Source of the DNA: Halopenitus malekzadehii
GTDB taxonomy: Archaea > Halobacteriota > Halobacteria > Halobacteriales > Haloferacaceae
Length of the DNA: 64,000 nucleotides
Direction of reading: 5' to 3'
NCBI RefSeq assembly: GCF_900108505.1
Contig: NZ_FNWU01000009.1
Location: 1 to 64,000, forward strand
Below the pieces are notes generated by a model, which did not search any database, was not told where the DNA came from, and saw only the letters and a program-made list of their open reading frames with translations. The position numbers were made by a program, and so were the translations under genes. Positions within the stretch are counted from its first letter, which is position 1. Each line of letters opens with the position of its first letter. Shown piece after piece: positions 1 to 64,000 of this stretch.

Positions 1-1994
<1,994 letters not shown>

Positions 1995-2048
1995 CGTAAC
2001 CCTCGCTCGACCGCCCGCTCCGTGACCGCCCCGCTACTCGACCGTCCG

Positions 2049-2429
2049 CTACTCGATCTGCTCGCGGTACTCGTCGGCGCTCAGCAGCTCCTCGAGGGCC
2101 GATTCGTCGTCTGGGTCGATCTCGATCATCCAGCCCTCGCCGTAGGGATCCTCGTTCACGAGTTCGGGGGCGTCGAAGAGATCCTCGTTGACCGCCGTCA
2201 CCTCGCCGGAGATCGGGGCGTACAGGTCCGAAACTGCCTTGATCGACTCGACGACGCCGAACGTCTCGCCGGCGGTGATCGACTCGCCCGCCGCGGGGAG
2301 TTCGACGAAGACGACGTCGCCGAGCTCGTCCTGTGCGAACGCGGAGATCCCGATCCGGATCGGCTCCTCCGTGGTCGTCCATTCGTGCGATTCCAGATAG
2401 CGTCGGTCGGTGGGTACGTCGAAGCTCAT
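2049..2429 (-). CDS. gcvH: Glycine cleavage system H protein
   Basis: 126 aa, the usual length for GcvH. The lipoyl-domain sequence includes FVELPAAGE and [15 protein letters not shown], with Lys64 as the lipoylated residue. It shuttles the aminomethyl group between the P, T and L proteins of glycine cleavage in the cytoplasm. No other gcv gene is in the window. It is transcribed leftward toward the insertion sequence and diverges from the ThDP enzyme gene. The start ATG is followed directly by the conserved YLESHEW block. Confidence 0.95.
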
Positions 2430-2562
2430 AGGGGTTTGTCGGTGTCACTGTGGGTTCGATCGTCGCTGCCGGCGCGGCGATCGATGGTCGTTTCGGGCTC
2501 TCGCTCCCTCGTGGTTAATCCTTTTCGGTGCCCCCTCACCGGCGGCGGTTCGAGGAAGTCTT

Positions 2563-4290
2563 ATGGGGCGATCGGTCGAAGCCGGACCGATGACCGGCGA
2601 TCGATCCCCTGACGCGGCGTCGTCGCCCGAGACACCCACCGTCGCGAGCGCCCTGGTCGACCGGCTGCTCGCTGATGGGATCGACACGGTGTTCGGGATC
2701 CCTGGCAAACAGACCCTCCCGCTCAACCGGGCGCTGGATCGCCGGAACGCCCGGTTCGTCGTCGCCCGCCACGAGACCGCCGTCACCCACCAGGCGTGGG
2801 GGTACGCGGAGACCCGGCCGCCCGGCGAGATGGCGGCCACCGTCGTGGTTCCGGGCCCCGGCGATATGAACGCGATGAACGGTCTCAAGAACGCGCTCAA
2901 CGACGCGGTTCCCCTGTTACACCTCGCCGTCGAGACGGAACATGACGTCCGCGGCGGCGACGGTATCCACGAGACGCCGCCGGAGACCTACGACACGGTG
3001 GTCAAGGAGAACGTGCTGGTCGAAACCGCACAGGGTGTCATTCCGGCGATCGCCCGCGCCATCCGGACGGCGCGCGAGCACCCGCAGGGCCCCGTTCGCG
3101 TGGGGATACCGAAGGACTTCCTCGCCGAGTCGGTCCCGCAGGCCGCCGTCGGTGACCTCCCGGTTCCCGAGCCCGACCGCCCCGATCCCGACGCCGTTGC
3201 CGACGCGGCCGATCGACTGGCGGCGGCCGTGAACCCGGTGATCCTCGCCGGCGGCGGCGTCCGGCGCTCGGGTGCGTCGACGGCCCTCGTCGCGCTCGCC
3301 GAGCGGCTCGACGCGCCGGTCGTGACCACGTATAAGGGAAAGGGAACGATCCCGGAGGATCACCCGCTTTCCGCGGGCGTGCTCTGTGGCGGCGCGAGCA
3401 CGGAGCTGACCGAGCTGCTCGCGTCCGCCGACGTCGGGCTCGCCGTCGGGTCGGACCTCGATGCGGTCGCTACCCGCCACTTCTCCGTCCCGCTGCCCGA
3501 CGAACTGGTCCACGTCACGCTCGGCGTCGACGACATCGGGGTGGGCTATGACCCGACCGTCGGGATCGTCGCCGACGCGGGCGCGACCATCGCGGCGATC
3601 GGTGACCGGCTTCCGGAGGCTCCGAGTGAACACGACGCCAACGGGGTCGAACGCGCCCGATCGGTTCGATCCGCCGATCGGGAACGGTTCGACCGCCTCA
3701 TCGAGGAGGCACGCGGCGACGACCCGATGCCCTCGATCGAAGCGCTCCGGGCGATCCGGGAGGCGTTACCCCGCGAGACGATCCTCACCGCGGACGCGGG
3801 AGGGTCCCGGCTGTGGACGCTCGTCTCCGTTCCCGCGTTCGGCCCGGATCGGTACGTCAATCCCGGCTCCTGGGCGACGATGGGGACCGCTCTCCCGTCG
3901 GCCATCGGCGCGAAACTGGCGAATCCCGACGCGCCGGTCGCGGCGATCGTCGGCGACGGTGGGCTATTGATGTGCGTTCACGAGTTGCATACCCTGGCGG
4001 CCGAGAACGTCGACGTCACCGTCCTCGCGTTGAACAACGACGACTACGCGATCATCAGCGACGAGGCCAGCCGGTCGTACGGCTTTCGGGACGGTCGATA
4101 CGGCTGGTCTGACGCCCACCTCGATCTGTCGGCGATCGCCGAGGGGATGGGCGTCAATGCGCGCCGGATCACGGACGCGGACGCGATCCCGGCTGCGGTC
4201 ACCGACGCCCTCGCTGACGACGGGCCGAACCTCATCGAGATCGTCACCGATCCCGCCGAGCCGCAGGCGAGCGAGTGGATGCGCCGATAG
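2563..4290 (+). CDS. Thiamine diphosphate-dependent enzyme, IlvB-like
   Basis: About 575 aa with the three-domain layout of acetolactate synthase/pyruvate oxidase-like enzymes. The N-terminal PYR domain has DTVFGIPGKQ and ARHETAVTHQAWGYA (the cofactor-activating Glu). A central domain follows, then a PP domain with GDGGLLMCVHEL and NNDDYAI (the GDG...NN ThDP/Mg motif). Two starts are possible: ATG 2563, with GAGG a few bases upstream, and ATG 2590, which gives a more usual N-terminus. The substrate cannot be told from sequence. There is no adjacent ilvN or ilvC, so a role in branched-chain synthesis is not supported by context. Confidence 0.85.
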   Translation: MGRSVEAGPMTGDRSPDAASSPETPTVASALVDRLLADGIDTVFGIPGKQTLPLNRALDRRNARFVVARHETAVTHQAWGYAETRPPGEMAATVVVPGPGDMNAMNGLKNALNDAVPLLHLAVETEHDVRGGDGIHETPPETYDTVVKENVLVETAQGVIPAIARAIRTAREHPQGPVRVGIPKDFLAESVPQAAVGDLPVPEPDRPDPDAVADAADRLAAAVNPVILAGGGVRRSGASTALVALAERLDAPVVTTYKGKGTIPEDHPLSAGVLCGGASTELTELLASADVGLAVGSDLDAVATRHFSVPLPDELVHVTLGVDDIGVGYDPTVGIVADAGATIAAIGDRLPEAPSEHDANGVERARSVRSADRERFDRLIEEARGDDPMPSIEALRAIREALPRETILTADAGGSRLWTLVSVPAFGPDRYVNPGSWATMGTALPSAIGAKLANPDAPVAAIVGDGGLLMCVHELHTLAAENVDVTVLALNNDDYAIISDEASRSYGFRDGRYGWSDAHLDLSAIAEGMGVNARRITDADAIPAAVTDALADDGPNLIEIVTDPAEPQASEWMRR

Positions 4291-4341
4291 GCCGCCGTCC
4301 CGGATCGGGATGCCTATGCCCCCGGAACCGGTAGGAGGACT

Positions 4342-4836
4342 ATGGATGCGGACGCGGACGGGGACGCGGAATCGAACGCGGCGACGTTCGGAGGCCCCCA
4401 CGTCGAGCGGACGGCCGGCGTGGCGCTGTTCGTCGACGGACCGAACGTCCTCCGCGAGGAGTTCGACGTCGATCTCGACGACGTCCGGGCGGCTGCGACT
4501 GCGGAAGGGACGCTCGTCACCGCCCGACTGTACCTCGACGAGCACGCGACGCCGGGGCTGATCCAGGCCGCCGAGGCGCGCGGCTACGAGGTGGTCATCA
4601 CCTCCGGGGACGTCGACGTGAAACTCGCCGTCGACGCCACGCGGTTCGCCGCCGAGGGACGGATGACGACGCTCGCCATCGCCTCACGAGACACCGACTT
4701 CAAGCCGGTCGTCGAGACCGCGAACGGCTACGGCGTCCGAACCGTCGCGATCGCGCCCGGGGAGTTCGGGCGGTCGGACGCCCTCCGCAACGCCGCCACC
4801 GACTCGGTCACGCTCGACGGCGACCTCGTGAGTTGA
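4342..4836 (+). CDS. NYN-domain (PIN-like) putative ribonuclease
   Basis: 164 aa. A PIN-like fold of the NYN family is indicated by ordered acidic residues: VALFVDGPN (Asp32), GDVDVKLAVDA (Asp92, Asp98) and ASRDTDFKPVV (Asp117, Asp119). NYN proteins are metal-dependent nucleases acting mostly on RNA; the target here is unknown. The first 25 residues are acidic and low in complexity. It lies about 50 bp after the ThDP enzyme gene and may be co-transcribed. Confidence 0.8.
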   Translation: MDADADGDAESNAATFGGPHVERTAGVALFVDGPNVLREEFDVDLDDVRAAATAEGTLVTARLYLDEHATPGLIQAAEARGYEVVITSGDVDVKLAVDATRFAAEGRMTTLAIASRDTDFKPVVETANGYGVRTVAIAPGEFGRSDALRNAATDSVTLDGDLVS

Positions 4837-4892
4837 TCGCCGACGCGACCGCTGTATGGGGCCGAAACACCCGGATCGGCGTGTGTGAAGTA

Positions 4893-4909
4893 CTTCGGGG
4901 GCAAGCCCC
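4893..4909. terminator. Possible hairpin terminator
   Basis: A 6-bp G/C-rich stem (TCGGGG/CCCCGA) with a 5-nt loop stands about 60 bp after the NYN gene stop, preceded by a short palindrome GAAGTACTTC. There is no clear T run, so the call is weak. Confidence 0.25.
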
Positions 4910-5028
4910 GAGACACTCTCGCTGCATCTCTGTCGACCGTCTCTCCGCACACCGATCCATCATCATTGATCGATCGGAAAATGTTGGTTCTTCACGAACG
5001 TTTATTACGTACCGACGTCTTCGGGACG

Positions 5029-5278
5029 ATGATGGCATCCGTAGTACACGGTTGATCCGCGATCAGATACTGACAGCACCGCTTCGGCCCGCCCGACCAC
5101 GCCGCCGATCGACGCTGACCGCCACGCATCCGATCGGTTCGCCGATCCCGTCGCCCGCGCGCCGGCGACGTTCGACGCGACCGACCGTCGCCGGTTGCCG
5201 AACACGGTCGACGACGGAAACGCGTTCGCGGGCGATCTCGGCGGCTCGGACGCGAAATGGAGGGCCGAGTCACGGTAG
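5029..5278 (+). pseudogene. Possible frameshifted small gene
   Basis: A TATA-like TTTATTAC (5001-5008) stands 26 nt before ATG 5029, the usual haloarchaeal leaderless spacing, but that frame stops at 5053-5055. In another frame, 5045-5278 is open for 78 codons with haloarchaeal composition (Asp-rich, G/C third positions, for example RPTTPPIDADRHASDRF and FAGDLGGSDAKW) but has no start codon near its 5' end. A single frameshift near 5036-5050 would join them. Function unknown. The rest of 4837-5425 shows no convincing gene. Confidence 0.35.
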
Positions 5279-5425
5279 GCGCACGCTGTCGACTGGTTCC
5301 TGTGTGTCGACTGGTTCTCGTGTGTTTTGCGGTCCCGGTTTCGTTGTGACTCGTTTCGGTTCGTCCCGCAGTCGTGTCGTCGCGAGCTCCACCTCCACGC
5401 TGTCTCGGTCAGTACCGGCCGCCGA

Positions 5426-7123
5426 TCACTCGCCGGTCACCGGTTCGGCGTCGCGCTCGCCGGTCTCGATCTCGAACCGGGCACCGCCGTCGGCGCCGTT
5501 CGTGGCCGTGATCGACCAGCCGTGTGCCTCGACGACCGTCCGAACGATCGGCAGTCCGAACCCGGTGCCGTCGGCCGTCGTCGTGATGCCGGGGTCGAAC
5601 AGCGTTTCGCGCACCCCGGGGTCGATCCCCTCCCCGTCGTCCGCGACGTAGAAGCCCCGCGCGTCCGGAAGCGGGCCGACGCGAATCGTGACGTCCTCAC
5701 CGCCGTCCTCATCGCCGTTCGTGAGGGTGTTCTCGTGGCCGTGCTCGATCGCGTTCCGGAAGAGGTTCTCGAAGACCTGTTTCAGCCGCTCGGGGTCGGC
5801 GTCGACGATGAGCTCGAACGGTTCGACAACGATCGTCGCCCCCTCGGCGGGGATCTGTGTCCAGCACTCCCGGGCGAACTCGGGCACCGAGACGGGTTCG
5901 GTCTCGTCGATCGAGAGCCCCTCCCTGGACAGTTCGAGGAGGTCGTCGATCAGCTCGTGCATCCGGTCGACCGAGCGGAGGGCGGGCTCGAGGTGTGAGA
6001 GGTCGCCCGTCTCGGCCGCGAGGTCCAGGCGGCCGGCGATCACCTGCAGGGGGTTCCGGAGGTCGTGGCTGACGATGCTCGCGAACCGGTCGAGTCGTTC
6101 GTTCCGGTCCTCGAGCTCCCGTCGGTACCGCTCCTCCGCCGTGACGTCGACGAGCGTGATCGACGTCCCGAGCCGTGCCGCCGCCGCGTAGAAGCTTGCC
6201 GTGGACACCGTGTAGTAGCGTGGGGACCCACGATCGGTGATCGCGAGCTTCTCCCCGTCCGTCTCGAGCGCCGCGGCGAGGTCGGGCAACGCGGCCGCGA
6301 GCGGCTCCCCGAGGTGTTCGGAAAGCGTCGGGAAGACGGCCGCCGCCTGCGTGTTGCACTCCCGGATCCGGTCGTCGTCGTCCACGACGATCACCGGGTC
6401 GTCGGTCCCGCCGGTCAGCCGGATGACCTGGAACTCGTCGAAGTAGACGTATCCGACGCCCACCGCGAACGCGGCGACGCCGATCGGCGAATAGGTGACC
6501 GTCAACACGAGCTCGTGATACACGCTGAGGACGTCGAGGACGATCGGGATCCCGGTGAGTCCGACCAGGACGAACAGCGGCCGCGTGTTCGAGTCGACGC
6601 GGGCGAACAGCTCGTAGAGCATAAAGAAGCCGATGAACGCGAGCGCGTAGGCAAGCCCCATCGCGACCCAGTGGAGCACCCCGGGGACGATCTGCAGGTA
6701 GCGAAACGGTCGCGTGGCCACCGCCGTCGAGAAGTAGTAGCCGTGGATCGGGTTGGTGACCTTCACCGTTGCGACGATGAGGAACGTCGCGACCGCCGCC
6801 AGCCGGACGGTCGATCGCTTGTGAAGCGTGCGCCCCGTGTAGGCCGAACAGAAGTAGAGCCAGGGGCCGATCGCCGCCCAGCCGACCACGAGGCCGCCGA
6901 CGTAGAAGGCGTACCGGAGCGCGTCGGTCGGGGAGACGAGGTACCCGACGTGCATCGCGGCCCACCCCCCACACAACAGGAGAAACCAGGAGAGTCCGCG
7001 CCGTACCGCCGGGTGCTGCACCCGCGAGACGGCTCGGAGCGACCAGAGACACGCCAGTGCCGACGCGGCGAACAGAAGGACGTACAGCCAGAAGAGCTGC
7101 GTCGATCCGAGCGAAATCGGCAT
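5426..7123 (-). CDS. Membrane sensor histidine kinase with 7TM N-terminal region
   Basis: 565 aa. About seven hydrophobic segments fill residues 1-230 (histidine-kinase 7TM type). A PAS-like segment (about 240-330, DDPVIVVDDDDRIRECN) follows, then HisKA with phospho-acceptor His353 (SIVSHDLRNPLQ), and an HATPase domain with Asn457 (NLFRNAIEH), DDGEGI at 495-500 and GTGFGL at 519-524. It should autophosphorylate in response to an unknown membrane or redox signal. No response regulator gene is next to it, as is common for haloarchaeal orphan kinases. ATG 7123 is chosen because the first TM helix starts there; the open frame extends further upstream, but that part is repeat-rich and arginine-rich. 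Confidence 0.9.
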   Translation of the reverse strand: MPISLGSTQLFWLYVLLFAASALACLWSLRAVSRVQHPAVRRGLSWFLLLCGGWAAMHVGYLVSPTDALRYAFYVGGLVVGWAAIGPWLYFCSAYTGRTLHKRSTVRLAAVATFLIVATVKVTNPIHGYYFSTAVATRPFRYLQIVPGVLHWVAMGLAYALAFIGFFMLYELFARVDSNTRPLFVLVGLTGIPIVLDVLSVYHELVLTVTYSPIGVAAFAVGVGYVYFDEFQVIRLTGGTDDPVIVVDDDDRIRECNTQAAAVFPTLSEHLGEPLAAALPDLAAALETDGEKLAITDRGSPRYYTVSTASFYAAAARLGTSITLVDVTAEERYRRELEDRNERLDRFASIVSHDLRNPLQVIAGRLDLAAETGDLSHLEPALRSVDRMHELIDDLLELSREGLSIDETEPVSVPEFARECWTQIPAEGATIVVEPFELIVDADPERLKQVFENLFRNAIEHGHENTLTNGDEDGGEDVTIRVGPLPDARGFYVADDGEGIDPGVRETLFDPGITTTADGTGFGLPIVRTVVEAHGWSITATNGADGGARFEIETGERDAEPVTGE

Positions 7124-7635
7124 ATCTCGACCTGAGTAGAGTGGTTCCCGCGACCCCCCTTGAAGCTGTGGATCGCAGCGACCCCTGCGTCGGATCGAAC
7201 GTCGGGATCGACGACACGACGGTCCCACGACGATTTGACGACGATCTGGCGACGATCTGGCGACGATCTGACGACGGACGAACGGTTGATCCGGATGTAC
7301 GGCGTCGGGGCGGAGCGAGCTCCGCCGACGTCGACGTATCGGGAGTGGCCTCGGCACTCATAGGGCTCGTCGTCGCCGGTGCCGAGCCGGCTCGGAGCGG
7401 TCGATCGTCATCGGCCGGGTCGACGTACGTCGGCGTCCCTTTTCAATACCGCCATCGAGCGTCGATCGGGCCGTCACCACGATCGTGGACACGGCCACGA
7501 AAATATCTGGAAGTTCGATCAGGGAAGTCGTATATTCATACTCATTCAAACCACCCATTCGGCTTATAGCGTTTATTAGTAGTATCTAAACCGGAATAGT
7601 TATACAAACGCATTCGAACATCTGATCGTCCACCG
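7124..7635. other. Intergenic region with 11-bp tandem repeat
   Basis: No gene is recognised. Positions 7230-7273 hold four 11-bp units of the type ACGATCTGGCG with small changes. The last 100 bases are AT-rich, with TATA-like sequence around 7598-7605 upstream of the 53-aa gene at 7636. Confidence 0.5.
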
Positions 7636-7797
7636 ATGACCACACACGCCGTTGCCACCGCCGTGACGCTCTATCGATCCCGGACGATCTCGCTCGAGCA
7701 GGCCGCAACCGTGGGCGGCTGCTCGCCCGAACAGCTCCGGGCCAGCGCGCGATCGCTGGCTCCGGTCGCGACCGATCGCGGTCACGATCGGCAGTGA
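7636..7797 (+). CDS. Small haloarchaeal protein, DUF7317-like
   Basis: 53 aa. VTLYRSRTISLEQAATVGGCSPEQLR resembles a short helix-turn-helix found in a family of tiny haloarchaeal proteins (DUF7317-like, from memory). An AT-rich promoter-like stretch ends about 30 nt before the ATG. The helix-turn-helix suggests DNA binding or an antitoxin-like role, but no partner is adjacent. The family name is tentative. Confidence 0.55.
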   Translation: MTTHAVATAVTLYRSRTISLEQAATVGGCSPEQLRASARSLAPVATDRGHDRQ

Positions 7798-7890
7798 TCG
7801 ACGTCGATCGTGTTCGAGAGTGACGTGGCGCCGATCGCGCTCTCCGCGCCCTTCGCGCCGATCGTGTTTCTAATCCAACATCTACGCCGA

Positions 7891-7900
7891 ACGATATATA
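7891..7900 (+). promoter_or_regulatory. TATA box for the membrane protein at 7926
   Basis: The sequence ACGATATATA ends 25 nt before ATG 7926, the spacing expected for a leaderless haloarchaeal transcript. Confidence 0.6.
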
Positions 7901-7925
7901 CGGCGTCGGTCGAAACCGTCGGCCC

Positions 7926-8270
7926 ATGGTACTCGGATCGATCGTCAGCTTCGTTGTGGCACTGCTCGTCGGCGGCCTGGCCATCTACGCCGGCGCGCGG
8001 GTCGTCGTCGACGTCGACGACTACTCCCACGCCGTGATCACCGCCCTGATCGGCGCGATCGCGTGGGCGGTCACGTCCTGGGTCCCGCTCATCGGGCCGC
8101 TCATCGCGCTCGTCGTCTGGGTCGGCGTCATCAACTGGCGCTATCCCGGCGGCTGGACGAAGGCGGCGATCATCGGGGTCGTCGCCTGGATCGCCGCGCT
8201 CGTGATCCTGATCGTGCTCAACGGCCTGTTCAGCCTCGGGATCGGCGCCTTCGGCGTGCCGGGCGCCTGA
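7926..8270 (+). CDS. Small integral membrane protein, unknown function
   Basis: 114 aa with four likely transmembrane segments (residues about 4-24, 36-56, 55-72 and 83-107). Between the first two is the polar stretch VVVDVDDYSHAVITA. It resembles conserved haloarchaeal membrane proteins of unknown function. The leaderless promoter fixes the start. No domain with a known activity is visible. Confidence 0.7.
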   Translation: MVLGSIVSFVVALLVGGLAIYAGARVVVDVDDYSHAVITALIGAIAWAVTSWVPLIGPLIALVVWVGVINWRYPGGWTKAAIIGVVAWIAALVILIVLNGLFSLGIGAFGVPGA

Positions 8271-8328
8271 CCGAGCCCGACCTCGGCGTCGCGACGGTTT
8301 ATGACCGATAGCGACACATCCCGTCTCG

Positions 8329-8655
8329 ATGTGTCCTGCACCACATACCGACGGCACACACGACGACACCGTTCACGACGACACCGTTCACGACCGCCTC
8401 GAACGCTACTTCGTCGTCTCCGCGCTCCGCTGTCGCGACTGCGGGGATCTGCACGAGCAGGTCCGCGTCGGCGGCGAGACGTACACGGCCGCCGACTTCG
8501 CGATCGACTCGCTGGCTGAGTGGCGCCTGGAGATGGACAAGGAGGAGTCGTGGATCCGGTCTCACCGATCGGCGGTCCAGGAGGTGCTCCCCGACCTCGC
8601 GGACGACTGGCCGGAGACGACCGCGGCGGTTCGCGACCGACTGCTCGCGGAGTGA
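8329..8655 (+). CDS. Haloarchaeal hypothetical protein with CxxC
   Basis: 108 aa. It contains one CRDC pair (LRCRDCGDLHEQV) and a C-terminal helical part (WRLEMDKEESWIRSH). The N-terminus carries a short repeat, HDDTVHDDTVHD, from a 15-bp DNA duplication. It may bind metal as a dimer, since only one CxxC is present. Not recognised beyond that. Confidence 0.6.
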   Translation: MCPAPHTDGTHDDTVHDDTVHDRLERYFVVSALRCRDCGDLHEQVRVGGETYTAADFAIDSLAEWRLEMDKEESWIRSHRSAVQEVLPDLADDWPETTAAVRDRLLAE

Positions 8656-8753
8656 CTCACGGGTCCGGCGACCACGACGCGGTTTCGGCGACCACACGCG
8701 GTTCCGACGAACACAACAGCTATACCCCAGTGCCCGCGAGTGAAACCGACCCG

Positions 8754-10109
8754 ATGTCGAACCCGCCAGACGATTCCGCTCGCGACGGCGCGTTGACCCC
8801 TTCCCGTCGCCGGTACCTTGCCGGCGTCGCCTCGGCCGCGGCGGCGACCGGTGCGGCCGGCTGTCTCGACGGCTGGGGTCACGCAACCCTCGACCGATCG
8901 CAGGCCGACTTCGACCCCGATCCGCTCCCGGGCGACCGGACGTATCCCGACGACGACGGCGTCACGATGTTCCGGCGCGGGCTGCGCCGACTCGGCTATT
9001 ACCCCGACGCGACCGTCCCCGACTCCGTCACGGTCAACTGGCAGTTCCCGGCGAACTACATCGGCCACACCGCCGCGAAGGCGAGCCCGCGACCGGCGCC
9101 GGACGGCGAGACGATCGTGATCCCGGCCGATACGGGACTGGTGCACGCGGTCGGCCCGAAGGGTCGGCATCAGTGGACCCAGCGGACCGGCGCCACGTCG
9201 CTCGGGATCCACGGCACTCCGGCGATCGTCGACGGGATCGCCTACATCGGCGGCTACGACGGGGACCTGTACGCCTTCGACGTCGGCACCGGCGAGCAGG
9301 TCTGGCGAACCTCTCGGATGGCCTTTGACGGCGCGATCGCGATCGGTTCCAGCCCGGCCTACTGGGACGGGGTCCTCTACGTCGTCGTGGAGTACAACAA
9401 CCCGCCGGCCGGGACGCTGTGGGCGGTCGATGCCGACACCGGCCGGCCGCTGTGGAGTGACGACCGGCTGTGGGGAATGCCCCACCCGTCCGTCTCGATC
9501 GACCCCGAGCACGAGCGGCTGATCACGGCCTCGAACGACGGCGTCTGCTACTGCTGGGAGTTCCCCTCGCTGGCGTTCGAGTGGTCCTTCCAGACCGGCG
9601 CAGAGATCAAGGGGACGATCCCGCAGTACGAGGGCCGCGCGTTCGTCGGCTCGTGGGACGGGAACTTCCACTGTCTCGACACCGCGACCGGCGAGGGCCT
9701 GTGGTCGTTCGAGACCGGCCAGATCATTATGTCCAACCCGGGTATCGACCCCGACACCGGAATCGTCTATATGGGTAGCGACGATGAGCACGTCCACGCC
9801 CTGGATATGGAGACGGGCGACGTGGTCTGGTCCCGGGACGTCGGCGGCCACGTCATCGGCTCGGTGACGGTCACGGCCGACGCGGTGCTCGTCGGCTCGT
9901 ACGACCGGAACCTCTACGCGCTTGAGAAGGACACCGGCGAGATCCGGTGGACGGTCCCGAACAACGGTCACGTCACGAGCGCGGCGGTGCCCCACGACGG
10001 TCGGATCTACTACGCCGAGCGCGCCGACATCACCGGCTACTGGAACGACGACGAGTCCACGACCGTCCGGGCGCCGGGACACGCCTACTGTCTCGTTGAC
10101 GATAGCTGA
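8754..10109 (+). CDS. Tat-exported lipoprotein with PQQ-type beta-propeller repeats
   Basis: 451 aa. The N-terminus has a twin-arginine signal (SRRRYLAGVASAAA) ending in a lipobox AAGC, so it is predicted to be Tat-exported and lipid-anchored outside the cell. The body has repeated propeller blades with LYAFDVGTGEQVW, LWAVDADTGRPLW, FHCLDTATGEGLW, VHALDMETGDVVW and LYALEKDTGEIRW. This is the PQQ-repeat (BamB-like) family. Quinoprotein enzyme activity is not implied: the fold is often a binding scaffold. CTATAC at 8720-8725 stands about 30 nt before ATG 8754, supporting this start over upstream in-frame codons. Confidence 0.85.
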   Translation: MSNPPDDSARDGALTPSRRRYLAGVASAAAATGAAGCLDGWGHATLDRSQADFDPDPLPGDRTYPDDDGVTMFRRGLRRLGYYPDATVPDSVTVNWQFPANYIGHTAAKASPRPAPDGETIVIPADTGLVHAVGPKGRHQWTQRTGATSLGIHGTPAIVDGIAYIGGYDGDLYAFDVGTGEQVWRTSRMAFDGAIAIGSSPAYWDGVLYVVVEYNNPPAGTLWAVDADTGRPLWSDDRLWGMPHPSVSIDPEHERLITASNDGVCYCWEFPSLAFEWSFQTGAEIKGTIPQYEGRAFVGSWDGNFHCLDTATGEGLWSFETGQIIMSNPGIDPDTGIVYMGSDDEHVHALDMETGDVVWSRDVGGHVIGSVTVTADAVLVGSYDRNLYALEKDTGEIRWTVPNNGHVTSAAVPHDGRIYYAERADITGYWNDDESTTVRAPGHAYCLVDDS

Positions 10110-10187
10110 GACTCCTTCGTCGACGACGGCTGCGACGTCTCGTCAACGCGACGAAAAGGGTTTATCGACGGCGGGAAAACGCTGCGT

Positions 10188-10316
10188 ATGGACGGCTACA
10201 TCGTCGACATCGACAACGACGAGCTGCTCTCTCCGATCGTCGTGATCGCGACGATCGCGCTGATCGGCGTCTTCGGAATCGGGTTCCTGTATCAGGCCGC
10301 GCTGCTCGTGCTGTAG
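10188..10316 (+). CDS. Single-pass membrane microprotein
   Basis: 42 aa with an acidic N-terminus (VDIDNDELL) and one transmembrane helix, PIVVIATIALIGVFGIGFLY. TTTATCG at 10161-10167 stands about 20 nt before the ATG. Likely translated, given promoter, composition and clean stop; function unknown. Confidence 0.55.
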   Translation: MDGYIVDIDNDELLSPIVVIATIALIGVFGIGFLYQAALLVL

Positions 10317-10397
10317 ATCCGTCGCCGATCGTCGTCGACGGGCGCCAGGACCGGATCCAGGAACCGGGACTGGATCCGGCTCCCGGTCGCCGTTCGC

Positions 10398-10997
10398 TCA
10401 GCCAACGAGCCGCGCCCGAGTCCACCCGGCGGCCGCAAGCGCGAGTTCGTGTGTCGCCACCAGCACCACGACCGCGAGGACGATCGTCGCGGCGGCTCGC
10501 GGGGTCGACAGCAGCCCGAGCGAGACGATGAGCGTCGTCGCGCAGGCCGGGGCGTGGTTCGTGTCGGTGGCGATCATCGCCCAGCTCGTGGCCGCGATCG
10601 AGAGCGTTCCGGACGCGGCGAGCCGAAGTCCGTCGAGGGAGGCAGGCGCCGGTGACTCGACGAGCGTCACCCCGGCGGCAACGAGGAGGTACGCGCCGAG
10701 CCCGGCCACCGCGCCGATCAGGTGGCTCCCGATCACGCGGCGGGCCCGGTCGCGACCGCCGTGGCGGTCGAAGGCGAGGACGAACGCCGTGGGGCCCAGA
10801 CTCGGGAAGATGAACGGCTGTCCGGTCGCCCAGGCTACGCTCCCGAGAACGGTAAAGAGGAAGCTGGCGTAGAGACTCGTGTAGACGCGGCGTCTGACCA
10901 CGGGCGGGGTTTCAGCTCCGGTGGCAAAACCGGACCGATCGCGGTGTTCCCCGGTCTCCGGCCCCCAGCCTCCGTCCCTGACCTCCAGCCCTTCCAC
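10398..10997 (-). CDS. HPP family integral membrane protein
   Basis: 199 aa, start GTG directly after the stop of the upstream gene. The HPP signature is visible as FIFPSLGPTAFVLAF. About five hydrophobic segments follow, and ATDTNHAPACATTL matches the second conserved block of the family. HPP proteins are small membrane proteins, some linked to nitrite or anion transport in plastids and cyanobacteria; the substrate here is unknown. It is co-transcribed with the nucleoside-gate protein, so both may act at the membrane on a common solute. Confidence 0.8.
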   Translation of the reverse strand: MEGLEVRDGGWGPETGEHRDRSGFATGAETPPVVRRRVYTSLYASFLFTVLGSVAWATGQPFIFPSLGPTAFVLAFDRHGGRDRARRVIGSHLIGAVAGLGAYLLVAAGVTLVESPAPASLDGLRLAASGTLSIAATSWAMIATDTNHAPACATTLIVSLGLLSTPRAAATIVLAVVVLVATHELALAAAGWTRARLVG

Positions 10998-12173
10998 TCA
11001 CGGAGCGAGCAGCAGCCCCGCGATCGCGACCGAGATGAACACAAGCTTCATCGCGGTGTTGACGGCGATCACCTTCAGGCCGAACTCGGGCCCCCAGATC
11101 CCGAACTGGAAGGGAATCGACCGTTTGAACGTCGAGACCGCGAAGGAGACGATCCCGCCGAGCAGCATCGTCACCACCGCGGTCCGCGGGGTGAACGTCT
11201 CGCCGATGAGCGGCGCGATCGCGACCGCCCCGGCCGTGGTGTCGAGCGAGTAGACGGCCACGATCGCGACCGACGCGCCGGGCAGCCCGAGCGCTGCGGT
11301 GAGGGGCTCGGCGACGCCGGTCAGCGCCTCGACGTCGGCGTGGGTGATGAGCGCGATCACGAGCGTGTAGACCACGGCCAGTCTGGGGACGATCCGCCGG
11401 AGCGTGCCGGCGGTCTTCCGAGCGGCTTCCCGAGCCCGGTCGCGGGGGGAGTCGGGTGAGCCCTCGGCGTCATCGGACTCGCAGTCGTCCGCTGTGCCGT
11501 CCGTCTCGGACTCGCCGCCATCCGATCTACCGGTTCCGTGGCCGGTCTCAAGCTCCGCGAGCGCCGATCGATCGACGTTCCGCGAGGAGAGGACGACGCC
11601 GCCGATGGCCACGCCCGCGACCGTGATCCCCAGTGAGATCCCGGCGCGGATCGAGACGTAGAGGACGCCCGTGTGAAACCCGAGGATCGGGATGAGGACG
11701 GGGACGTAGTAGGTGAAGACGTGTTGGACGAACCCGAAGAACGTGTTTATCATCACGGCGACGATCGTTGCGCGGTCGTCGAGCAGCCCTGACTCGCGGT
11801 ACTCCGCGAGCGTCGCGTAGCCGGCGGTCGTCGACGCCGCCGTCGTCAGGATGGCGGTCCCGACCTCGTCCGGGAGGTTGGCCGGTCGGGTGAGATAGCC
11901 CGCGACGCCGGCGATGTACCGGATCAGCCCGAACGAGACGACGAGGTTGGCGAGGAAGACGCCGAGCGCGATGAAGACCGTGATCCGGGCCAGTCGCGGG
12001 AGGACCTCCCGGAGGAGCGCGACCGTTTCGGCGGCGATCGTGGTCGCCGACACGGACTGGGTCCCGAGCACCGATTGAAGCCCCACAGTCGACTGGGCCC
12101 CGAGTATGGACTGGTGCAGCATCGACTGGTGAACCGTCCAGAGCGCCGGGTCCGCGATCGCGGCTCCGAACAC
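10998..12173 (-). CDS. Nucleoside recognition (Gate) domain membrane protein
   Basis: 391 aa, GTG start. Two homologous membrane halves surround an acidic linker (residues about 205-255). The first half has ILTTAASTTAGYATLAEYRE; the second has VYSLDTTAGAVAIAPL and ends VAIAGLLLAP. This is the nucleoside-recognition/Gate family of COG3366-like archaeal proteins. The N-terminal 40 residues hold short Gln/Ser repeats (HQSMLHQSILGAQST). The transported molecule is not known. Confidence 0.75.
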   Translation of the reverse strand: MFGAAIADPALWTVHQSMLHQSILGAQSTVGLQSVLGTQSVSATTIAAETVALLREVLPRLARITVFIALGVFLANLVVSFGLIRYIAGVAGYLTRPANLPDEVGTAILTTAASTTAGYATLAEYRESGLLDDRATIVAVMINTFFGFVQHVFTYYVPVLIPILGFHTGVLYVSIRAGISLGITVAGVAIGGVVLSSRNVDRSALAELETGHGTGRSDGGESETDGTADDCESDDAEGSPDSPRDRAREAARKTAGTLRRIVPRLAVVYTLVIALITHADVEALTGVAEPLTAALGLPGASVAIVAVYSLDTTAGAVAIAPLIGETFTPRTAVVTMLLGGIVSFAVSTFKRSIPFQFGIWGPEFGLKVIAVNTAMKLVFISVAIAGLLLAP

Positions 12174-12223
12174 GGGCTCCCTTCACGATCGGTCGTCAAA
12201 GGTGCATCGGACCGATCCGATCG

Positions 12224-13345
12224 TTATCCCTCGAAGCCGTCCTCCCACCGGAACGTTCCGTTTCGCTGTATCACCTCGCCGTCGATCGCGATCGACGCGT
12301 CCGCGGAGACGTCCGCGATCAGGTCGACGTGGACCGCCGAGTCGTTGCCGGATTCGCCCTCGGGCAGGCAGGCGTCGTAGGCGCGGCCGAGCGCGAGGTG
12401 CACGGTGCCGGCCATCTTCTCGTCGAAGAGGATCGAGTCGGTGAACCGGTCGATCCCGCGGTTCATCCCGATCCCGAGCTCCCCGAATCGCCGAGCGCCC
12501 GCATCGGTTTCGAGGATCGACGCGAGCGCGTCCTCGTTCGTGGCGGCCTCGAACGCGACGACCTCGCCGTCGACGACCTCGAGGCGAACGTCCCGGACGC
12601 GGCGCCCGGAGATGGTCATCGGCACGTCGAAGCAGACGGTCCCCTCGACGGTCGCCGGTGCGGTGAACACCTCGCCGGAGGGGAGGTTGTGGGAGTCGTA
12701 GGCCACGGAGGCCGCGGAGTTGACCGCGGTCCGGTTCTCGATCCCGACGGTCAGATCCGTGGTCGGGCGGTCCTCGCGGTCGATCCGGATCTGGACCTCC
12801 GAGCCGGCGTCGAGGCGTTCTTTGAGCCGGTCCATCTCCGCGGCCAGCGACTCCCAGTCGCGCAACACCGCGCCGTAGACGAACTCCCGATACGCCTCGA
12901 TCGACATCCCCGCCTGCTGGGCGAGGCTCCGGGTCGGGTGCACCGTCGAGACCCAGTCGGTGTCCATTCGCGCCTCACGGATCCCGGTCCGGGATCGGGC
13001 GTGCGCCCGGCGCGTCTCGGGGTCGACGTCCGCGGTCGCCATCGTGTTCCGGCCGCCGCCGAGCCGGAGGTACGCGTCGGCCGCCTCGAAGAGCGCGAGC
13101 GAGTGGTCCGGATCCGCCTCGAACGGTTCGTCCCCGTTCTCGCGTCCTTTTAAATACGCTCGGGTGATCTCGCCGGAGCCGTCGGTTACCTCGACGTTCG
13201 CCCCGCGCTCGCCGAGCGCCTCGACGACCGCGACCGCCAGGTCGTGTGCCCCCTCGTCGACGTCGACGATCACGTCGTCGCCGGCCTCGATGCGCGCGCT
13301 CCAGTCGACGAGCGTCTCCGCGTGGTCGCGTACGCGTGGATCCAT
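12224..13345 (-). CDS. M29-family aminopeptidase
   Basis: 373 aa, normal for the M29 (thermophilic aminopeptidase, AmpS/PepS) family. Conserved metal-site segments are LPSGEVFTAP, FGELGIGMN, DEKMAGTVHLALG and the near-terminal HVDLIADVS. It should release N-terminal residues from peptides in the cytoplasm with two divalent metals. It lies 50 bp downstream of the nucleoside-gate gene on the opposite transcript side and probably has its own promoter. Confidence 0.88.
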   Translation of the reverse strand: MDPRVRDHAETLVDWSARIEAGDDVIVDVDEGAHDLAVAVVEALGERGANVEVTDGSGEITRAYLKGRENGDEPFEADPDHSLALFEAADAYLRLGGGRNTMATADVDPETRRAHARSRTGIREARMDTDWVSTVHPTRSLAQQAGMSIEAYREFVYGAVLRDWESLAAEMDRLKERLDAGSEVQIRIDREDRPTTDLTVGIENRTAVNSAASVAYDSHNLPSGEVFTAPATVEGTVCFDVPMTISGRRVRDVRLEVVDGEVVAFEAATNEDALASILETDAGARRFGELGIGMNRGIDRFTDSILFDEKMAGTVHLALGRAYDACLPEGESGNDSAVHVDLIADVSADASIAIDGEVIQRNGTFRWEDGFEG

Positions 13346-13491
13346 TACTCTCGACGTCGGCGTGCGTGGACAAAAACCGTCGCTTCGGTCGAGACTGGAT
13401 CGACGGTCGATTCCGGACCGGCGGCCGACCCTGCCCGACCGTCGTTGGAGTCGACGGAACCCTTCAAGACCCGCCCGCCCACATCGACGGT

Positions 13492-14067
13492 ATGAACCAG
13501 ATCTACGCCCCCTGGCGGATCGAGTGGGTCGAACGCGATCGGGATCCGATCGACGGCTGCCCCTTCTGTGTCCTCCCCGAGCGCGGCGACGACGTCGACG
13601 CCCGGATCGTCGCTCGCGGCGAGCACAACTTCGTCCTCCTGAACAACGCCCCCTACAACCCGGGCCACGCGATGGTGATCCCGTACGATCACGTCGCCGA
13701 GTGGGGCGCGCTCGCTGACGACGTGATGCTCGAACACGGGCGGCTCAAGGCGGCGACGATCGCGGCGCTGGAGGGCTCCTCCGGCCCGGACGGCGTCAAC
13801 ACCGGGATGAACCTGGGTGGGTCGGCCGCCGGCGGCTCGATCGACGACCACATCCACACGCACGTGATCCCGCGGTGGGACGGCGACACGAATTTCATGC
13901 CGGTGGTGAGCGACACCACGGTGATCGTCGAGGCGGTCGACCGGACCTACGAGCACCTCCACGCCGCCTTCGGCGACCTCGAGGCCGCGGTCACGGTCCC
14001 GCCGATCGAAGGGGATGACGCGGACGCCGCCGATCACACTGCTGGAGCGGTCCGACTCTCCTTCTGA
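13492..14067 (+). CDS. HIT-family nucleotide hydrolase/transferase
   Basis: 191 aa. The HIT motif reads HIHTHVIPRW, with the histidine triad that forms the nucleotidyl-His intermediate. An upstream CPFC, with further histidines, resembles the zinc site of some HIT proteins, and the start MNQIYAPWRIEWV is typical of the Ap4A-phosphorylase/FHIT-like archaeal branch. It likely acts on adenylated nucleotides or dinucleoside polyphosphates; the substrate is inferred from family only. It diverges from the M29 aminopeptidase gene. Confidence 0.9.
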   Translation: MNQIYAPWRIEWVERDRDPIDGCPFCVLPERGDDVDARIVARGEHNFVLLNNAPYNPGHAMVIPYDHVAEWGALADDVMLEHGRLKAATIAALEGSSGPDGVNTGMNLGGSAAGGSIDDHIHTHVIPRWDGDTNFMPVVSDTTVIVEAVDRTYEHLHAAFGDLEAAVTVPPIEGDDADAADHTAGAVRLSF

Positions 14068-14129
14068 TCGCGGTCACGCCGCCCTGCTGATCGCGGGCAC
14101 TTTTAGGCGGCCGGCCGAAGACCTCGCCG

Positions 14130-14996
14130 ATGACGGACCCCGACCTGCCAACGCCCGTGCTCGACAACCACCTCCACCTGGATCCGCGACACGGCCGCGG
14201 GATGGACGCCGTTAGGGACTTCCGGCACCTCGGCGGCACACACCTGCTCGTGGTGAACAAGCCCTCCTGGCACCTCGGCGTCGAGGCCGGCGAGCCCGCC
14301 GACTTCCGGGCGGTTTTCGAGGAGACGATCGACGTCGCGGGCGCGGCGGACGAGCTGCTCGATGGCGGCGCCTGGCCGGTCCTCGGCGTGCATCCGGGGC
14401 TGATCAGCCGACTGGTGGACGAACGCGGGTTTTCACCCGACGAGGCGCGCGAGCTGATGCAGGGCGGGCTCTCGGTGGCGGCCGAATACGTCGCCGACGG
14501 TGACGCGCTCGCGCTCAAGTCGGGCCGACCCCACTACGAGGTGTCCGACGCCGTGTGGGACGCCTCGAACGCGGTCACGAAACACGCCTTCACGCTCGGT
14601 GCCGAGCACGACTGTGCGGTCCAGCTGCACACGGAGGCCAGCGAGGACCTCTCCGAGCTGGCCGCGTGGGCCGACGAGCGCGGGCTCACCCCGGAGCGCG
14701 TCGTCAAACACTACGCCGCCGGCCGACTCCGCGGACCGACTCCGAGCGTGATGAGCGAGCGCGACCGGCTCGAGCGCGCCGCCAAGCGGGCGACGGAGCA
14801 CGGCGACCCCTTCCTGATGGAGACCGACTTCGTCGACGACCCCGACAAACCGGGCGCGGTCCTTGGTCCGAAGACCGTCCCGCGGCGCGTTCGTTGGCTG
14901 CTCGAGGAGGGGTACGATGACGCGATCCGGGTTGCCCACGTCGAGACGCCACGGCGAGTGTACGGGATCGACACCGAGGCGACGCTGGACGCGTGA
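14130..14996 (+). CDS. TatD-like metal-dependent hydrolase
   Basis: 288 aa TIM-barrel hydrolase. Motifs are DNHLHLDP (HxH), a central Glu (VAAEYV), VQLHTEAS and a terminal METDFVDD acidic site. Archaeal TatD-like proteins are probable nucleases or phosphoesterases; the name does not imply protein export. It follows the HIT gene by 62 bp on the same strand. Confidence 0.85.
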   Translation: MTDPDLPTPVLDNHLHLDPRHGRGMDAVRDFRHLGGTHLLVVNKPSWHLGVEAGEPADFRAVFEETIDVAGAADELLDGGAWPVLGVHPGLISRLVDERGFSPDEARELMQGGLSVAAEYVADGDALALKSGRPHYEVSDAVWDASNAVTKHAFTLGAEHDCAVQLHTEASEDLSELAAWADERGLTPERVVKHYAAGRLRGPTPSVMSERDRLERAAKRATEHGDPFLMETDFVDDPDKPGAVLGPKTVPRRVRWLLEEGYDDAIRVAHVETPRRVYGIDTEATLDA

Positions 14997-15026
14997 CGTG
15001 GCGCGTCGACCGCGTCGTCGCGAGGG

Positions 15027-15770
15027 TCACTCCCAGGCGTGTCCGTCGGCGGCGACGATCCGGATTCGGGTCGCCAGCAGCCACGCGATCGGGGCGATCG
15101 TCAACACGACGGCGCCCGCCGCCGCGACCTGGAGCACGGTCGTCGTGAACCACGGCGTCGATCCCGCGTACGGAACCGACGTGTGCGTGACCTGCCCGCC
15201 CAGCGGCACGAAGTAATCGAACAGCAGGTCGACCGTGTACCACGTCGCGGCGATCGCGATCGCGTGCAGCGGGAACCCCGATATCCGGTGGAGGACGAAC
15301 GCCTGCACCGCCATTGCGATGTGGCTCCAGAACAGAAAGAGATACATCGGGATCGGGGTGAACTCGAGGAATCCCGGCGCGAACGCCACGAGGACGTACG
15401 GCGTCCACAGGCCGAGTTTGATGTTGCCGATGAACGCGAGCGACGCGAGCGTGTCGTTCGGTCGCCCGAGCGCCCACGCCGCGAGCGCGAGCGCGATGAA
15501 CAGCGTCGCCCCGGGACTGTCCGGGACGAACAGCCACCACTGCGGCTCGATCTGCTGAAGCTGGAACCGGTAGTACCAGAAGCCGAAGGCGGTTCCGAGC
15601 AGGTTGATCGCGACGATCACCCAGACCCATCGCAACGCGATCGCCTCGAGTCGGGCCGGCAGCGGGGCAGCCCACCGCGGGAGCGAGAGCCGCGTCGGTT
15701 GCTCCCGTGGCGTTCCTCGTTCCCGCGGATCGGCGGCATCGGTCGATCCGGATGCTGACCCCCGTGACAT
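15027..15770 (-). CDS. DUF1405 family membrane protein
   Basis: About 247 aa with six to seven membrane segments. LLGTAFGFWYYRFQL, WLFVPDSPGATLF and NIKLGLWTPYV match the DUF1405 family. The start is placed at ATG 15770; an in-frame ATG at 15794 would add eight residues. Function unknown. It is convergent with the TatD-like gene. Confidence 0.8.
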   Translation of the reverse strand: MSRGSASGSTDAADPRERGTPREQPTRLSLPRWAAPLPARLEAIALRWVWVIVAINLLGTAFGFWYYRFQLQQIEPQWWLFVPDSPGATLFIALALAAWALGRPNDTLASLAFIGNIKLGLWTPYVLVAFAPGFLEFTPIPMYLFLFWSHIAMAVQAFVLHRISGFPLHAIAIAATWYTVDLLFDYFVPLGGQVTHTSVPYAGSTPWFTTTVLQVAAAGAVVLTIAPIAWLLATRIRIVAADGHAWE

Positions 15771-15908
15771 ATCCGTGGGTCGTCGTCGCCTCACAAAGCG
15801 GTGACGGTCCGTTCCGTTCGGTTCCGGGGCGGTTCCATTCTTTCCAGCGGCGATTCGCGGCCGTCCCCGACGAAAAGGGCTATGGGTCCGCGAGTTGAAC
15901 CCGAGGAT

Positions 15909-16583
15909 ATGCGCCTGCGCTATCTGATCGCGCTTCTTCTCGTGATCCCGCTTGCGGACGCGCTGTTCCTCGTCGTCGTGGCCGACTACCTCGGCTGGCA
16001 GCTCACCGTCGCGCTGGTCGTGCTCACGGCGCTGTTGGGGATGTTGCTGGTTCGGGCGGAGGGCCGTAACACCCTCGCCAGACTGCAGCGAAAGGCCGCC
16101 CGGGGCGAGCCGCCGACCGACGAGCTGCTCGATGGCGCGCTGCTCATCGCCGCGGGTGCCTTCCTGCTCACTCCCGGGCTCGTCACCGACACGATCGGGT
16201 TCCTGCTGGCGTTCCCGCCGACGCGGATCCCGATCCGGGCGGTGACCAAACGCTTCGTCCTCGTCCCGTACCTCGAGCGCCGGACGGACGGCTTCCTGAG
16301 CGGGAACGTGTACATCGGCGGCTTCCCCGACGGCGAGGGGTTCGACGGGTCCGGCGGCGCGTTCGGCGGTGGATTCACGCCGCCCGGCGATGGCGGCAGC
16401 CCCGGAGACGGCGGTGCCGCCGGGTCGGGATCCCGCTCGCGGTCCGGTTCCGGCTCGAGCGCTCGCTCCGACACGACGGCGGGGACCGCGGACGGAGCCG
16501 ACGACGTCGTCGATGTCGACTACACGGTCGAGGATACCGCCGACGACCGCGACGACGATCGCCGGTCTCCTGACGAACGGTGA
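15909..16583 (+). CDS. fxsA: FxsA family membrane protein
   Basis: 224 aa. FxsA-type membrane part in residues 1-110: LIPLADALFLVVVADYLGW, then LLVRAEGRNTLARLQ and GALLIAAGAFLLTPGLVTD. The C-terminal 100 residues are Gly/Ser-rich then acidic, a low-complexity cytoplasmic tail. Bacterial FxsA affects phage exclusion when overproduced; the archaeal role is unknown. It is the last gene before the tRNA-Ile integration site. Confidence 0.8.
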   Translation: MRLRYLIALLLVIPLADALFLVVVADYLGWQLTVALVVLTALLGMLLVRAEGRNTLARLQRKAARGEPPTDELLDGALLIAAGAFLLTPGLVTDTIGFLLAFPPTRIPIRAVTKRFVLVPYLERRTDGFLSGNVYIGGFPDGEGFDGSGGAFGGGFTPPGDGGSPGDGGAAGSGSRSRSGSGSSARSDTTAGTADGADDVVDVDYTVEDTADDRDDDRRSPDER

Positions 16584-16703
16584 CCCTCGACGGTCGCGTG
16601 AATGCGTGGATCGATACCGTGCCGAAAACCGACTGACTGCGCGACGATCTTCAAAGGGAAACCCTTAAACTCTTACCCGCGCAAGCGGGAAATGCGCTCA
16701 CCT

Positions 16704-16777
16704 GGGCCAATAGCTCAGTCAGGTTGAGCGCTCGGCTGATAACCGGGAGGTCCACGGTTCAAATCCGTGTTGGCCCA
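16704..16777 (+). tRNA. tRNA-Ile (GAT)
   Basis: The acceptor stem pairs GGGCCAA with TTGGCCC, discriminator A. The anticodon stem-loop has GAT at 16738-16740 and the T arm is CACGG-TTCAAAT-CCGTG. A TTAAAC box at 16665-16670 stands about 35 nt upstream. The 3' half is the attachment site of the integrated element that follows. Confidence 0.95.
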
Positions 16778-16847
16778 CCTACAACGTCCACGGTCTTTGG
16801 CCGTGGCGTGTTAGGGGCCGGGAACTCCCCAGCCACCTAATTCCGTC
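16750..16847 (+). repeat. attL: left 98-bp direct repeat (overlaps tRNA-Ile 3' end)
   Basis: It begins GTCCACGG in the tRNA T arm and runs through the tRNA end into a segment with internal hairpins (CCACGG...CCGTGG and GGGG...CCCC). It matches 18523-18621 with one indel and three substitutions. Confidence 0.9.
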
Positions 16848-16860
16848 TTACTATTCCACG

Positions 16861-16932
16861 AACAGAACCCTCTATAATGATAGGGTTCAACCATAATTTC
16901 CACGCACGATGCCGCTACGTGTGGGTTCTGTT
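16861..16932. repeat. Inverted-repeat cluster inside the element, next to attL
   Basis: A perfect 10-bp inverted repeat, AACAGAACCC (16861-16870) and GGGTTCTGTT (16923-16932), encloses a second partial one (AACCCT...AGGGTT). No gene is seen in 16848-17081. This could be a recombinase or repressor binding region. Confidence 0.5.
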
Positions 16933-17081
16933 TAGCCGCTCGCTTTGAACGAGCCTACTGAGCGTTGAGCCGAATCGTTGTCGGACTGCAGTACTGGAAT
17001 CCTATTCAGAGTATTTATTCTATGGAAAGCCGATGAATTTCCCATCAGTGTCTGCGTGCGAACTGAGGCGGCCCGAGTTAT

Positions 17082-17249
17082 TCAGAAAAGACTACTAATC
17101 CACATCAGAGATGAGACGACAAATCCACTAACAAATGCTATCAATAGGAAGATAGCGACCCATCGCCGTGCGTTATCCGGGAGATACGGTATCTCACTTG
17201 GATAAATCGGGGCAAGCGTCCCTTTTTCGTCTGAACCGCGTCCATCCAT
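17082..17249 (-). CDS. 55-aa single-pass membrane protein of the integrative element
   Basis: ATG 17249 to TGA. A soluble N-terminus (DEKGTLAPIYPSEIPYLPD) is followed by a 25-residue hydrophobic helix containing WVAIFLLIAFVSGFVV. Codon use is less G/C-biased than in neighbouring genes, fitting foreign origin. Not recognised; it could serve in superinfection control, or be cargo of the element. Confidence 0.5.
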   Translation of the reverse strand: MDGRGSDEKGTLAPIYPSEIPYLPDNARRWVAIFLLIAFVSGFVVSSLMWISSLF

Positions 17250-17396
17250 ATAACGTGATACAAGCCCTACACTATTGTTCTTTCTGCTGTCTGACTTGCC
17301 ATTCGACCACTTATATTCTTAATCGATAGGTGAACCACCTGCACTGAGCGATTTACTTGGTAGTACGGCCAGAGGGCAGGGGTTTCCTCTACATCT

Positions 17397-18437
17397 TCAC
17401 AGGTCATCCAAATAATCCCGACGTTGTTCGGCTTTTTCTCGTTCACCACGTCGGTCGTAGTGTTTCTCAAGCACATCCAGACTCACATTCATCCGGTCAC
17501 TAACGACCTTCTCCGGCACGTCCTCCGACAAGTGGTGGGTGATTGACCCACGACGTATCGCGTGTGGACTCACACTCGATGGGCAGGTACTCGCCTTGTT
17601 ATTCTCCAATGCTTCACAGGAGTCTATCTCGCGGTCGTGAGGACACTCTCCTGTGTATTCACAAGGACGAGTGATACGGTAGATACTGTCTCGAAGCGTC
17701 GATTTAGCGGGACGCCCGCACCGACCGGAGAATAGCGGGCTTCGTCCCTTACCATCCCCGCCCTCATCGCGGTTGTACTGGAGATACGCATCCAGCGCAT
17801 CACACACATTGGCGCTCAGAGAAACGTACCGTGCACCTTCGGTCTTGTTTTTGAGCCGCGTTCCCGTCTCGGGACGGTGGTGGAGTTCGAGATATTGTTC
17901 CTCTCGATCGTAGTCCTCTACATCGAGACTGTGTGCGGCTCCGATTCGGATACCGGTATGCCACAGTACCTCGATGAGCGCGTGCGTTCGAGTCGCAAAC
18001 TCGAATTGGCGAAGATACTCAAGCAATTGCGCCGCCGCCTCATCGCTGAGCATCGCTGTTCGCCGGTCCTCGGTCTTTCCGAGAGAGGGCAACAATATTT
18101 TCTCGTGAGTCTCGCTCGCTACCGCGTCGATATTCTCGCACCACTTGATGAAGACGCGGATGGTCGATAACTGAGTGACCATCGTGACGTTGTTGAGGTC
18201 GCCGTCATCGCGCCGCCACATCTTGTACCGTTGGAGGTCCCGTCCCGTCAGTTCGTTCAGGTTGTCTATCTCCGCGACCTCATCGCACCACCGGACGAAG
18301 TGCTTGAGACGGTAGTGATGGGCTTGTATCGTACTCTGTGAGACTTCGCTCTCACGCTGTGAGAGATACATTTCCTTTGCCTCTGCCGGTCGCATTGGTT
18401 CGAGTTTATCTGTGGTCAAGTCTGGTCCCGTGAACAC
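17397..18437 (-). CDS. Tyrosine recombinase/integrase
   Basis: About 346 aa. An N-terminal SAM-like core-binding domain (STIQAHHYRLKHFVRWCDE) is followed by a catalytic domain with HTGIRIGAAHSL (catalytic Arg), PHAIRRGSITHHL (H-x-x-R) and the nucleophile Tyr in LEKHYDRR. A Cys cluster (CEYTGECPHDREIDSC) is inserted before the HxxR box, as in many haloarchaeal integrases. The start is uncertain: GTG 18437 is chosen. The frame stays open further upstream, to a TTG at 18536, but that stretch runs into attR and is not typical. It should catalyse integration and excision at the tRNA-Ile repeats. Confidence 0.88.
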   Translation of the reverse strand: MFTGPDLTTDKLEPMRPAEAKEMYLSQRESEVSQSTIQAHHYRLKHFVRWCDEVAEIDNLNELTGRDLQRYKMWRRDDGDLNNVTMVTQLSTIRVFIKWCENIDAVASETHEKILLPSLGKTEDRRTAMLSDEAAAQLLEYLRQFEFATRTHALIEVLWHTGIRIGAAHSLDVEDYDREEQYLELHHRPETGTRLKNKTEGARYVSLSANVCDALDAYLQYNRDEGGDGKGRSPLFSGRCGRPAKSTLRDSIYRITRPCEYTGECPHDREIDSCEALENNKASTCPSSVSPHAIRRGSITHHLSEDVPEKVVSDRMNVSLDVLEKHYDRRGEREKAEQRRDYLDDL

Positions 18438-18522
18438 CCAAACGCTCCTCCAATGGCTCGACGCGATGAGCGATCTGTTTGATAGGCCTAATTGCCTGAT
18501 TTGTTGCGTTTCAGGCCCTCTA

Positions 18523-18621
18523 GTCCACGGTTTCAAATCCGTGTTGGCCCACCTACAACGTCCACGGTCCTTGGCCGTGGCGTATTAGGGGCCGGGAACT
18601 CCCCAGCCACCTAATTTCGTC
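18523..18621 (+). repeat. attR: right direct repeat with partial tRNA-Ile copy
   Basis: It repeats the tRNA-Ile T arm and 3' acceptor strand plus about 70 bp beyond. An extra T makes the T-loop sequence GGTTTCAAAT. It is not a tRNA gene: the 5' half is absent. Confidence 0.9.
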
Positions 18622-18775
18622 CGATACGCTAACTCTTGAGAGAGTTCTCCTTGAATATTTAAATAGAACGTACTCATCCTCTCTCGCCATCCTGCGGTGT
18701 CCAGCACTTGGCGGGGAGATCTACTGTGGACGGACTCCACATCGAGCAGCCCTCGCACCTGCTGGGCCTGTGTGT

Positions 18776-19375
18776 CTAGATCCCGAGCCACTCGTCGGTC
18801 CGAACCTCGTATCCGTTCGATCGACAGAGCGCTGCTGCTTCCCGGCGCACTGCTCGGGAAGTCGGGAGGCGTTCCGTGTCGTGGATTCGATCGACGATCC
18901 AGTCGCTAATACTGCGCACTCCGTCGTCATCGTCATCTGCGTCGATCGCGTTGAGTTCCTCGAACGTCTTCTCATAGGCTTTGCGCTGCGTCCACCCGAA
19001 CTCCGTCTGTGGAAGCGTCTTGCTCGCTTCCACGACCCGTTTCATCGCCGCCGCAACGGTCGGCGCTGCCACCTGTACACGAACGGCAGCCGGTGAGTCG
19101 AACTGCTCTGTGTCAGTCTCCGGAAGTAGGGCCTCGATGCTGTAGCTGCCCTCGGCTGACTCAACCTCGTACTCACCGATCGTCGCGACGATGGTCGTCC
19201 CGGTTGCTGGGAATGAGACTGCTTCGAGCGCCGCCTCAAGCCCGGTGCGTTCGTCGGTCTCGATCGGCGGCTCTTGTTCGTCGCCACGTTCCAGTTCAGT
19301 GGCGATCGCGCGCTCTTGCTGGCGTCGCTCGGCGTCCTGTGCCTGCTTGTCTCGACCGTTCTTATCATCTGCCAT
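18776..19375 (-). CDS. Conserved haloarchaeal protein, DUF5789-like
   Basis: 199 aa, highly charged. It begins MADDKNGRDKQAQDAERRQQER and has a central FPATGTTIVATIGEYEV and a C-terminal SRAVRREAAALCRSNGYEV followed by WLGI. The family (I recall it as DUF5789) is widespread in haloarchaea and of unknown function; the basic C-terminal helix could bind nucleic acid. It stands just outside attR in an AT-richer patch. Confidence 0.65.
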   Translation of the reverse strand: MADDKNGRDKQAQDAERRQQERAIATELERGDEQEPPIETDERTGLEAALEAVSFPATGTTIVATIGEYEVESAEGSYSIEALLPETDTEQFDSPAAVRVQVAAPTVAAAMKRVVEASKTLPQTEFGWTQRKAYEKTFEELNAIDADDDDDGVRSISDWIVDRIHDTERLPTSRAVRREAAALCRSNGYEVRTDEWLGI

Positions 19376-19579
19376 TCAGTATAGTTCGGTCTCTAGCCGG
19401 ATAGCTCTGTGGTGGATCTATGTTGGTGAATGCTCCGGGTCCTCAGTACACGGGATGTCTCTATCGTATCCTCACACCACTTGAACGCTCTTTGTTTCCC
19501 TTTCGTGATGACGAGGGACTTCGACTCCCGAATCACTTAACCCCGAGGCGAGCCATTGTATTTCAGTGAACTGATTCAT

Positions 19580-20053
19580 ATGACCGTTGATATTGAAGTT
19601 CCTGATCCGCCCGACCTCTCGAATCGGGGTATGCCGCGTGAGTTTGAGTGGCAAGAAGAGACACTCGGAGCGGAGGACTTCTACCGTGGGGATATCGAGG
19701 ACCTCCTCCAGGATGGTGCGTGGCAGGAAGGGTTCAACGAATGGGTTGAATACACCACTCTCGATGAAGAGCACGTTGACAGTATCAACGACCAGCGGTT
19801 GTTCCAGGCGTTCGATTTCTACTGGGATCCAAGCGAAGACCGCCTTCGGTTCGATGCACCGCGCGTCCCCGACGAATGGCAGCAGGAACACCCGATTGAG
19901 TCGCGTGATTCGATCACACGATCGCTGATTGCTGGTGAATTGGCGGATCTCGGCCACGCGGTTCTGGAGGTTCTAGAGGGATATCTCGACCGCAACGACG
20001 AAGACTCCGACTATGGCTGGGGTGCAGACACCTACGGCACACGCGATGAGTGA
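19580..20053 (+). CDS. Acidic protein of unknown function
   Basis: 157 aa from ATG 19580. Rich in Asp, Glu, Trp and Tyr, with no membrane segment, Cys pair or recognised motif (REFEWQEETLGAEDFYRGD, YWDPSEDRLRFDAP). Codon use is less G/C-biased than the core genes nearby. An in-frame TTG at 19556 is less likely, since TGTATTT at 19558-19564 looks like the promoter. Its place in the AT-richer patch suggests acquired DNA. Confidence 0.6.
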   Translation: MTVDIEVPDPPDLSNRGMPREFEWQEETLGAEDFYRGDIEDLLQDGAWQEGFNEWVEYTTLDEEHVDSINDQRLFQAFDFYWDPSEDRLRFDAPRVPDEWQQEHPIESRDSITRSLIAGELADLGHAVLEVLEGYLDRNDEDSDYGWGADTYGTRDE

Positions 20054-20138
20054 CTCGGCACCAGGATCGACTCAGCCTCAGGATCGATTTCACGGGTCTT
20101 GGGAGAGCCGACACGCTCGGGAATCGTGAGAACCGTAC

Positions 20139-20172
20139 TGTCCACGGATACCTATTGTCCACGGATACCTAT
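20139..20172 (+). repeat. Perfect 17-bp tandem duplication
   Basis: Two adjacent copies of TGTCCACGGATACCTAT lie at 20139-20155 and 20156-20172, in the 290-bp gap before the pilin gene. Confidence 0.9.
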
Positions 20173-20258
20173 CTATAATATCTAGGGCTGTCTTCCCTCC
20201 AGCGACAGCCGGTGAAACGTATTTTCCCGTTTCACGATCTGATACTGTGGACCGAACG

Positions 20259-20268
20259 TTTAAATAAT
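20259..20268 (+). promoter_or_regulatory. TATA-like box upstream of the pilin gene
   Basis: TTTAAATAAT is the strongest promoter-like element in 20054-20343. It lies about 80 nt before the pilin ATG, implying a 5' leader of about 50 nt. Confidence 0.45.
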
Positions 20269-20343
20269 CATTCCGAATTCGATCGAACAACGACCGTCGC
20301 TGCTCGGACGTGATCGTTCGACGGTGGGGGTTGGTGTATACCT

Positions 20344-20781
20344 ATGAACCTGAACGAACTCTTCACCGAGGACCGCGCAGTGAGCCCCGTGATCGGCGTC
20401 ATCCTGATGGTCGCGATCACCGTCATTCTGGCCGCCGTGATTGGCACGTTCGTGCTGGGGCTTGGCGACGATCTCCAGAACACGCAACCGACCGCAAGCT
20501 TCGACTTCGAGTTTAACTCGACGAACGGCACCACGATCTCACACGCCGGCGGTGACACGATCGCAGACGGTGCCATTGTGACGATCAATGCCACCGGTGA
20601 CGGCCTTGCCGGTGACACCACCTGGGGAACCCCGATCTCCGCCGGTGACAGTGAACACGTCCGGAAGAGCGACGGTGATGGAAACTGGTCGGGTGAGACC
20701 GTTTCGGTGAACTGGGAGTCCGCCGACGGGAGTTCCTCGGCACAGCTCGGCGCACAGGACGCCCCGACGATCGACGGGTAA
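20344..20781 (+). CDS. Type IV pilin (PilA-like)
   Basis: 145 aa. A short, charged class III signal peptide and hydrophobic H-domain are visible: TEDRAVSPVIGVILMVAITVILAAVIG. Cleavage by PibD is expected just before the AVSPVIG block. The rest is Thr/Gly/Asp-rich with sequons (NST, NGT, NAT) and ends APTIDG. Haloarchaeal pilins of this type form adhesion pili. No pilB/pilC genes are adjacent, so it would use an assembly system encoded elsewhere. Confidence 0.85.
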   Translation: MNLNELFTEDRAVSPVIGVILMVAITVILAAVIGTFVLGLGDDLQNTQPTASFDFEFNSTNGTTISHAGGDTIADGAIVTINATGDGLAGDTTWGTPISAGDSEHVRKSDGDGNWSGETVSVNWESADGSSSAQLGAQDAPTIDG

Positions 20782-20943
20782 CGCCCCGGCAGATCGGTAG
20801 CGCTTCCACACAGCGTCAGCAGCCGCGTGGACCGTCTCGCGATCGGTCGTCTCGTGGTGGGTCCGATCGATCGACCACAGATGCCCGCTCGGTCGGACGA
20901 AACGGAACTTTAATGCGCCGACCGGACGCAGCATCGAACGAGA

Positions 20944-21195
20944 ATGATCCCGCTGCAACCCCTGGTCAACAACTTCCTGCTGAATTATCACCTGGGGCAC
21001 GTGTTGTTGTTCACGTTCGCGGTGACCACGCTGGGGGCGCTCCCGCTGAAGAGTCAGCGCGTCATCGCTGTCAACCTCGTCGTCTTCGGGTTGATCTTCG
21101 CCGTCGCGCCGTTCAGCACGATGTCCGCGCCCTACATCCTCTTCGGTCTCGTGCTCATCGTCGTCGGTCCACTGCTGTGGACGATGGCTGAGTGA
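20944..21195 (+). CDS. Small membrane protein
   Basis: 83 aa, two to three transmembrane helices (HVLLFTFAVTTLGALPL, VIAVNLVVFGLIFAVAPF, ILFGLVLIVVGPLLW). CTTTAATG at 20909-20916 lies about 30 nt before the ATG. Conserved-looking haloarchaeal protein of unknown function. Confidence 0.65.
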   Translation: MIPLQPLVNNFLLNYHLGHVLLFTFAVTTLGALPLKSQRVIAVNLVVFGLIFAVAPFSTMSAPYILFGLVLIVVGPLLWTMAE

Positions 21196-21301
21196 TCGCG
21201 GCCACGGTCCGACCGTTCGTCGCCGTCACGCTCCGGGGTCGTCGGCTTCCGATCGCGGATCGATCCACCTCCTTTTTTGCCCACCGCCGCAACCCCCGAG
21301 T

Positions 21302-22177
21302 ATGATCACGGTACGGGCACCCGCCACGAGCGCGAACCTCGGCAGCGGGTTCGACACGTTCGGTGCCGCGCTCGCCCGGCCGGCCGACGTCGTAACCGTC
21401 GAGAAGGCGGAGACGACCTCGATCGAGGTCACCGGCGTCGGCGCCCAGTACATCCCCGAGGACCCGGAGAAGAACACGGTCGGCGCGGTCGTCGAGGCCC
21501 TCGATGCGCCCGCCGAGATCCACATCGATAAGGGCGTGCGGCCGGCGTCAGGGCTCGGCTCCTCTGCGGCCAGCGCCGCCGCGGCCGCCGTCGGCCTCAA
21601 CGAACTCTACGACCGCGGCCACTCCCGCGAGGAACTCGTGCCGATCGCGGCCAAGGGCGAGGCGGTCGTCTCCGGCGTCGCCCACGCGGACAACGTCGCG
21701 CCGGCCATCGTCGGCGGGTTCACGGTCACCACCCCGACCGGGACCCACGGCGTCGATACGGGCGTCCCGCTCGTGGCGTGTCTGCCTGACGTCGCCGTCT
21801 CGACCCGTGACGCTCGCCGGGTCGTCCCCGAGACCGCGTCGATGGAGGACGTCGTCGAGACCGTCGGGAACGCCGCGACGCTCACGATCGGGATGTGTCG
21901 GTCGGATCCGGCGCTCGTCGGCGAGGGTATGGACGACCCGGTCGTCACGCCCGAACGCGCCCGCCTCATCACCGGCTATGACGACGTCCGCGAGGCGGCC
22001 TTCGAGGCGGGTGCCGCAGGGGTTACCGTCAGCGGAGCCGGCCCGACGGTGCTTGCGGTCTGTGAGGAACCACGGCGCCGCCACATCGCCGCCGCGATGG
22101 TCGACGCGTTCGCGAACGCCGGCGTCGAGTCACGAGCGTATCAGACCCGTATCGGACGCGGCGCGACGGTGCTGTGA
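21302..22177 (+). CDS. thrB: Homoserine kinase
   Basis: 291 aa GHMP kinase. The N-terminal RAPATSANLGSGFDTFG and the ATP loop PASGLGSSAASAAA (81-94) are typical, and the third motif is VTVSGAGPTVLAV. It phosphorylates homoserine for threonine synthesis. No other thr gene is adjacent. Confidence 0.93.
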   Translation: MITVRAPATSANLGSGFDTFGAALARPADVVTVEKAETTSIEVTGVGAQYIPEDPEKNTVGAVVEALDAPAEIHIDKGVRPASGLGSSAASAAAAAVGLNELYDRGHSREELVPIAAKGEAVVSGVAHADNVAPAIVGGFTVTTPTGTHGVDTGVPLVACLPDVAVSTRDARRVVPETASMEDVVETVGNAATLTIGMCRSDPALVGEGMDDPVVTPERARLITGYDDVREAAFEAGAAGVTVSGAGPTVLAVCEEPRRRHIAAAMVDAFANAGVESRAYQTRIGRGATVL

Positions 22178-22182
22178 GATCG

Positions 22183-22267
22183 GCGACGTTGTGACCGCGG
22201 CGACGCTGTGACTTCGGCGACGTTGTGACCGCGGCGACGCTGTGACTTCGGCGACGTTGTGACCTCG
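22183..22267 (+). repeat. Five 17-bp tandem repeats after thrB
   Basis: Units of the form GCGACGTTGTGACCGCG alternate with GCGACGCTGTGACTTCG, giving a 34-bp higher-order period. They start six bases after the thrB stop and lie in the convergent gap before pdxS. Confidence 0.9.
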
Positions 22268-22387
22268 TCGACGCCGCGATCCCGGTGAAACTGTGGGGTC
22301 GGCGGACCCGTCGGTCGATGGTGTGTTGAAAAGCGAGGTGTGAAAAGACCCGGTCCGTCCGGTGAGTCCTCTGTCCTGCGTGTCCGA

Positions 22388-23296
22388 CTAGACGCCGCGA
22401 CCCTGGAGGCGCTCCTCCTCCGGGATGGAGTCGGTCGACTGACCCTGCATCCCCTTGCCGACGCCGCGGGCGATCTCGGCGAGCTCGTCGGCGTCGTCCC
22501 AGTTGGTGACGGCCTCGACGATCGCTGTGCCCATCTCGCTGGGGTTCTCCGCGCCGAAGATGCCCGAGCCGACGAAGATTCCGTCACAGCCGTAGTACAT
22601 CATCAGGGCCGCGTCCGCGGGCGTGGCGATCCCGCCGGCGGCGAAGTTGACGACCGGGAGACGGCCGACCTCGGCGGTCTCGTGAACGAGATCGCGCGGA
22701 GCGCCGTGTTCACGGGCCCACTTCTCGCGTTCGGCGTGTTCGAGTCCCGCGATCTCGCGGATCTGTCGCTGCATCGTTCGCTGGTGTTTGACGGCCTGGT
22801 TGACGTCGCCGGTGCCGGCCTCACCCTTCGTCCGGATCATCGCCGCGCCCTCGTTGATACGGCGGAGCGCCTCCGGCAGGTTGCGGGCGCCACAGACGAA
22901 CGGCGCGGTGAACGCCCGCTTGTCGATGTGGTACTCGTCGTCGGCCGGCGTGAGCACCTCGGACTCGTCGATCATGTCGACGCCGAGCGACTCGAGGATC
23001 TCCGCCTCCTTGCGGTGGCCGATCCGGGATTTGCCCATCACCGGGATCGAGACCTCGTCGATGATCTCGGTGACGTTCGTCGGGTCGGGCATCCGGGCGA
23101 CGCCGCCGCGTTTCCGAATGTCGGCCGGAACGGCCTCGAGGGCCATCACCGCGACCGCGCCGGCGTCCTCCGCGATCCGGGCCTGCTCACGGGTCACGAC
23201 GTCCATGATCACCCCGCCCTTTTGCATCCGGGCGAACCCGCGTTTGACCAGCTCCGTGCCGCGTTTGAGCTCCTCGAGATCGGTGGCGTCTGCCAT
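22388..23296 (-). CDS. pdxS: Pyridoxal 5'-phosphate synthase subunit PdxS
   Basis: 302 aa (beta/alpha)8 enzyme. GGVIMDVV supplies the active-site Asp and [11 protein letters not shown] the substrate-binding Lys; [15 protein letters not shown] is the phosphate-binding end. It makes PLP from ribose 5-phosphate, glyceraldehyde 3-phosphate and glutamine-derived ammonia with PdxT, which is not in the window. ATG 23296 is supported by a TATA-like box 24-29 nt upstream. Confidence 0.95.
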
Positions 23297-23318
23297 ACGT
23301 TTCCTTTGAACGGTACCC

Positions 23319-23328
23319 ACTTAACGAC
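23319..23328 (-). promoter_or_regulatory. TATA box for pdxS
   Basis: The minus strand reads GTCGTTAAGT 24-32 nt before ATG 23296, consistent with leaderless transcription. Confidence 0.5.
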
Positions 23329-23514
23329 CGCGCCTTTCGATTTCGATTCAGGTTCCTGGCGGGTGAGACGTTAGCCCTTCAACCGAACCGGCGATCGATC
23401 GATGTTTGCGCAACCGTGGTAACGATCGTTTCACGATCTCGAACGGGAGCGACATCCGTCGGCGGTGACGGGTCGGTTGGGAAGGCTTTTGCCTCCGATC
23501 CCGTTATCGTGTGT

Positions 23515-24225
23515 ATGGGCTCCCCGTACGACGTGTTGGGGATCGACACCGATGCGGACGACGGGGAGATCGAACGCGCGTATCGGCGTCGCGTGCTCGA
23601 AGCACACCCGGATCACGGTGGCTCAGCCGAGGAGTTTCAGGCGGTCAAAGCGGCCTACGAAGCGATCGTCGACGGGAACGCCACGATCGAGGACCATCCC
23701 GACGGGGACGGTGACGATCCCGGGGGCGGCGCGGCTGCCGCTGGTGCCGAAAGCGAGGGTGACGACGCCGGCCCCGATCCCGGTTCCGAATCCGCGGACG
23801 CGGCCGCGACCGTCGAGTATCTCGATTACGAGGTCCTCACGGACCACGGCTGGGACCTCGGGGACGACGACCTCTTCGAGAAGGCGGCCGGGGCCGACCT
23901 CCCGCACGCCGCCTATGGCCGCTTTCTCGTCGAGCCGGGCGAGTCGTTGCTCGAAGCCGCCGAGAACCGCGGCTTCGCGTGGCCGTACGCCTGCCGCGGC
24001 GGCGCGTGTGCGAACTGCGCCGTCGCCGTCGTCGAGGGGGAGCTATCCATCCCCGCGAACAACGTGCTCTCCGAGGAGCTGATCGACAGCGACATCCGGC
24101 TCTCCTGTGTCGGCGAGCCGCTTACCGACGACCTGCGTATCGTCTTCAACGTGAAACACCTTCCCGGACTCGAGGAACTCCGGCTCCCGCCACATCCCTT
24201 CGATCGGGCCCGCGCCGACGACTGA
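23515..24225 (+). CDS. J-domain/2Fe-2S ferredoxin fusion protein
   Basis: 236 aa. Residues 1-55 form a J domain with HPD at 31-33 (YDVLGIDTDADDGEIERAYR). An acidic Gly/Asp linker spans about 58-98. The rest is a plant-type [2Fe-2S] ferredoxin of the haloarchaeal kind, with VEYLDYEVLTDHGWDL and cysteines 160, 165, 168 and 198 (C-x4-C-x2-C...C). The ferredoxin half should carry electrons. The J half suggests DnaK contact, perhaps in Fe-S delivery or targeting of the ferredoxin. It is convergent with a second J-domain gene. Confidence 0.85.
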   Translation: MGSPYDVLGIDTDADDGEIERAYRRRVLEAHPDHGGSAEEFQAVKAAYEAIVDGNATIEDHPDGDGDDPGGGAAAAGAESEGDDAGPDPGSESADAAATVEYLDYEVLTDHGWDLGDDDLFEKAAGADLPHAAYGRFLVEPGESLLEAAENRGFAWPYACRGGACANCAVAVVEGELSIPANNVLSEELIDSDIRLSCVGEPLTDDLRIVFNVKHLPGLEELRLPPHPFDRARADD

Positions 24226-24288
24226 GCGGTGCGTGCCGGTTCCGTCGGGTTTCCCACTACCCGGAGGTCCACCGCTTGGTGAGCCTGA

Positions 24289-24822
24289 TCATCGTTTGGT
24301 GAGCCGGTCGTACGCGCGCGTCAGCTTTTTGAACGCCTCCTCGTCGCCCGACTCGGCGTCCGGATGGAGCGATTTCGCCCGCTCGCGGTAGGCGCGTTTG
24401 ATGGTCTCCTCGTCGGCATCCGGATCGACGCCGAGCGTGCGGTATGCAGCCTCCAGCCCCATCCGATCGCCGCCACCCGCGGCGCCCGCCCGGCGGCGAC
24501 CGGCGGCACTGGTCCCGCCGGGGCGTCCGCGCTCCGTCCCACGAGCGTCGGCCCCGAACGCGTCCGTCCGGTTTCGCCGTGTACGATCGCGTGCTCGCCG
24601 CTCGCGCTCGCGCTGACGAGTCGCCGCGCGCGAGACGGTCCGCGACCGGATCCGGTCATCGAGCCGTCCTCGTGCGTGCAGCGAGAGGAGGTAGGCCGCG
24701 GCGCCGAATGGGATGGCGACGAACAGCAACACCGGATGCACGACGACGCCGCCGACCGCCAACAGCGCCGTGAGTCCGATGAACGTCGCCGTCAGCCCCA
24801 CGACGATCGGTCGATCGGTCAC
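24289..24822 (-). CDS. Membrane-anchored J-domain protein
   Basis: About 177 aa from GTG 24822. Two membrane helices (residues about 5-48) precede a very basic Arg-rich linker (RERERRARDRTRRNR) and a C-terminal J domain (AYRTLGVDPDADEETIKRAY, HPD in SLHPDAESG). An in-frame start at 24882 would add 20 residues. It probably recruits the Hsp70 DnaK to the membrane. Confidence 0.8.
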   Translation of the reverse strand: MTDRPIVVGLTATFIGLTALLAVGGVVVHPVLLFVAIPFGAAAYLLSLHARGRLDDRIRSRTVSRAATRQRERERRARDRTRRNRTDAFGADARGTERGRPGGTSAAGRRRAGAAGGGDRMGLEAAYRTLGVDPDADEETIKRAYRERAKSLHPDAESGDEEAFKKLTRAYDRLTKR

Positions 24823-24907
24823 ACCCGTCGTTGGGGAGCACGGACCGTAAACGTCTCGCCGGGTACGGTGGGTAACATTCATTTCCGTGCCTCACTGCCT
24901 CACGTGT

Positions 24908-27838
24908 ATGCCGACGGCGGATCCCACGACTGTCACCGGGCTGCCGCCCTCGATCGCGGCCGCCCGGAAGGAGTTGACGCCGATGCTCTCCCAGTACGCC
25001 GATCTGTGTGCGACCCACGAGGACGCTCTGGTCCTCTTTCAGGTGGGCGACTTCTATGAGGCCTTCTGTGAGGCGGCCGAGGAGGTCGCCAGGGTCTGTG
25101 AGGTGACGTTGACACAGCGGGAGGACTCGACGGGCGAGTACCCGATGGCCGGGATCCCGATCGACAACGCGACGAGCTACCTCGAGCGGCTGCTTGCGGC
25201 CGACTATCGCGTCGCGATCGCCGACCAGATCGAGGACGCGGCGGCCGCGTCCGGACTCGTCGATCGCGCCGTCACGCAGGTGATCACGCCCGGAACGGTC
25301 GTCGACGAGGAGCTGCTCACCGACCGGACCACGAACTACGTCGCCGCGCTCACTCGGGAGTCCGAAGAGGGCGAGAACGGACGCCCCGTTGACGGGATCG
25401 CGGCAGTCGACGTCGCCACCGGCGAGTGCCTCGTCACGAGCGGTGATCCGGAGACCGTCGCCGAGGAACTCGACCGTCTCGATCCCGCCGAAGTCGTCCG
25501 TGGCCCCGGGATCGACGTCATCGGGGACGGCGGCGATTCTTCCGCGAACCACGGCGATACCTCCGCGAGCCACAGCGATGCCTCCGCGAACCACGGCGAT
25601 CCCTCCGCGAACCACGGCGATCCGCGGTGGATGGAGACGACGATCGATGCCGACCACTTCGATTCCCGGACGGCTCGTGACCGCCTCGAGCCGTATCTGT
25701 CGGCGCCCGAGGAGCGGTTCGGGACCGAGGCGGAGGTCCGCGCGGCGGGGGCGGTCCTCGCGTACGCCGAGTACACCCAGGGTGATGGGGGGCCGCTCGA
25801 GTACGTCTCCCGGATCCGTCGATACGACCCGCGTCGGCATCTCCGACTCGATGCGGCCGCCCAGCGTAGCCTGGAACTGTTCGAGAACCGCGGGCCGGGT
25901 GCGGGCGACACGCTCTTCGACGTCATCGACGAGACGAACTGCGCGCTCGGCCGCCGCCGGCTCGAACGCTGGCTCCGGCGTCCCCTGATCGATCCCGACC
26001 GGATCCGGTCGCGACACGACGCTGTCGAGTGGTTCATCGATGAGCCGATCGCCAGGGAGACGGTGGCCGACGGGCTGGCCAGTGCCTACGACCTCGAACG
26101 CCTCGTGGGGCGAATCTCCCGCGGACGGGCGAACGCCCGCGATCTCCGGTCGCTCGCGGCTACCCTCTCGGTCGTTCCGGAGCTTCGCGACGCCCTGTCG
26201 ATGGGGGAGGAATCGGACGTGGCGCCGGAGGAATCGGACGTGGCGCCGGACGACTCGAACGTGACGCCGGACGACTCGAACGTGACGCCGGACGACTCGA
26301 ACGTGACGCCGGACGAATCGAACGTGACGGCTGACGACTCGAACGCGCTCTGTGACCACCTCCGGGACCTTCGTGATCGCCTCGATCCCCTCCCCGACGT
26401 CCGGAACCTGATCGCGGAGGCGATCGTCGCCGACCCGCCCCAGGAGATCACCGACGGCGACGTGATCCAACGGGGGTTCGACGCGGAACTGGACGACCTC
26501 CGGGCGACGGAACGGGAGGGACGGGAGTGGATCGCAGAGCTGGAGGCCCGCGAGCGCGAACGGACCGGGGTCGATTCGTTGACGGTCGGCCACACCCAGG
26601 TTCACGGCTACTACATCGAGGTCACCGACCCCAATCTCGATGCCGTTCCCGACGACTACCACCGGCGCCAGACGCTGAAGAACAGCGAACGGTTCTACAC
26701 GCCCGATCTGAAGGAGCGGGAGGACGAGATCGTCGGCGCGAGCGAGCGCGCGGACGCCCTCGAGTACGAGCTGTTCACCGACGTCCGCGCCGACGTCGCC
26801 GCGGAGGCCGATCGGCTCCAGGCACTCGCGGACGCGCTAGCCGAACTCGATGCCCTCGTCTCGCTGGCGACCGTGGCGCTCGAGCGGGAGTACGTCCGGC
26901 CGACGATCGAGGACTCGTCGGCCGGCGCCGGGGACCGTGGCGGGATCACGATCGAGGGCGGCCGCCACCCGGTGGTGGAGCGCCGGGGCGAGTTCGTCCC
27001 GAACGACGTCGACCTCGACCGCGGCGACCTCGCGTTGATCACCGGGCCGAACATGAGCGGCAAGTCGACGTACATGCGCCAGGTCGCGCTCGCGGTCGTG
27101 TTGGCACAGCTGGGGTCGTTCGTCCCCGCGCAGACGGCCCGGATTCCGGTCGTCGACCGCGTGTTCACCCGCATCGGCGCCTCCGACGACATCGCCGGGG
27201 GCCAGTCGACGTTCATGCGCGAGATGAGCGAGCTGACCGAGGTCCTTCACGACGCCACGGCCGACTCGTTGGTCCTGCTCGACGAGGTCGGCCGCGGCAC
27301 CGCGACCACGGACGGGCGGGCGATCGCGTGTGCCGCCGCCGAGTTCATCGTCGACGAGATCGGCGCGACGACGCTGTTTGCCACCCACTATCACGAGCTG
27401 ACCGAACTGGCGGATCGCCGCGAGCACGTCCGCAACCTCCATTTCACCGCGACCAGAGAGGACGGCGAGGTGACGTTCCTCCACCGCGTCGCCCGCGGTG
27501 CGTCCTCCTCCTCGTACGGGATCGAGGTGGCGGCATTGGCCGGCGTCCCGACAGCGGTCGTCGACCGCGCGCGCGAGCGTCTCGCGTCCGAGACGGGGTC
27601 ATCGTCGGACGACCGGAGCGACGTTCCTCCCGATGCGGTCGACGAGACCGATCCCGGCGACGCCGGCCCCGATCCCGGGACCGATCGGGGTGGAGGTACC
27701 GGTCCCGAGCCCGCCGAGGAGAGCAATCCCACCGACGCGGCGCTGGCGTCGGCCATCCGGTCGCTCGACATCGCCACGATGACGCCGATGGAGGCGTTGA
27801 ACACGCTCCACGACCTCCAGCGGGAGATCGACCGATGA
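24908..27838 (+). CDS. mutS: DNA mismatch repair protein MutS
   Basis: 976 aa, longer than the usual 850-890. The mismatch-reading Phe-x-Glu is F49-Y50-E51 ([11 protein letters not shown]). The ATPase has [13 protein letters not shown] (Walker A, about 710-722), [14 protein letters not shown] and [11 protein letters not shown], then ATHYHEL. Extra length comes from two repeat tracts: four heptads SANHGDP-like at 212-239 and about seven heptads ending in DDSNVTP-like units from residue 434. An acidic Gly/Pro tract also precedes the C-terminus. ATG 24908 is chosen because the upstream codons lack conservation. It overlaps mutL by ATGA. Confidence 0.95.
25541..25624 (+). repeat. Four 21-bp in-frame repeats in mutS
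   Basis: Units of the type TCCGCGAACCACGGCGATCC encode [14 protein letters not shown] and close variants, seven residues each, within a non-conserved loop of the connector region. Confidence 0.85.
26207..26346 (+). repeat. Seven 21-bp in-frame repeats in mutS
   Basis: Units encode [21 protein letters not shown] (three times), DESNVTA and a partial DDSNA. They lie in the lever/clamp part, where most MutS proteins have no such insert. Confidence 0.85.
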
Positions 27839-29688
27839 CCGACGAGCCACCGAGGACCGACGACCCACCGATGACCGGCCATTCATCGACGAGCGACGAC
27901 CCTGCAGATCCTCCCGATCCCGAGTCCCGAATCCGGCGGCTCTCCGACCGAACCGTCGACCGGATCGCCGCCGGCGAGGTGATCACGCGGCCGGCCCGGG
28001 TCGTCGCCGAGCTGGTCGACAACGCGCTCGATGCGGGCGCGACGCGCGTCTCGATCGCCGTCGACGGCGACGGGACCGACGCCATCCGGGTTCGCGACGA
28101 CGGCCACGGGATGTCCCGCGAGGACGCTCGCCTCGCGCTCGAGCGACACGCGACGAGCAAGCTCCGGGACGGCCAGGACCCGGTCGAGGCGGCCTCGCTC
28201 GGCTTCCGCGGGGAGGCGCTGGCCGCGATCGCGGAGGCGGCCGGCCGCCTCGAGGTGGTCACCAACGACGGCGGCCCGGTCGGGACGCGGATCGTCGCGG
28301 GCGGGAGAACGGCTCTCGGCGGTGGTTCCGATGGGGACGCAACCGGCGATGACGCCGAACGGGGAGCCACGGGCGACGGCGTCGGAACCGTCACGGACGC
28401 GGGACGTGCCCGCGGCACGACGGTGACCGTCACGGACCTGTTCGCCACCCGTCCCGCCAGGCGCGAGTCGCTCGCCGGCCCGAGCGCCGAGTTCGCCCGG
28501 ATATCCGCGCTCGTCGCCGACTACGCGCTCGCCCGTCCGGACGTCGCGTTCACCCTCGATCACGACGACACCGAGACGCTCTCCACGCCGGGGACCGGCT
28601 GGAGCGACGCCGTTCTCGGCGTCTACGACCGCGACGTGGCGAGTCGATCGACGGCGCTCGACGCGACGGAGCGCGGGGCGCTCGACGGGACCGATGACGC
28701 GGCGGTCGAGATCCGGGGCGTTCTCGCGTATCCCTCGGTTACCCGCGCCACCCGCGATCACGTTCGCGTGGCCGTCAACGGTCGTCCAGTGGCCGACGCC
28801 GAGCTCGAGCGTGCGATCGTCGCGGGATACGACCGGCTGCTTCCAGACGGACGCGAGCCCGTGGCCGCGATCGACGTCCGACTGCCGGCCGGCGCGGTCG
28901 ACCCGAACGTGCATCCGGCCAAACGGGAGGTCGGACTGCGGCACGGCGACGCCGTCACCGAGGCGGTTCGGGACACGATCGCGGACGCGCTAACCGGTGC
29001 CGATCTCCGACGACGGGCCGCGGTGGCGACCGACCTCAAGACGGCCCTCTCGCCGGCCTCGGACGATGCGCCGTTCGCCGATGTCGACCCGATCGGTCAG
29101 TATCGGGACCTGTATCTGCTGTGTGACGCCGGCGACGAGCTGCTCGTGATCGATGCCCACGCGGCCCACGAGCGCGTCAACTACGAGCGACTGCGGCGTG
29201 CGTTCGCGCGCGAGGACGGCGACGACGCGCCGGGCGAGGCCGACCCGTTGCCGGACGCAGTCGCGACGCTTGATCCGCCGGTGACCGTCTCGCTGACGAG
29301 CGCCGAGCGAGCAGCGCTGGATGCGCACGGGGATTCCCTCCGGCGGCTCGGGTTCGACGCGGAGCCGTTCGGCGGCGACGTCGTCCGCCTTCGGACCGTT
29401 CCCGCACCGTTCGGCCGGGCCGCCGACGCCGACGCGTTCCGCGACGCCATCGGACGGCTCACGAACGGTGAATCGCCCGCGGACCCGTACGATCCCCTGC
29501 TGGCCGACCTCGCGTGCCATCCGTCGGTCAAACGCGGGGACGCCCTCGACCGAACGGCGATGCGAAACCTCCTCGATCGGCTCGGCGAGTGCGAGCAGCC
29601 CTTCAGCTGTCCCCACGGACGGCCGACCGTCCTCTCCGTCGAGGAGTCGACGCTGGCAGCCGGCTTCGACCGCCCCTCCCGCGGCTGA
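27835..29688 (+). CDS. mutL: DNA mismatch repair protein MutL
   Basis: 617 aa. The GHKL ATPase is visible as [22 protein letters not shown] and [10 protein letters not shown]. The C-terminal nuclease motif is [12 protein letters not shown] (from Asp440; the family pattern DQHA-x2-E-x4-E with Ala for Gln) and the zinc-site CPHGRP is at about 592. It should therefore be an endonuclease-active MutL. It overlaps mutS by four bases. The acidic first 30 residues are not conserved. Confidence 0.95.
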
Positions 29689-29694
29689 TCGGGA

Positions 29695-29874
29695 CTACCA
29701 CTCCTTGCAGTCGGTACAGACCCGGTCGCCGTCGGCAAGCCATCGGCGCTTGACGACCGTGTCGCAGCGGTCGCAGGCCGCGCCGTCGGCGGACCAGATC
29801 GCGGTGGCCGTCGCCGGTTCGACCGGGGTCTCGTCGTCGGCGGCGAAGTCGTCGATCGAACGGTCCTCGGACAT
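29695..29874 (-). CDS. Small zinc-finger protein, DUF7573-like
   Basis: 59 aa. MSEDRSIDDFAADDE at the start, then CDRCDTVVKRRW and CTDCKEW: two CxxC pairs forming a zinc ribbon. Haloarchaeal family of unknown function. It begins one base after the lysS stop and is likely translated from the same transcript. The window between mutL and this gene is only six bases (convergent). Confidence 0.75.
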   Translation of the reverse strand: MSEDRSIDDFAADDETPVEPATATAIWSADGAACDRCDTVVKRRWLADGDRVCTDCKEW

Positions 29875-29875
29875 C

Positions 29876-31585
29876 TCACGCCTCCCGTCGGAGCCGGCTG
29901 ACGACGAATTCCTGCTCCAGCTCGCCGAGGAACTCCCCGAGCCGGGGGCCCTGCGTCTCGTCGAAGAAGAGCCGATAGCCGGCCTCGAAGAACGCCGCCA
30001 CCTCGAGGTCGTGGTCGCGGGCCGTCTCGTACATCCGCTCCTGGATCGCCTCGCCGGCGTGGCCCTCGGCGACGAAGTCTGCCAGGTCGTCGAGCGCAGC
30101 CGCCACGTCGTCGTCGAAGGAGACGTCGGGAAGCTCCGTCTGGAGCCGGTAGTTGTACTCGTTGTCCATTCGCTCGGCCCAGCGGCGGGCACGTTCGACC
30201 CGGTCGAGCGCGTCCTCGACCGCCCACCGTGGGGTGTCGTCGTCGAAGTGTCCCTCGTCGCGGGCCAGCTGCTCGCGGAACGCCTCGTCCTCGACCATTC
30301 CGAGCACCGCGGCGAAGGTGTACGGGAGCCGGACGCGGTCCTCGCGGACCTCCGCGACGAGGAACGGGTAGGCGCGGTCGGCGACGGCGGTCAGGTCCTC
30401 GTCGTCGACCGCGCCGAAGTACGCGCGCTCGAAGCGGTCGAAGCGCTCGACGAGCTGGTCGAGTCGTTCGAGGTCCAGGTCGCGGGCCTTCTTCGGCTCC
30501 AGCGCGAAGAAGTACCGGAGTACTTCGGGTTCGAGCAGCTCGAGGATCTCCGGGACGGTGACGATGTTCCCGGCCGAGGAGGAGAGCGCCGCCCCGTTGA
30601 GCGTGAACCACTCGTAGACCATCGGGACCGGCGGGTCGATCCCCAGGACGGTCTCGGCGATGTCGACGCCGGAGGGCCAGGAGCCCTCGGCGTGGTCCTT
30701 CCCGAACGGCTCGAAGTCGACCCCGAGCACGTCCCACTGGCCGGGCCACTCGAACCGCCAGGGGAGCTTCCCCTCCCGGAACGTCGCGGTTCCCTCGTGG
30801 CCACAGCCCTCGATCGTCGAGTCGCCGGCCTCCATATCGGTACAGACGTACTCGACCGTCTCCGCGTCGAGGTCGATCGACGTGACGGTCTCGGTCACTT
30901 TGCCGCACTCCTCGCAGACGGGGTTGAACGGAACGTATTCCTCGTCGACCTTGTCCTGGTAGGCGCCGAGGACCTCACGGGCGGTCTCGACGTTCTCGAG
31001 GATCGTCCGAACGACCGGATCGAAGGTGCCGTCGGCGTACAGCTCCGTGTTCGAGACCATCTCGACCGGCACGCCGAGCCGGTCGGCGTCAGCCGCAAGG
31101 AGGGTCGCGAAGTGGGCCGCGTACGAGTCGGCCTCGCCGAAGGGATCCGGAATGTCCGTGTAGGGCTTGCCGAGGTTTCGTCCGAGCGCGCCGGCGTCGA
31201 CCTCGCCCAGTCCGACGATCTCTCCGTCGGCGTTCGCAAGCTTTCGCGGAACCTTTCGGAGCGGATCGCGGTCGTCGGAGGTGAACACCTGACGGACCTC
31301 GTAGCCGCGGTCACGGAGGACCTCGGCGACGAAGTAGCCGCGCATAATCTCGTTGAAGTTGCCGAGGTGGGCGACTCCCGACGGCGAGACGCCGCCCTTG
31401 ATCACGATCGGTTCCGTCGGGTCCCGTTCGAGGATCTCGTCGGCGACCGTGTCGGCCCAGAAGGCGTGGCGCGTCTCGCCGCTCGGACCGTCTTCGGCGT
31501 CGGTTCCCTCGTCGGGGTCGGCCTGCTCACCGGATGTCGCGTCGGGATCGGTCCCGTCATCGCTTGCCACGTCGGGGTCGGCCAT
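29876..31585 (-). CDS. lysS: Class I lysyl-tRNA synthetase
   Basis: 569 aa. The archaeal class I type is shown by PSGVAHLGNFNEI (HIGH-like, about 68-80) and the KMSKS-like SSSAGN. Cys pairs CEEC and a later CTDMEAGDSTIEGC form zinc sites. The acidic first 35 residues are a haloarchaeal extension. It charges tRNA-Lys. Confidence 0.95.
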   Translation of the reverse strand: MADPDVASDDGTDPDATSGEQADPDEGTDAEDGPSGETRHAFWADTVADEILERDPTEPIVIKGGVSPSGVAHLGNFNEIMRGYFVAEVLRDRGYEVRQVFTSDDRDPLRKVPRKLANADGEIVGLGEVDAGALGRNLGKPYTDIPDPFGEADSYAAHFATLLAADADRLGVPVEMVSNTELYADGTFDPVVRTILENVETAREVLGAYQDKVDEEYVPFNPVCEECGKVTETVTSIDLDAETVEYVCTDMEAGDSTIEGCGHEGTATFREGKLPWRFEWPGQWDVLGVDFEPFGKDHAEGSWPSGVDIAETVLGIDPPVPMVYEWFTLNGAALSSSAGNIVTVPEILELLEPEVLRYFFALEPKKARDLDLERLDQLVERFDRFERAYFGAVDDEDLTAVADRAYPFLVAEVREDRVRLPYTFAAVLGMVEDEAFREQLARDEGHFDDDTPRWAVEDALDRVERARRWAERMDNEYNYRLQTELPDVSFDDDVAAALDDLADFVAEGHAGEAIQERMYETARDHDLEVAAFFEAGYRLFFDETQGPRLGEFLGELEQEFVVSRLRREA

Positions 31586-31588
31586 CGG

Positions 31589-32302
31589 TCACTCCCCCCA
31601 CTGCGTCGGCTCCGTGCACGCCGCCGGAACGATGTCCGTTCCGCCGTGGTCTCCCTCGAGTACCGCGTCGACGAGGACCGACGGGTCGGTTCCGTCGAGA
31701 ACGATCGACCGGAGATCCGCGCGATCGATGAGCTTCGCGGCAAGCAGGTCGACCGGCGCTGAGGCGCCGGCGTCACGGCTCATCGGCACCACGATGTCGA
31801 CGAGTTCGGTTGGCGACAGCCGGCCGAACTGCTCTGCATCGGGGTCGGCGTTCGGGTCGGCGTCGTAGACGCCGTTGGCGTTGGTTGCGTACACGAGCAG
31901 GTCGGCGTCGACCGCCTCGGCGAACTCCGCGGCGACGGCGTCGGTCGTCTGCCCCGGCATCACGCCGCCCATCACCGCGACCTCGTCGCGGCGCAGGGCG
32001 CTGACCGCCTCGTCGTAGTCCGTCGCCGGCGAGAGCGTCGCCCGCTCGCCAAGCGCCGCGATCAACAGCCGCGCGTTGAGCCGCGTGACGCCGATCCCGA
32101 GCTGGTCGAGCTGGACCTCGTTGGCGCCCAACTCGCGGGCCGCGCCGATGTACTCCCGTGCGACGCCACCGCCACCGACGACGACGCCGACGGTACATCC
32201 GGCCTCCGACAGTTCCTCGATCGCCGCCGCGTGGGCCGCCACGCGGCCCGGATCGAGATCCGGCGCGAGGACGCTCCCACCGATGGAGATGACGACATTC
32301 AT
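31589..32302 (-). CDS. pyrH: Uridylate kinase
   Basis: 237 aa amino-acid-kinase fold: VVISIGGSVLAPD, VGVVVGGGGVAREYI, GVMPGQTTDAVAAE and YATNANGVYDADPN. It is the archaeal UMP kinase and forms UDP. It lies three bases upstream of lysS, so the order pyrH-lysS-zinc protein is one operon. Confidence 0.93.
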   Translation of the reverse strand: MNVVISIGGSVLAPDLDPGRVAAHAAAIEELSEAGCTVGVVVGGGGVAREYIGAARELGANEVQLDQLGIGVTRLNARLLIAALGERATLSPATDYDEAVSALRRDEVAVMGGVMPGQTTDAVAAEFAEAVDADLLVYATNANGVYDADPNADPDAEQFGRLSPTELVDIVVPMSRDAGASAPVDLLAAKLIDRADLRSIVLDGTDPSVLVDAVLEGDHGGTDIVPAACTEPTQWGE

Positions 32303-32386
32303 TGACTCCGGGTAACCCTGTGGCGCTCTTAAGGATTATCAAGCCGGAACGAGCCCGCGTGGCGGAGTCTCGTCGATCCACCCGAG

Positions 32387-33421
32387 TCAGTTCCGTCGGA
32401 TCACCCACAGCGTCGCCACCCCGCCGACGGCGACGACGAGCCAGTAGCTGACGAGCCGGTAGAGCGTCGTCACGGCGAGCGCGTCGGTCGTCGAGAACGC
32501 GGTCAGGGCCGTCACCAGCGCGACGAGCGTTCCCTCGATCGCGGCGAGTCCGCCGGGAAGCGGCGTCGACCCGGCGATGACGGTCACCGGAACCAGGAAA
32601 CAAACGAGCAGGAGCGATAGCGGCGTTCCGACCGCGAGGGCGGCGAAGTACAGCGGTAGCGCGAACAGGACCCACCCCACGTAGGCGTAGCCGACGGCGA
32701 CCACGAGCGCACGCGGCGATCCGGCGATGCGTTCGATCGCCACCACGAGCCGGTCCAGACGGGCTTGCACCGCCTCGATCGAGACGCGGTTCGTCCGACG
32801 GGTGATCGGAGAGGCGAGGCGGACCACGGCGGCTTGTGCTCGGTCACGAAACCGCCAGATTGTCGCCGCCAGAAACGGCACCCCGACCGCGAGCACCATC
32901 AACACCGCCGCCATCGATCGGACGGCGTCGGGGAGCGTGGCGGTCGTCACCAGCAGATAGCCCAACCCGACGCCGCCGACCGTAAAGAAGGGAAGCGCAC
33001 GAATCAGGTCGCTCGTCACGACGCTGGCGAGGCTCTGTTCGTAGGTCGCCTCGGTATCACGGGCGAGCACGTACGCGATGAACGGCTCGCCGCCGGCCTG
33101 TCCCATCGGCGTCACGTAGTTCGCGAACGTCGCCGACAGGAACGTCACGACCAGGCGCCGATACGGGACGTCGATCCCGATCGTTCCCAATACGACGTGC
33201 CAGGTCTTCCCCCAGACGACCAGTCCGATGAGCGACGACGCCGCCCCCGCCAGTATCCATCGCGTCTCGGCCGCTCGGAGGCGATCGATCGTCCGGTCCC
33301 AACCGACCACCACGCCGAGCAGGTACACGAGAAGCAGCGCGAGCGCGAATCCCGCGATCGTCTTTGCCGCGGCCGACCGGTCGATCCATCCGGCACCCAC
33401 CGGCGTCTCGTCTCGGGACAC
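32387..33421 (-). CDS. Lysylphosphatidylglycerol synthase/flippase-like membrane protein (UPF0104)
   Basis: About 344 aa with around eight membrane helices. ANYVTPMGQAGGEPFIAYVL and GSTPLPGGLAAIEGTLV are typical of the AglD/YbhN (UPF0104) family. The GTG at 33421 is favoured because a TATA-like TTTATGG lies 29-35 nt upstream; GTG 33469 is in frame but sits before that box. It lies 120 bp downstream of a glycosyltransferase on the same strand, so it may handle a polar lipid or glycolipid. Confidence 0.8.
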   Translation of the reverse strand: MSRDETPVGAGWIDRSAAAKTIAGFALALLLVYLLGVVVGWDRTIDRLRAAETRWILAGAASSLIGLVVWGKTWHVVLGTIGIDVPYRRLVVTFLSATFANYVTPMGQAGGEPFIAYVLARDTEATYEQSLASVVTSDLIRALPFFTVGGVGLGYLLVTTATLPDAVRSMAAVLMVLAVGVPFLAATIWRFRDRAQAAVVRLASPITRRTNRVSIEAVQARLDRLVVAIERIAGSPRALVVAVGYAYVGWVLFALPLYFAALAVGTPLSLLLVCFLVPVTVIAGSTPLPGGLAAIEGTLVALVTALTAFSTTDALAVTTLYRLVSYWLVVAVGGVATLWVIRRN

Positions 33422-33449
33422 GGTTCGTCCGCCCGGAGGACCACCGGAG

Positions 33450-33456
33450 CCATAAA
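33450..33456 (-). promoter_or_regulatory. TATA-like box for the UPF0104 gene
   Basis: TTTATGG on the minus strand, 29-35 nt before GTG 33421; it argues for the shorter start. Confidence 0.4.
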
Positions 33457-33540
33457 CCCCGCCGTCCACGGCCGGTCCGTTCCCGAGGTCATCCGTCCGT
33501 GTGGTCGGTCACGCAACCGAGGTCATCCGCACACGACCGG

Positions 33541-34821
33541 TCACGTCCCGGTTTTCGTCACCTGGTACCACTCTCCCTCCCAGGTGAGGAGGTACTCGAG
33601 GGCACATTTGACCGTGAGCACCCCGTGCCCGAGGTAGACGAGCGGCGCGAGTGCGATCGTCCAGGACGGCGGCCCGACCCGGCCGTCGAGGAGGTCACGG
33701 AGCCAGACGCCGCCGATCGTCGCGATGATGGCCGCGAACGGCACGACGACCGCGCTGGCGTCGAGGACCAACAGGAACAGGACGTGGGCAGCGAGCACGA
33801 GGAGGGCGCCGCCGGCGAGCACGGAGCCGACCGCACGGCCGACGGTGACCAGATCGACGAGCCCCGGCCGTCCGCGCAACGCCTCCCGAATGCGGAGGTG
33901 TGACACCTGAACGTGCCCGATACGCCACCGCTTTCGCTGTCCCCACAGGTCGGCGAGCGTGTGGGGTGCCTCCATCGAGCTGGTACAGCGCCGGTTCTGG
34001 GTCACCGTCAGGTCCGCCTTGTAACACTGGTGGGAGAAGTAGAGGTCCTCGGTCAGGACGTCCGCATAGCCCCCGACCGCCGCAAGCGCCTCGCGAGTGA
34101 CGCCCGTCGCCGAGCTTTGACACTGCGTGAAGCCGACGAAATCGCCGACCCGGTAGCCGGCCTGGACGACCACGCGCTCGCTGTAGGCGAGCGTCTCGAC
34201 CGGTCCCGTGGGACGCGGCACGCGGCGTCCCTGGAACACGTCCGTCTCCCCGAGCAGCTCCCCCATCGCCGTCGGGACGAACGTCGGTTCGGCGCGTTCG
34301 TCCGCGTCGAAGATGACGAAGTGGTCGGCCGGACTCCACGCCACGGCGTTGTTGATCGCGGTCGCCTTCGAGCCGGGATCGTCGTTGACCAGGACCTCGA
34401 CGGGGTCGTAGGTCGTCGCCAGCTCCGCAGCGCGGTCGTGGGTTCGCTCGTCGTCCGGCTCGACGACGATCACGACCCGGAGCGGGTCATAGTCGTTTAC
34501 CAGCAGGCTCGTCACGCTCGCGTCCAGGACGTCGGCGTCGCGGTAGGCCGGGACGATCGCCTGGACGGGCGGCCCCGTCCGGACGCGTTCGGTCTCGTCG
34601 TCACGCCAGACGTCGTATCCCAACAGGGCCCCGGTGACGGCGACCACGACGCTGAACGTGCCGACCGAGAGGGCACCCTGGAGGAACTGGATGCGAAGAA
34701 ACAGCGGTGCGATCACCACGGTCCACACGTCGAGGCTCGTGAGAAAGCCAACGACGAGCAGCCCGAGGATCGCGAGCACCGTCCCCGCTCGTTCCATTAC
34801 GCGTCGACCTAGCCGGTTCAT
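33541..34821 (-). CDS. Membrane glycosyltransferase, family 2
   Basis: 426 aa. Two N-terminal helices, then a GT-A domain with PVQAIVPAYRDADVL, DDPGSKATAINNAV, VIFDADERAEP (DxD), TEDLYFSHQ and QRKRWRIGHVQ (Q/R-x-x-R-W). C-terminal helices follow. It resembles processive or lipid-linked sugar transferases (cellulose-synthase-like). Acceptor unknown. ATG 34821 or 34797. Confidence 0.85.
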   Translation of the reverse strand: MNRLGRRVMERAGTVLAILGLLVVGFLTSLDVWTVVIAPLFLRIQFLQGALSVGTFSVVVAVTGALLGYDVWRDDETERVRTGPPVQAIVPAYRDADVLDASVTSLLVNDYDPLRVVIVVEPDDERTHDRAAELATTYDPVEVLVNDDPGSKATAINNAVAWSPADHFVIFDADERAEPTFVPTAMGELLGETDVFQGRRVPRPTGPVETLAYSERVVVQAGYRVGDFVGFTQCQSSATGVTREALAAVGGYADVLTEDLYFSHQCYKADLTVTQNRRCTSSMEAPHTLADLWGQRKRWRIGHVQVSHLRIREALRGRPGLVDLVTVGRAVGSVLAGGALLVLAAHVLFLLVLDASAVVVPFAAIIATIGGVWLRDLLDGRVGPPSWTIALAPLVYLGHGVLTVKCALEYLLTWEGEWYQVTKTGT

Positions 34822-34970
34822 AGCCGGGATATGGGTCCGTTTCGGTACTTAAACCTGTGGCTCCGCTCCGTCGAACGGTATGGTGATCCGAAACACGGTT
34901 GACTCGGAGACATCCCGTTCGGTCACCGATACGGGAAAGCCCTAAGCCGCTGTATCGCTCCGGTTCGGAT

Positions 34971-35843
34971 ATGCAACCGATCGCCGTTCTCGGCCCCGAC
35001 GCCGGTTCACTGGCGACGCGTCTGAGCGACCGACTCGACGGCCGCGTCGTTCGGATCGACAGCGTCGACGACATCGATCCGGGGAGTGAGGATGACTCGG
35101 GTGGAAACGGGTCCCCCGGTGACGATTCAGACGGAGCCGACTCGAACGCAGCTGTCACGGTTCGGTTCACCGCCGATGGCGACTGGGCCGCGGCCGGTGA
35201 GGGAGCCGACCTCACCGCCCTGCTCGACCGATACGCGCCCGCATACGACTACGCGGTTCTCACCGGCGAGACGCGCCTCCGCGTGCCCACTGTACTTCTC
35301 GGTGATGCCGGTGATGCCAGTGATGCTGACGCTGATCGCGATCCGACGACCGTCCCCGGAGACGTGATCGCGACCGCCTCGTCCTCGGATGCGATCGACG
35401 TCGAGGAGCTGCTCGGCGCGCTCGAATCCGCCGAGCCCTGGGTCACGCTCGAAGAACTGATCGATCGCGCGACGGCCGATCCGGCGGCAGACCGATCAGG
35501 GGCGATCGCGTCGTTCACGGGACGCGTTCGGGCCAAGGACGCGCCGGATGACGACCGCACACAGCAGCTGGCCTTCGAGGCGTACGAGGGCGTCGCCGCC
35601 GACCGGATGGACACGATCGCCGACGAACTCGAGGAGCGTGACGGGGTGTTCCGGGTCCTAATGCACCACCGAACCGGAGTGATCCCGGACGGCGAGGACA
35701 TCGTGTTCGTCGTCGTCCTCGCCGGTCACCGCGAGGAGGCGTTCCGGACCGTCGCCGACGGCATCGACCGGCTGAAGGAGGAGGTCCCGATCTTCAAAAA
35801 GGAGACCACCGAGAGCGAGCAGTTCTGGGTCCACGAGCGGTAG
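34971..35843 (+). CDS. moaE: Molybdopterin synthase large subunit (MoaE) with degenerate MobB-like N-terminus
   Basis: 290 aa. The C-terminal part (about 160-290) is MoaE: GAIASFTGRVRAKD, LAFEAYEGVAADRM, HRTGVIPDGEDIVFVVV, VPIFKKET and EQFWVHE. It transfers sulfur to precursor Z with MoaD to form molybdopterin. In relatives the N-terminus is a MobB-like P-loop domain; here it starts MQPIAVLGPDAGSLATRL, with no Gly-Lys-Ser/Thr loop, and contains an Asp/Ser-rich insert. The nucleotide-binding half is probably inactive. Confidence 0.88.
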   Translation: MQPIAVLGPDAGSLATRLSDRLDGRVVRIDSVDDIDPGSEDDSGGNGSPGDDSDGADSNAAVTVRFTADGDWAAAGEGADLTALLDRYAPAYDYAVLTGETRLRVPTVLLGDAGDASDADADRDPTTVPGDVIATASSSDAIDVEELLGALESAEPWVTLEELIDRATADPAADRSGAIASFTGRVRAKDAPDDDRTQQLAFEAYEGVAADRMDTIADELEERDGVFRVLMHHRTGVIPDGEDIVFVVVLAGHREEAFRTVADGIDRLKEEVPIFKKETTESEQFWVHER

Positions 35844-35909
35844 CGGTTCCACCGACGTGCCGGCGCGTTAGTAACTACTTTACCTACTGGGGTCTCACCC
35901 ACGAACGGT

Positions 35910-36335
35910 ATGAGTCAGTCGCACAATCGGGGCCTCATCGAGGACTTCGGCCGATGGCGGGAGTTCCGCGCGGGGATGTGGGCCTGGATCTTCCACAAGT
36001 TCACCGGCTGGGTGCTTGTGGGGTATCTGTTCACCCACATTGCCGTGTTGAGCACCGCGATCCCGGCCTCCGGCCAGGAGACGGCGGTTCTGCAGGCGGG
36101 TGACGACGTCTACACGCAGACGATCGTCACCCTCGAAGAGCTGCTTCTCGTCCGGATCCTCGAGGTCGGGCTCCTTGCAGTGGCCGTGTTCCACATCCTC
36201 AACGGAACCCGGCTGCTGTTCATCGATCTCGGCGTCGGATTGGAATCGCAGGACAAGAGCTTCTACGCGTCGTTGATCCTGACGGGCCTCATCACGGTCG
36301 CGTCGGTGCCGACGTTCCTCGCGGGGGCGTTCTGA
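35910..36335 (+). CDS. sdhC: Succinate dehydrogenase cytochrome b subunit
   Basis: 141 aa with three helices. [20 protein letters not shown] and [18 protein letters not shown] carry the histidines expected for heme b. It is a membrane anchor of complex II, first gene of sdhCDBA. CTTTACC at 35878-35884 is a candidate TATA about 27 nt before the ATG. Confidence 0.93.
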
Positions 36336-36336
36336 G

Positions 36337-36708
36337 ATGGCTGAACGCTACTCCTCGTTCACCCCCGGCGGAACGATGTGGCTGCTCCAGCGGATCACGG
36401 CCGCCTTCCTCATCGTCGTGTTGGCGTTCCACTTCTTCCTTCTTCACTTCGTCAACCACGCCGACGAGGTGTCCTTCATCGTGAGCGCCGCGCGGATGGA
36501 GACGTTGAGTTACTACTCGCTGATGATCCTCTTTCTCGTGACCGCCACGTTCCACGGCGTGAACGGGGTCTACAACGCATTGATCAACCAGGGACTGACC
36601 GGTCGGAAGAAACAGGCAGTCAAGACCACGCTGATCGTCGCCAGCGTCGTCCTGATCGTGCAGGGCGTCCGGACGGCGAACGCCTGGGCCGGCGGGGTCC
36701 CGCTGTGA
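36337..36708 (+). CDS. sdhD: Succinate dehydrogenase membrane anchor subunit
   Basis: 123 aa, three helices (LQRITAAFLIVVLAFHFFLL, LMILFLVTATFHGVNGVYN, TTLIVASVVLIVQGV). Starts one base after the sdhC stop. Second anchor of complex II. Confidence 0.92.
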   Translation: MAERYSSFTPGGTMWLLQRITAAFLIVVLAFHFFLLHFVNHADEVSFIVSAARMETLSYYSLMILFLVTATFHGVNGVYNALINQGLTGRKKQAVKTTLIVASVVLIVQGVRTANAWAGGVPL

Positions 36709-36718
36709 GGTGCTGAAT

Positions 36719-37609
36719 ATGAGCACGCAAGTTCCACAACAGACCGACGAGACGGACGCAGAGACCGAACCGGACGCCGCCGAGGAGCCCTCGAAGGGCG
36801 ATCTCCGACGCGAGAAGAAGGCGGAACGCGCCGCCGAGCGCGAACGCGAGGCTGAGGCGGCCGAGAACGCGGCGGCCGGCGGGAACACGCGCGAGCTGAA
36901 GGTGTTCCGGTTCGACCCCGAAATCGAGGGGAAACAGGAGCCCCGGTTCGACGAGTTCCACGTTCCCTTCGAGAAGGGGATGACGGTGCTGGACGCGCTC
37001 ATCTACGCGCGCGACACCTACGACTCCTCGCTGACCTTCCGGCACTCCTGCCGGCAGGCCGTCTGCGGCTCCGACGCGATGTTCGTGAACGGCCAACAGC
37101 GACTGGCGTGTAAGACCCAGTTGTCCGAGCTGTCGGAGCCGGTTCGGGTCGAACCGCTACCCCACGCCGACGTCCGGAAGGACCTCGTCGTGGATATGGA
37201 GCATTTCTACGACCAGATGGACGCCGTCGAGCCGTTCTTCGACGCCGACGAGCTGCCCGAGGACGAACTGGCGGAGCAGCGTCAGTCCCGGCAGAACCGC
37301 GAGAAGGTGAAGATGTCCACGCGATGCATCTGGTGTGGCGCCTGTATGTCCTCGTGTAACATCGCCGCCGGCGACAACCAGTATCTCGGCCCCGCGGCGC
37401 TCAACAAGGCCTATCGCTTCGCGATGGACGATCGGGAGGGCGAGGCGCGCAAGCAGGAACGACTCGAGATCATCGAGCAGGAGCACGGCGTCTGGCGGTG
37501 TCAGACCCAGTTCTCCTGTACCGAGGTCTGTCCGAAGGACATCCCGCTCACCGAACACATCCAGGAACTGAAACGGGAAGCGGTCAAGAACAACCTGAAG
37601 TTTTGGTGA
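36719..37609 (+). CDS. sdhB: Succinate dehydrogenase iron-sulfur subunit
   Basis: 296 aa. The first 55 residues are an acidic/charged extension (KGDLRREKKAERAAERERE). The [2Fe-2S] site reads CRQAVCGSD with Asp as in E. coli SdhB; the second part has CIWCGACMSSCN and CQTQFSCTEVCPKD for [4Fe-4S] and [3Fe-4S]. ATG 36719 is preferred over an in-frame GTG at 36710 since it matches relatives. Confidence 0.95.
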   Translation: MSTQVPQQTDETDAETEPDAAEEPSKGDLRREKKAERAAEREREAEAAENAAAGGNTRELKVFRFDPEIEGKQEPRFDEFHVPFEKGMTVLDALIYARDTYDSSLTFRHSCRQAVCGSDAMFVNGQQRLACKTQLSELSEPVRVEPLPHADVRKDLVVDMEHFYDQMDAVEPFFDADELPEDELAEQRQSRQNREKVKMSTRCIWCGACMSSCNIAAGDNQYLGPAALNKAYRFAMDDREGEARKQERLEIIEQEHGVWRCQTQFSCTEVCPKDIPLTEHIQELKREAVKNNLKFW

Positions 37610-37638
37610 GCACCCGGCTTCGAACACAGCACAACACA

Positions 37639-39498
37639 ATGGCATCCAACACAACCTACGAACACGACGTGATCGTGGTCGGCGCGGGCGGTGCCGGGCT
37701 CAGAGCGGCCATCGCGGCCCAGGAGGCCGGCGCCGACGTGGCGATCGTCTCGAAACTCCACCCGGTCCGGTCACACACCGGCGCCGCGGAGGGCGGCATC
37801 AACGCCGCGATCCGCGACGGCGACTCCTGGGAGGACCACGCCTACGACACTATGAAGGGGTCGGACTACCTCGGCGACGCGCCTGCGATCGAGGCGCTCT
37901 GTCGGGAGAGTCCCAAGGAGACGATCCAGCTCGAACACTGGGGAATGGCCTTCTCCCGCGAGGAGGACGGCACCGTCTCCCAGCGGCCGTTCGGCGGGCT
38001 CTCGTTCCCGCGGACCACCTACGCCGGCGCGGAGACCGGCCACCAGCTGCTGCATACGATGTACGAGCAGGTGGTCAAACGCGGCATCGAGGTCTACGAC
38101 GAGTGGCACGTGATGAACCTCGCGGTCACCGACGAGGAGGACCCGACCGAGCGGTCCTGCCACGGCGTCGTCGGCTACGAGATCCGCTCCGGCGAGATCG
38201 CCGGCTTCCGTGCCCGTGACGGCGTCATCCTCGCGACCGGCGGGATGGGGCAGGTCTTCGATCACACGACGAACGCGGTCGCCAACACCGGTGACGGCGT
38301 CGCGATGGCCTACCGCGCCGGGGTCCCGATGGAGGACATGGAGTTCATCCAGTTCCACCCGACGACGCTCCCCTCGACCGGCGTGCTCATCTCCGAGGGC
38401 GTTCGCGGCGAGGGCGGGATCCTCTACAACGACGAGGGCGAGCGATTCATGTTCGAACACGGCTACGCCAACAACGACGGCGAGCTGGCGAGCCGCGACG
38501 TCGTCGCCCGCGCCGAGCTGACCGAGGTCAACGAGGGGCGCGGCATCGAGGACGAGTACGTCCACCTCGATATGCGTCACCTCGGGGAAGACCGGATCCT
38601 CGACCGCCTCGAGAACATCCTCCACCTCGCGGAGGACTTCGAGGGCGTCGACGGCCTCGATGAGCCGATGCCGGTCAAGCCCGGCCAGCACTACGCGATG
38701 GGCGGCATCGAGACGAACGAGTACGGCCGGACCTGCGTCGACGGGCTCTATGCGGTCGGCGAGTGTGCGTGTGCCTCGGTCCACGGCGCGAACCGCCTCG
38801 GCGGGAACGCGCTGCCGGAGCTCATCGTCTTCGGGAAGCTCGCCGGACGCCACGCGGCGGGTGAGGAGTTCGACGAGCCCGAGATCGAGACGGGAAAGCG
38901 CGGCGAGTACGAGGACGCCGACTTCGAGTCGCCGGTGACGCTCGGCGAGCGTGCGGGCGACGACGCCGGAACGGCCGCCGACGCGGCGGCGGACGGCGGC
39001 GAGGCGGTCGCCAACCCGGACGCCGTGCTCGACGTCGCCGTCGACCGGGAGATCGATCGCGTCGAGGAGCTGCTTGCGACCGACGGCGTCAACCACGCGG
39101 AGATACGGTCGACGGTTCAGGAGACGATGACTGCGAACGTGAACGTCTTCCGCGAGGAGGAAGGCCTGACGGAGGCGCTTTCGGACCTTCGGGAGGCACG
39201 CGACCGCTACACCGACGTTGGCGTCTCGGACCCCTCCCGGACGTTCAACACCGATCTGCTTCACACCCTGGAGACGCAGAACATCCTCGACATCGCCGAG
39301 GCGCTGACGATGGGCGCGCTCGCACGCAACGAGTTCCGCGGCGCCCACTGGCGCAAGGAGAACCAGATTCGTGACGACGAGAACTGGCTCAAGCACACGC
39401 TCATCTCCTGGAACGATGGCGACCCGGACCTCTGGTACCGTTCGGTCATCCTCGAAGGGGAGAACAAACGCTACGAGCCGAAGATTCGGTCGTACTGA
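37639..39498 (+). CDS. sdhA: Succinate dehydrogenase flavoprotein subunit
   Basis: 619 aa. FAD-binding VVGAGGAGLRAAIAA, the covalent-FAD region RSHTGAAEGGIN, the active-site IQFHPTTLPSTG and GANRLGGNALPEL. It oxidises succinate to fumarate on the cytoplasmic face of complex II. An acidic Ala/Asp-rich insert of about 30 residues interrupts the C-terminal domain (about 435-465). Confidence 0.95.
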   Translation: MASNTTYEHDVIVVGAGGAGLRAAIAAQEAGADVAIVSKLHPVRSHTGAAEGGINAAIRDGDSWEDHAYDTMKGSDYLGDAPAIEALCRESPKETIQLEHWGMAFSREEDGTVSQRPFGGLSFPRTTYAGAETGHQLLHTMYEQVVKRGIEVYDEWHVMNLAVTDEEDPTERSCHGVVGYEIRSGEIAGFRARDGVILATGGMGQVFDHTTNAVANTGDGVAMAYRAGVPMEDMEFIQFHPTTLPSTGVLISEGVRGEGGILYNDEGERFMFEHGYANNDGELASRDVVARAELTEVNEGRGIEDEYVHLDMRHLGEDRILDRLENILHLAEDFEGVDGLDEPMPVKPGQHYAMGGIETNEYGRTCVDGLYAVGECACASVHGANRLGGNALPELIVFGKLAGRHAAGEEFDEPEIETGKRGEYEDADFESPVTLGERAGDDAGTAADAAADGGEAVANPDAVLDVAVDREIDRVEELLATDGVNHAEIRSTVQETMTANVNVFREEEGLTEALSDLREARDRYTDVGVSDPSRTFNTDLLHTLETQNILDIAEALTMGALARNEFRGAHWRKENQIRDDENWLKHTLISWNDGDPDLWYRSVILEGENKRYEPKIRSY

Positions 39499-39708
39499 GA
39501 CCGACCGCAACGCAGACGGTAGATCACCCGCGAGATACCGTGTGGGGCACTCACACGACACATACGACGTCGGTCGAAGCCTGAGCCATCGATCGACGCG
39601 ATATCCGTCCAGTCGGTACGGTTCGGATCGGCCGATTCCGCGTAAGGCCGCCGTTTTGGTGCGTTTCTCGCCCCGTATCGGCTTTTTCGACGATCGTTGA
39701 ATGGGGGA

Positions 39709-39716
39709 TTTATTAT
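39709..39716 (+). promoter_or_regulatory. TATA box deciding the start of the helix-turn-helix gene
   Basis: TTTATTAT centred 27 nt before ATG 39740. It argues against an in-frame ATG at 39701, which would lie upstream of the promoter. Confidence 0.6.
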
Positions 39717-39739
39717 CGTCGAAGGAATTGATCCTGGTA

Positions 39740-39967
39740 ATGATCGAAACCGACGCCGGATCGGGAACCGCGATGTCGCTCCCGACGGAGTTGCAATCGC
39801 CGCGAGCGAAGCTCGTGTATCTGTATCTCACGACCAATCGACGCGCCACGGTGTCCGAGATGGCCGAGTCGCTCGCAATGAAGAAGATCTCGCTCTACGG
39901 CATCCTCAAGACCCTGCGCAACGAGGAGTTCATCCAACAGCAGGGCGAGGAATACCGACTCGCCTAA
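39740..39967 (+). CDS. Small winged helix-turn-helix protein
   Basis: 75 aa. SPRAKLVYLYLTTNRRATVSEMAESLAMKKISLYGILKTLRNEEF is a compact wHTH of the MarR/TrmB kind with no sensor domain. Conserved haloarchaeal regulator, target unknown. Confidence 0.75.
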   Translation: MIETDAGSGTAMSLPTELQSPRAKLVYLYLTTNRRATVSEMAESLAMKKISLYGILKTLRNEEFIQQQGEEYRLA

Positions 39968-39993
39968 TCCCGTCGGCTTCGGCTGCTGATTCG

Positions 39994-40053
39994 CCGTCCC
40001 GTTCGCCGTCCGGTTCGCTGTCCCGTTTACTGTCTCGTTCACCGTCCAGTTCG
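39994..40053 (+). repeat. Five degenerate 12-bp repeats
   Basis: Units like CCGTCCCGTTCG, CTGTCCCGTTTA and CCGTCCAGTTCG stand between convergent genes. No gene is seen in 39968-40146. Confidence 0.6.
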
Positions 40054-40146
40054 TCGTTCGGTCTATGGATCGGTCCATCGATCGACGGTGATGTTGACGG
40101 CAGCCGATCGACGGCCGACGCCGTCTCACCGTCTCCCCGGTTCGTC

Positions 40147-40308
40147 TCACCCGGTGTTCCGCGTTGACCGAGCGGTTCTCACCTCCGCACCGTCACGAAC
40201 GGTGTCCTCACAGCTTGGACAGACGCGGGGGTCGTCAATCCCGTCGGGAGTAAAAACGCGTGCGTACGCCGGCGTCACGAAGGTGCCGCAGTTTTGGCAG
40301 TCGGGCAT
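40147..40308 (-). CDS. Small zinc-finger protein, DUF7563-like
   Basis: 53 aa: MPDCQNCGTFVTPAYARVF then VCPSCEDTVRDG. Two CxxC pairs form a rubredoxin-like knuckle. Widespread tiny haloarchaeal protein, function unknown. The start is fixed by a leaderless promoter. Confidence 0.78.
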   Translation of the reverse strand: MPDCQNCGTFVTPAYARVFTPDGIDDPRVCPSCEDTVRDGAEVRTARSTRNTG

Positions 40309-40334
40309 ATCGTGTTGGTGTGTCGTGGTTTTTA

Positions 40335-40341
40335 CCATAAA
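40335..40341 (-). promoter_or_regulatory. TATA box for the DUF7563-like gene
   Basis: Minus strand TTTATGG, 27-33 nt before ATG 40308. Confidence 0.55.
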
Positions 40342-40433
40342 TCTTGTGGGGTGGTAACACACGATTAGGTGCCGATCATCGGGTGGGATCGTAACCACCG
40401 GGGCTTTTGCCGATCGCCCGCCAACGGCTCGTC

Positions 40434-41069
40434 GTGGACGCAGCCCAAACCGACTTCAAGAACCCTTTCGGGATGGACACGGACTGTGCGAACTGCTCGG
40501 CGCTGTGTGCCGAGCGGTCGACCGTGGTCCACGGCTACGGCGACGTCGGCGGCGAGTTTCTCGTGGTCGGCGGGGAGCCGAGTGCCGGCGCCGACGCGAC
40601 CGGCATCCCGTTCGGCGATGACGAGGGTGGGCGGCGGGTCCGATCGATCTTCCGGGAGCTTGGTTTCGTTCGATCGGCTCCCGAGACGGTCGAGATGGAC
40701 GTCCAGAACGCCTTTTTCACCGCTCTCACGCGGTGTCGTCATCCCGATCGGCCCGCCACCGACGAGGAGGTCGCCAGCTGCGAGCCCTACCTCGATGCGG
40801 AGATCCGGATGATCAATCCCCAGATCATTGTCCCGGTCGGCCAGCGTGCGCTGGAGGCGCTCGCGTTCGAGTACACCACGCGGTCGCCGGATTCGTTCGA
40901 CGTCGCCGCCGAACACGCGACGACGATCCGGGGCCGAGGGTTCGAGCTCGTTCCGATACGGGATCCGGAGACGATGAGCGACGAGGCGGAACGGGCCTTC
41001 ATCGACCACGTTCGCGAGAACGTCCTCGCGCGTGATTATCGGCAGACGAAGGGACGACGAAGTCGATGA
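40434..41069 (+). CDS. Uracil-DNA glycosylase family protein
   Basis: 211 aa from GTG 40434, placed by CTTTTG 26-30 nt upstream. GFLVVGGEPSAG-like motif A is seen as VVGGEPSAGADATG, and the Fe-S type cysteines as CANCSALC, TRC and a later C in VASCEPYLDAEIRMINPQIIV. This is the family 4/5-like branch. It would remove uracil from DNA or act on another damaged base; some haloarchaeal members are uncharacterised. Confidence 0.82.
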   Translation: MDAAQTDFKNPFGMDTDCANCSALCAERSTVVHGYGDVGGEFLVVGGEPSAGADATGIPFGDDEGGRRVRSIFRELGFVRSAPETVEMDVQNAFFTALTRCRHPDRPATDEEVASCEPYLDAEIRMINPQIIVPVGQRALEALAFEYTTRSPDSFDVAAEHATTIRGRGFELVPIRDPETMSDEAERAFIDHVRENVLARDYRQTKGRRSR

Positions 41070-41111
41070 GACCGCCTCGGTGAGTCCTCGCGGTGGAGCG
41101 TCACCGACATC

Positions 41112-41306
41112 TCACCAGTAGACGGTTCGCGGACCGGCCTCGCGCCCGCCGAGCGCGACGATCGCGGCGACGATGGCCAGACAGATCGCGGCGGTGGCGA
41201 CGGCGGCCGGCGACCCGAGCGCGGCCGGCAGACCGAGGACGGCGGTGACACAGACGAGGACGACGGCGACGGCCGCGATCGCGGCCAGCGGACGGAGTGC
41301 GGACAT
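41112..41306 (-). CDS. Small two-helix membrane protein
   Basis: 64 aa, MSALRPLAAIAAVAVVLV then AVATAAICLAIVAAIVAL. ATG 41306 is chosen because it starts the first helix. Unknown function. Confidence 0.6.
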   Translation of the reverse strand: MSALRPLAAIAAVAVVLVCVTAVLGLPAALGSPAAVATAAICLAIVAAIVALGGREAGPRTVYW

Positions 41307-41374
41307 ACGTGCGGTATCATCCGCGCGGCGCTTAAAAACCGGGGGTTGAAGGCGCCGAGGCAACCAGATACGAT

Positions 41375-42136
41375 ATGACCGTTATCGCGGTGCTTGCCGA
41401 CCCGCCACGCGAGGGGTGTGGCTATCCGTCCCTGCCGGAGACGAGCCCGCTTTCGACCACGGAGGCGACGGCGCTGTATGAAGCCGTGTTTCGTGACCTG
41501 GTTCGAGCCGTCGACCGGTCCGGCGGGGATCTCCTCGTGAACCACCCCACCGAGGAGCAGCTCCCCGCGGACGCTCGTACGGGGACCGATCCGGAAGCCG
41601 AGCTACGCGCCGTCGTGGCCGACACCCTGGAGGATGCCGGCGACGTCCGGTTCGAACCGCAAGTCGGATCGACGTTCAGCGCCCGCGCCGGCAACACGGC
41701 GACCCACCTGCTTCGCGAGGAAGATGCTGGCTCCGTCGCGATCGTCACGCCGTCGACGCCGTTCCTCACCCGGTCGGCCATCGATGCGGCGGCGATGAAA
41801 CTTCGCACTGCCACCGCCGTTCTCGGCCCGTCGACCGCCGGGCGGTGCCACTACGCGGGGTTCACCGAACCGATCGACTTCGCGGACGCGTTCACGCCGC
41901 CGAGCGTCCAGACGCTCGCCGAGCGCACGCGTGACGCCGGCGGCGACGTCGATTTCATCCAGGCACTGCCCACGATCGAGACCGGCCGCGATCTCCTCGA
42001 CGTCGTGCCCCTGTTGCGGGCCCGTTTTGCGGCCGAGCGGATCGTTCCCGAGCACACGGCGGCGTTCGTCCACGAACACGGGCTCGCCGTCCACGAGGAC
42101 GACGCGACCGGCGATCTCACCCTGGTTCGGGACTGA
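41375..42136 (+). CDS. Conserved haloarchaeal DUF2064/GT-A-like protein
   Basis: 253 aa. MTVIAVLADPPREG, NTATHLLREEDAGSVAIV and AVLGPSTAGRCHYAGF resemble the DUF2064 (nucleotidyltransferase/glycosyltransferase-A fold) family. The exact reaction is unknown. It starts 69 bp from the divergent membrane protein. Confidence 0.65.
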   Translation: MTVIAVLADPPREGCGYPSLPETSPLSTTEATALYEAVFRDLVRAVDRSGGDLLVNHPTEEQLPADARTGTDPEAELRAVVADTLEDAGDVRFEPQVGSTFSARAGNTATHLLREEDAGSVAIVTPSTPFLTRSAIDAAAMKLRTATAVLGPSTAGRCHYAGFTEPIDFADAFTPPSVQTLAERTRDAGGDVDFIQALPTIETGRDLLDVVPLLRARFAAERIVPEHTAAFVHEHGLAVHEDDATGDLTLVRD

Positions 42137-42299
42137 GACCAAGAGGATTTCGCGGCCCGGTATGCGCAGGTTCGTCGACGCCGACGTGAGCGATCCCCCG
42201 CCGATACGATCGGCGTGATCGATGCCCCCGATCGACGACCACAACCGACATCCATTAGTCGCCCCCCTCACAATTCCCGAGTGCAGCCGGATACCCGAT

Positions 42300-42383
42300 G
42301 GTGGGATGGCAGAGTGGCCCATTGCGCCGGTCTTGAAAACCGGTAGCCTCACGGCTTCCTGGGTTCAAATCCCAGTCCCACCG
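42300..42383 (+). tRNA. tRNA-Ser (TGA)
   Basis: Acceptor GGTGGGA pairs with TCCCACC, discriminator G. Anticodon loop CTTGAAA has TGA at 42334-42336. The long variable arm (GCCTCACGGC) marks a class II serine tRNA. T arm CTGGG-TTCAAAT-CCCAG. Confidence 0.95.
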
Positions 42384-42389
42384 TATCGA

Positions 42390-42413
42390 GCGCGGCGTCG
42401 CGTCACGCCGCGC
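42390..42413 (+). terminator. Hairpin after tRNA-Ser
   Basis: Perfect 9-bp stem (GCGCGGCGT/ACGCCGCGC) with a 6-nt loop, starting seven bases after the tRNA. It may stop transcription or guide 3' processing. No T run follows. Confidence 0.35.
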
Positions 42414-42537
42414 GAGCATCGTGCGGGGTTTGGACGGCGCGAAGATTCGAACGCCCGTTCCACCGTTTGTGCCGTGGTAGCGTACGTCTCCTCAATCTTT
42501 AACAGGACAGCGACCGATCGATCGACTGGGTGAAATT

Positions 42538-43140
42538 ATGAGCGAACACGAACTCGATCCACTTCCGTACGACTACGACGCGCTCGAACCGCACATCTCC
42601 GAACAGGTGCTCACGTGGCATCACGACACGCACCACCAGGGGTACGTAAACGGGCTCAACGCCGCCGAGGAGACGCTCGCCGAGAACCGTGAGAGCGGGG
42701 ATTACGGCAGCACGGCGTCGGCGCTCGGGAACGTGACCCACAACGGCAGCGGTCACTATCTCCACACGCTGTTCTGGAACAACATGTCCCCGAACGGCGG
42801 CGGCGAACCGGCCGGCGATCTCGCCGATCGGATCGCCGAGGACTTCGGGTCCTATGAGGCCTGGAAGGGCGAGTTCGAGGCCGCTGCCGGCGCCGCCGGC
42901 GGCTGGGCCCTGCTCGTGTACGATCCGGTCTCCAAGCAGCTGCGCAACCTGAAGGTCGACAAGCACGACCAGGGCGCGCTGTGGGGTGCCCATCCGATCC
43001 TGGCGCTCGACGTCTGGGAGCACTCCTACTACCACGATTACGGCCCGGCACGCGGCGAGTTCATCGACGCGTTCTTCGAGGTCGTCGACTGGGGCGAGGT
43101 CGCGGACAACTACGAGAACGTCGTGTCCGACTTCGAGTAA
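42538..43140 (+). CDS. sod: Superoxide dismutase (Mn/Fe)
   Basis: 200 aa. Metal-site segments WHHDTHHQGYVNGLN, HNGSGHYLHTLFWNNMS and DVWEHSYYHDY are complete. It dismutes superoxide in the cytoplasm; haloarchaeal enzymes are mostly Mn type. TTTAAC at 42498-42503 stands 35 nt upstream. Confidence 0.95.
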   Translation: MSEHELDPLPYDYDALEPHISEQVLTWHHDTHHQGYVNGLNAAEETLAENRESGDYGSTASALGNVTHNGSGHYLHTLFWNNMSPNGGGEPAGDLADRIAEDFGSYEAWKGEFEAAAGAAGGWALLVYDPVSKQLRNLKVDKHDQGALWGAHPILALDVWEHSYYHDYGPARGEFIDAFFEVVDWGEVADNYENVVSDFE

Positions 43141-43278
43141 CGTCGCGTCCGCGAGACGACCGTCCCGTCGATCGACTCCGTCCCGATTTTTTCGATGCCC
43201 TCGACATCGCGAGCACCGGTGCCATCCCCCGCGTCGGTGAACCCGTGTCGTTTAGGGGACGGGCGACCGAGAACGGCC

Positions 43279-43611
43279 ATGCCGACGCCGAAAGACGACT
43301 TCGAGGCGACCTACCCGTGTGAGTTCTACACGGCCGCCGAGTTGCTCGAACCGGACCTGATGTACACGATCCCCGAGATCGCCCGGCTGCTCCAGGGTGT
43401 CGACCCCGACGAACCGCTCGATGAGGGGACCGAGACCGTCCTGATCGACTGGGCAATCCCGTGGGTGATGAACAACGCCGATGACCTCGTGATCGCGGAG
43501 CCGCTTGCGGACGACGGTCCCGGCTACTACGGGCTTGCCGATGCGGCGATCGACGGGGACGACGCCGCGGAGTCGGAACGCACCGGGGACTCGACCGACG
43601 ACGAACGGTGA
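43279..43611 (+). CDS. Conserved haloarchaeal protein, DUF5827-like
   Basis: 110 aa: CEFYTAAELLEPDLMYTIPEIARLLQGV and ILIDW-like LIDWAIPWVMNNADDLVIAEP. Found in most haloarchaea from memory; function unknown. Its stop overlaps the GTG start of the following ATPase by GTGA, so the two are translationally coupled. Confidence 0.75.
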   Translation: MPTPKDDFEATYPCEFYTAAELLEPDLMYTIPEIARLLQGVDPDEPLDEGTETVLIDWAIPWVMNNADDLVIAEPLADDGPGYYGLADAAIDGDDAAESERTGDSTDDER

Positions 43612-44525
43612 CCGGGACCGAATCGCCGACGCTGCTCGTGGCCGGTGATTCGCGGGTCGACGCCGGAAAGACGACGTTTTCGGTGGGGCTCCTTGCGACC
43701 CTCTCGGCGGACGGCGCCGATCCGGTCGGCGTGAAGCCTCGGGCCGGCCACGACTTCTGGTACGACCACGACGACTTCCGGGCGGCCGTCGCGGACCGTC
43801 GACTCTACGGGACGGACGCGCGTCGACTCGCGGCCGCAAGCGATCGCGGGCTCGCGAACCGGTCGGACTCGACGGGATCGACGCCGGTAGCCCCGGAGTT
43901 CATCAACCCGCTTCACCGCCTGTGGCGTCCCACGCCGGGCCGGACCGGACTGCTCGGCGAGGCCGACCGGACCTTCCTCTGTGACCGACTCGGTGGTGCC
44001 GGGAACGGCGATCCGACCCTCGTCGTGAACGGCGCTGCCGAGGAGGCGGGGCTGCTTCCGCCCACGGTCGCCGATCGGCTCCCGCTTTCGGAGGCCCCCC
44101 GCGTCCACGACGTTTCGGGGTTCAACGAGGTGATGGCGTCGTCGTACCTGCCGGTTTTCGAGCGGTTCGCTGCCGCCGTCGCCGCCGATCCCGGCCCGGT
44201 CGTGGTCGAGTCGTACGGCGACATCGCGCTCCCGTTCGAGGCCGGAGCTGGCGCCGGCGACGCCCCCACGATCGACGCCGTGGCGGTCGTCGCACCCACT
44301 CGGGTCCGGGTCTATGACGGCGGTCGCTACCGCCGCGCGTGCACGGTCGCCGCGGGCAGCGCACGTGAGGGCGCGCTTGAGGAACACACCGACGCCGTCA
44401 CGTCGATGGTCGAACCGCTCGGGACCGTCGATCTGCCGGCGCTTCCGGGCGACGCACGGTCGTCGCCGGACCGGGTGGCGTCCGCGTATGCCGACGCCTA
44501 CACGACGCTTCTCGAGGCCGTGTGA
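43608..44525 (+). CDS. P-loop ATPase, haloarchaeal
   Basis: 305 aa, GTG start. LLVAGDSRVDAGKTTFSVGLL is a Walker A loop of the deviant/MinD-BioD kind. VKPRAGHDFWYDHDDF and VVVESYGDIALPFE could be the substrate side and Walker B. It resembles dethiobiotin synthase-like and cobyrinate-like ATPases but the substrate is unknown. Confidence 0.75.
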   Translation: MTGTESPTLLVAGDSRVDAGKTTFSVGLLATLSADGADPVGVKPRAGHDFWYDHDDFRAAVADRRLYGTDARRLAAASDRGLANRSDSTGSTPVAPEFINPLHRLWRPTPGRTGLLGEADRTFLCDRLGGAGNGDPTLVVNGAAEEAGLLPPTVADRLPLSEAPRVHDVSGFNEVMASSYLPVFERFAAAVAADPGPVVVESYGDIALPFEAGAGAGDAPTIDAVAVVAPTRVRVYDGGRYRRACTVAAGSAREGALEEHTDAVTSMVEPLGTVDLPALPGDARSSPDRVASAYADAYTTLLEAV

Positions 44526-44646
44526 GGGTTGTGGCTGGGAGGGATTCCTTCCGGGAGATCCCTGGCCGTTCCGGAGTGGATTTCGTGTGCTTTTCGGCAC
44601 GCTCCCGAGCAGTATTGTGCTATGGATACCCACGGCACGAAAACGC

Positions 44647-44652
44647 TTAAAC
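44647..44652 (+). promoter_or_regulatory. TATA-like box for the GTPBP1-like gene
   Basis: TTAAAC 24-29 nt before ATG 44676; excludes the longer in-frame start upstream. Confidence 0.5.
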
Positions 44653-44675
44653 GCCGATGCGGCCTACGGGCGGGT

Positions 44676-46457
44676 ATGAGCGCGGACCGGTCTGTCCTCA
44701 GGCAGGCCATCGAGCGCGGGGAACGCGACGGCGGGTCGATCGAGTTCAAGGAACGGCTGACTCGGGAGGTCCACCTCGCGGACGGGCGGAAGGAATCGCT
44801 CGCCGCGCAACTGCGCCACCGCGTCCTGTCGGGCGACGGCGAGGCGACCTACGTCGTCGGCGTCACGGACGATGGCGGTCTGGCCGGGATCGCTCCCGAC
44901 CGCTTCTCCGAGACGATGGATGTCCTCTCATTGCTCGCCGAGGAGGCCGACGCACACATCCACGACGTCGACACCTGGAGCGTTGCGGACGTCGCAGATG
45001 TCGCGGACGCCGCGACGCGGTCGGATGCGGTAGACACCGGGACCACCGTGGATGCCGGAACCACCGTGGATGCCGGAACCACTGTGGAGGCGGGAGATAC
45101 CCCGACGGCCGGGTCCGCCGCCGATCCGCCCGGACTCGTGGGAATCGCGACGATCCGCGAAGGGGCAACCCTCGAGACCGACGAGGACCATCTGGTGATC
45201 GGCACCGCCGGCCACGTCGACCACGGCAAGAGCACGCTCGTCGGCTCGCTCGTCACGGGCCAGGCCGACGACGGCCAGGGTGGAACCCGTGGGTTCCTCG
45301 ACGTCCAGCCCCACGAGATCGAACGCGGGCTCTCCGCAGATCTGTCCTATGCAGTCTACGGGTTCGATGAGATCGGATCGGACGACTGTGTCCCCGTTCG
45401 GATGGACAATCCCCACCGCAAGCAGGACCGAGCCCGGATCGTCGCGGAGGCCGACCGGCTCGTCTCGTTCGTGGACACCGTCGGCCACGAGCCCTGGCTC
45501 CGGACGACGATCCGCGGGCTCGTCGGCCAGAAGATCGACTACGGACTGCTCGCGGTTGCGGCCGACGACGGGCCGACGAAGACGACTCGAGAACACCTCG
45601 GAATCCTGCTTGCCACCGAGCTGCCGACGGTGGTCGCGGTGACGAAGACCGACCTCGTGAGCGACGATCGCGTCGACGCGGTGGTTCGGGAGATCGAGTC
45701 CCTGCTGCGGGACGTCGGGACGACCCCGCTGCCGGTCGCACGCCACGGCGTCGACGCCGCCATCGAGGAGATCGACGCCTCGGTCGTCCCGATCGTGGAG
45801 ACGAGCGCGGTCAGCCGCGAGGGGCTCGACCGGCTCGATACGCTCTTCGCCGAGCTCCCCAAACGCGCCACGCCCGAGCGCGGCGAGTTCCGGATGTACG
45901 TCGACCGGTCCTACGACGTGAAGGGCGTCGGTGCGGTCGCCTCCGGGACGGTCAACTCGGGGACGGTCGAGGCCGGCGACGAGTTGCTCATCGGTCCGAT
46001 GGCGGACGGGACCTTCGAGGAGGTGACGGCCCGCTCCATCGAGATGCACTACCACCGCGTCGACCGGGCGAGTGCCGGTCGGATCGTCGGGATCGCCCTG
46101 AAGGGAGTCGACGAGTCGGCGATCGAACGTGGGATGGTGTTGGTACCTCGGTCGGCCGACCCCGATCCGGTCAGGGAGTTCGAGGCCGAGGTGATGGTGC
46201 TCAACCATCCGACGCGGATCCGGTCGGGGTACGAGCCGGTCGTCCACCTCGAAACGGCCAGCGAGGCGGCCGAGTTCACTCCCGAGTCCGGGCGGCTGCT
46301 CCCGGGCGATACCGGCCGGACGCAGGTCCGGTTCAAGTTCCGCCCGTACCTCGTCGAGGAGGGTCAGCGGTTCGTCTTCCGCGAGGGGTCGAGCAAGGGC
46401 GTCGGGACCGTCACCGACGTGGGGGCCGTCGCGGATCCGTCGCCCGCTGACGACTGA
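44676..46457 (+). CDS. GTPBP1-like translational GTPase
   Basis: 593 aa. Residues 1-75 (GGSIEFKERLTREVHLADGRKE) form an N-terminal domain typical of archaeal GTPBP1 relatives. An Ala/Asp/Thr linker with three 18-bp repeats (GTTVDA) follows, then the EF-Tu-type G domain: GHVDHGKST (G1), DTVGHE (G3), TKTD (G4) and SAVS (G5). Domains II and III are at the C-terminus. Eukaryotic GTPBP1/2 act on stalled ribosomes and mRNA decay; the archaeal role is unproven. Confidence 0.85.
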   Translation: MSADRSVLRQAIERGERDGGSIEFKERLTREVHLADGRKESLAAQLRHRVLSGDGEATYVVGVTDDGGLAGIAPDRFSETMDVLSLLAEEADAHIHDVDTWSVADVADVADAATRSDAVDTGTTVDAGTTVDAGTTVEAGDTPTAGSAADPPGLVGIATIREGATLETDEDHLVIGTAGHVDHGKSTLVGSLVTGQADDGQGGTRGFLDVQPHEIERGLSADLSYAVYGFDEIGSDDCVPVRMDNPHRKQDRARIVAEADRLVSFVDTVGHEPWLRTTIRGLVGQKIDYGLLAVAADDGPTKTTREHLGILLATELPTVVAVTKTDLVSDDRVDAVVREIESLLRDVGTTPLPVARHGVDAAIEEIDASVVPIVETSAVSREGLDRLDTLFAELPKRATPERGEFRMYVDRSYDVKGVGAVASGTVNSGTVEAGDELLIGPMADGTFEEVTARSIEMHYHRVDRASAGRIVGIALKGVDESAIERGMVLVPRSADPDPVREFEAEVMVLNHPTRIRSGYEPVVHLETASEAAEFTPESGRLLPGDTGRTQVRFKFRPYLVEEGQRFVFREGSSKGVGTVTDVGAVADPSPADD

Positions 46458-46556
46458 TCGGTCGTCCCGACCGGCGACTGATCGGTCATCTCTGCCGGTT
46501 CCCGATCGATCGCGTCCGACGGTGACCGGAATCCGTGTGGTTTCGCGAGTAGGTAC

Positions 46557-46562
46557 TTTTAA
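46557..46562 (+). promoter_or_regulatory. TATA box for the mgtE pair
   Basis: TTTTAA 25-30 nt before ATG 46587, leaderless spacing. Confidence 0.6.
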
Positions 46563-46586
46563 CTTCGAATTCGGCCAGATGAACGT

Positions 46587-47156
46587 ATGGACGTCCCCGA
46601 GGAGGTCGTCTCCATCTACCGGGAGTCGCTTCCGGTGTTGCTCGTCGCGCTCGGCGGCGGACTCTTCTCGGGGCTGATCCTCGAGGAGCTGTTGGCGAGC
46701 GTCGGCCGCTTCCCTGGGCTGTTGGTGATGGTGCCCGTCTTCCTTGCGACCCGCGGGAACGTGTATGGGGCTCTCGGCGGGCGTATCTCGAGCGGGCTCC
46801 ACCAGGGGCTCATCGAGCCGCGGTTTCGGTGGGACGCCCGGATCGTGAACGCGGTCGTCGCCTCCTTCATCAACGGGATCGGCGTCTCCGTGGTGATCGC
46901 GGTCCTTTCGTGGGGCGCGTTGACGCTGCTTGGCCGTCCCGCCGCACATCCCCTCGAGTTCCTCGGGATCATGCTCATCGCCGGCACCCTTACCTCTGCG
47001 GTGCTCATCGTCGGGCTGCTCACGCTGTTGTTCGTCGGCTACACGCGCGGGTACGATCCCGACAACCTGGTCGGACCGATCGTCACGACGCTCGGCGACG
47101 TCTTCGGGATGGCGTTCCTGCTGATCGCGGTCGGGGTCATCGAGGTGGTTGCCTGA
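46587..47156 (+). CDS. MgtE-type divalent cation transporter, first half
   Basis: 189 aa, five helices. FPGLLVMVPVFLATRGNVYGALGGRISSGLHQG and a C-terminal DPDNLVGPIVTTLGDVFGM (pore-helix Asp region) match the MgtE membrane domain. It lacks the N and CBS cytosolic domains. It probably pairs with the next gene to form a Mg2+ channel/transporter. Confidence 0.85.
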   Translation: MDVPEEVVSIYRESLPVLLVALGGGLFSGLILEELLASVGRFPGLLVMVPVFLATRGNVYGALGGRISSGLHQGLIEPRFRWDARIVNAVVASFINGIGVSVVIAVLSWGALTLLGRPAAHPLEFLGIMLIAGTLTSAVLIVGLLTLLFVGYTRGYDPDNLVGPIVTTLGDVFGMAFLLIAVGVIEVVA

Positions 47157-47178
47157 TGCTCATCGGGGTGATCGTCTG

Positions 47179-47757
47179 ATGGACCCGCCCGCAAGCGATC
47201 TCGGATCGTGGTCGGCCCGGCGGATCGTCCGGAACATGTTTCCGCTACTGGTCGGGCTCTCGGTGATCGTGTTGTGGGCCGGGCTGCGGCTCGAGGACGC
47301 CGAGGAGCTGCTCGCCGAGTACGGCCTCCTCGCGGTGATGGTGCCGGTGATGGTCGGGATGGGGGGCAACCTCGGCGCGATCGTGAGTTCGCGGCTCACC
47401 ACGCGGCTCCACCTCGGCACCACCGCCTTCGACCCGCGGGACCGACACCTCTGGGTGAACGCCGTGGCGACGCTCGCGCTCGCGGCGACCGTGTTCACCG
47501 TGCTCGCGGTCGGCACGTGGATCATCGGGCTGCTGGTCGGAAACGGGATGCCCCTCGGCACGTTGCTGTTCATCTCGCTGACGAGCGGGCTGACGCTTGC
47601 GGCCATCGCCGTGGTCTTCAGCGTCGCCACGACCTACGGCTCCTACCGGCTGGGGATCGATCCCGACGACACCACCATCCCGATCGTGACGAACGTCGTC
47701 GACGTCTTCGGGATGCTCGTCTTCCTGGGGATCGCCCGCTGGACGCTCCTGGGGTAG
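47179..47757 (+). CDS. MgtE-type divalent cation transporter, second half
   Basis: 192 aa, 22 bp after the first half. MVPVMVGMGGNLGAIVSSRLTTRLHLG and DPDDTTIPIVTNVVDVFGM are the corresponding motifs. The two products are homologous to each other, suggesting an old duplication and a heterodimeric transporter. Confidence 0.85.
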   Translation: MDPPASDLGSWSARRIVRNMFPLLVGLSVIVLWAGLRLEDAEELLAEYGLLAVMVPVMVGMGGNLGAIVSSRLTTRLHLGTTAFDPRDRHLWVNAVATLALAATVFTVLAVGTWIIGLLVGNGMPLGTLLFISLTSGLTLAAIAVVFSVATTYGSYRLGIDPDDTTIPIVTNVVDVFGMLVFLGIARWTLLG

Positions 47758-47847
47758 TCGGATGGGAACCCACGTCCGGAACCGGATCCGGCTGTCTCGG
47801 TCCCGTGTGAGTGGGAGTTCCACCCAGTCGTCGGCGGTCCCGAAACC

Positions 47848-47854
47848 GTTTAGG
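47848..47854 (+). promoter_or_regulatory. TATA-like box for pyrG
   Basis: GTTTAGG 23-29 nt before ATG 47877. Confidence 0.45.
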
Positions 47855-47876
47855 CGGACGCTCGCGCACGGTCGGT

Positions 47877-49535
47877 ATGCCGACGGATCCAGACACGGGG
47901 TATGACCCATCGCTGGGTCGCAAGTTCGTGTTCGTTACTGGAGGTGTGATGTCCGGGTTAGGCAAGGGTATCACCGCCGCCAGCACCGGACGACTCCTCT
48001 CGAACGCGGGCTTCGACGTCACGGCGGTGAAGATCGACCCCTACCTGAACGTAGACGCGGGTACGATGAACCCCTACGAACACGGGGAAGTGTACGTGCT
48101 GAAGGACGGCGGCGAGGTCGACCTGGACCTGGGGAACTACGAGCGGTTCCTCGGGGTCGACATGACCTCCGACCACAACGTCACGACGGGCAAGACCTAC
48201 CAGCACGTCATCGAGAACGAGCGCGCCGGCGACTACCTGGGCAAGACGGTCCAGATCATCCCGCACGTCACCGACGACATCAAACGCCGCATCCGGGAGG
48301 CAGCCGAGGGCACCGACGTCTGCATCGTCGAGATCGGCGGCACCGTCGGGGACATCGAGTCGATGCCGTTCCTCGAGGCGCTCCGACAGTTCTCCCACGA
48401 GGAGGAGGACGACGACGTCCTCTTCACCCACGTCACGCTCGTTCCCTACTCGAAGAACGGCGAGCAGAAGACGAAGCCGACCCAACACTCCGTCAAGGAG
48501 CTCCGGTCGATCGGTCTCCAGCCGGACGTCCTCGTGGGGCGCTGTGAGGACCGGCTCGACCCCGACGTGAAGGAGAAGATCGCCCTGTTCTGTGACGTTC
48601 CGACCGACGCCGTCTTCTCGAACCCCGACGTCGAGGACGTCTATCACGTCCCGCTGATGGTCGAGGACGAGGGGCTCGACGAGTACGTGATGGACCAGCT
48701 CGGCCTGGCCGACGAGGCGCTTCCGGCCGCCGAGCGGTCGACGCGGTGGCGCGAACTCGTCACTCGGGACCGTGACCGCGAGATCGACGTCGCACTCGTC
48801 GGGAAGTACGCCCTCGAGGACGCGTACATGTCGATCCACGAGGCGCTCAAACACGCCGGCATCCACACCCAGACGGAGGTGAACGTGCTGTGGGTCGACG
48901 CCGACGAGATGGCGTCCGAACACGAGGAACGGCTCGCGGAGGCCGACGGAATCGTCGTGCCGGGCGGGTTCGGTTCCCGCGGTACCGACGGCAAGATCGA
49001 GGCGATCCGCTACGCCCGGACCAACGACGTTCCCTTCCTCGGGCTCTGTCTCGGCTTCCAGCTTGCGGTCGTCGAACACGCCCGCAACGTCCTCGGCCTC
49101 GAGGACGCTCACTCGGCCGAACTCGACCCCGAGACGTCCCATCCGGTCATCGACCTGCTGCCCGACCAGTACGAGACCGAGGACATGGGCGGCACGATGC
49201 GCCTGGGCGCCCACGAGACGGACATCGATCCCGGGACGCTGGCCGCCGACGTCTACGGCGCCAACTCCTGTACCGAGCGCCACCGTCACCGCTACGAGGT
49301 GAATCCCGAGTACATCGACCGACTCGAGTCCGACGATCTCCGGTTCTCCGGATACGCCGACAACCGGATGGAGATCCTCGAGCGTGAGGACCACTCCTTC
49401 TTCCTCGGGACGCAGTACCATCCCGAGTTCCGGTCCCGGCCGGACCGGGCGAGCCCGCCGTTCGTCTCCTTCGTGGAGACGATCCTGGACCGCGTGGAGG
49501 AACCGACCGACGAACGAAACGAGGTATCAGCATAA
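47877..49535 (+). CDS. pyrG: CTP synthase
   Basis: 552 aa. Synthase domain: [18 protein letters not shown] (P-loop), [27 protein letters not shown]-like [18 protein letters not shown]. Class I glutaminase: [21 protein letters not shown] (nucleophile Cys) and QYHPEF. Makes CTP from UTP and glutamine. Its TAA stop overlaps the ATG of guaA(B) by one base. Confidence 0.97.
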
Positions 49536-50452
49536 TGGTAGACACGGACACGTTCATTACGGACGCGGTAACGGAGATCGAACAACAGGTCGGCGACTCG
49601 AACGCGATCATCGCACTCTCGGGCGGCGTCGACTCCTCGGTCGCCGCCACGCTCGCCTACGAGGCGGTCGGCGACCAGCTCACGCCCGTCTACGTCGATA
49701 CCGGGCTGATGCGAAAGGGCGAGACCGCGGAGATCCGCGAGACGTTCTCCTTCATGGAGTCGCTGCGGGTCGTCGACGCCGCCGATCGGTACTTCGACCG
49801 GCTGGAAGGCGTCACCGACCCCGAAAAGAAACGCGAGGTCATCGGTGACCAGTTCATCCGCGAGTTCGAGCGCGAGGCCCGCGACGTCGACGCCGACGTG
49901 CTCGTCCAGGGCACCATCTATCCCGACCGGATCGAAAGCGAGGGCGGGATCAAATCCCACCATAACGTCGGCGGGCTCCCCGAGGTGATCGACTTCGAGA
50001 CGATCGTCGAGCCGGTTCGGGACCTCTACAAGGACGAGGTCCGCGAGGTCGCGCGAGCGCTCGGGCTCGAGGAGATCATCTCCGAGCGGATGCCGTTCCC
50101 CGGCCCCGGCCTCGCCGTTCGCGTCATCGGCGAGGTGACTCGCGAGAAGGCCGACGTGGCCCGCGAGGCCTGCCACGTCGTCGAGGACGAACTCGAGGAG
50201 TACGAGCCCTGGCAGGCGTTCGCCGCCGTGATCGGCAAGGGAACCGGCGTGAAGGGCGACAACCGCGTGCACGGCTGGATCGTCGCGGTTCGCTCCGTCG
50301 AGAGCCGGGACGGGATGACCGCCCGGGCCCAGGAGATCGACTGGAACACGCTCCAGCGCATCCAGAGCCGGATCACCGGGGAGAACGACGACGTCGCCCG
50401 CGTCGTCTACGACGTCACCCACAAACCGCCCGCGACGATCGAGTACGAGTGA
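49535..50452 (+). CDS. guaAB: GMP synthase ATP-pyrophosphatase subunit
   Basis: 305 aa. PP-loop SGGVDSS (29-35), [29 protein letters not shown] and a dimerisation domain with [18 protein letters not shown]. It aminates XMP using ammonia from a separate GuaAa glutaminase, which is not in the window. Co-transcribed with pyrG. Confidence 0.95.
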
Positions 50453-50454
50453 CG

Positions 50455-50805
50455 ATGGCGGAAGAACCCGTCCGCGCCGTCGTCGCTGGACCCGACGACC
50501 ACGATCTCGCCGGCGCGCTCGAGGCCGCTGGTGCCACGGTGTCCCGGATCGACGGCGTCGTCTCCGCGGCGACACTTCGGCAGGCCGGGATCGACGCGGC
50601 CGACCTCCTCGTGATCACCGACGTCGAGGAGGCGACCGGCATCCCGATCGCCAAGGAGGAGAACCCGGACGTCCGAACGGTGACCTACGCCGACCGGTCG
50701 CTGCCGGAGTTCGTCGCCGGCGTCGCGGATCTGGCCGTCGATCCCGCCCTGCTGGACGCCGAGGCGGTCGCTTCGGAGCTCGTCGAGACGTCCACTGTGG
50801 CCTGA
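50455..50805 (+). CDS. Conserved haloarchaeal protein (DUF7126-like)
   Basis: 116 aa. AVVAGPDDHDLAGALEAAGATVSRIDG then ADLLVITDVEEATGIPIAKEENPDV: a Rossmann-like small domain. It follows guaA(B) by two bases and is often labelled CTP synthetase by transfer, which the sequence does not support. Perhaps a regulatory or structural partner in nucleotide synthesis. Confidence 0.65.
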   Translation: MAEEPVRAVVAGPDDHDLAGALEAAGATVSRIDGVVSAATLRQAGIDAADLLVITDVEEATGIPIAKEENPDVRTVTYADRSLPEFVAGVADLAVDPALLDAEAVASELVETSTVA

Positions 50806-50878
50806 CTCCCGTTTCGTCCGTTTCGTTCCGTTCCGGTCCGTACCGATCTGGTCCGCTTCTTCGCTTCCTCTCGCTTCC

Positions 50879-51478
50879 TCACTCGCCGTCGCCGTTCATA
50901 CCGGCGTGGTCGGCAGAACCGACGCCGATCACTGCGAGCGCGCCGTCGACGTCCCCGTCGAACCCTGCGAGGAGCTCGTGGGCCCGATCGCGTGTGTCCG
51001 GCGTCACGGCGACGTGGACCATCCCCTCGCCGGGCTGGCCGTAGACGACGCTGCTCCCGAGGGGGGCGGCCAGGATCGCGGGAATGGCGGCCAGGTCCTC
51101 CTCGCCGGTCACCTCGATCACGGTCGCTTCCGGGGTCTCGATCGCCTCCCGAAGGGCGACCAGCAGCTCCCGGGAGAGCTCGCCGGCGGGGTTCTCTACG
51201 GCGAGCCGTGACTCGCCGGCGTCGGCGAGCGCGCGGCGGATCTCGGCGGCGACCGCCTCGCGTTCGGTCTTGCCGTCGAGCAGCGCCACGTTGGGGTCGG
51301 TCCCAGCCTCACGGAGGTGGTACGTGACGACGTCGCCGACGGCGATGAGGGGTGCAGCCGGCGCGTCGTGGTCGGCGCGCGTGCGGGTGACTCGGTCGAG
51401 CAGCTCGTCGGTGTCCGTCGTGACGGGACCCATCGGCTCCTTGAACTCCGACCGGAGATCGGCAGGAAGAGTCAGCAT
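50879..51478 (-). CDS. GTP-dependent dephospho-CoA kinase
   Basis: 199 aa, DUF359 family. LIAVGDVVTYHL, VALLDGKTERE, VENPAGELSRELL and VTGEEDLAAIPAILAAPLGSSVVYGQPGEGMV are the family blocks. It phosphorylates dephospho-CoA with GTP, the final step of archaeal CoA synthesis. Last gene of the aIF2-gamma/Rpo7/Spt4 operon. Confidence 0.9.
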   Translation of the reverse strand: MLTLPADLRSEFKEPMGPVTTDTDELLDRVTRTRADHDAPAAPLIAVGDVVTYHLREAGTDPNVALLDGKTEREAVAAEIRRALADAGESRLAVENPAGELSRELLVALREAIETPEATVIEVTGEEDLAAIPAILAAPLGSSVVYGQPGEGMVHVAVTPDTRDRAHELLAGFDGDVDGALAVIGVGSADHAGMNGDGE

Positions 51479-51508
51479 TCGTGGATGTCGGGTCGGGTCA
51501 CGGCAAGC

Positions 51509-51706
51509 CTATCGGACCTTCAGCGCGTAGGAGCCGGGCTCGGTGACGTTCATCTCGTCGGCGATCCGGCTCGATTCGGGGTGCGTGATGATGACGTAGC
51601 CGGCCCAGTCCTCGGTCAGCGAGGAGGACCCGCACAGGTCACAGGTCTGTGAATCCGGATCGTTCACGTGGTGACACTCCCGACAGGCGAGTCGGTCCTC
51701 GGCCAT
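51509..51706 (-). CDS. spt4: Transcription elongation factor Spt4 (RpoE2)
   Basis: 65 aa. CRECHHVNDPDSQTCDLCGSSSLTEDWAGYVII: four-Cys zinc ribbon and the Spt5-contacting strand. Binds Spt5 and clamps RNA polymerase. TGATG overlap with rpo7. Confidence 0.93.
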   Translation of the reverse strand: MAEDRLACRECHHVNDPDSQTCDLCGSSSLTEDWAGYVIITHPESSRIADEMNVTEPGSYALKVR

Positions 51707-52290
51707 CAGTTCGCCTCCTCGACGCTCTCGCCCTGCTGCTCACGACGCCGTTGCTCGGACTCGAGCCACTCGTGTTTGCCGAGTCCGGGCTGTTTGGCCG
51801 TGAGCCCGATCTTCGAGTCCCGCGGGTTGCGTTCGTCGATGCTCTTGGTCACGATGCGGGCCCGGACGGCGTCGTCGACGCCGAGCGTCTTGTCCGAATC
51901 CGAGGAGGCGAGCTGCTGGTTCGCCCCGTCGAAGGTCAGATACTCGTCGGTGATCTGGGAGACGTGCAGCAGGCCGTCGACCGGACCGATTCCGACGAAG
52001 GCCCCGAACTCCACGGTCTCGACGACGGTGCCGTCGATGACCTCCTGCATATCGGGGTCGTAGGTGAGCGCGTCGAACTCGGCCTCGTAGTAGACGCCGG
52101 GCCGGTTCGGCAACACCGCTCCCTCGCCGATGTCGTGGACATCGATGACGCTGACGACGCTGCCGACGTCCTCGTCCATCCGCCCCTCCAGTTTGTCCTG
52201 TAGCAGGGCTTTCACCCGTTCGTTCGAGACGTCCGCCAGATGTTTCGGCGGCACTTCGACCGTGTCTGTGAGTCGTACTCGCTTGTACAT
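51706..52290 (-). CDS. rpo7: RNA polymerase subunit Rpo7 (RpoE1)
   Basis: 194 aa. N-terminal MYKRVRLTDTVEVPP domain, then an S1 domain with GTVVETVEFGAFVGIGPVDGLLHVSQI. Forms the stalk with Rpo4, binds RNA as it leaves the polymerase. Confidence 0.95.
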   Translation of the reverse strand: MYKRVRLTDTVEVPPKHLADVSNERVKALLQDKLEGRMDEDVGSVVSVIDVHDIGEGAVLPNRPGVYYEAEFDALTYDPDMQEVIDGTVVETVEFGAFVGIGPVDGLLHVSQITDEYLTFDGANQQLASSDSDKTLGVDDAVRARIVTKSIDERNPRDSKIGLTAKQPGLGKHEWLESEQRRREQQGESVEEAN

Positions 52291-52298
52291 GCGTGCGC

Positions 52299-52835
52299 TT
52301 ATGGTTCCGTTATCGCCAGTGCGTTCCGCCCCCGTAATCCGATTACTGGTACGTTCCGCGCCAGGATCCGGTTCTTGAGGGGGCGATCGTTGGTGACGAC
52401 GTACGCGACCGCGCCCGCCTCGGCGAGCGCGACCAGCACGTCGTCCGCGTACTCGTTCGTCGATCCGCTTCCGCCCGCGTCGTCGTCGCCGGCCGTCGAT
52501 CCGTTCTCGTTCGTTCCGTCAGTCTTCGCCGTTTCACCGACCGCGTCGACCGTCTCCACACGATCGGCCAGGTCGCGGCCGACACCTGCGGCGACCGCCT
52601 CATACCCGTTCCCGTCCGCGAGCCGATCGAGTTCGACCCGGACCGCGTGGGGAACGACGGCGCGGTACGTTCCGAGGAGCCGGTCAAGCTCCTCGAACAG
52701 ACGGACGTCCGCCTCCACCGGAGCCATCAGGGCGCTCGTGTCGATGGCGACGACGGGGCGTCGTGACGATTCCGGATCGGCGGTCGCCGTCGATCCGCAC
52801 TCGGGCGACTGCTCCGGTGGAGTGTGCTCGGCCAC
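52299..52835 (-). CDS. PIN-domain protein (Fcf1/Utp24-like)
   Basis: 178 aa from GTG 52835. AIDTSALMAPVE (first Asp), a middle Glu (RVELDRLA), and EYADDVLVALAEAGAVAYVVTNDRPLKNRIL give the PIN acidic triad. The acidic insert (GSTAGDDDAGGSGST) is haloarchaeal. Between aIF2-gamma and rpo7 it fits a role in rRNA processing. Confidence 0.82.
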   Translation of the reverse strand: MAEHTPPEQSPECGSTATADPESSRRPVVAIDTSALMAPVEADVRLFEELDRLLGTYRAVVPHAVRVELDRLADGNGYEAVAAGVGRDLADRVETVDAVGETAKTDGTNENGSTAGDDDAGGSGSTNEYADDVLVALAEAGAVAYVVTNDRPLKNRILARNVPVIGLRGRNALAITEP

Positions 52836-52836
52836 G

Positions 52837-54060
52837 TCACTTCAGCGTTCCGACACCGATGAGCCGCCAGCGAGCGCCCACGCGGCGGTTGATGGCGATG
52901 CGGACGCCCTCGGCCGCACAGACCGGTCGCTTGAGGTTCACCTCACACTCGCCCTCCCGGGCGCTGGTGACGGCGCCGACAGTCGTGGCCGTCCCGACGG
53001 TGAGCATCAGCGGCTCGCCGGTGGAGATCTCCTCGACTTCGCCCTCGCCGACGATCCGGTCGAGGAGGTCGACGTCCATCTCGAAGGCGTGGCGCGTCGG
53101 CGGCAGCGTGCCGGGCTCGCCGGCGACCTGGCCGGCCAACGCGTCGCCCTTGGTGAGACTCGGGTCGAGGCCGGTGCCCACGCCGAGCAGCCCGCCCGGC
53201 GTGGCGACGTCGGCCTGGTCGTCGCCGGCCTGTAGCGACCGGACCGTCGTCGAGAGGGGCTGCCACTCGGTCTGGCCGCCCTCCTCGACCTCCCGACCGG
53301 GCCGGATCTCGATCTCGTCGTCGACGGACAGCTCGCCTCGGACGAGCGACCCGCCGATGACGCCGCCGGTCAGGTCCTCGAAGGTGGTCCCGGGACGGTT
53401 GGTGTCGAACGAGCGGGCGACGAACAGCTCCGATGGCGCGTCGGGGTCCCGGTCCGGCGTCGGGATCTCCTCCTCGATCGCCTGGATGAGCAGGTCGAGG
53501 TTGACTTCCTGTTGGGCCGAGACGGGGACGATCGGTGCGTCCTCAGCGACGGTTCCCTCGACGAACTCCTGGATCTGCTCGTAGTTTTCGACCGCCCGGT
53601 CGCGGTCGACGAGGTCGACCTTGTTCTGGGCGATCACGACGTTGTCGATCCCGATGATGTCAAGCGCCATCAGGTGCTCTTCGGTCTGTGCCTGCGGCAC
53701 GTCCTCTGTCGCGCTGACGACGAGGACGGCGCCGTCCATGATCGCGGCCCCTGACAGCATCGTCGCCATCAGGGTCTCGTGGCCGGGCGCGTCGACGAAC
53801 GAGACGGTCCGCAGGGGCTCGCTTTCGGAGCCGTCCGGACACTCCTCCTCGACGGTATACCGCTCCGGCTCCTCGAGGCCGGTGCACTCGCGGAACGTCG
53901 CGTCCGCGTAGCCCAACCGGATGGAGATCCCGCGCTTCATCTCCTCCGAGTGCTGGTCGGTCCACGAGCCAGACAACGCCTGAACGAGCGTCGTCTTCCC
54001 GTGGTCGACGTGGCCGACGAGTCCGATGTTCACCTCCGGTCGTGTATGGTCTTGTGTCAC
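52837..54060 (-). CDS. eif2g: Translation initiation factor aIF2 gamma subunit
   Basis: 407 aa. [10 protein letters not shown] (G1), DAPGHE (G3), NKVD (G4) and SAQ (G5); a Cys-containing insert ([19 protein letters not shown]) is the zinc-knuckle region with two visible cysteines. It carries Met-tRNAi to the small subunit. GTG 54060 is chosen because AAGGAGGT lies six bases upstream, an unusually strong ribosome-binding site. Confidence 0.95.
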
Positions 54061-54065
54061 CGTGA

Positions 54066-54073
54066 ACCTCCTT
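54066..54073 (-). promoter_or_regulatory. Strong Shine-Dalgarno for aIF2-gamma
   Basis: AAGGAGGT on the minus strand, five bases before GTG 54060. Most genes here have none, so it settles the GTG start. Confidence 0.8.
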
Positions 54074-54233
54074 GAAGCAATCTTGTCCGAGATTCGCTCC
54101 GTGCGAGTGATAAAGGTGCTGTTCTCGGGTCGGGACCGGGGATCGGTGTCACCCGACGGTGCGACGATCGATGTCGGCGACGTCGCCTCGGTCGGGGATC
54201 CGAACGAGGTCTCACCCGGAGTCCGGACGGACC

Positions 54234-54674
54234 TCACTCGGTCGCACGTCGCAGCTGATCGCGGTAGATCCGCCCGAATGCGTTCCGACGGAGGGTCCCG
54301 ATCGCGGCCGCCTCCTCCTCGTGAAACGTCGCGGCGACGACCGACTCCGCGAACGGCGCGGCGTGCCAGACGATCCGATCGACGTGTTCGGAGCCGAGCA
54401 GCTCGACGTCCTCGGAGGCATACCGGTCGGTGTCGGCGAGCCACTCGTCGAACGCGTCACGATCGGCCACGTGAACCTCGAGCAGGGAGGCGAAGAGGGC
54501 GTCGCGGGCGGTCTCGACGACCTCGCCGGTGACGCGTTCGTCGTACTCGGCGGCGTCGAACGACATCGACTTCGCTGTCTCCCGAACGACCACCTGTGCC
54601 GCCGGGCCGGCCTCCTCGTAGTGATCCCGCGCCGCCGCGATCGTCTCGGGAGCGATCAGTCCTCGTGTCTCCAT
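54234..54674 (-). CDS. Conserved haloarchaeal protein (DUF5809-like)
   Basis: 146 aa, alpha-helical and charged: [49 protein letters not shown] and [14 protein letters not shown]. Domain of unknown function; next to the DUF5810-like gene as in other haloarchaea (from memory). Confidence 0.7.
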
Positions 54675-54721
54675 ACCGCCGCATACGCGCAGCGATTGAA
54701 AAGGGCGTTCGGTTCGTGGCG

Positions 54722-55192
54722 TTACGATCCGGCCCCGGCGTCGAATTCGTCGTTGTTTACGTTACCGTCGCCTCCGTCGCCGTCCTCGTCGTCCGTCATC
54801 ATTCGGCGGGTCAGACCCCGTGCCTCCTCGAGCACCGCCCGCGTCTCGTCGTCGATGGGACCCTGGTCCGAGCCGGCCACGTTCGTGTGCGTGTGATCGT
54901 GGCCCGCGTGGTCGTGCGTGTTCCCGTCGGTTCCTGGCCCGCCTCCATCCACATCCGGGCGACCGCGGTCGTGGACGGTGTCCTCGAAGACCTCGTGGTA
55001 CTCGGCGTCGTCGGCGTACTCGGTGACCTCGGCGGCGAGCGCCTCGGGCTCACGGCCAGCCCACTCGGGCGCGTGCTCGTCGAGCCACGCCTCGTGGTCG
55101 CCGCCGTGCAACATCGCAGTGAACGCGAGGTGGTGTGCAAGGTGCTCGCCGTCGCGCTGTGGCGTTTCACAGACCGGGCACGCGTATCCCAT
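54722..55192 (-). CDS. C2H2-like zinc protein (DUF5810-like)
   Basis: 156 aa from ATG 55192. CPVCETPQRDGEHLAHHLAFTAMLHG is a CxxC...H zinc finger; a central His/Asp-rich stretch (HDHAGHDHTHT) may bind metals. C-terminus is acidic. Likely operonic with the DUF5809-like gene. Confidence 0.72.
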   Translation of the reverse strand: MGYACPVCETPQRDGEHLAHHLAFTAMLHGGDHEAWLDEHAPEWAGREPEALAAEVTEYADDAEYHEVFEDTVHDRGRPDVDGGGPGTDGNTHDHAGHDHTHTNVAGSDQGPIDDETRAVLEEARGLTRRMMTDDEDGDGGDGNVNNDEFDAGAGS

Positions 55193-55257
55193 ATGGGGAC
55201 TACTCGGCGAGAGAACGGCTTGAAAGCGTCGCTGCGGAGTCGACCGTGCCGGCGTGG

Positions 55258-55512
55258 CTAGACCGAGGGACCGCCGTCCGGCGTCGACTCGATCACGTCC
55301 GTTCCCTCGTCGGTCAGCCGGTAGATGACCTCGCCGCTCACGGGTTCGACGAGCCCCGTGTCCGCCAGTGTCTCGAGCCGTCGTTCGACGTGGGCGACGT
55401 GCAGCCCTGTGTTCCCGGCGATGAGCGCCGGATAGTCGGCGCCGCACTCCTGGAGGTACGACAACACCCGCTCGTCGGTTCGATCGAGATCGGCACACCG
55501 GCTTGCGGCCAT
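55258..55512 (-). CDS. Winged helix-turn-helix protein
   Basis: 84 aa. DRTDERVLSYLQECGADYPALIAGNTGLHVAHVERRLETLADTGLVEPV is a MarR/DUF2250-like wHTH. Start fixed by an AT-rich promoter 22-36 nt upstream. Confidence 0.8.
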   Translation of the reverse strand: MAASRCADLDRTDERVLSYLQECGADYPALIAGNTGLHVAHVERRLETLADTGLVEPVSGEVIYRLTDEGTDVIESTPDGGPSV

Positions 55513-55533
55513 ATGTGGTACTCGTTAGCATAC

Positions 55534-55548
55534 CTTAAATATTTATTG
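55534..55548 (-). promoter_or_regulatory. Promoter of the wHTH gene at 55512
   Basis: Minus strand AATAAATATTTAAGG, 22-36 nt before ATG 55512, the clearest TATA element in this region. Confidence 0.65.
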
Positions 55549-55653
55549 GGACCTAAAGGACACGATTTGTCTCCCGAGGGTCTCGTATCAAGCCGTGTCG
55601 TACTCCATCCCGTCCTCCATCGAGTGACCCCGTCCGGATGACCACCCATCGGT

Positions 55654-55998
55654 TCATCCGTACCAGTCGTCATCGAACCGATCCCCGAGCGCCTCGACCC
55701 CGATACACGCGGCGGTTGCGGCGGTTGCGGCGGTTGCGGCGGTTGCGGCGTCGAGCCGATCGTCCTCGGCGATCGCCCAGTAGGGCTCCTTGTGCCGAAC
55801 CAGGCCGGCGTTTTCAAGTCGCTGCAGCGTCGGCCCGACGCTCCCCCGTGGAAGGTCCGTGGCCTCCCCGAGTTCGGCAGGGGTGAACCCGATCCCGCGG
55901 TGCTTGTGGAGGAACGCGACGAGCCGTCGGGCGTTGGTCCCCTCCGAGAGGTCGAGTCGTCCTTCGCTTTCGGCGTGTGTCTCGAAGTCGACCGGCAG
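55654..55998 (-). CDS. MarR-like winged helix regulator, apparent CTG start
   Basis: 114 codons open in the same frame as cofH, starting directly after the cofH TGA. FETHAESEGRLDLSEGTNARRLVAFLHKH and ELGEATDLPRGSVGPTLQRLENAGLV are a typical haloarchaeal wHTH. No ATG, GTG or TTG exists in the N-terminal part: the first codon is CTG and gives LPVDFETH, where relatives start MPIEFE. Either CTG is used, or the gene lost its start, or it is made by reinitiation or stop readthrough from cofH. Four 9-bp repeats encode ATA triplets near the C-terminus. Confidence 0.6.
   Translation of the reverse strand: MPVDFETHAESEGRLDLSEGTNARRLVAFLHKHRGIGFTPAELGEATDLPRGSVGPTLQRLENAGLVRHKEPYWAIAEDDRLDAATAATAATAATAACIGVEALGDRFDDDWYG
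55711..55746 (+). repeat. Four perfect 9-bp repeats (GGCGGTTGC)
   Basis: They encode (Ala-Thr-Ala)n on the minus strand in the linker of the wHTH protein. Length change by 9 bp would keep the frame. Confidence 0.9.
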
Positions 55999-57402
55999 TC
56001 AATCGTCCGCAGGTGCGGGACTGCTCCCATCAGGGTTGCCGGCGTCGTCGAGCATCGGGGTGCCGTCCGCACGCGGGCCGATCGTCGGGCCGAAGGGCTT
56101 CGCGTCCGGGTCGTGGGGGTCGATCCGGCGGCGCGTCCGGTAGTCGGTCGAGCGCTCGACGGGGACGCGGCCGATCGCGTCGATCATCTCGACGTAGTCG
56201 GCGACACTGCGGAACTGGCCGAACTCGCCGCCGGCGCGGGCGGTGATCTCCTCGGAGAGGATCGTCCCCATGAAGTCGTCGGCGCCGCAGTTGAGGAGTT
56301 TGAGTCCCTTCTCGTTGCCGTATTTGACCCAGGAGGATTGAACGTGGTCGATGTTGTCCAGAAAGAGTCGGGAAACGGCGATCAACAGCTCGTCCTCGGC
56401 GTCGCTGGCGCCGGAGTCGACGACGCCGTGTTCGGCGAGGGGCGTGTTCTCGTGGATGAACGACAGCGGAACGAACTCCCGGATGCCGCCGGTCCGGTCC
56501 TGCAGGTCGCGGACGACCTTCAGGTGTTCGACGCGGTGGGCCGCGTTCTCGACGTGGCCGTACATGATCGTCGCGGTCGTATCGAGGCCGGCGGCCATGG
56601 CGCCCTCCATCGCTGCGACCCAGTCGTCGGTCCGGATCTTGCCCGGACAGATGACGTCCCGGACCTCGTCGACGAGGATCTCCGCGGCGGTGCCCGGCGC
56701 GCTGTCGAGACCCGCATCGGCAAGCTCGCGATAGACGTCCTCGTAGCTCCAGTCGGTGCCACGTTTGGCGTGGGCCGCCTCCTCGGGGGTTATCGAGTGG
56801 AGATGGACGTCGCCGACCGACATCGCCGTTAGCTGCTCGCGGTAGGTTCCGGGGTCGGTGGCGTAGGCCGCGGGCGGTTTGTAGTTCACCTCGCGTGCGG
56901 GGTCGTCGTGCGCGCGAAGGATCTCGTGGTGCTCCGTGTTCAGCGCAAAGGCGGGATGGAGTCCCGAGACGGAGGTCACCTCGGAGATACCCATCTCGAG
57001 GGCCTCGGCGACGATCTCGCGGGACTCGGCCGGGGTCTTGGTGAACCCCGGGTGGTCGATCCCGCTGTCGGCCTCGAAGGCGTGGGCGGTGTCCTTGAAG
57101 TTGCAGAACAGACACCCCGTGTTGCACGCGGTCGTGACGTTGTTGTTGAGGTTGGCGACGAAGGTGACCTCCTCGCCGACGACCTCGGCACGCCGCCGGT
57201 CGGCAGCCTCGAGGACGGCCTCCTTGCGCGCCGGGTCGATCCCCTCGCGGTCCGTGCCCGTCGTGATGAGTTCGATCCCGTCGGCGACCGAGAGCCGGCG
57301 GCCGTCGCGGGCGTTCGCGAGCGCGTTCTCGAAGGACTGGTCCGTCTCCGGGACGTGCTCGTAGTCGATCGCCTCCGGGTCCACCTCGCTCGCCGACGTC
57401 AT
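55999..57402 (-). CDS. cofH: FO synthase subunit 2 (CofH)
   Basis: 467 aa radical SAM enzyme. C93-x3-C97-x2-C100 (TACNTGCLFCNF) binds the [4Fe-4S]/SAM, then SGLHPAFALNTEHHEIL and ATIMYGHVENAAHRVEHL. With CofG it forms the deazaflavin FO of coenzyme F420; cofG is not in the window. The C-terminal 50 residues are a haloarchaeal extension ending GSSPAPADD. Confidence 0.93.
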   Translation of the reverse strand: MTSASEVDPEAIDYEHVPETDQSFENALANARDGRRLSVADGIELITTGTDREGIDPARKEAVLEAADRRRAEVVGEEVTFVANLNNNVTTACNTGCLFCNFKDTAHAFEADSGIDHPGFTKTPAESREIVAEALEMGISEVTSVSGLHPAFALNTEHHEILRAHDDPAREVNYKPPAAYATDPGTYREQLTAMSVGDVHLHSITPEEAAHAKRGTDWSYEDVYRELADAGLDSAPGTAAEILVDEVRDVICPGKIRTDDWVAAMEGAMAAGLDTTATIMYGHVENAAHRVEHLKVVRDLQDRTGGIREFVPLSFIHENTPLAEHGVVDSGASDAEDELLIAVSRLFLDNIDHVQSSWVKYGNEKGLKLLNCGADDFMGTILSEEITARAGGEFGQFRSVADYVEMIDAIGRVPVERSTDYRTRRRIDPHDPDAKPFGPTIGPRADGTPMLDDAGNPDGSSPAPADD

Positions 57403-57728
57403 TACGCTCCCCTCGTCGGTCCACCCTCAAAAAGGACCGGGCAGCGGCCATCCACCGGGTGCGGATCCGACCGCCGATGGGTCGGGAGGCGTTTCGGAGG
57501 TGATCGCCGGTCGTCCGGCGTGAATTCGGACATCGTTCAACGAGGAACCAACGGATTGATGTGTATCCCTGATGGAATGTAACTGAGTAGTTAGTCAACC
57601 GACGATCGAGGCCTCGATCGCCGACCGCCGATCGGGAGGGCGGGTCGGCGTTTCCCCCTCGAGTGCGTGCGGCTCCCTCCCCCAGTCAGCACACAGATGA
57701 TATCCGACCCACCCTCCGGTGTTCGAGA
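57403..57728. other. Divergent intergenic region
   Basis: 326 bp between cofH and the S-layer-domain gene. A CTTTTTGA stretch on the minus strand (57428-57436) is a possible cofH promoter. Nothing else is recognised; the right half has no clear TATA for the next gene. Confidence 0.4.
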
Positions 57729-59360
57729 ATGAGTTCGCATCGACTTCCCACCCTTCTTGCCCTCCTCGTGGTCGGCGCCGCCCTCGGCGGCGTCGCCCTC
57801 GTGCCCGCGACGGGCGTGGCCCAACAGCAGTCCGGCGAGGTGATCGGCCAGCCGGACGTCAGCTTCGCGACGGCGAGCGGCGAGATGATCGCGGGCAGCC
57901 GTTCCGAGCTCTCGATCGGGATCACGAACCGCGGCAAGATCGACAAGGGTGGTCCCGCCCAGTACGAGGAGCGCGTCACGACCGCCCGTGGGATGACGAT
58001 GGAGATCGACGACTCGAACGGTCCGATCGACGTCCGAACCGGGCAGATCACGGTCGGGAATCTCCCGACCGGCTCCACGGAGACGACGGTCCCGATCACG
58101 GTTGCGGAGAGTGCCGAACCGGGAACCTACCGGCTCCCGATCGAATACGAGTATCAGTTCACTCGCCTCGTCGATTATGACCCCTATGGAACCGATTACG
58201 GCGAGTTCACGCGCGAGCGAACCGGGTCGATCACCGTTGAGGTGACCGAGGACGCACGCTTCGAGGTCGTCGACACGAATATGACGGCACAGATCGGCGA
58301 CCAAAGCGACGTCTCGATGACCCTCCGGAACGTCGGATCCAAGCCGGCCAGCGACGCGAGCGTCGTCGCGGAATCGCGCAGCAGCGCGTTGACCTTCGAG
58401 TCGGGCGAGACGAGTTCGAACGCCTTCATCGGCGCCTGGGAGCCCGGTGAGACGCGCACGATCAACTACACCGTCTCGCTGGCCACCGACGCAGCTCGCC
58501 GGGGGTACACCCTCGACCTCTCGGTGAACTACGCGGACACGGACGGCATCGGTACGTCCGCCCCACCGATGACGGCCGGCATCTCGACCGTCGACGAGCA
58601 GTCGTTCGCCTTCGAGGACGTCTCCTCCACGCTGCGCGTCGGCGAGGACGGCGAGATCGCCGGGACCGTCACGAACACCGGGCCGCAGACGGCCGACGGC
58701 GTCGTGGTCCAGTATGCCGATGACTCGGCGAACGTGCTCCCGATCGAGGAGTCCGTCGCCGTGGGGTCGCTGGGTCCCGGCGAGTCCGCGTCCTTCGAAC
58801 TCCCGATCGAGGTTGGCAGCGAGGCGGAGGCCGGCGCGAAATCGATCGGCTTTGCCGTCAGCTACCGGAACCAGAACGGCGACCGGCGCAGCTACGACAA
58901 GCTCGACGTGACCGCCGACGTCGCGCCCGAACGCGACCAGTTCGACGTCTCGATCGACAACGCGACCATCGAGTCCGGCGGTTCGCGGACGATCTCGGTC
59001 GCGGTCACGAACAACCTCGACGAGACGGCTTCGGACGTCGAGGCGCGGCTGTTCGCCAACGACCCGCTCGACACCGGGGAGACCGATACCGGATACGTCC
59101 AGTCCATCGAGCCGGGTGAGACCGTCGAGGTGACCTTCGAGTTGGCGGCGTCCGGTACCGCGACGCCCGGGAAGACGTACCCGATATCCTTCGACTTCCG
59201 GTACGACGACGCCGACGGCAACAGCCAGCTGACGGATACGGTCCGGGCCCCGGTCGACGTCGTCGAGTCCGAGGGCGGCGGGTTGCCGGTGCCGCTGCTG
59301 GTGGGGGCCGTCCTCGGTATCGCGGTCATCGGCGCGGTCGTCTGGTACCGGAGGCAGTAG
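57729..59360 (+). CDS. Exported S-layer-like (COG1361) protein with C-terminal membrane anchor
   Basis: 543 aa. Signal peptide (LLALLVVGAALGGVALVPATGVA), several CARDB/NEW3-like beta domains (TNRGKIDKGG, LRNVGSKPASDASV, VTNTGPQTADGVVV, VTNNLDETASDVEAR) and a C-terminal helix LVGAVLGIAVIGAVVWYRRQ. Extracellular, anchored. ATG 57729 starts the signal. It lies three bases before the RND transporter gene, so the two likely work together. Confidence 0.85.
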   Translation: MSSHRLPTLLALLVVGAALGGVALVPATGVAQQQSGEVIGQPDVSFATASGEMIAGSRSELSIGITNRGKIDKGGPAQYEERVTTARGMTMEIDDSNGPIDVRTGQITVGNLPTGSTETTVPITVAESAEPGTYRLPIEYEYQFTRLVDYDPYGTDYGEFTRERTGSITVEVTEDARFEVVDTNMTAQIGDQSDVSMTLRNVGSKPASDASVVAESRSSALTFESGETSSNAFIGAWEPGETRTINYTVSLATDAARRGYTLDLSVNYADTDGIGTSAPPMTAGISTVDEQSFAFEDVSSTLRVGEDGEIAGTVTNTGPQTADGVVVQYADDSANVLPIEESVAVGSLGPGESASFELPIEVGSEAEAGAKSIGFAVSYRNQNGDRRSYDKLDVTADVAPERDQFDVSIDNATIESGGSRTISVAVTNNLDETASDVEARLFANDPLDTGETDTGYVQSIEPGETVEVTFELAASGTATPGKTYPISFDFRYDDADGNSQLTDTVRAPVDVVESEGGGLPVPLLVGAVLGIAVIGAVVWYRRQ

Positions 59361-59363
59361 CTG

Positions 59364-61844
59364 ATGTCGCTCGGCGACCGGATCGAGACGGCGACGACGC
59401 GGCTCAACACGACGATCGTCGACAGTCCGCGGCGCGTCGTGATCGCGTTCCTGGTGCTCACCGTCCTCTTTACGGGCGGATTCGGGCTCATCAGCACCGA
59501 GACGGACTCCACCGAGTCGTTCACCGAGGATCTCCCCGAGCAGGAGGCGCTCGATGCGGTCAACGCGGAGTTCGAGGACCCATTCGAGGCGGACGACGAG
59601 TCGACACAGCTGATCCACACCGGCGGTAACGTCCTCTCGAAGCAGGCGCTCGAGCGGAACCTCCGGATCCTCGAGCGCGTCGAGCGGCGCGACGACCTCC
59701 GGATGGCGGGGGCTGGCGGGCCCGCACCGATGATCGCACAGGCGATCGACCCGTCGGCGACGACCGCCGCCGAGCAGCGGCGCGTCATCGAGCGGTCCTC
59801 CCCGAGCGAGATCCGGCGGGCGATCCGGGATCTTTCGGGGACCGAGCAGTTTTCACGGCTCCTCTCGGAGGACTTCAACCCGAGCGACCCCTCCGCCTCG
59901 GCGTCGATGACGAGCATCTCCCACGACGTGCCGAGCGGCTTCACTGACGGCGACCTCACGGACATCCAGACGAGCGTCGAGACGATCGCCTCGGACGTCC
60001 CCGGCGACATCCGGGTGTTCGGCACCGGGATCACGAACGCGGAGATGGGCAACGTCATCGCCGACTCGCTGTCGATCGTGATGCCCGTGGTCGTCGTCCT
60101 GCTGTTGGCCTTTCTGACGGTCGCCTACCGGGACCCGATCGACCTGGCCTTGGGGCTGTTGGCGCTGTTGATGACGGTGATCTGGACGTTCGGCTTCCTC
60201 GGGTACGCGGGCATCCCGTTCAACCAACAGATGATCTCCGTGCCGGTGTTGCTGTTGGCGGTCGGGGTCGACTTCGGGATCCACATCATCAACCGCTACC
60301 GCGAGGAGGCGGTTCGGGGCTTCGAGCCGACCGAGGCGATGCGGGAGGCCAACGGCCAGCTGCTGGTCGCATTCGTGATCGTCACGATCACGACCGTCTT
60401 CGGGTTCGGGGCGAACGTGATCTCGGATCTGGGACCGATCCGGAACATGGGGATCGCCTCCTCGGTGGGCATCATCTTCACGTTCCTCATCTTCGGACTG
60501 TTCCTTCCGGCGGCCAAACTCGAGGTGGACCGCGTCCGGGAGCGACTCGGCGTTCCCGAGTTCAACTCGGCGCCGATCGCCTCCGAGGACTCCGCGCTCG
60601 GGCGGGCGCTCGCGTTTCCCGCGGTCGTCAGCCGCTACGCGCCCGTGGCCTTCGTGGTCCTCCTGCTGCTGTCCGGCGGGGTGGCGACGGCGTACGGTAG
60701 CGGCGTCGACACCTCCTTCGAGACGGAGGACTTCCTCCCGCCCGAGGAGCAGCCGGCGTACGTGACCGTCCTCCCCGAACCGTTCGCGCCCGGCGAGTAC
60801 ACCGTCACGGAGACGATCAACCTGCTCGAGGAGAGGTTCGCGACCAACCAGGACCAGTCGGTGAAGCTGTACGTCGAGGGGAACTTCGAGGAGGACCACG
60901 CCCTCGAGTCGCTCGCGGCGCCCAACGACGACCCGCCCGACTCGTTGGCGGTGGGCGAGGGCGGCGGCGCGCGACCGCAGGGGAGCATCCTCACCGTGAT
61001 CAACGACCACGCCGATCGGGACCCCGAGTTCGCGGCGCTCGTGGCGCGTAACGACCGGGACGGCAACGGGATCCCGGACCGGAACCTCGACCGGATCTAC
61101 GACGAGCTGTTCGCGGCCGACGCCGGCGCCGACGCGGTCCTGACCGAGGACCGCCGCAGCGCACAGGTCACCTATGCGATCGAGTCCGACGCCTCCCAGT
61201 CGGAGGCGGCCGCCGACACGCGCGAGTTCGCCGAGGACTTCCGGTACACGGCGACCGCCACCGGGTCGCTCGTCGTCTTCGACGCGGTGACGGACGTCAT
61301 CTTCGCCTCGGCGATCAACGGGCTGATCGTGGCCGTCGGGCTGACCGGGGTGTTCCTCGTGATCTCCTACGGGGCCCTGGAGCGCAAGCCGATGCTGGGC
61401 GTCGTCAACGTCTTCCCGATCCTGATCGCGATCGCCTACCTGCTGGGGACGATGCGGCTGCTCGGGATGTCGCTGAACGCGCTCACGGCGACCATCCTCT
61501 CCATCTCGATCGGGCTCGGGATCGCCTACTCCGTCCACACCACCCACCGGTTCATCGACGAGTACAACGCCGGCCACGACGCCCACGAGGCGATGGTGAT
61601 CACCCTCTCGGGGACCGGCGGCGCGCTGTTGGGCAGCATGCTCACCACGTCGCTGGGGACCGGCGCGCTTGCGCTCGCGATCACGCCCGTGCTCGGCGAC
61701 TTCGGGCTCCTGATGGCGCTGAGCGTGACCTACTCGTTCGTGATGGCCGTGGTCGCGTTGCCCCCCGCGATGTTGCTGTGGGCGCGCTACGACGCGGCGG
61801 GGTCGATCACGGGACTGGTCGCGTCCGCGAGCGGGGGTTCGTAG
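59364..61844 (+). CDS. RND/MMPL-family transporter
   Basis: 826 aa with two repeated halves, each a TM helix, a large outer loop and five helices. VLLLAVGVDFGIHIINRYREE and LSISIGLGIAYSVHTTHRFIDEY are the conserved fourth-helix motifs with the proton-relay Asp (first half) and Ser/His (second). Proton- or ion-driven export of lipids or hydrophobic compounds is the family role; substrate unknown. Confidence 0.88.
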   Translation: MSLGDRIETATTRLNTTIVDSPRRVVIAFLVLTVLFTGGFGLISTETDSTESFTEDLPEQEALDAVNAEFEDPFEADDESTQLIHTGGNVLSKQALERNLRILERVERRDDLRMAGAGGPAPMIAQAIDPSATTAAEQRRVIERSSPSEIRRAIRDLSGTEQFSRLLSEDFNPSDPSASASMTSISHDVPSGFTDGDLTDIQTSVETIASDVPGDIRVFGTGITNAEMGNVIADSLSIVMPVVVVLLLAFLTVAYRDPIDLALGLLALLMTVIWTFGFLGYAGIPFNQQMISVPVLLLAVGVDFGIHIINRYREEAVRGFEPTEAMREANGQLLVAFVIVTITTVFGFGANVISDLGPIRNMGIASSVGIIFTFLIFGLFLPAAKLEVDRVRERLGVPEFNSAPIASEDSALGRALAFPAVVSRYAPVAFVVLLLLSGGVATAYGSGVDTSFETEDFLPPEEQPAYVTVLPEPFAPGEYTVTETINLLEERFATNQDQSVKLYVEGNFEEDHALESLAAPNDDPPDSLAVGEGGGARPQGSILTVINDHADRDPEFAALVARNDRDGNGIPDRNLDRIYDELFAADAGADAVLTEDRRSAQVTYAIESDASQSEAAADTREFAEDFRYTATATGSLVVFDAVTDVIFASAINGLIVAVGLTGVFLVISYGALERKPMLGVVNVFPILIAIAYLLGTMRLLGMSLNALTATILSISIGLGIAYSVHTTHRFIDEYNAGHDAHEAMVITLSGTGGALLGSMLTTSLGTGALALAITPVLGDFGLLMALSVTYSFVMAVVALPPAMLLWARYDAAGSITGLVASASGGS

Positions 61845-61878
61845 GCGGCGTTCGAGACGATACATAGCTCGTCGGATC

Positions 61879-62328
61879 TCACGGTGCTGCGGCTGCGGCG
61901 TCTCCCGTCTCCGGGTCGAACGGGAGGGTGATGACGAGTTCGTCGAACCAGACGACCGGGCGCTTCCGCTGGCCGTCTTCCTCGAAGAAGATGATGCCCA
62001 GCTGGGCGAGCCGGCCCAGCTCCTCGTGGACGTTCTTCACGTCCCGGTCGACGACACGTGCGGTCTCGTTGATGCTGGCTGGCTCTTCCCGGCGGATCGC
62101 TTCGATGAGATCGAGGACACGCGGCGTCAGCGTCTCCATCAGGTCGTCGTAACTGGTGAACGAGAGCGTCGGCGTGGAATCCGCCGCGTTCCCCCGTTCG
62201 AGCGCCTCGATGTCATCGGTACCGTCCTCGTGGAACTCACTGGACGACGTGACGGTCACGACGAGGGTTGATTCGGCCCGAAGCCGTTCGCGCTCCATCC
62301 GGTGCAGCGGTGGCGTGGTATCGTTCAT
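61879..62328 (-). CDS. TumA-like (HVO_A0114-type) DNA-binding antitoxin-like protein
   Basis: 149 aa. LTPRVLDLIEAIRREEPASINETARVVDRDVKNVHEELGRLAQLGIIFFEED is a wHTH like that of the gene at 62594. A partly decayed toxin-like reading frame stands immediately upstream. Start ATG 62328; a GTG at 62355 is also in frame. It may still repress its own promoter or neutralise related toxins. Confidence 0.75.
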   Translation of the reverse strand: MNDTTPPLHRMERERLRAESTLVVTVTSSSEFHEDGTDDIEALERGNAADSTPTLSFTSYDDLMETLTPRVLDLIEAIRREEPASINETARVVDRDVKNVHEELGRLAQLGIIFFEEDGQRKRPVVWFDELVITLPFDPETGDAAAAAP

Positions 62329-62351
62329 GGTATCACCGTGGTGTGACGGCC

Positions 62352-62420
62352 TCACGTGACCTCGAACTCGAATTTCGGAATCTCGCTCCGGAACCGTTCC
62401 CGGAGCTCGACCACTCCTCG
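62352..62420 (-). pseudogene. C-terminal remnant of a TumE-like toxin
   Basis: The minus strand encodes RGVVELRERFRSEIPK then FEFEVT and stop. This aligns with GMIELLERFETEV at the end of the intact toxin at 63049. No start or N-terminal half is seen between 62421 and 62593. Confidence 0.55.
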
Positions 62421-62593
62421 CGTCCGGCAGTCGCGGTGTCCAGTGGGTGAACGCGGGTCACAGCCGGGTCCCGTTCCGTTTCGTCGGCGTTATGCTGTGA
62501 CATTTTTGGGTGGATGGCGTCGAGTACGATCGTCGTTCGTTCCGGCTTCCGTTCATACGCTTCGTCGGATATGCGGTACCGCCGGCTGCCTCG

Positions 62594-63025
62594 CTACGCT
62601 CCGGCTCCTTCCTTCGCCGCGTCGTCGTTCACCAGTGAGTAGTGGACCTGGATGTCGTCGTACTGCGCGACGGGGCGTTTCGAACGGCCGTCGGACACCA
62701 GATCGATGACGCCGAGTTCGGCGAGTTCGGTGAGATTTCGATGGACCTGCTTGAAATCCCGGTCAGCCAGATCTGCCGCCGCCCGCATACTTTCCGGCTG
62801 GTGCTGACGGATCACGCGCAGCAGTTCCAAGTTTGCTGGACTCAGGAGCCGGGAGAGTTCGGCTTCGGACTCGAAGTTGAGCACGTGAACGTGTCCGATA
62901 TCCGTGGGATCGTCGCCGGATTCGGTCGCTCGAAGCATCTCCTTCGTTTGGTTTCGGAGTCGGTTCTGGGCCCCAACGTAGACGTGGAGCGTTCGATCGT
63001 CGGGAGTCGGTTCGGAGTCCGTCAT
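62594..63025 (-). CDS. TumA-like antitoxin (HVO_A0114-type)
   Basis: 143 aa. LLSPANLELLRVIRQHQPESMRAAADLADRDFKQVHRNLTELAELGVIDLVSDGRSKRP is a wHTH for operator binding; the N-terminus (LHVYVGAQNRLRNQTKEML) may contact the toxin. It starts 23 bp after the toxin gene. Confidence 0.82.
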   Translation of the reverse strand: MTDSEPTPDDRTLHVYVGAQNRLRNQTKEMLRATESGDDPTDIGHVHVLNFESEAELSRLLSPANLELLRVIRQHQPESMRAAADLADRDFKQVHRNLTELAELGVIDLVSDGRSKRPVAQYDDIQVHYSLVNDDAAKEGAGA

Positions 63026-63048
63026 TGTGTCGTGTGTCTGGTGGCGGT

Positions 63049-63330
63049 TCAGGGACGGCGTTCGTCGACCTCCGTCTCGAAGCGTTCCAGGAGTTCGATC
63101 ATTCCGGGAAACTCGATTTCCGTCACACCCTCGGACGTGTGGCGTTCGTGTCCCTTCGTGTCCTCATGAGCGTTATCATACCTGAGGACCGTCTCTCCGT
63201 CAAGCGTGCCGAAGTGGAGCGAATACTTGTAGCCCGATGGGTATGCCGGATCGTCCGTTTCGATGATGGTCTGTCGTTCGACGTAGCCATCGAAGGTGTT
63301 GGTGAAGTCCCGGATGATCCGAGCGTCCAT
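63049..63330 (-). CDS. TumE-like toxin (DUF6516)
   Basis: 93 aa. YKYSLHFGTLDGETVLRYDNAHEDTKGHERHT and FPGMIELLERFETEV match the TumE family of putative mRNA-interferase-like toxins. The His/Asp-rich NAHEDTKGHERH core is the likely active site. Transcribed with the TumA-like gene. Confidence 0.8.
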   Translation of the reverse strand: MDARIIRDFTNTFDGYVERQTIIETDDPAYPSGYKYSLHFGTLDGETVLRYDNAHEDTKGHERHTSEGVTEIEFPGMIELLERFETEVDERRP

Positions 63331-63358
63331 CGACGTATGATGGATCGATCCACATCAC

Positions 63359-63364
63359 AATAAA
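63359..63364 (-). promoter_or_regulatory. TATA box of the TumE/TumA-like operon
   Basis: TTTATT on the minus strand, 29-34 nt before ATG 63330. The wHTH product probably binds nearby. Confidence 0.5.
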
Positions 63365-63587
63365 TCTATGGTGAGCGCTTCTTGTGGCGCTCACGGTCCT
63401 ATCGAGCATCGCGCTCGGTCCATCGCCCAAAGTATTTACCCACGCCATCGCTCTTTCGGGATGAACACGCAGGATCCGGGGCGTCGATCCGCCCCGGTCC
63501 GGACCCGGAACGTCGACCGCGGGCGTCGACGACGTCGGTTCGGGGCCGCGGCGCCCCGCCGGTCGACCCGGGTCGAGACATACAACG

Positions 63588-64000
63588 ATGACACGCGACA
63601 CCTACGTCCCACCGATCCTTCTCGCGGCACTCTGCTGTGCGGTCGTCTGTGCGGTCGTCTGTGCGGTCGCGATCGCGCCGGCCGCGGCCGCCGCCTCGCC
63701 GTCCGCCGTCTCTCCATCGGCCACCGCCCCGTCCGCCGCCACGACCGTCGAGACCGCGACCGCGACGCCCGAGTCGGCGACCACCGCGACCGCGACGCCC
63801 GACCCGGCGTCGACCGACGGGAACGCGACGATCACGGTCGGGTCGGCGGGGGACGCGAACTCGACCGCCCAGGTCGCGGAGCCGGACGCCGAGGCGGTCG
63901 GGGGCTGGAGCGAAGCGACCTACGAGGACCCGGCGGGCGACATCGTCACGCTCACGCTGGACCTCTCGGCGGCGGCCGGCGCCGAGGGTGCGGACGGGGA
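63588..64000 (+). CDS. Surface glycoprotein N-terminus (BGTF/DUF7827-like), cut by window end
   Basis: 137 codons visible. Signal peptide with ILLAALCCAVVCAVVCAVAIA (unusual Cys-rich repeats), an Ala/Ser/Thr/Pro stalk (VETATATPESATTATATP), then YEDPAGDIVTLTLDL, the start of the haloarchaeal surface BGTF-type domain. Sequons NAT and NST are present. Probably a large cell-surface or S-layer-associated protein. Confidence 0.75.
   Translation, partial: MTRDTYVPPILLAALCCAVVCAVVCAVAIAPAAAAASPSAVSPSATAPSAATTVETATATPESATTATATPDPASTDGNATITVGSAGDANSTAQVAEPDAEAVGGWSEATYEDPAGDIVTLTLDLSAAAGAEGADG

Follow-up and report, generated by a model that had tools for sequence, protein, structure and literature searches.

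A probable minimal integrative element of a distinct SNJ2-type lineage at haloarchaeal tRNA-Ile genes

A tyrosine integrase gene that lies beside a tRNA gene, with little else between two direct repeats, may be a stable remnant or a minimal integrating unit. This question is raised by a tRNA-Ile(GAT) gene (positions 16704-16779, plus strand, ARAGORN) in the 64,000-nucleotide stretch of DNA analyzed here (the window), which belongs to a 69.8-kb contig of a 3.14-Mb haloarchaeal genome. Direct repeats of 90 nt, 97% identical, occupy 16758-16847 and 18532-18621 and can be extended to a tRNA-side copy of 98 nt (attL, 16750-16847, plus strand, from repeat comparison) and a distal copy of 99 nt (attR, 18523-18621, plus strand) at 96% identity, with a spacing of 1,774 bp. 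A chance origin of the pair is excluded (E 2e-37), and there is no further copy elsewhere in the whole 3.14-Mb genome. The initial annotation had placed repeats of about 98 bp at the T arm of tRNA-Ile, and they are as it described. The GC content of the element is 52%, and 47% in its cargo part, between flanks of 69-70%. We consider it likely that 16750-18621 is a minimal site-specific integrative element belonging to a distinct lineage of SNJ2-type elements, class A, dedicated to tRNA-Ile(GAT).

The 98-nt repeat consists of the last 30 nt of tRNA-Ile and ~68 nt downstream, and the latter form two hairpins (fold z -4.1). The first (16784-16809, plus strand) varies in sequence and conserves its stem through compensatory pairs, and the second (16810-16841, plus strand) has a CTCCCCAGCCA arm that is almost invariant. 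With a query made of the tRNA 3' end and this trailer, 137 of the 170 family genomes gave a match, a few of the weakest involving the tRNA part alone, and 11 of 13 consensus pairs have changed on both sides in what is a rough alignment. Since most family genomes have these hairpins after tRNA-Ile and the stems covary, we take the segment to be a conserved trailer of the tRNA gene, which we infer to serve as a terminator or processing element. The length of the att repeat, which had been thought unusual, is thus unremarkable: the repeat combines the 3' end of the tRNA with the natural trailer that most family genomes have with or without an element, and archaeal att repeats of more than 100 bp are on record (PMC8371274). 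No Rfam family matched the trailer; on that strand the tRNA alone matched well. The same trailer (window 16778-16847), absent from Rfam, is also borne by the free pleolipovirus HRPV-9 (Halorubrum pleomorphic virus 9; NC_048160.1, 16004-16085, minus strand).

That the trailer is a conserved native feature lends something to the idea that tRNA-Ile and its trailer were duplicated ancestrally, the integrase having come to lie between the copies by chance. However, the trailer is mostly single copy (56 of the 72 tRNA-Ile loci examined), and a second copy is always accompanied by an insertion (16 of 72). Each distal copy in the relatives starts in the T-arm region, at an identical point in unrelated genomes, and always lacks the tRNA 5' part. 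We give such an ancestral duplication practically no credence; tandem repeats lacking an element, an observation that the initial annotation had named as one that would count against its integrative element, were not seen, the element-free trailers being single. The common starting point suggests that crossover is confined to the tRNA part of the repeat, where the T-arm/acceptor 3' part of the gene would be the target of integration.

Between the repeat copies lie a minus-strand integrase gene, ~550 bp of AT-richer DNA and one doubtful ORF. The integrase is encoded by a 379-aa frame (17397-18536, minus strand) that matches Pfam Phage_integrase (1.6e-10), SAM_1 (1.2e-9) and a PHROG integrase (1.3e-34); the frame is intact, which bears out the tyrosine recombinase that had been read here. 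Because homology begins at about residue 40, the likely start is GTG 18437, giving a protein of ~346 aa (17397-18437), or ATG 18395. The frame is open from 18536, and its upstream part (18438-18536) runs into the distal att, as it does in several relatives, so the sequence upstream of the gene would differ between the integrated and circular forms. Both repeats lie outside the conserved body of the integrase, which therefore has the classical, not the suicidal, gene layout.

The integrase is 45.8% identical to that of SNJ2 over 97% of its length, well within the 30% identity over 60% of length by which the SNJ2-type family is defined (FEMS review, PMC8371274), and it clusters with the SNJ2, HHPV4 and HRPV9 integrases in our tree. 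All 28 relatives among the genome contigs are haloarchaeal or unplaced Euryarchaeota, in line with the restriction of SNJ2-type integrases to Halobacteria, and the phage matches that span 80% or more of the query come from haloviruses. The enzyme thus belongs to an already described family.

Outside the integrase gene, no ORF in the interval exceeds 75 aa. The 55-aa membrane protein noted by the initial annotation is an ORF with one hydrophobic segment (17082-17249, minus strand); no homologue of it was found, relatives included, so it may not be a gene. A 69-aa ORF has no convincing match in relatives either, and it overlaps the end of the integrase. The inverted-repeat cluster likewise survives in part: there are two strong hairpins, both inside the repeat, and a small one at 16865-16888 spotted by eye, but the repeat finder returned only one palindrome besides the trailer hairpins. 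The small hairpin falls within a conserved left end (16848-16930, plus strand) with a motif around gGTTcAACCnnnnTTtCCaCGC, which is common to the closest pairs of elements, is captured by an nhmmer profile and possibly represents an integrase arm site. The remainder, 16931-17396 (no strand assigned), is a variable slot for cargo, almost empty in the window and without homology to the cargo of any relative.

We searched for related integrases in 170 genomes of the family and 392 of the order, with one genome per species. Eleven further class A integrases were found at ~70-80% identity, making 12 in all, and 11 of the 12, from three GTDB families, are flanked by att copies at tRNA-Ile and agree in their ends and orientation. 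Ten of these att-flanked integrases form a clade (support 100/99), and that of G365 is the eleventh. Thus, the genome search that the initial annotation had called for shows the repeat-integrase-repeat unit recurring with other flanks and other cargo, across 11 genomes and three families. The elements are uniformly small: 1.77 kb in the window, 1.78 in G108, 1.85 in G399, 1.91 in G406, 1.94 in G031, 2.6 in G431, 2.7 in G365, 2.8 in G172, 3.0 in both G170 and G096, and 3.3 in G165. The units of G165 and G365 are separated from the tRNA by another element, which means that their near repeat is a displaced copy in its own right. The exception is G009, whose class A integrase (75% identity) is away from tRNA-Ile, with no att repeats recognised; this gene (L067:9513-10556) is 0.27 kb from tRNA-Ala(CGC) and may be a relocated copy or a retargeted element. 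The next relatives of the integrase (53-60% identity) belong to elements of 2.6-10 kb that occupy tRNA-Phe, -Pro, -Tyr and -Arg.

All 12 class A coding sequences are open, with no stops, and dN/dS is ~0.05-0.1, a range to be read with dS near saturation for most pairs; for the pair G096/G031 the values are 0.020/0.37. Strong purifying selection, together with the near absence of cargo in the window and in G108, would also suit an integrase domesticated by the host, for example to resolve or manage insertions at tRNA-Ile, in an element that is no longer mobile. Class A is, however, patchy in its presence (about a dozen among hundreds of genomes) and frequently decayed, the element is low in GC, and the integrase tree is incongruent with that of the hosts, the Halorubrum genomes falling in two places and family f4 also in two. 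We regard domestication as very unlikely.

Comparison of close pairs shows how these units are built. In G031/G096, G399/G431 and G170/G165, homology covers the left end and then the integrase 3' end through the distal att, with unrelated DNA between the left end and the integrase half. The chassis would accordingly start with an attachment end, made of the tRNA 3' end, the two hairpins of the trailer and another ~70-90 bp. To this it would add a slot for 0.5-1.9 kb of cargo, an integrase gene reading towards the tRNA, as all class A integrases do, and the distal attachment site; cargo is swapped between identical chassis, as these comparisons show. G108 has nothing larger than 65 aa in its slot and the window only the 55-aa ORF. 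G031, G399 and G406 carry a small protein with two TM segments and a YWxxRYxExEK motif (pairwise E 8e-7 to 9e-20), which was found in no other of 322 genomes and whose AlphaFold model, of low confidence (pLDDT 56), contains helices only. A multi-TM protein is common to G165 and G365 (E 4e-14), and G165 has in addition a probable transposase ORF. Of the remaining elements, G172 encodes two small proteins that are probably membrane-bound, G096 a probable lipoprotein of 467 aa, G170 a protein of 506 aa that matches NERD weakly, and G431 an HNH protein together with one of 227 aa. A defence role was considered and dropped: among the class A cargo, the G096 protein left out, there was no strong PADLOC match and just a weak one for the HNH protein.

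No replication or transfer gene was found in the unit, as an integrative plasmid or ICE would require, and genes for spike, VP3-like, ATPase and replication proteins, expected of a betapleolipovirus provirus, are absent. Nor is it an integron, which would have an IntI-type integrase and attC cassette sites, since the integrase is of SNJ2 type and the sites are tRNA-Ile 3' ends. The two accessory proteins of SNJ2 are critical for its integration, according to Wang et al. 2018 as cited in PMC5867852, where homologues of these proteins (Orf2 and Orf3) are reported to be rare among proviruses too. We found none in the ten class A elements scanned (G365 excluded), and class A therefore either does without them or uses others. 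An SNJ2 Orf3 homologue (44%, 1e-19) is located on L124 of G168, ~5 kb from tRNA-Ile, and the same genome has a relic of the class A left end.

The obvious alternative is that the interval is a deletion remnant of a larger virus or plasmid, for example an HRPV-9-like provirus, which kept its att sites and integrase and is now immobile. Elements of 3.75-19 kb do occupy the same tRNA (in G104, G087, G125, G160, G191, G118, G143 and G023), relics with truncated integrases exist, and the cargo slot of the window is nearly empty. The integrases of the larger elements, however, are only 37-48% identical to class A, fall on other branches of the tree and read away from the tRNA, as the HRPV-9 integrase must likewise do once integrated; no class A element has an integrase that reads outward with its 3' end at the distal att. 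Integrase phylogeny and orientation speak against a deletion product of such a larger element, and larger relatives with the same ends, which would have favored one, were not encountered: the larger elements have another integrase in the opposite orientation. Every class A integrase is intact and under selection, and equally small elements with differing cargo appear in three families. A remnant is therefore unlikely, and of the two possibilities left open by the initial annotation it is the minimal integrating unit that the 11 genomes and their selected, intact integrases favor.

How such a unit would enter its target can be considered from the trailers. The attP position of HRPV-9 has already been shown (PMC7911831), and this free virus carries a tRNA-Ile 3' end and trailer beside its integrase. 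The left arm of the virus, ATTCAGCCGCTA, which stands immediately ahead of the shared CCCGTGTTGGCCCACC, recurs at the distal end of the G143 and G160 proviruses. Both have the viral trailer TTAATTGAATTCGGGC..., or a near copy of it, next to the tRNA, and their distal trailers are of a type widespread in the genus. This arrangement indicates that the tRNA-side trailer comes from the element and the distal trailer from the previous occupant. Within class A, G172 points the same way, as its distal copy and what follows it correspond to the sequence next to the tRNA in G180; G108 has hardly any trailer on the tRNA side. We suggest that the class A integrase would recombine the two repeats within the T-loop-to-acceptor segment to give a circle of ~1,774 bp, which could re-enter any tRNA-Ile gene at that segment. 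In the restored tRNA gene, the host would contribute the 5' part and the element the 3' end together with its trailer, and the earlier trailer would be displaced to the far end, so that attR in the window would be a tRNA 3' fragment with the trailer that stood beside the tRNA before insertion. Replacement of the trailer is seen by comparison in class A relatives and in HRPV-9-type proviruses; excision as a circle and catalysis by the class A integrase alone are predictions. Since the elements and a free virus both carry a replacement trailer, the trailer presumably matters to tRNA-Ile expression or integration.

With no replication, virion or transfer gene, the element must be moved by something else. 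Five of the 11 class A elements adjoin another unit at the site: a remnant with a class B integrase fragment in G108, an element of ~43 kb in G172, a class B (pleolipovirus-type) integrase directly beside the unit in G165 and G365, and a 1.5-kb Fic-gene unit lacking an integrase in G431. The Fic/DOC unit (L213:10620-12110) lies between two tRNA-Ile att remnants, directly behind the class A element, and in G108 a second att copy with the class B integrase fragment (L063:13069-13660), 3 kb past the class A element, is a case of tandem accretion with decay. The simplest mover would be joint travel with larger same-site elements of this kind. Tandems, the missing replication and transfer genes, and an HRPV-9 attP with the same tRNA 3' end and trailer, through which circles could fuse, would also fit a non-autonomous passenger, in which the integrase works and spread needs a helper such as a pleolipovirus or plasmid at tRNA-Ile. 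No virus or plasmid bearing an inserted class A unit was found in the viral and plasmid searches, and there were no free class A copies in viral_contigs, IMG/VR, PLSDB or the phages, the best full-length plasmid match being 54%. Chromosomal DNA also passes between haloarchaea through cell fusion, a route that needs no helper. Strict helper dependence is quite possible, though not what we would expect; the class A element is probably a self-integrating minimal unit with swappable cargo that hitchhikes.

The left-end profile, run with nhmmer on tRNA-Ile loci at E below 1e-3, matches only beside tRNA-Ile, in the class A elements and in G150, G168, G137, G162, G142, G140 and G035. Integrase fragments are kept in two of these relic genomes, G142 and G137, which together with the left ends indicates that insertion and decay occurred many times. 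These relics and lone left ends show that decay is common and count against the self-integrating reading, as do the lack of any excised circle or extrachromosomal copy in the viral and plasmid searches, the att-less integrase of G009, the missing SNJ2 accessory proteins and the scant tRNA-side trailer of G108. In the window itself, 2.3 kb of 58% GC (18622-20886) lies between the distal att and conserved chromosome, with genes for a DUF5789 protein, a 165-aa orphan and an archaeal type IV pilin-like protein; homology to the sister genome G001 resumes at 20886, and the segment is possibly an older insertion at the hotspot whose own att has been lost.

Among known systems, SNJ2 and HHPV-4 share with class A a homologous classical tyrosine integrase and insertion at a tRNA 3' end. 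In contrast to SNJ2 (~17 kb), class A elements span 1.8-3.3 kb, target tRNA-Ile, form their own clade and have neither viral genes nor Orf2/Orf3 homologues. HRPV-9 and the proviruses resembling it (class B) use the same tRNA-Ile site, an attP with the tRNA 3' end and two-hairpin trailer, and an integrase at the distal end, but HRPV-9 is a 16-kb viral genome whose integrase is 44% identical, on another branch and read away from the tRNA. The crossover segment of HRPV-9/class B also starts further downstream, at CCGTGTTGGCCCACC, as compared with GTTCAAATCC... in class A. Archaeal integrative plasmids and satellites, such as pSSVi with SSV2 and the pT26-2 and pTN3 families, have integrase-mediated tRNA insertion in common with class A, and the satellite lifestyle is conceptually close (PMC8371274, PMC11389934), but they possess replication genes and reach several kb or more. 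The integrases of SSV/pTN3 type are, moreover, split by att, unlike that of class A. PICMI and tycheposons, which count among the minimalist islands and satellites, have bacterial hosts and are larger than class A elements. They resemble class A in being small and tRNA- or site-anchored, with an integrase and few cargo genes. For these, helper dependence is shown or suspected (PMC11389934). A limited search of the open-access literature turned up neither a dedicated sub-3.5-kb tRNA-Ile integrase lineage with exchangeable cargo nor a structured trailer carried by elements and a virus.

Class A is apparently a previously unrecognised family of tiny elements, with the same ends and enzyme and one or two genes swapped. 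A more elaborate reading, which we put forward tentatively and regard as rather doubtful, is a cassette-like system at tRNA-Ile, where a sub-2-kb chassis would swap single cargo genes, often for small membrane proteins, accumulate at one att in tandem with pleolipovirus proviruses and with cargo units that lack an integrase, and spread as a satellite by fusing with viruses like HRPV-9. If that were true, few known self-integrating satellites would be smaller. The fixed ends and integrase with changing cargo offer a clean natural template for building a small vector that integrates at tRNA-Ile in haloarchaea. Class A also shows that a nearly bare archaeal tyrosine integrase is able to endure in several families as a lineage of its own, and "integrase-only" loci beside tRNA genes should therefore not be dismissed as debris.
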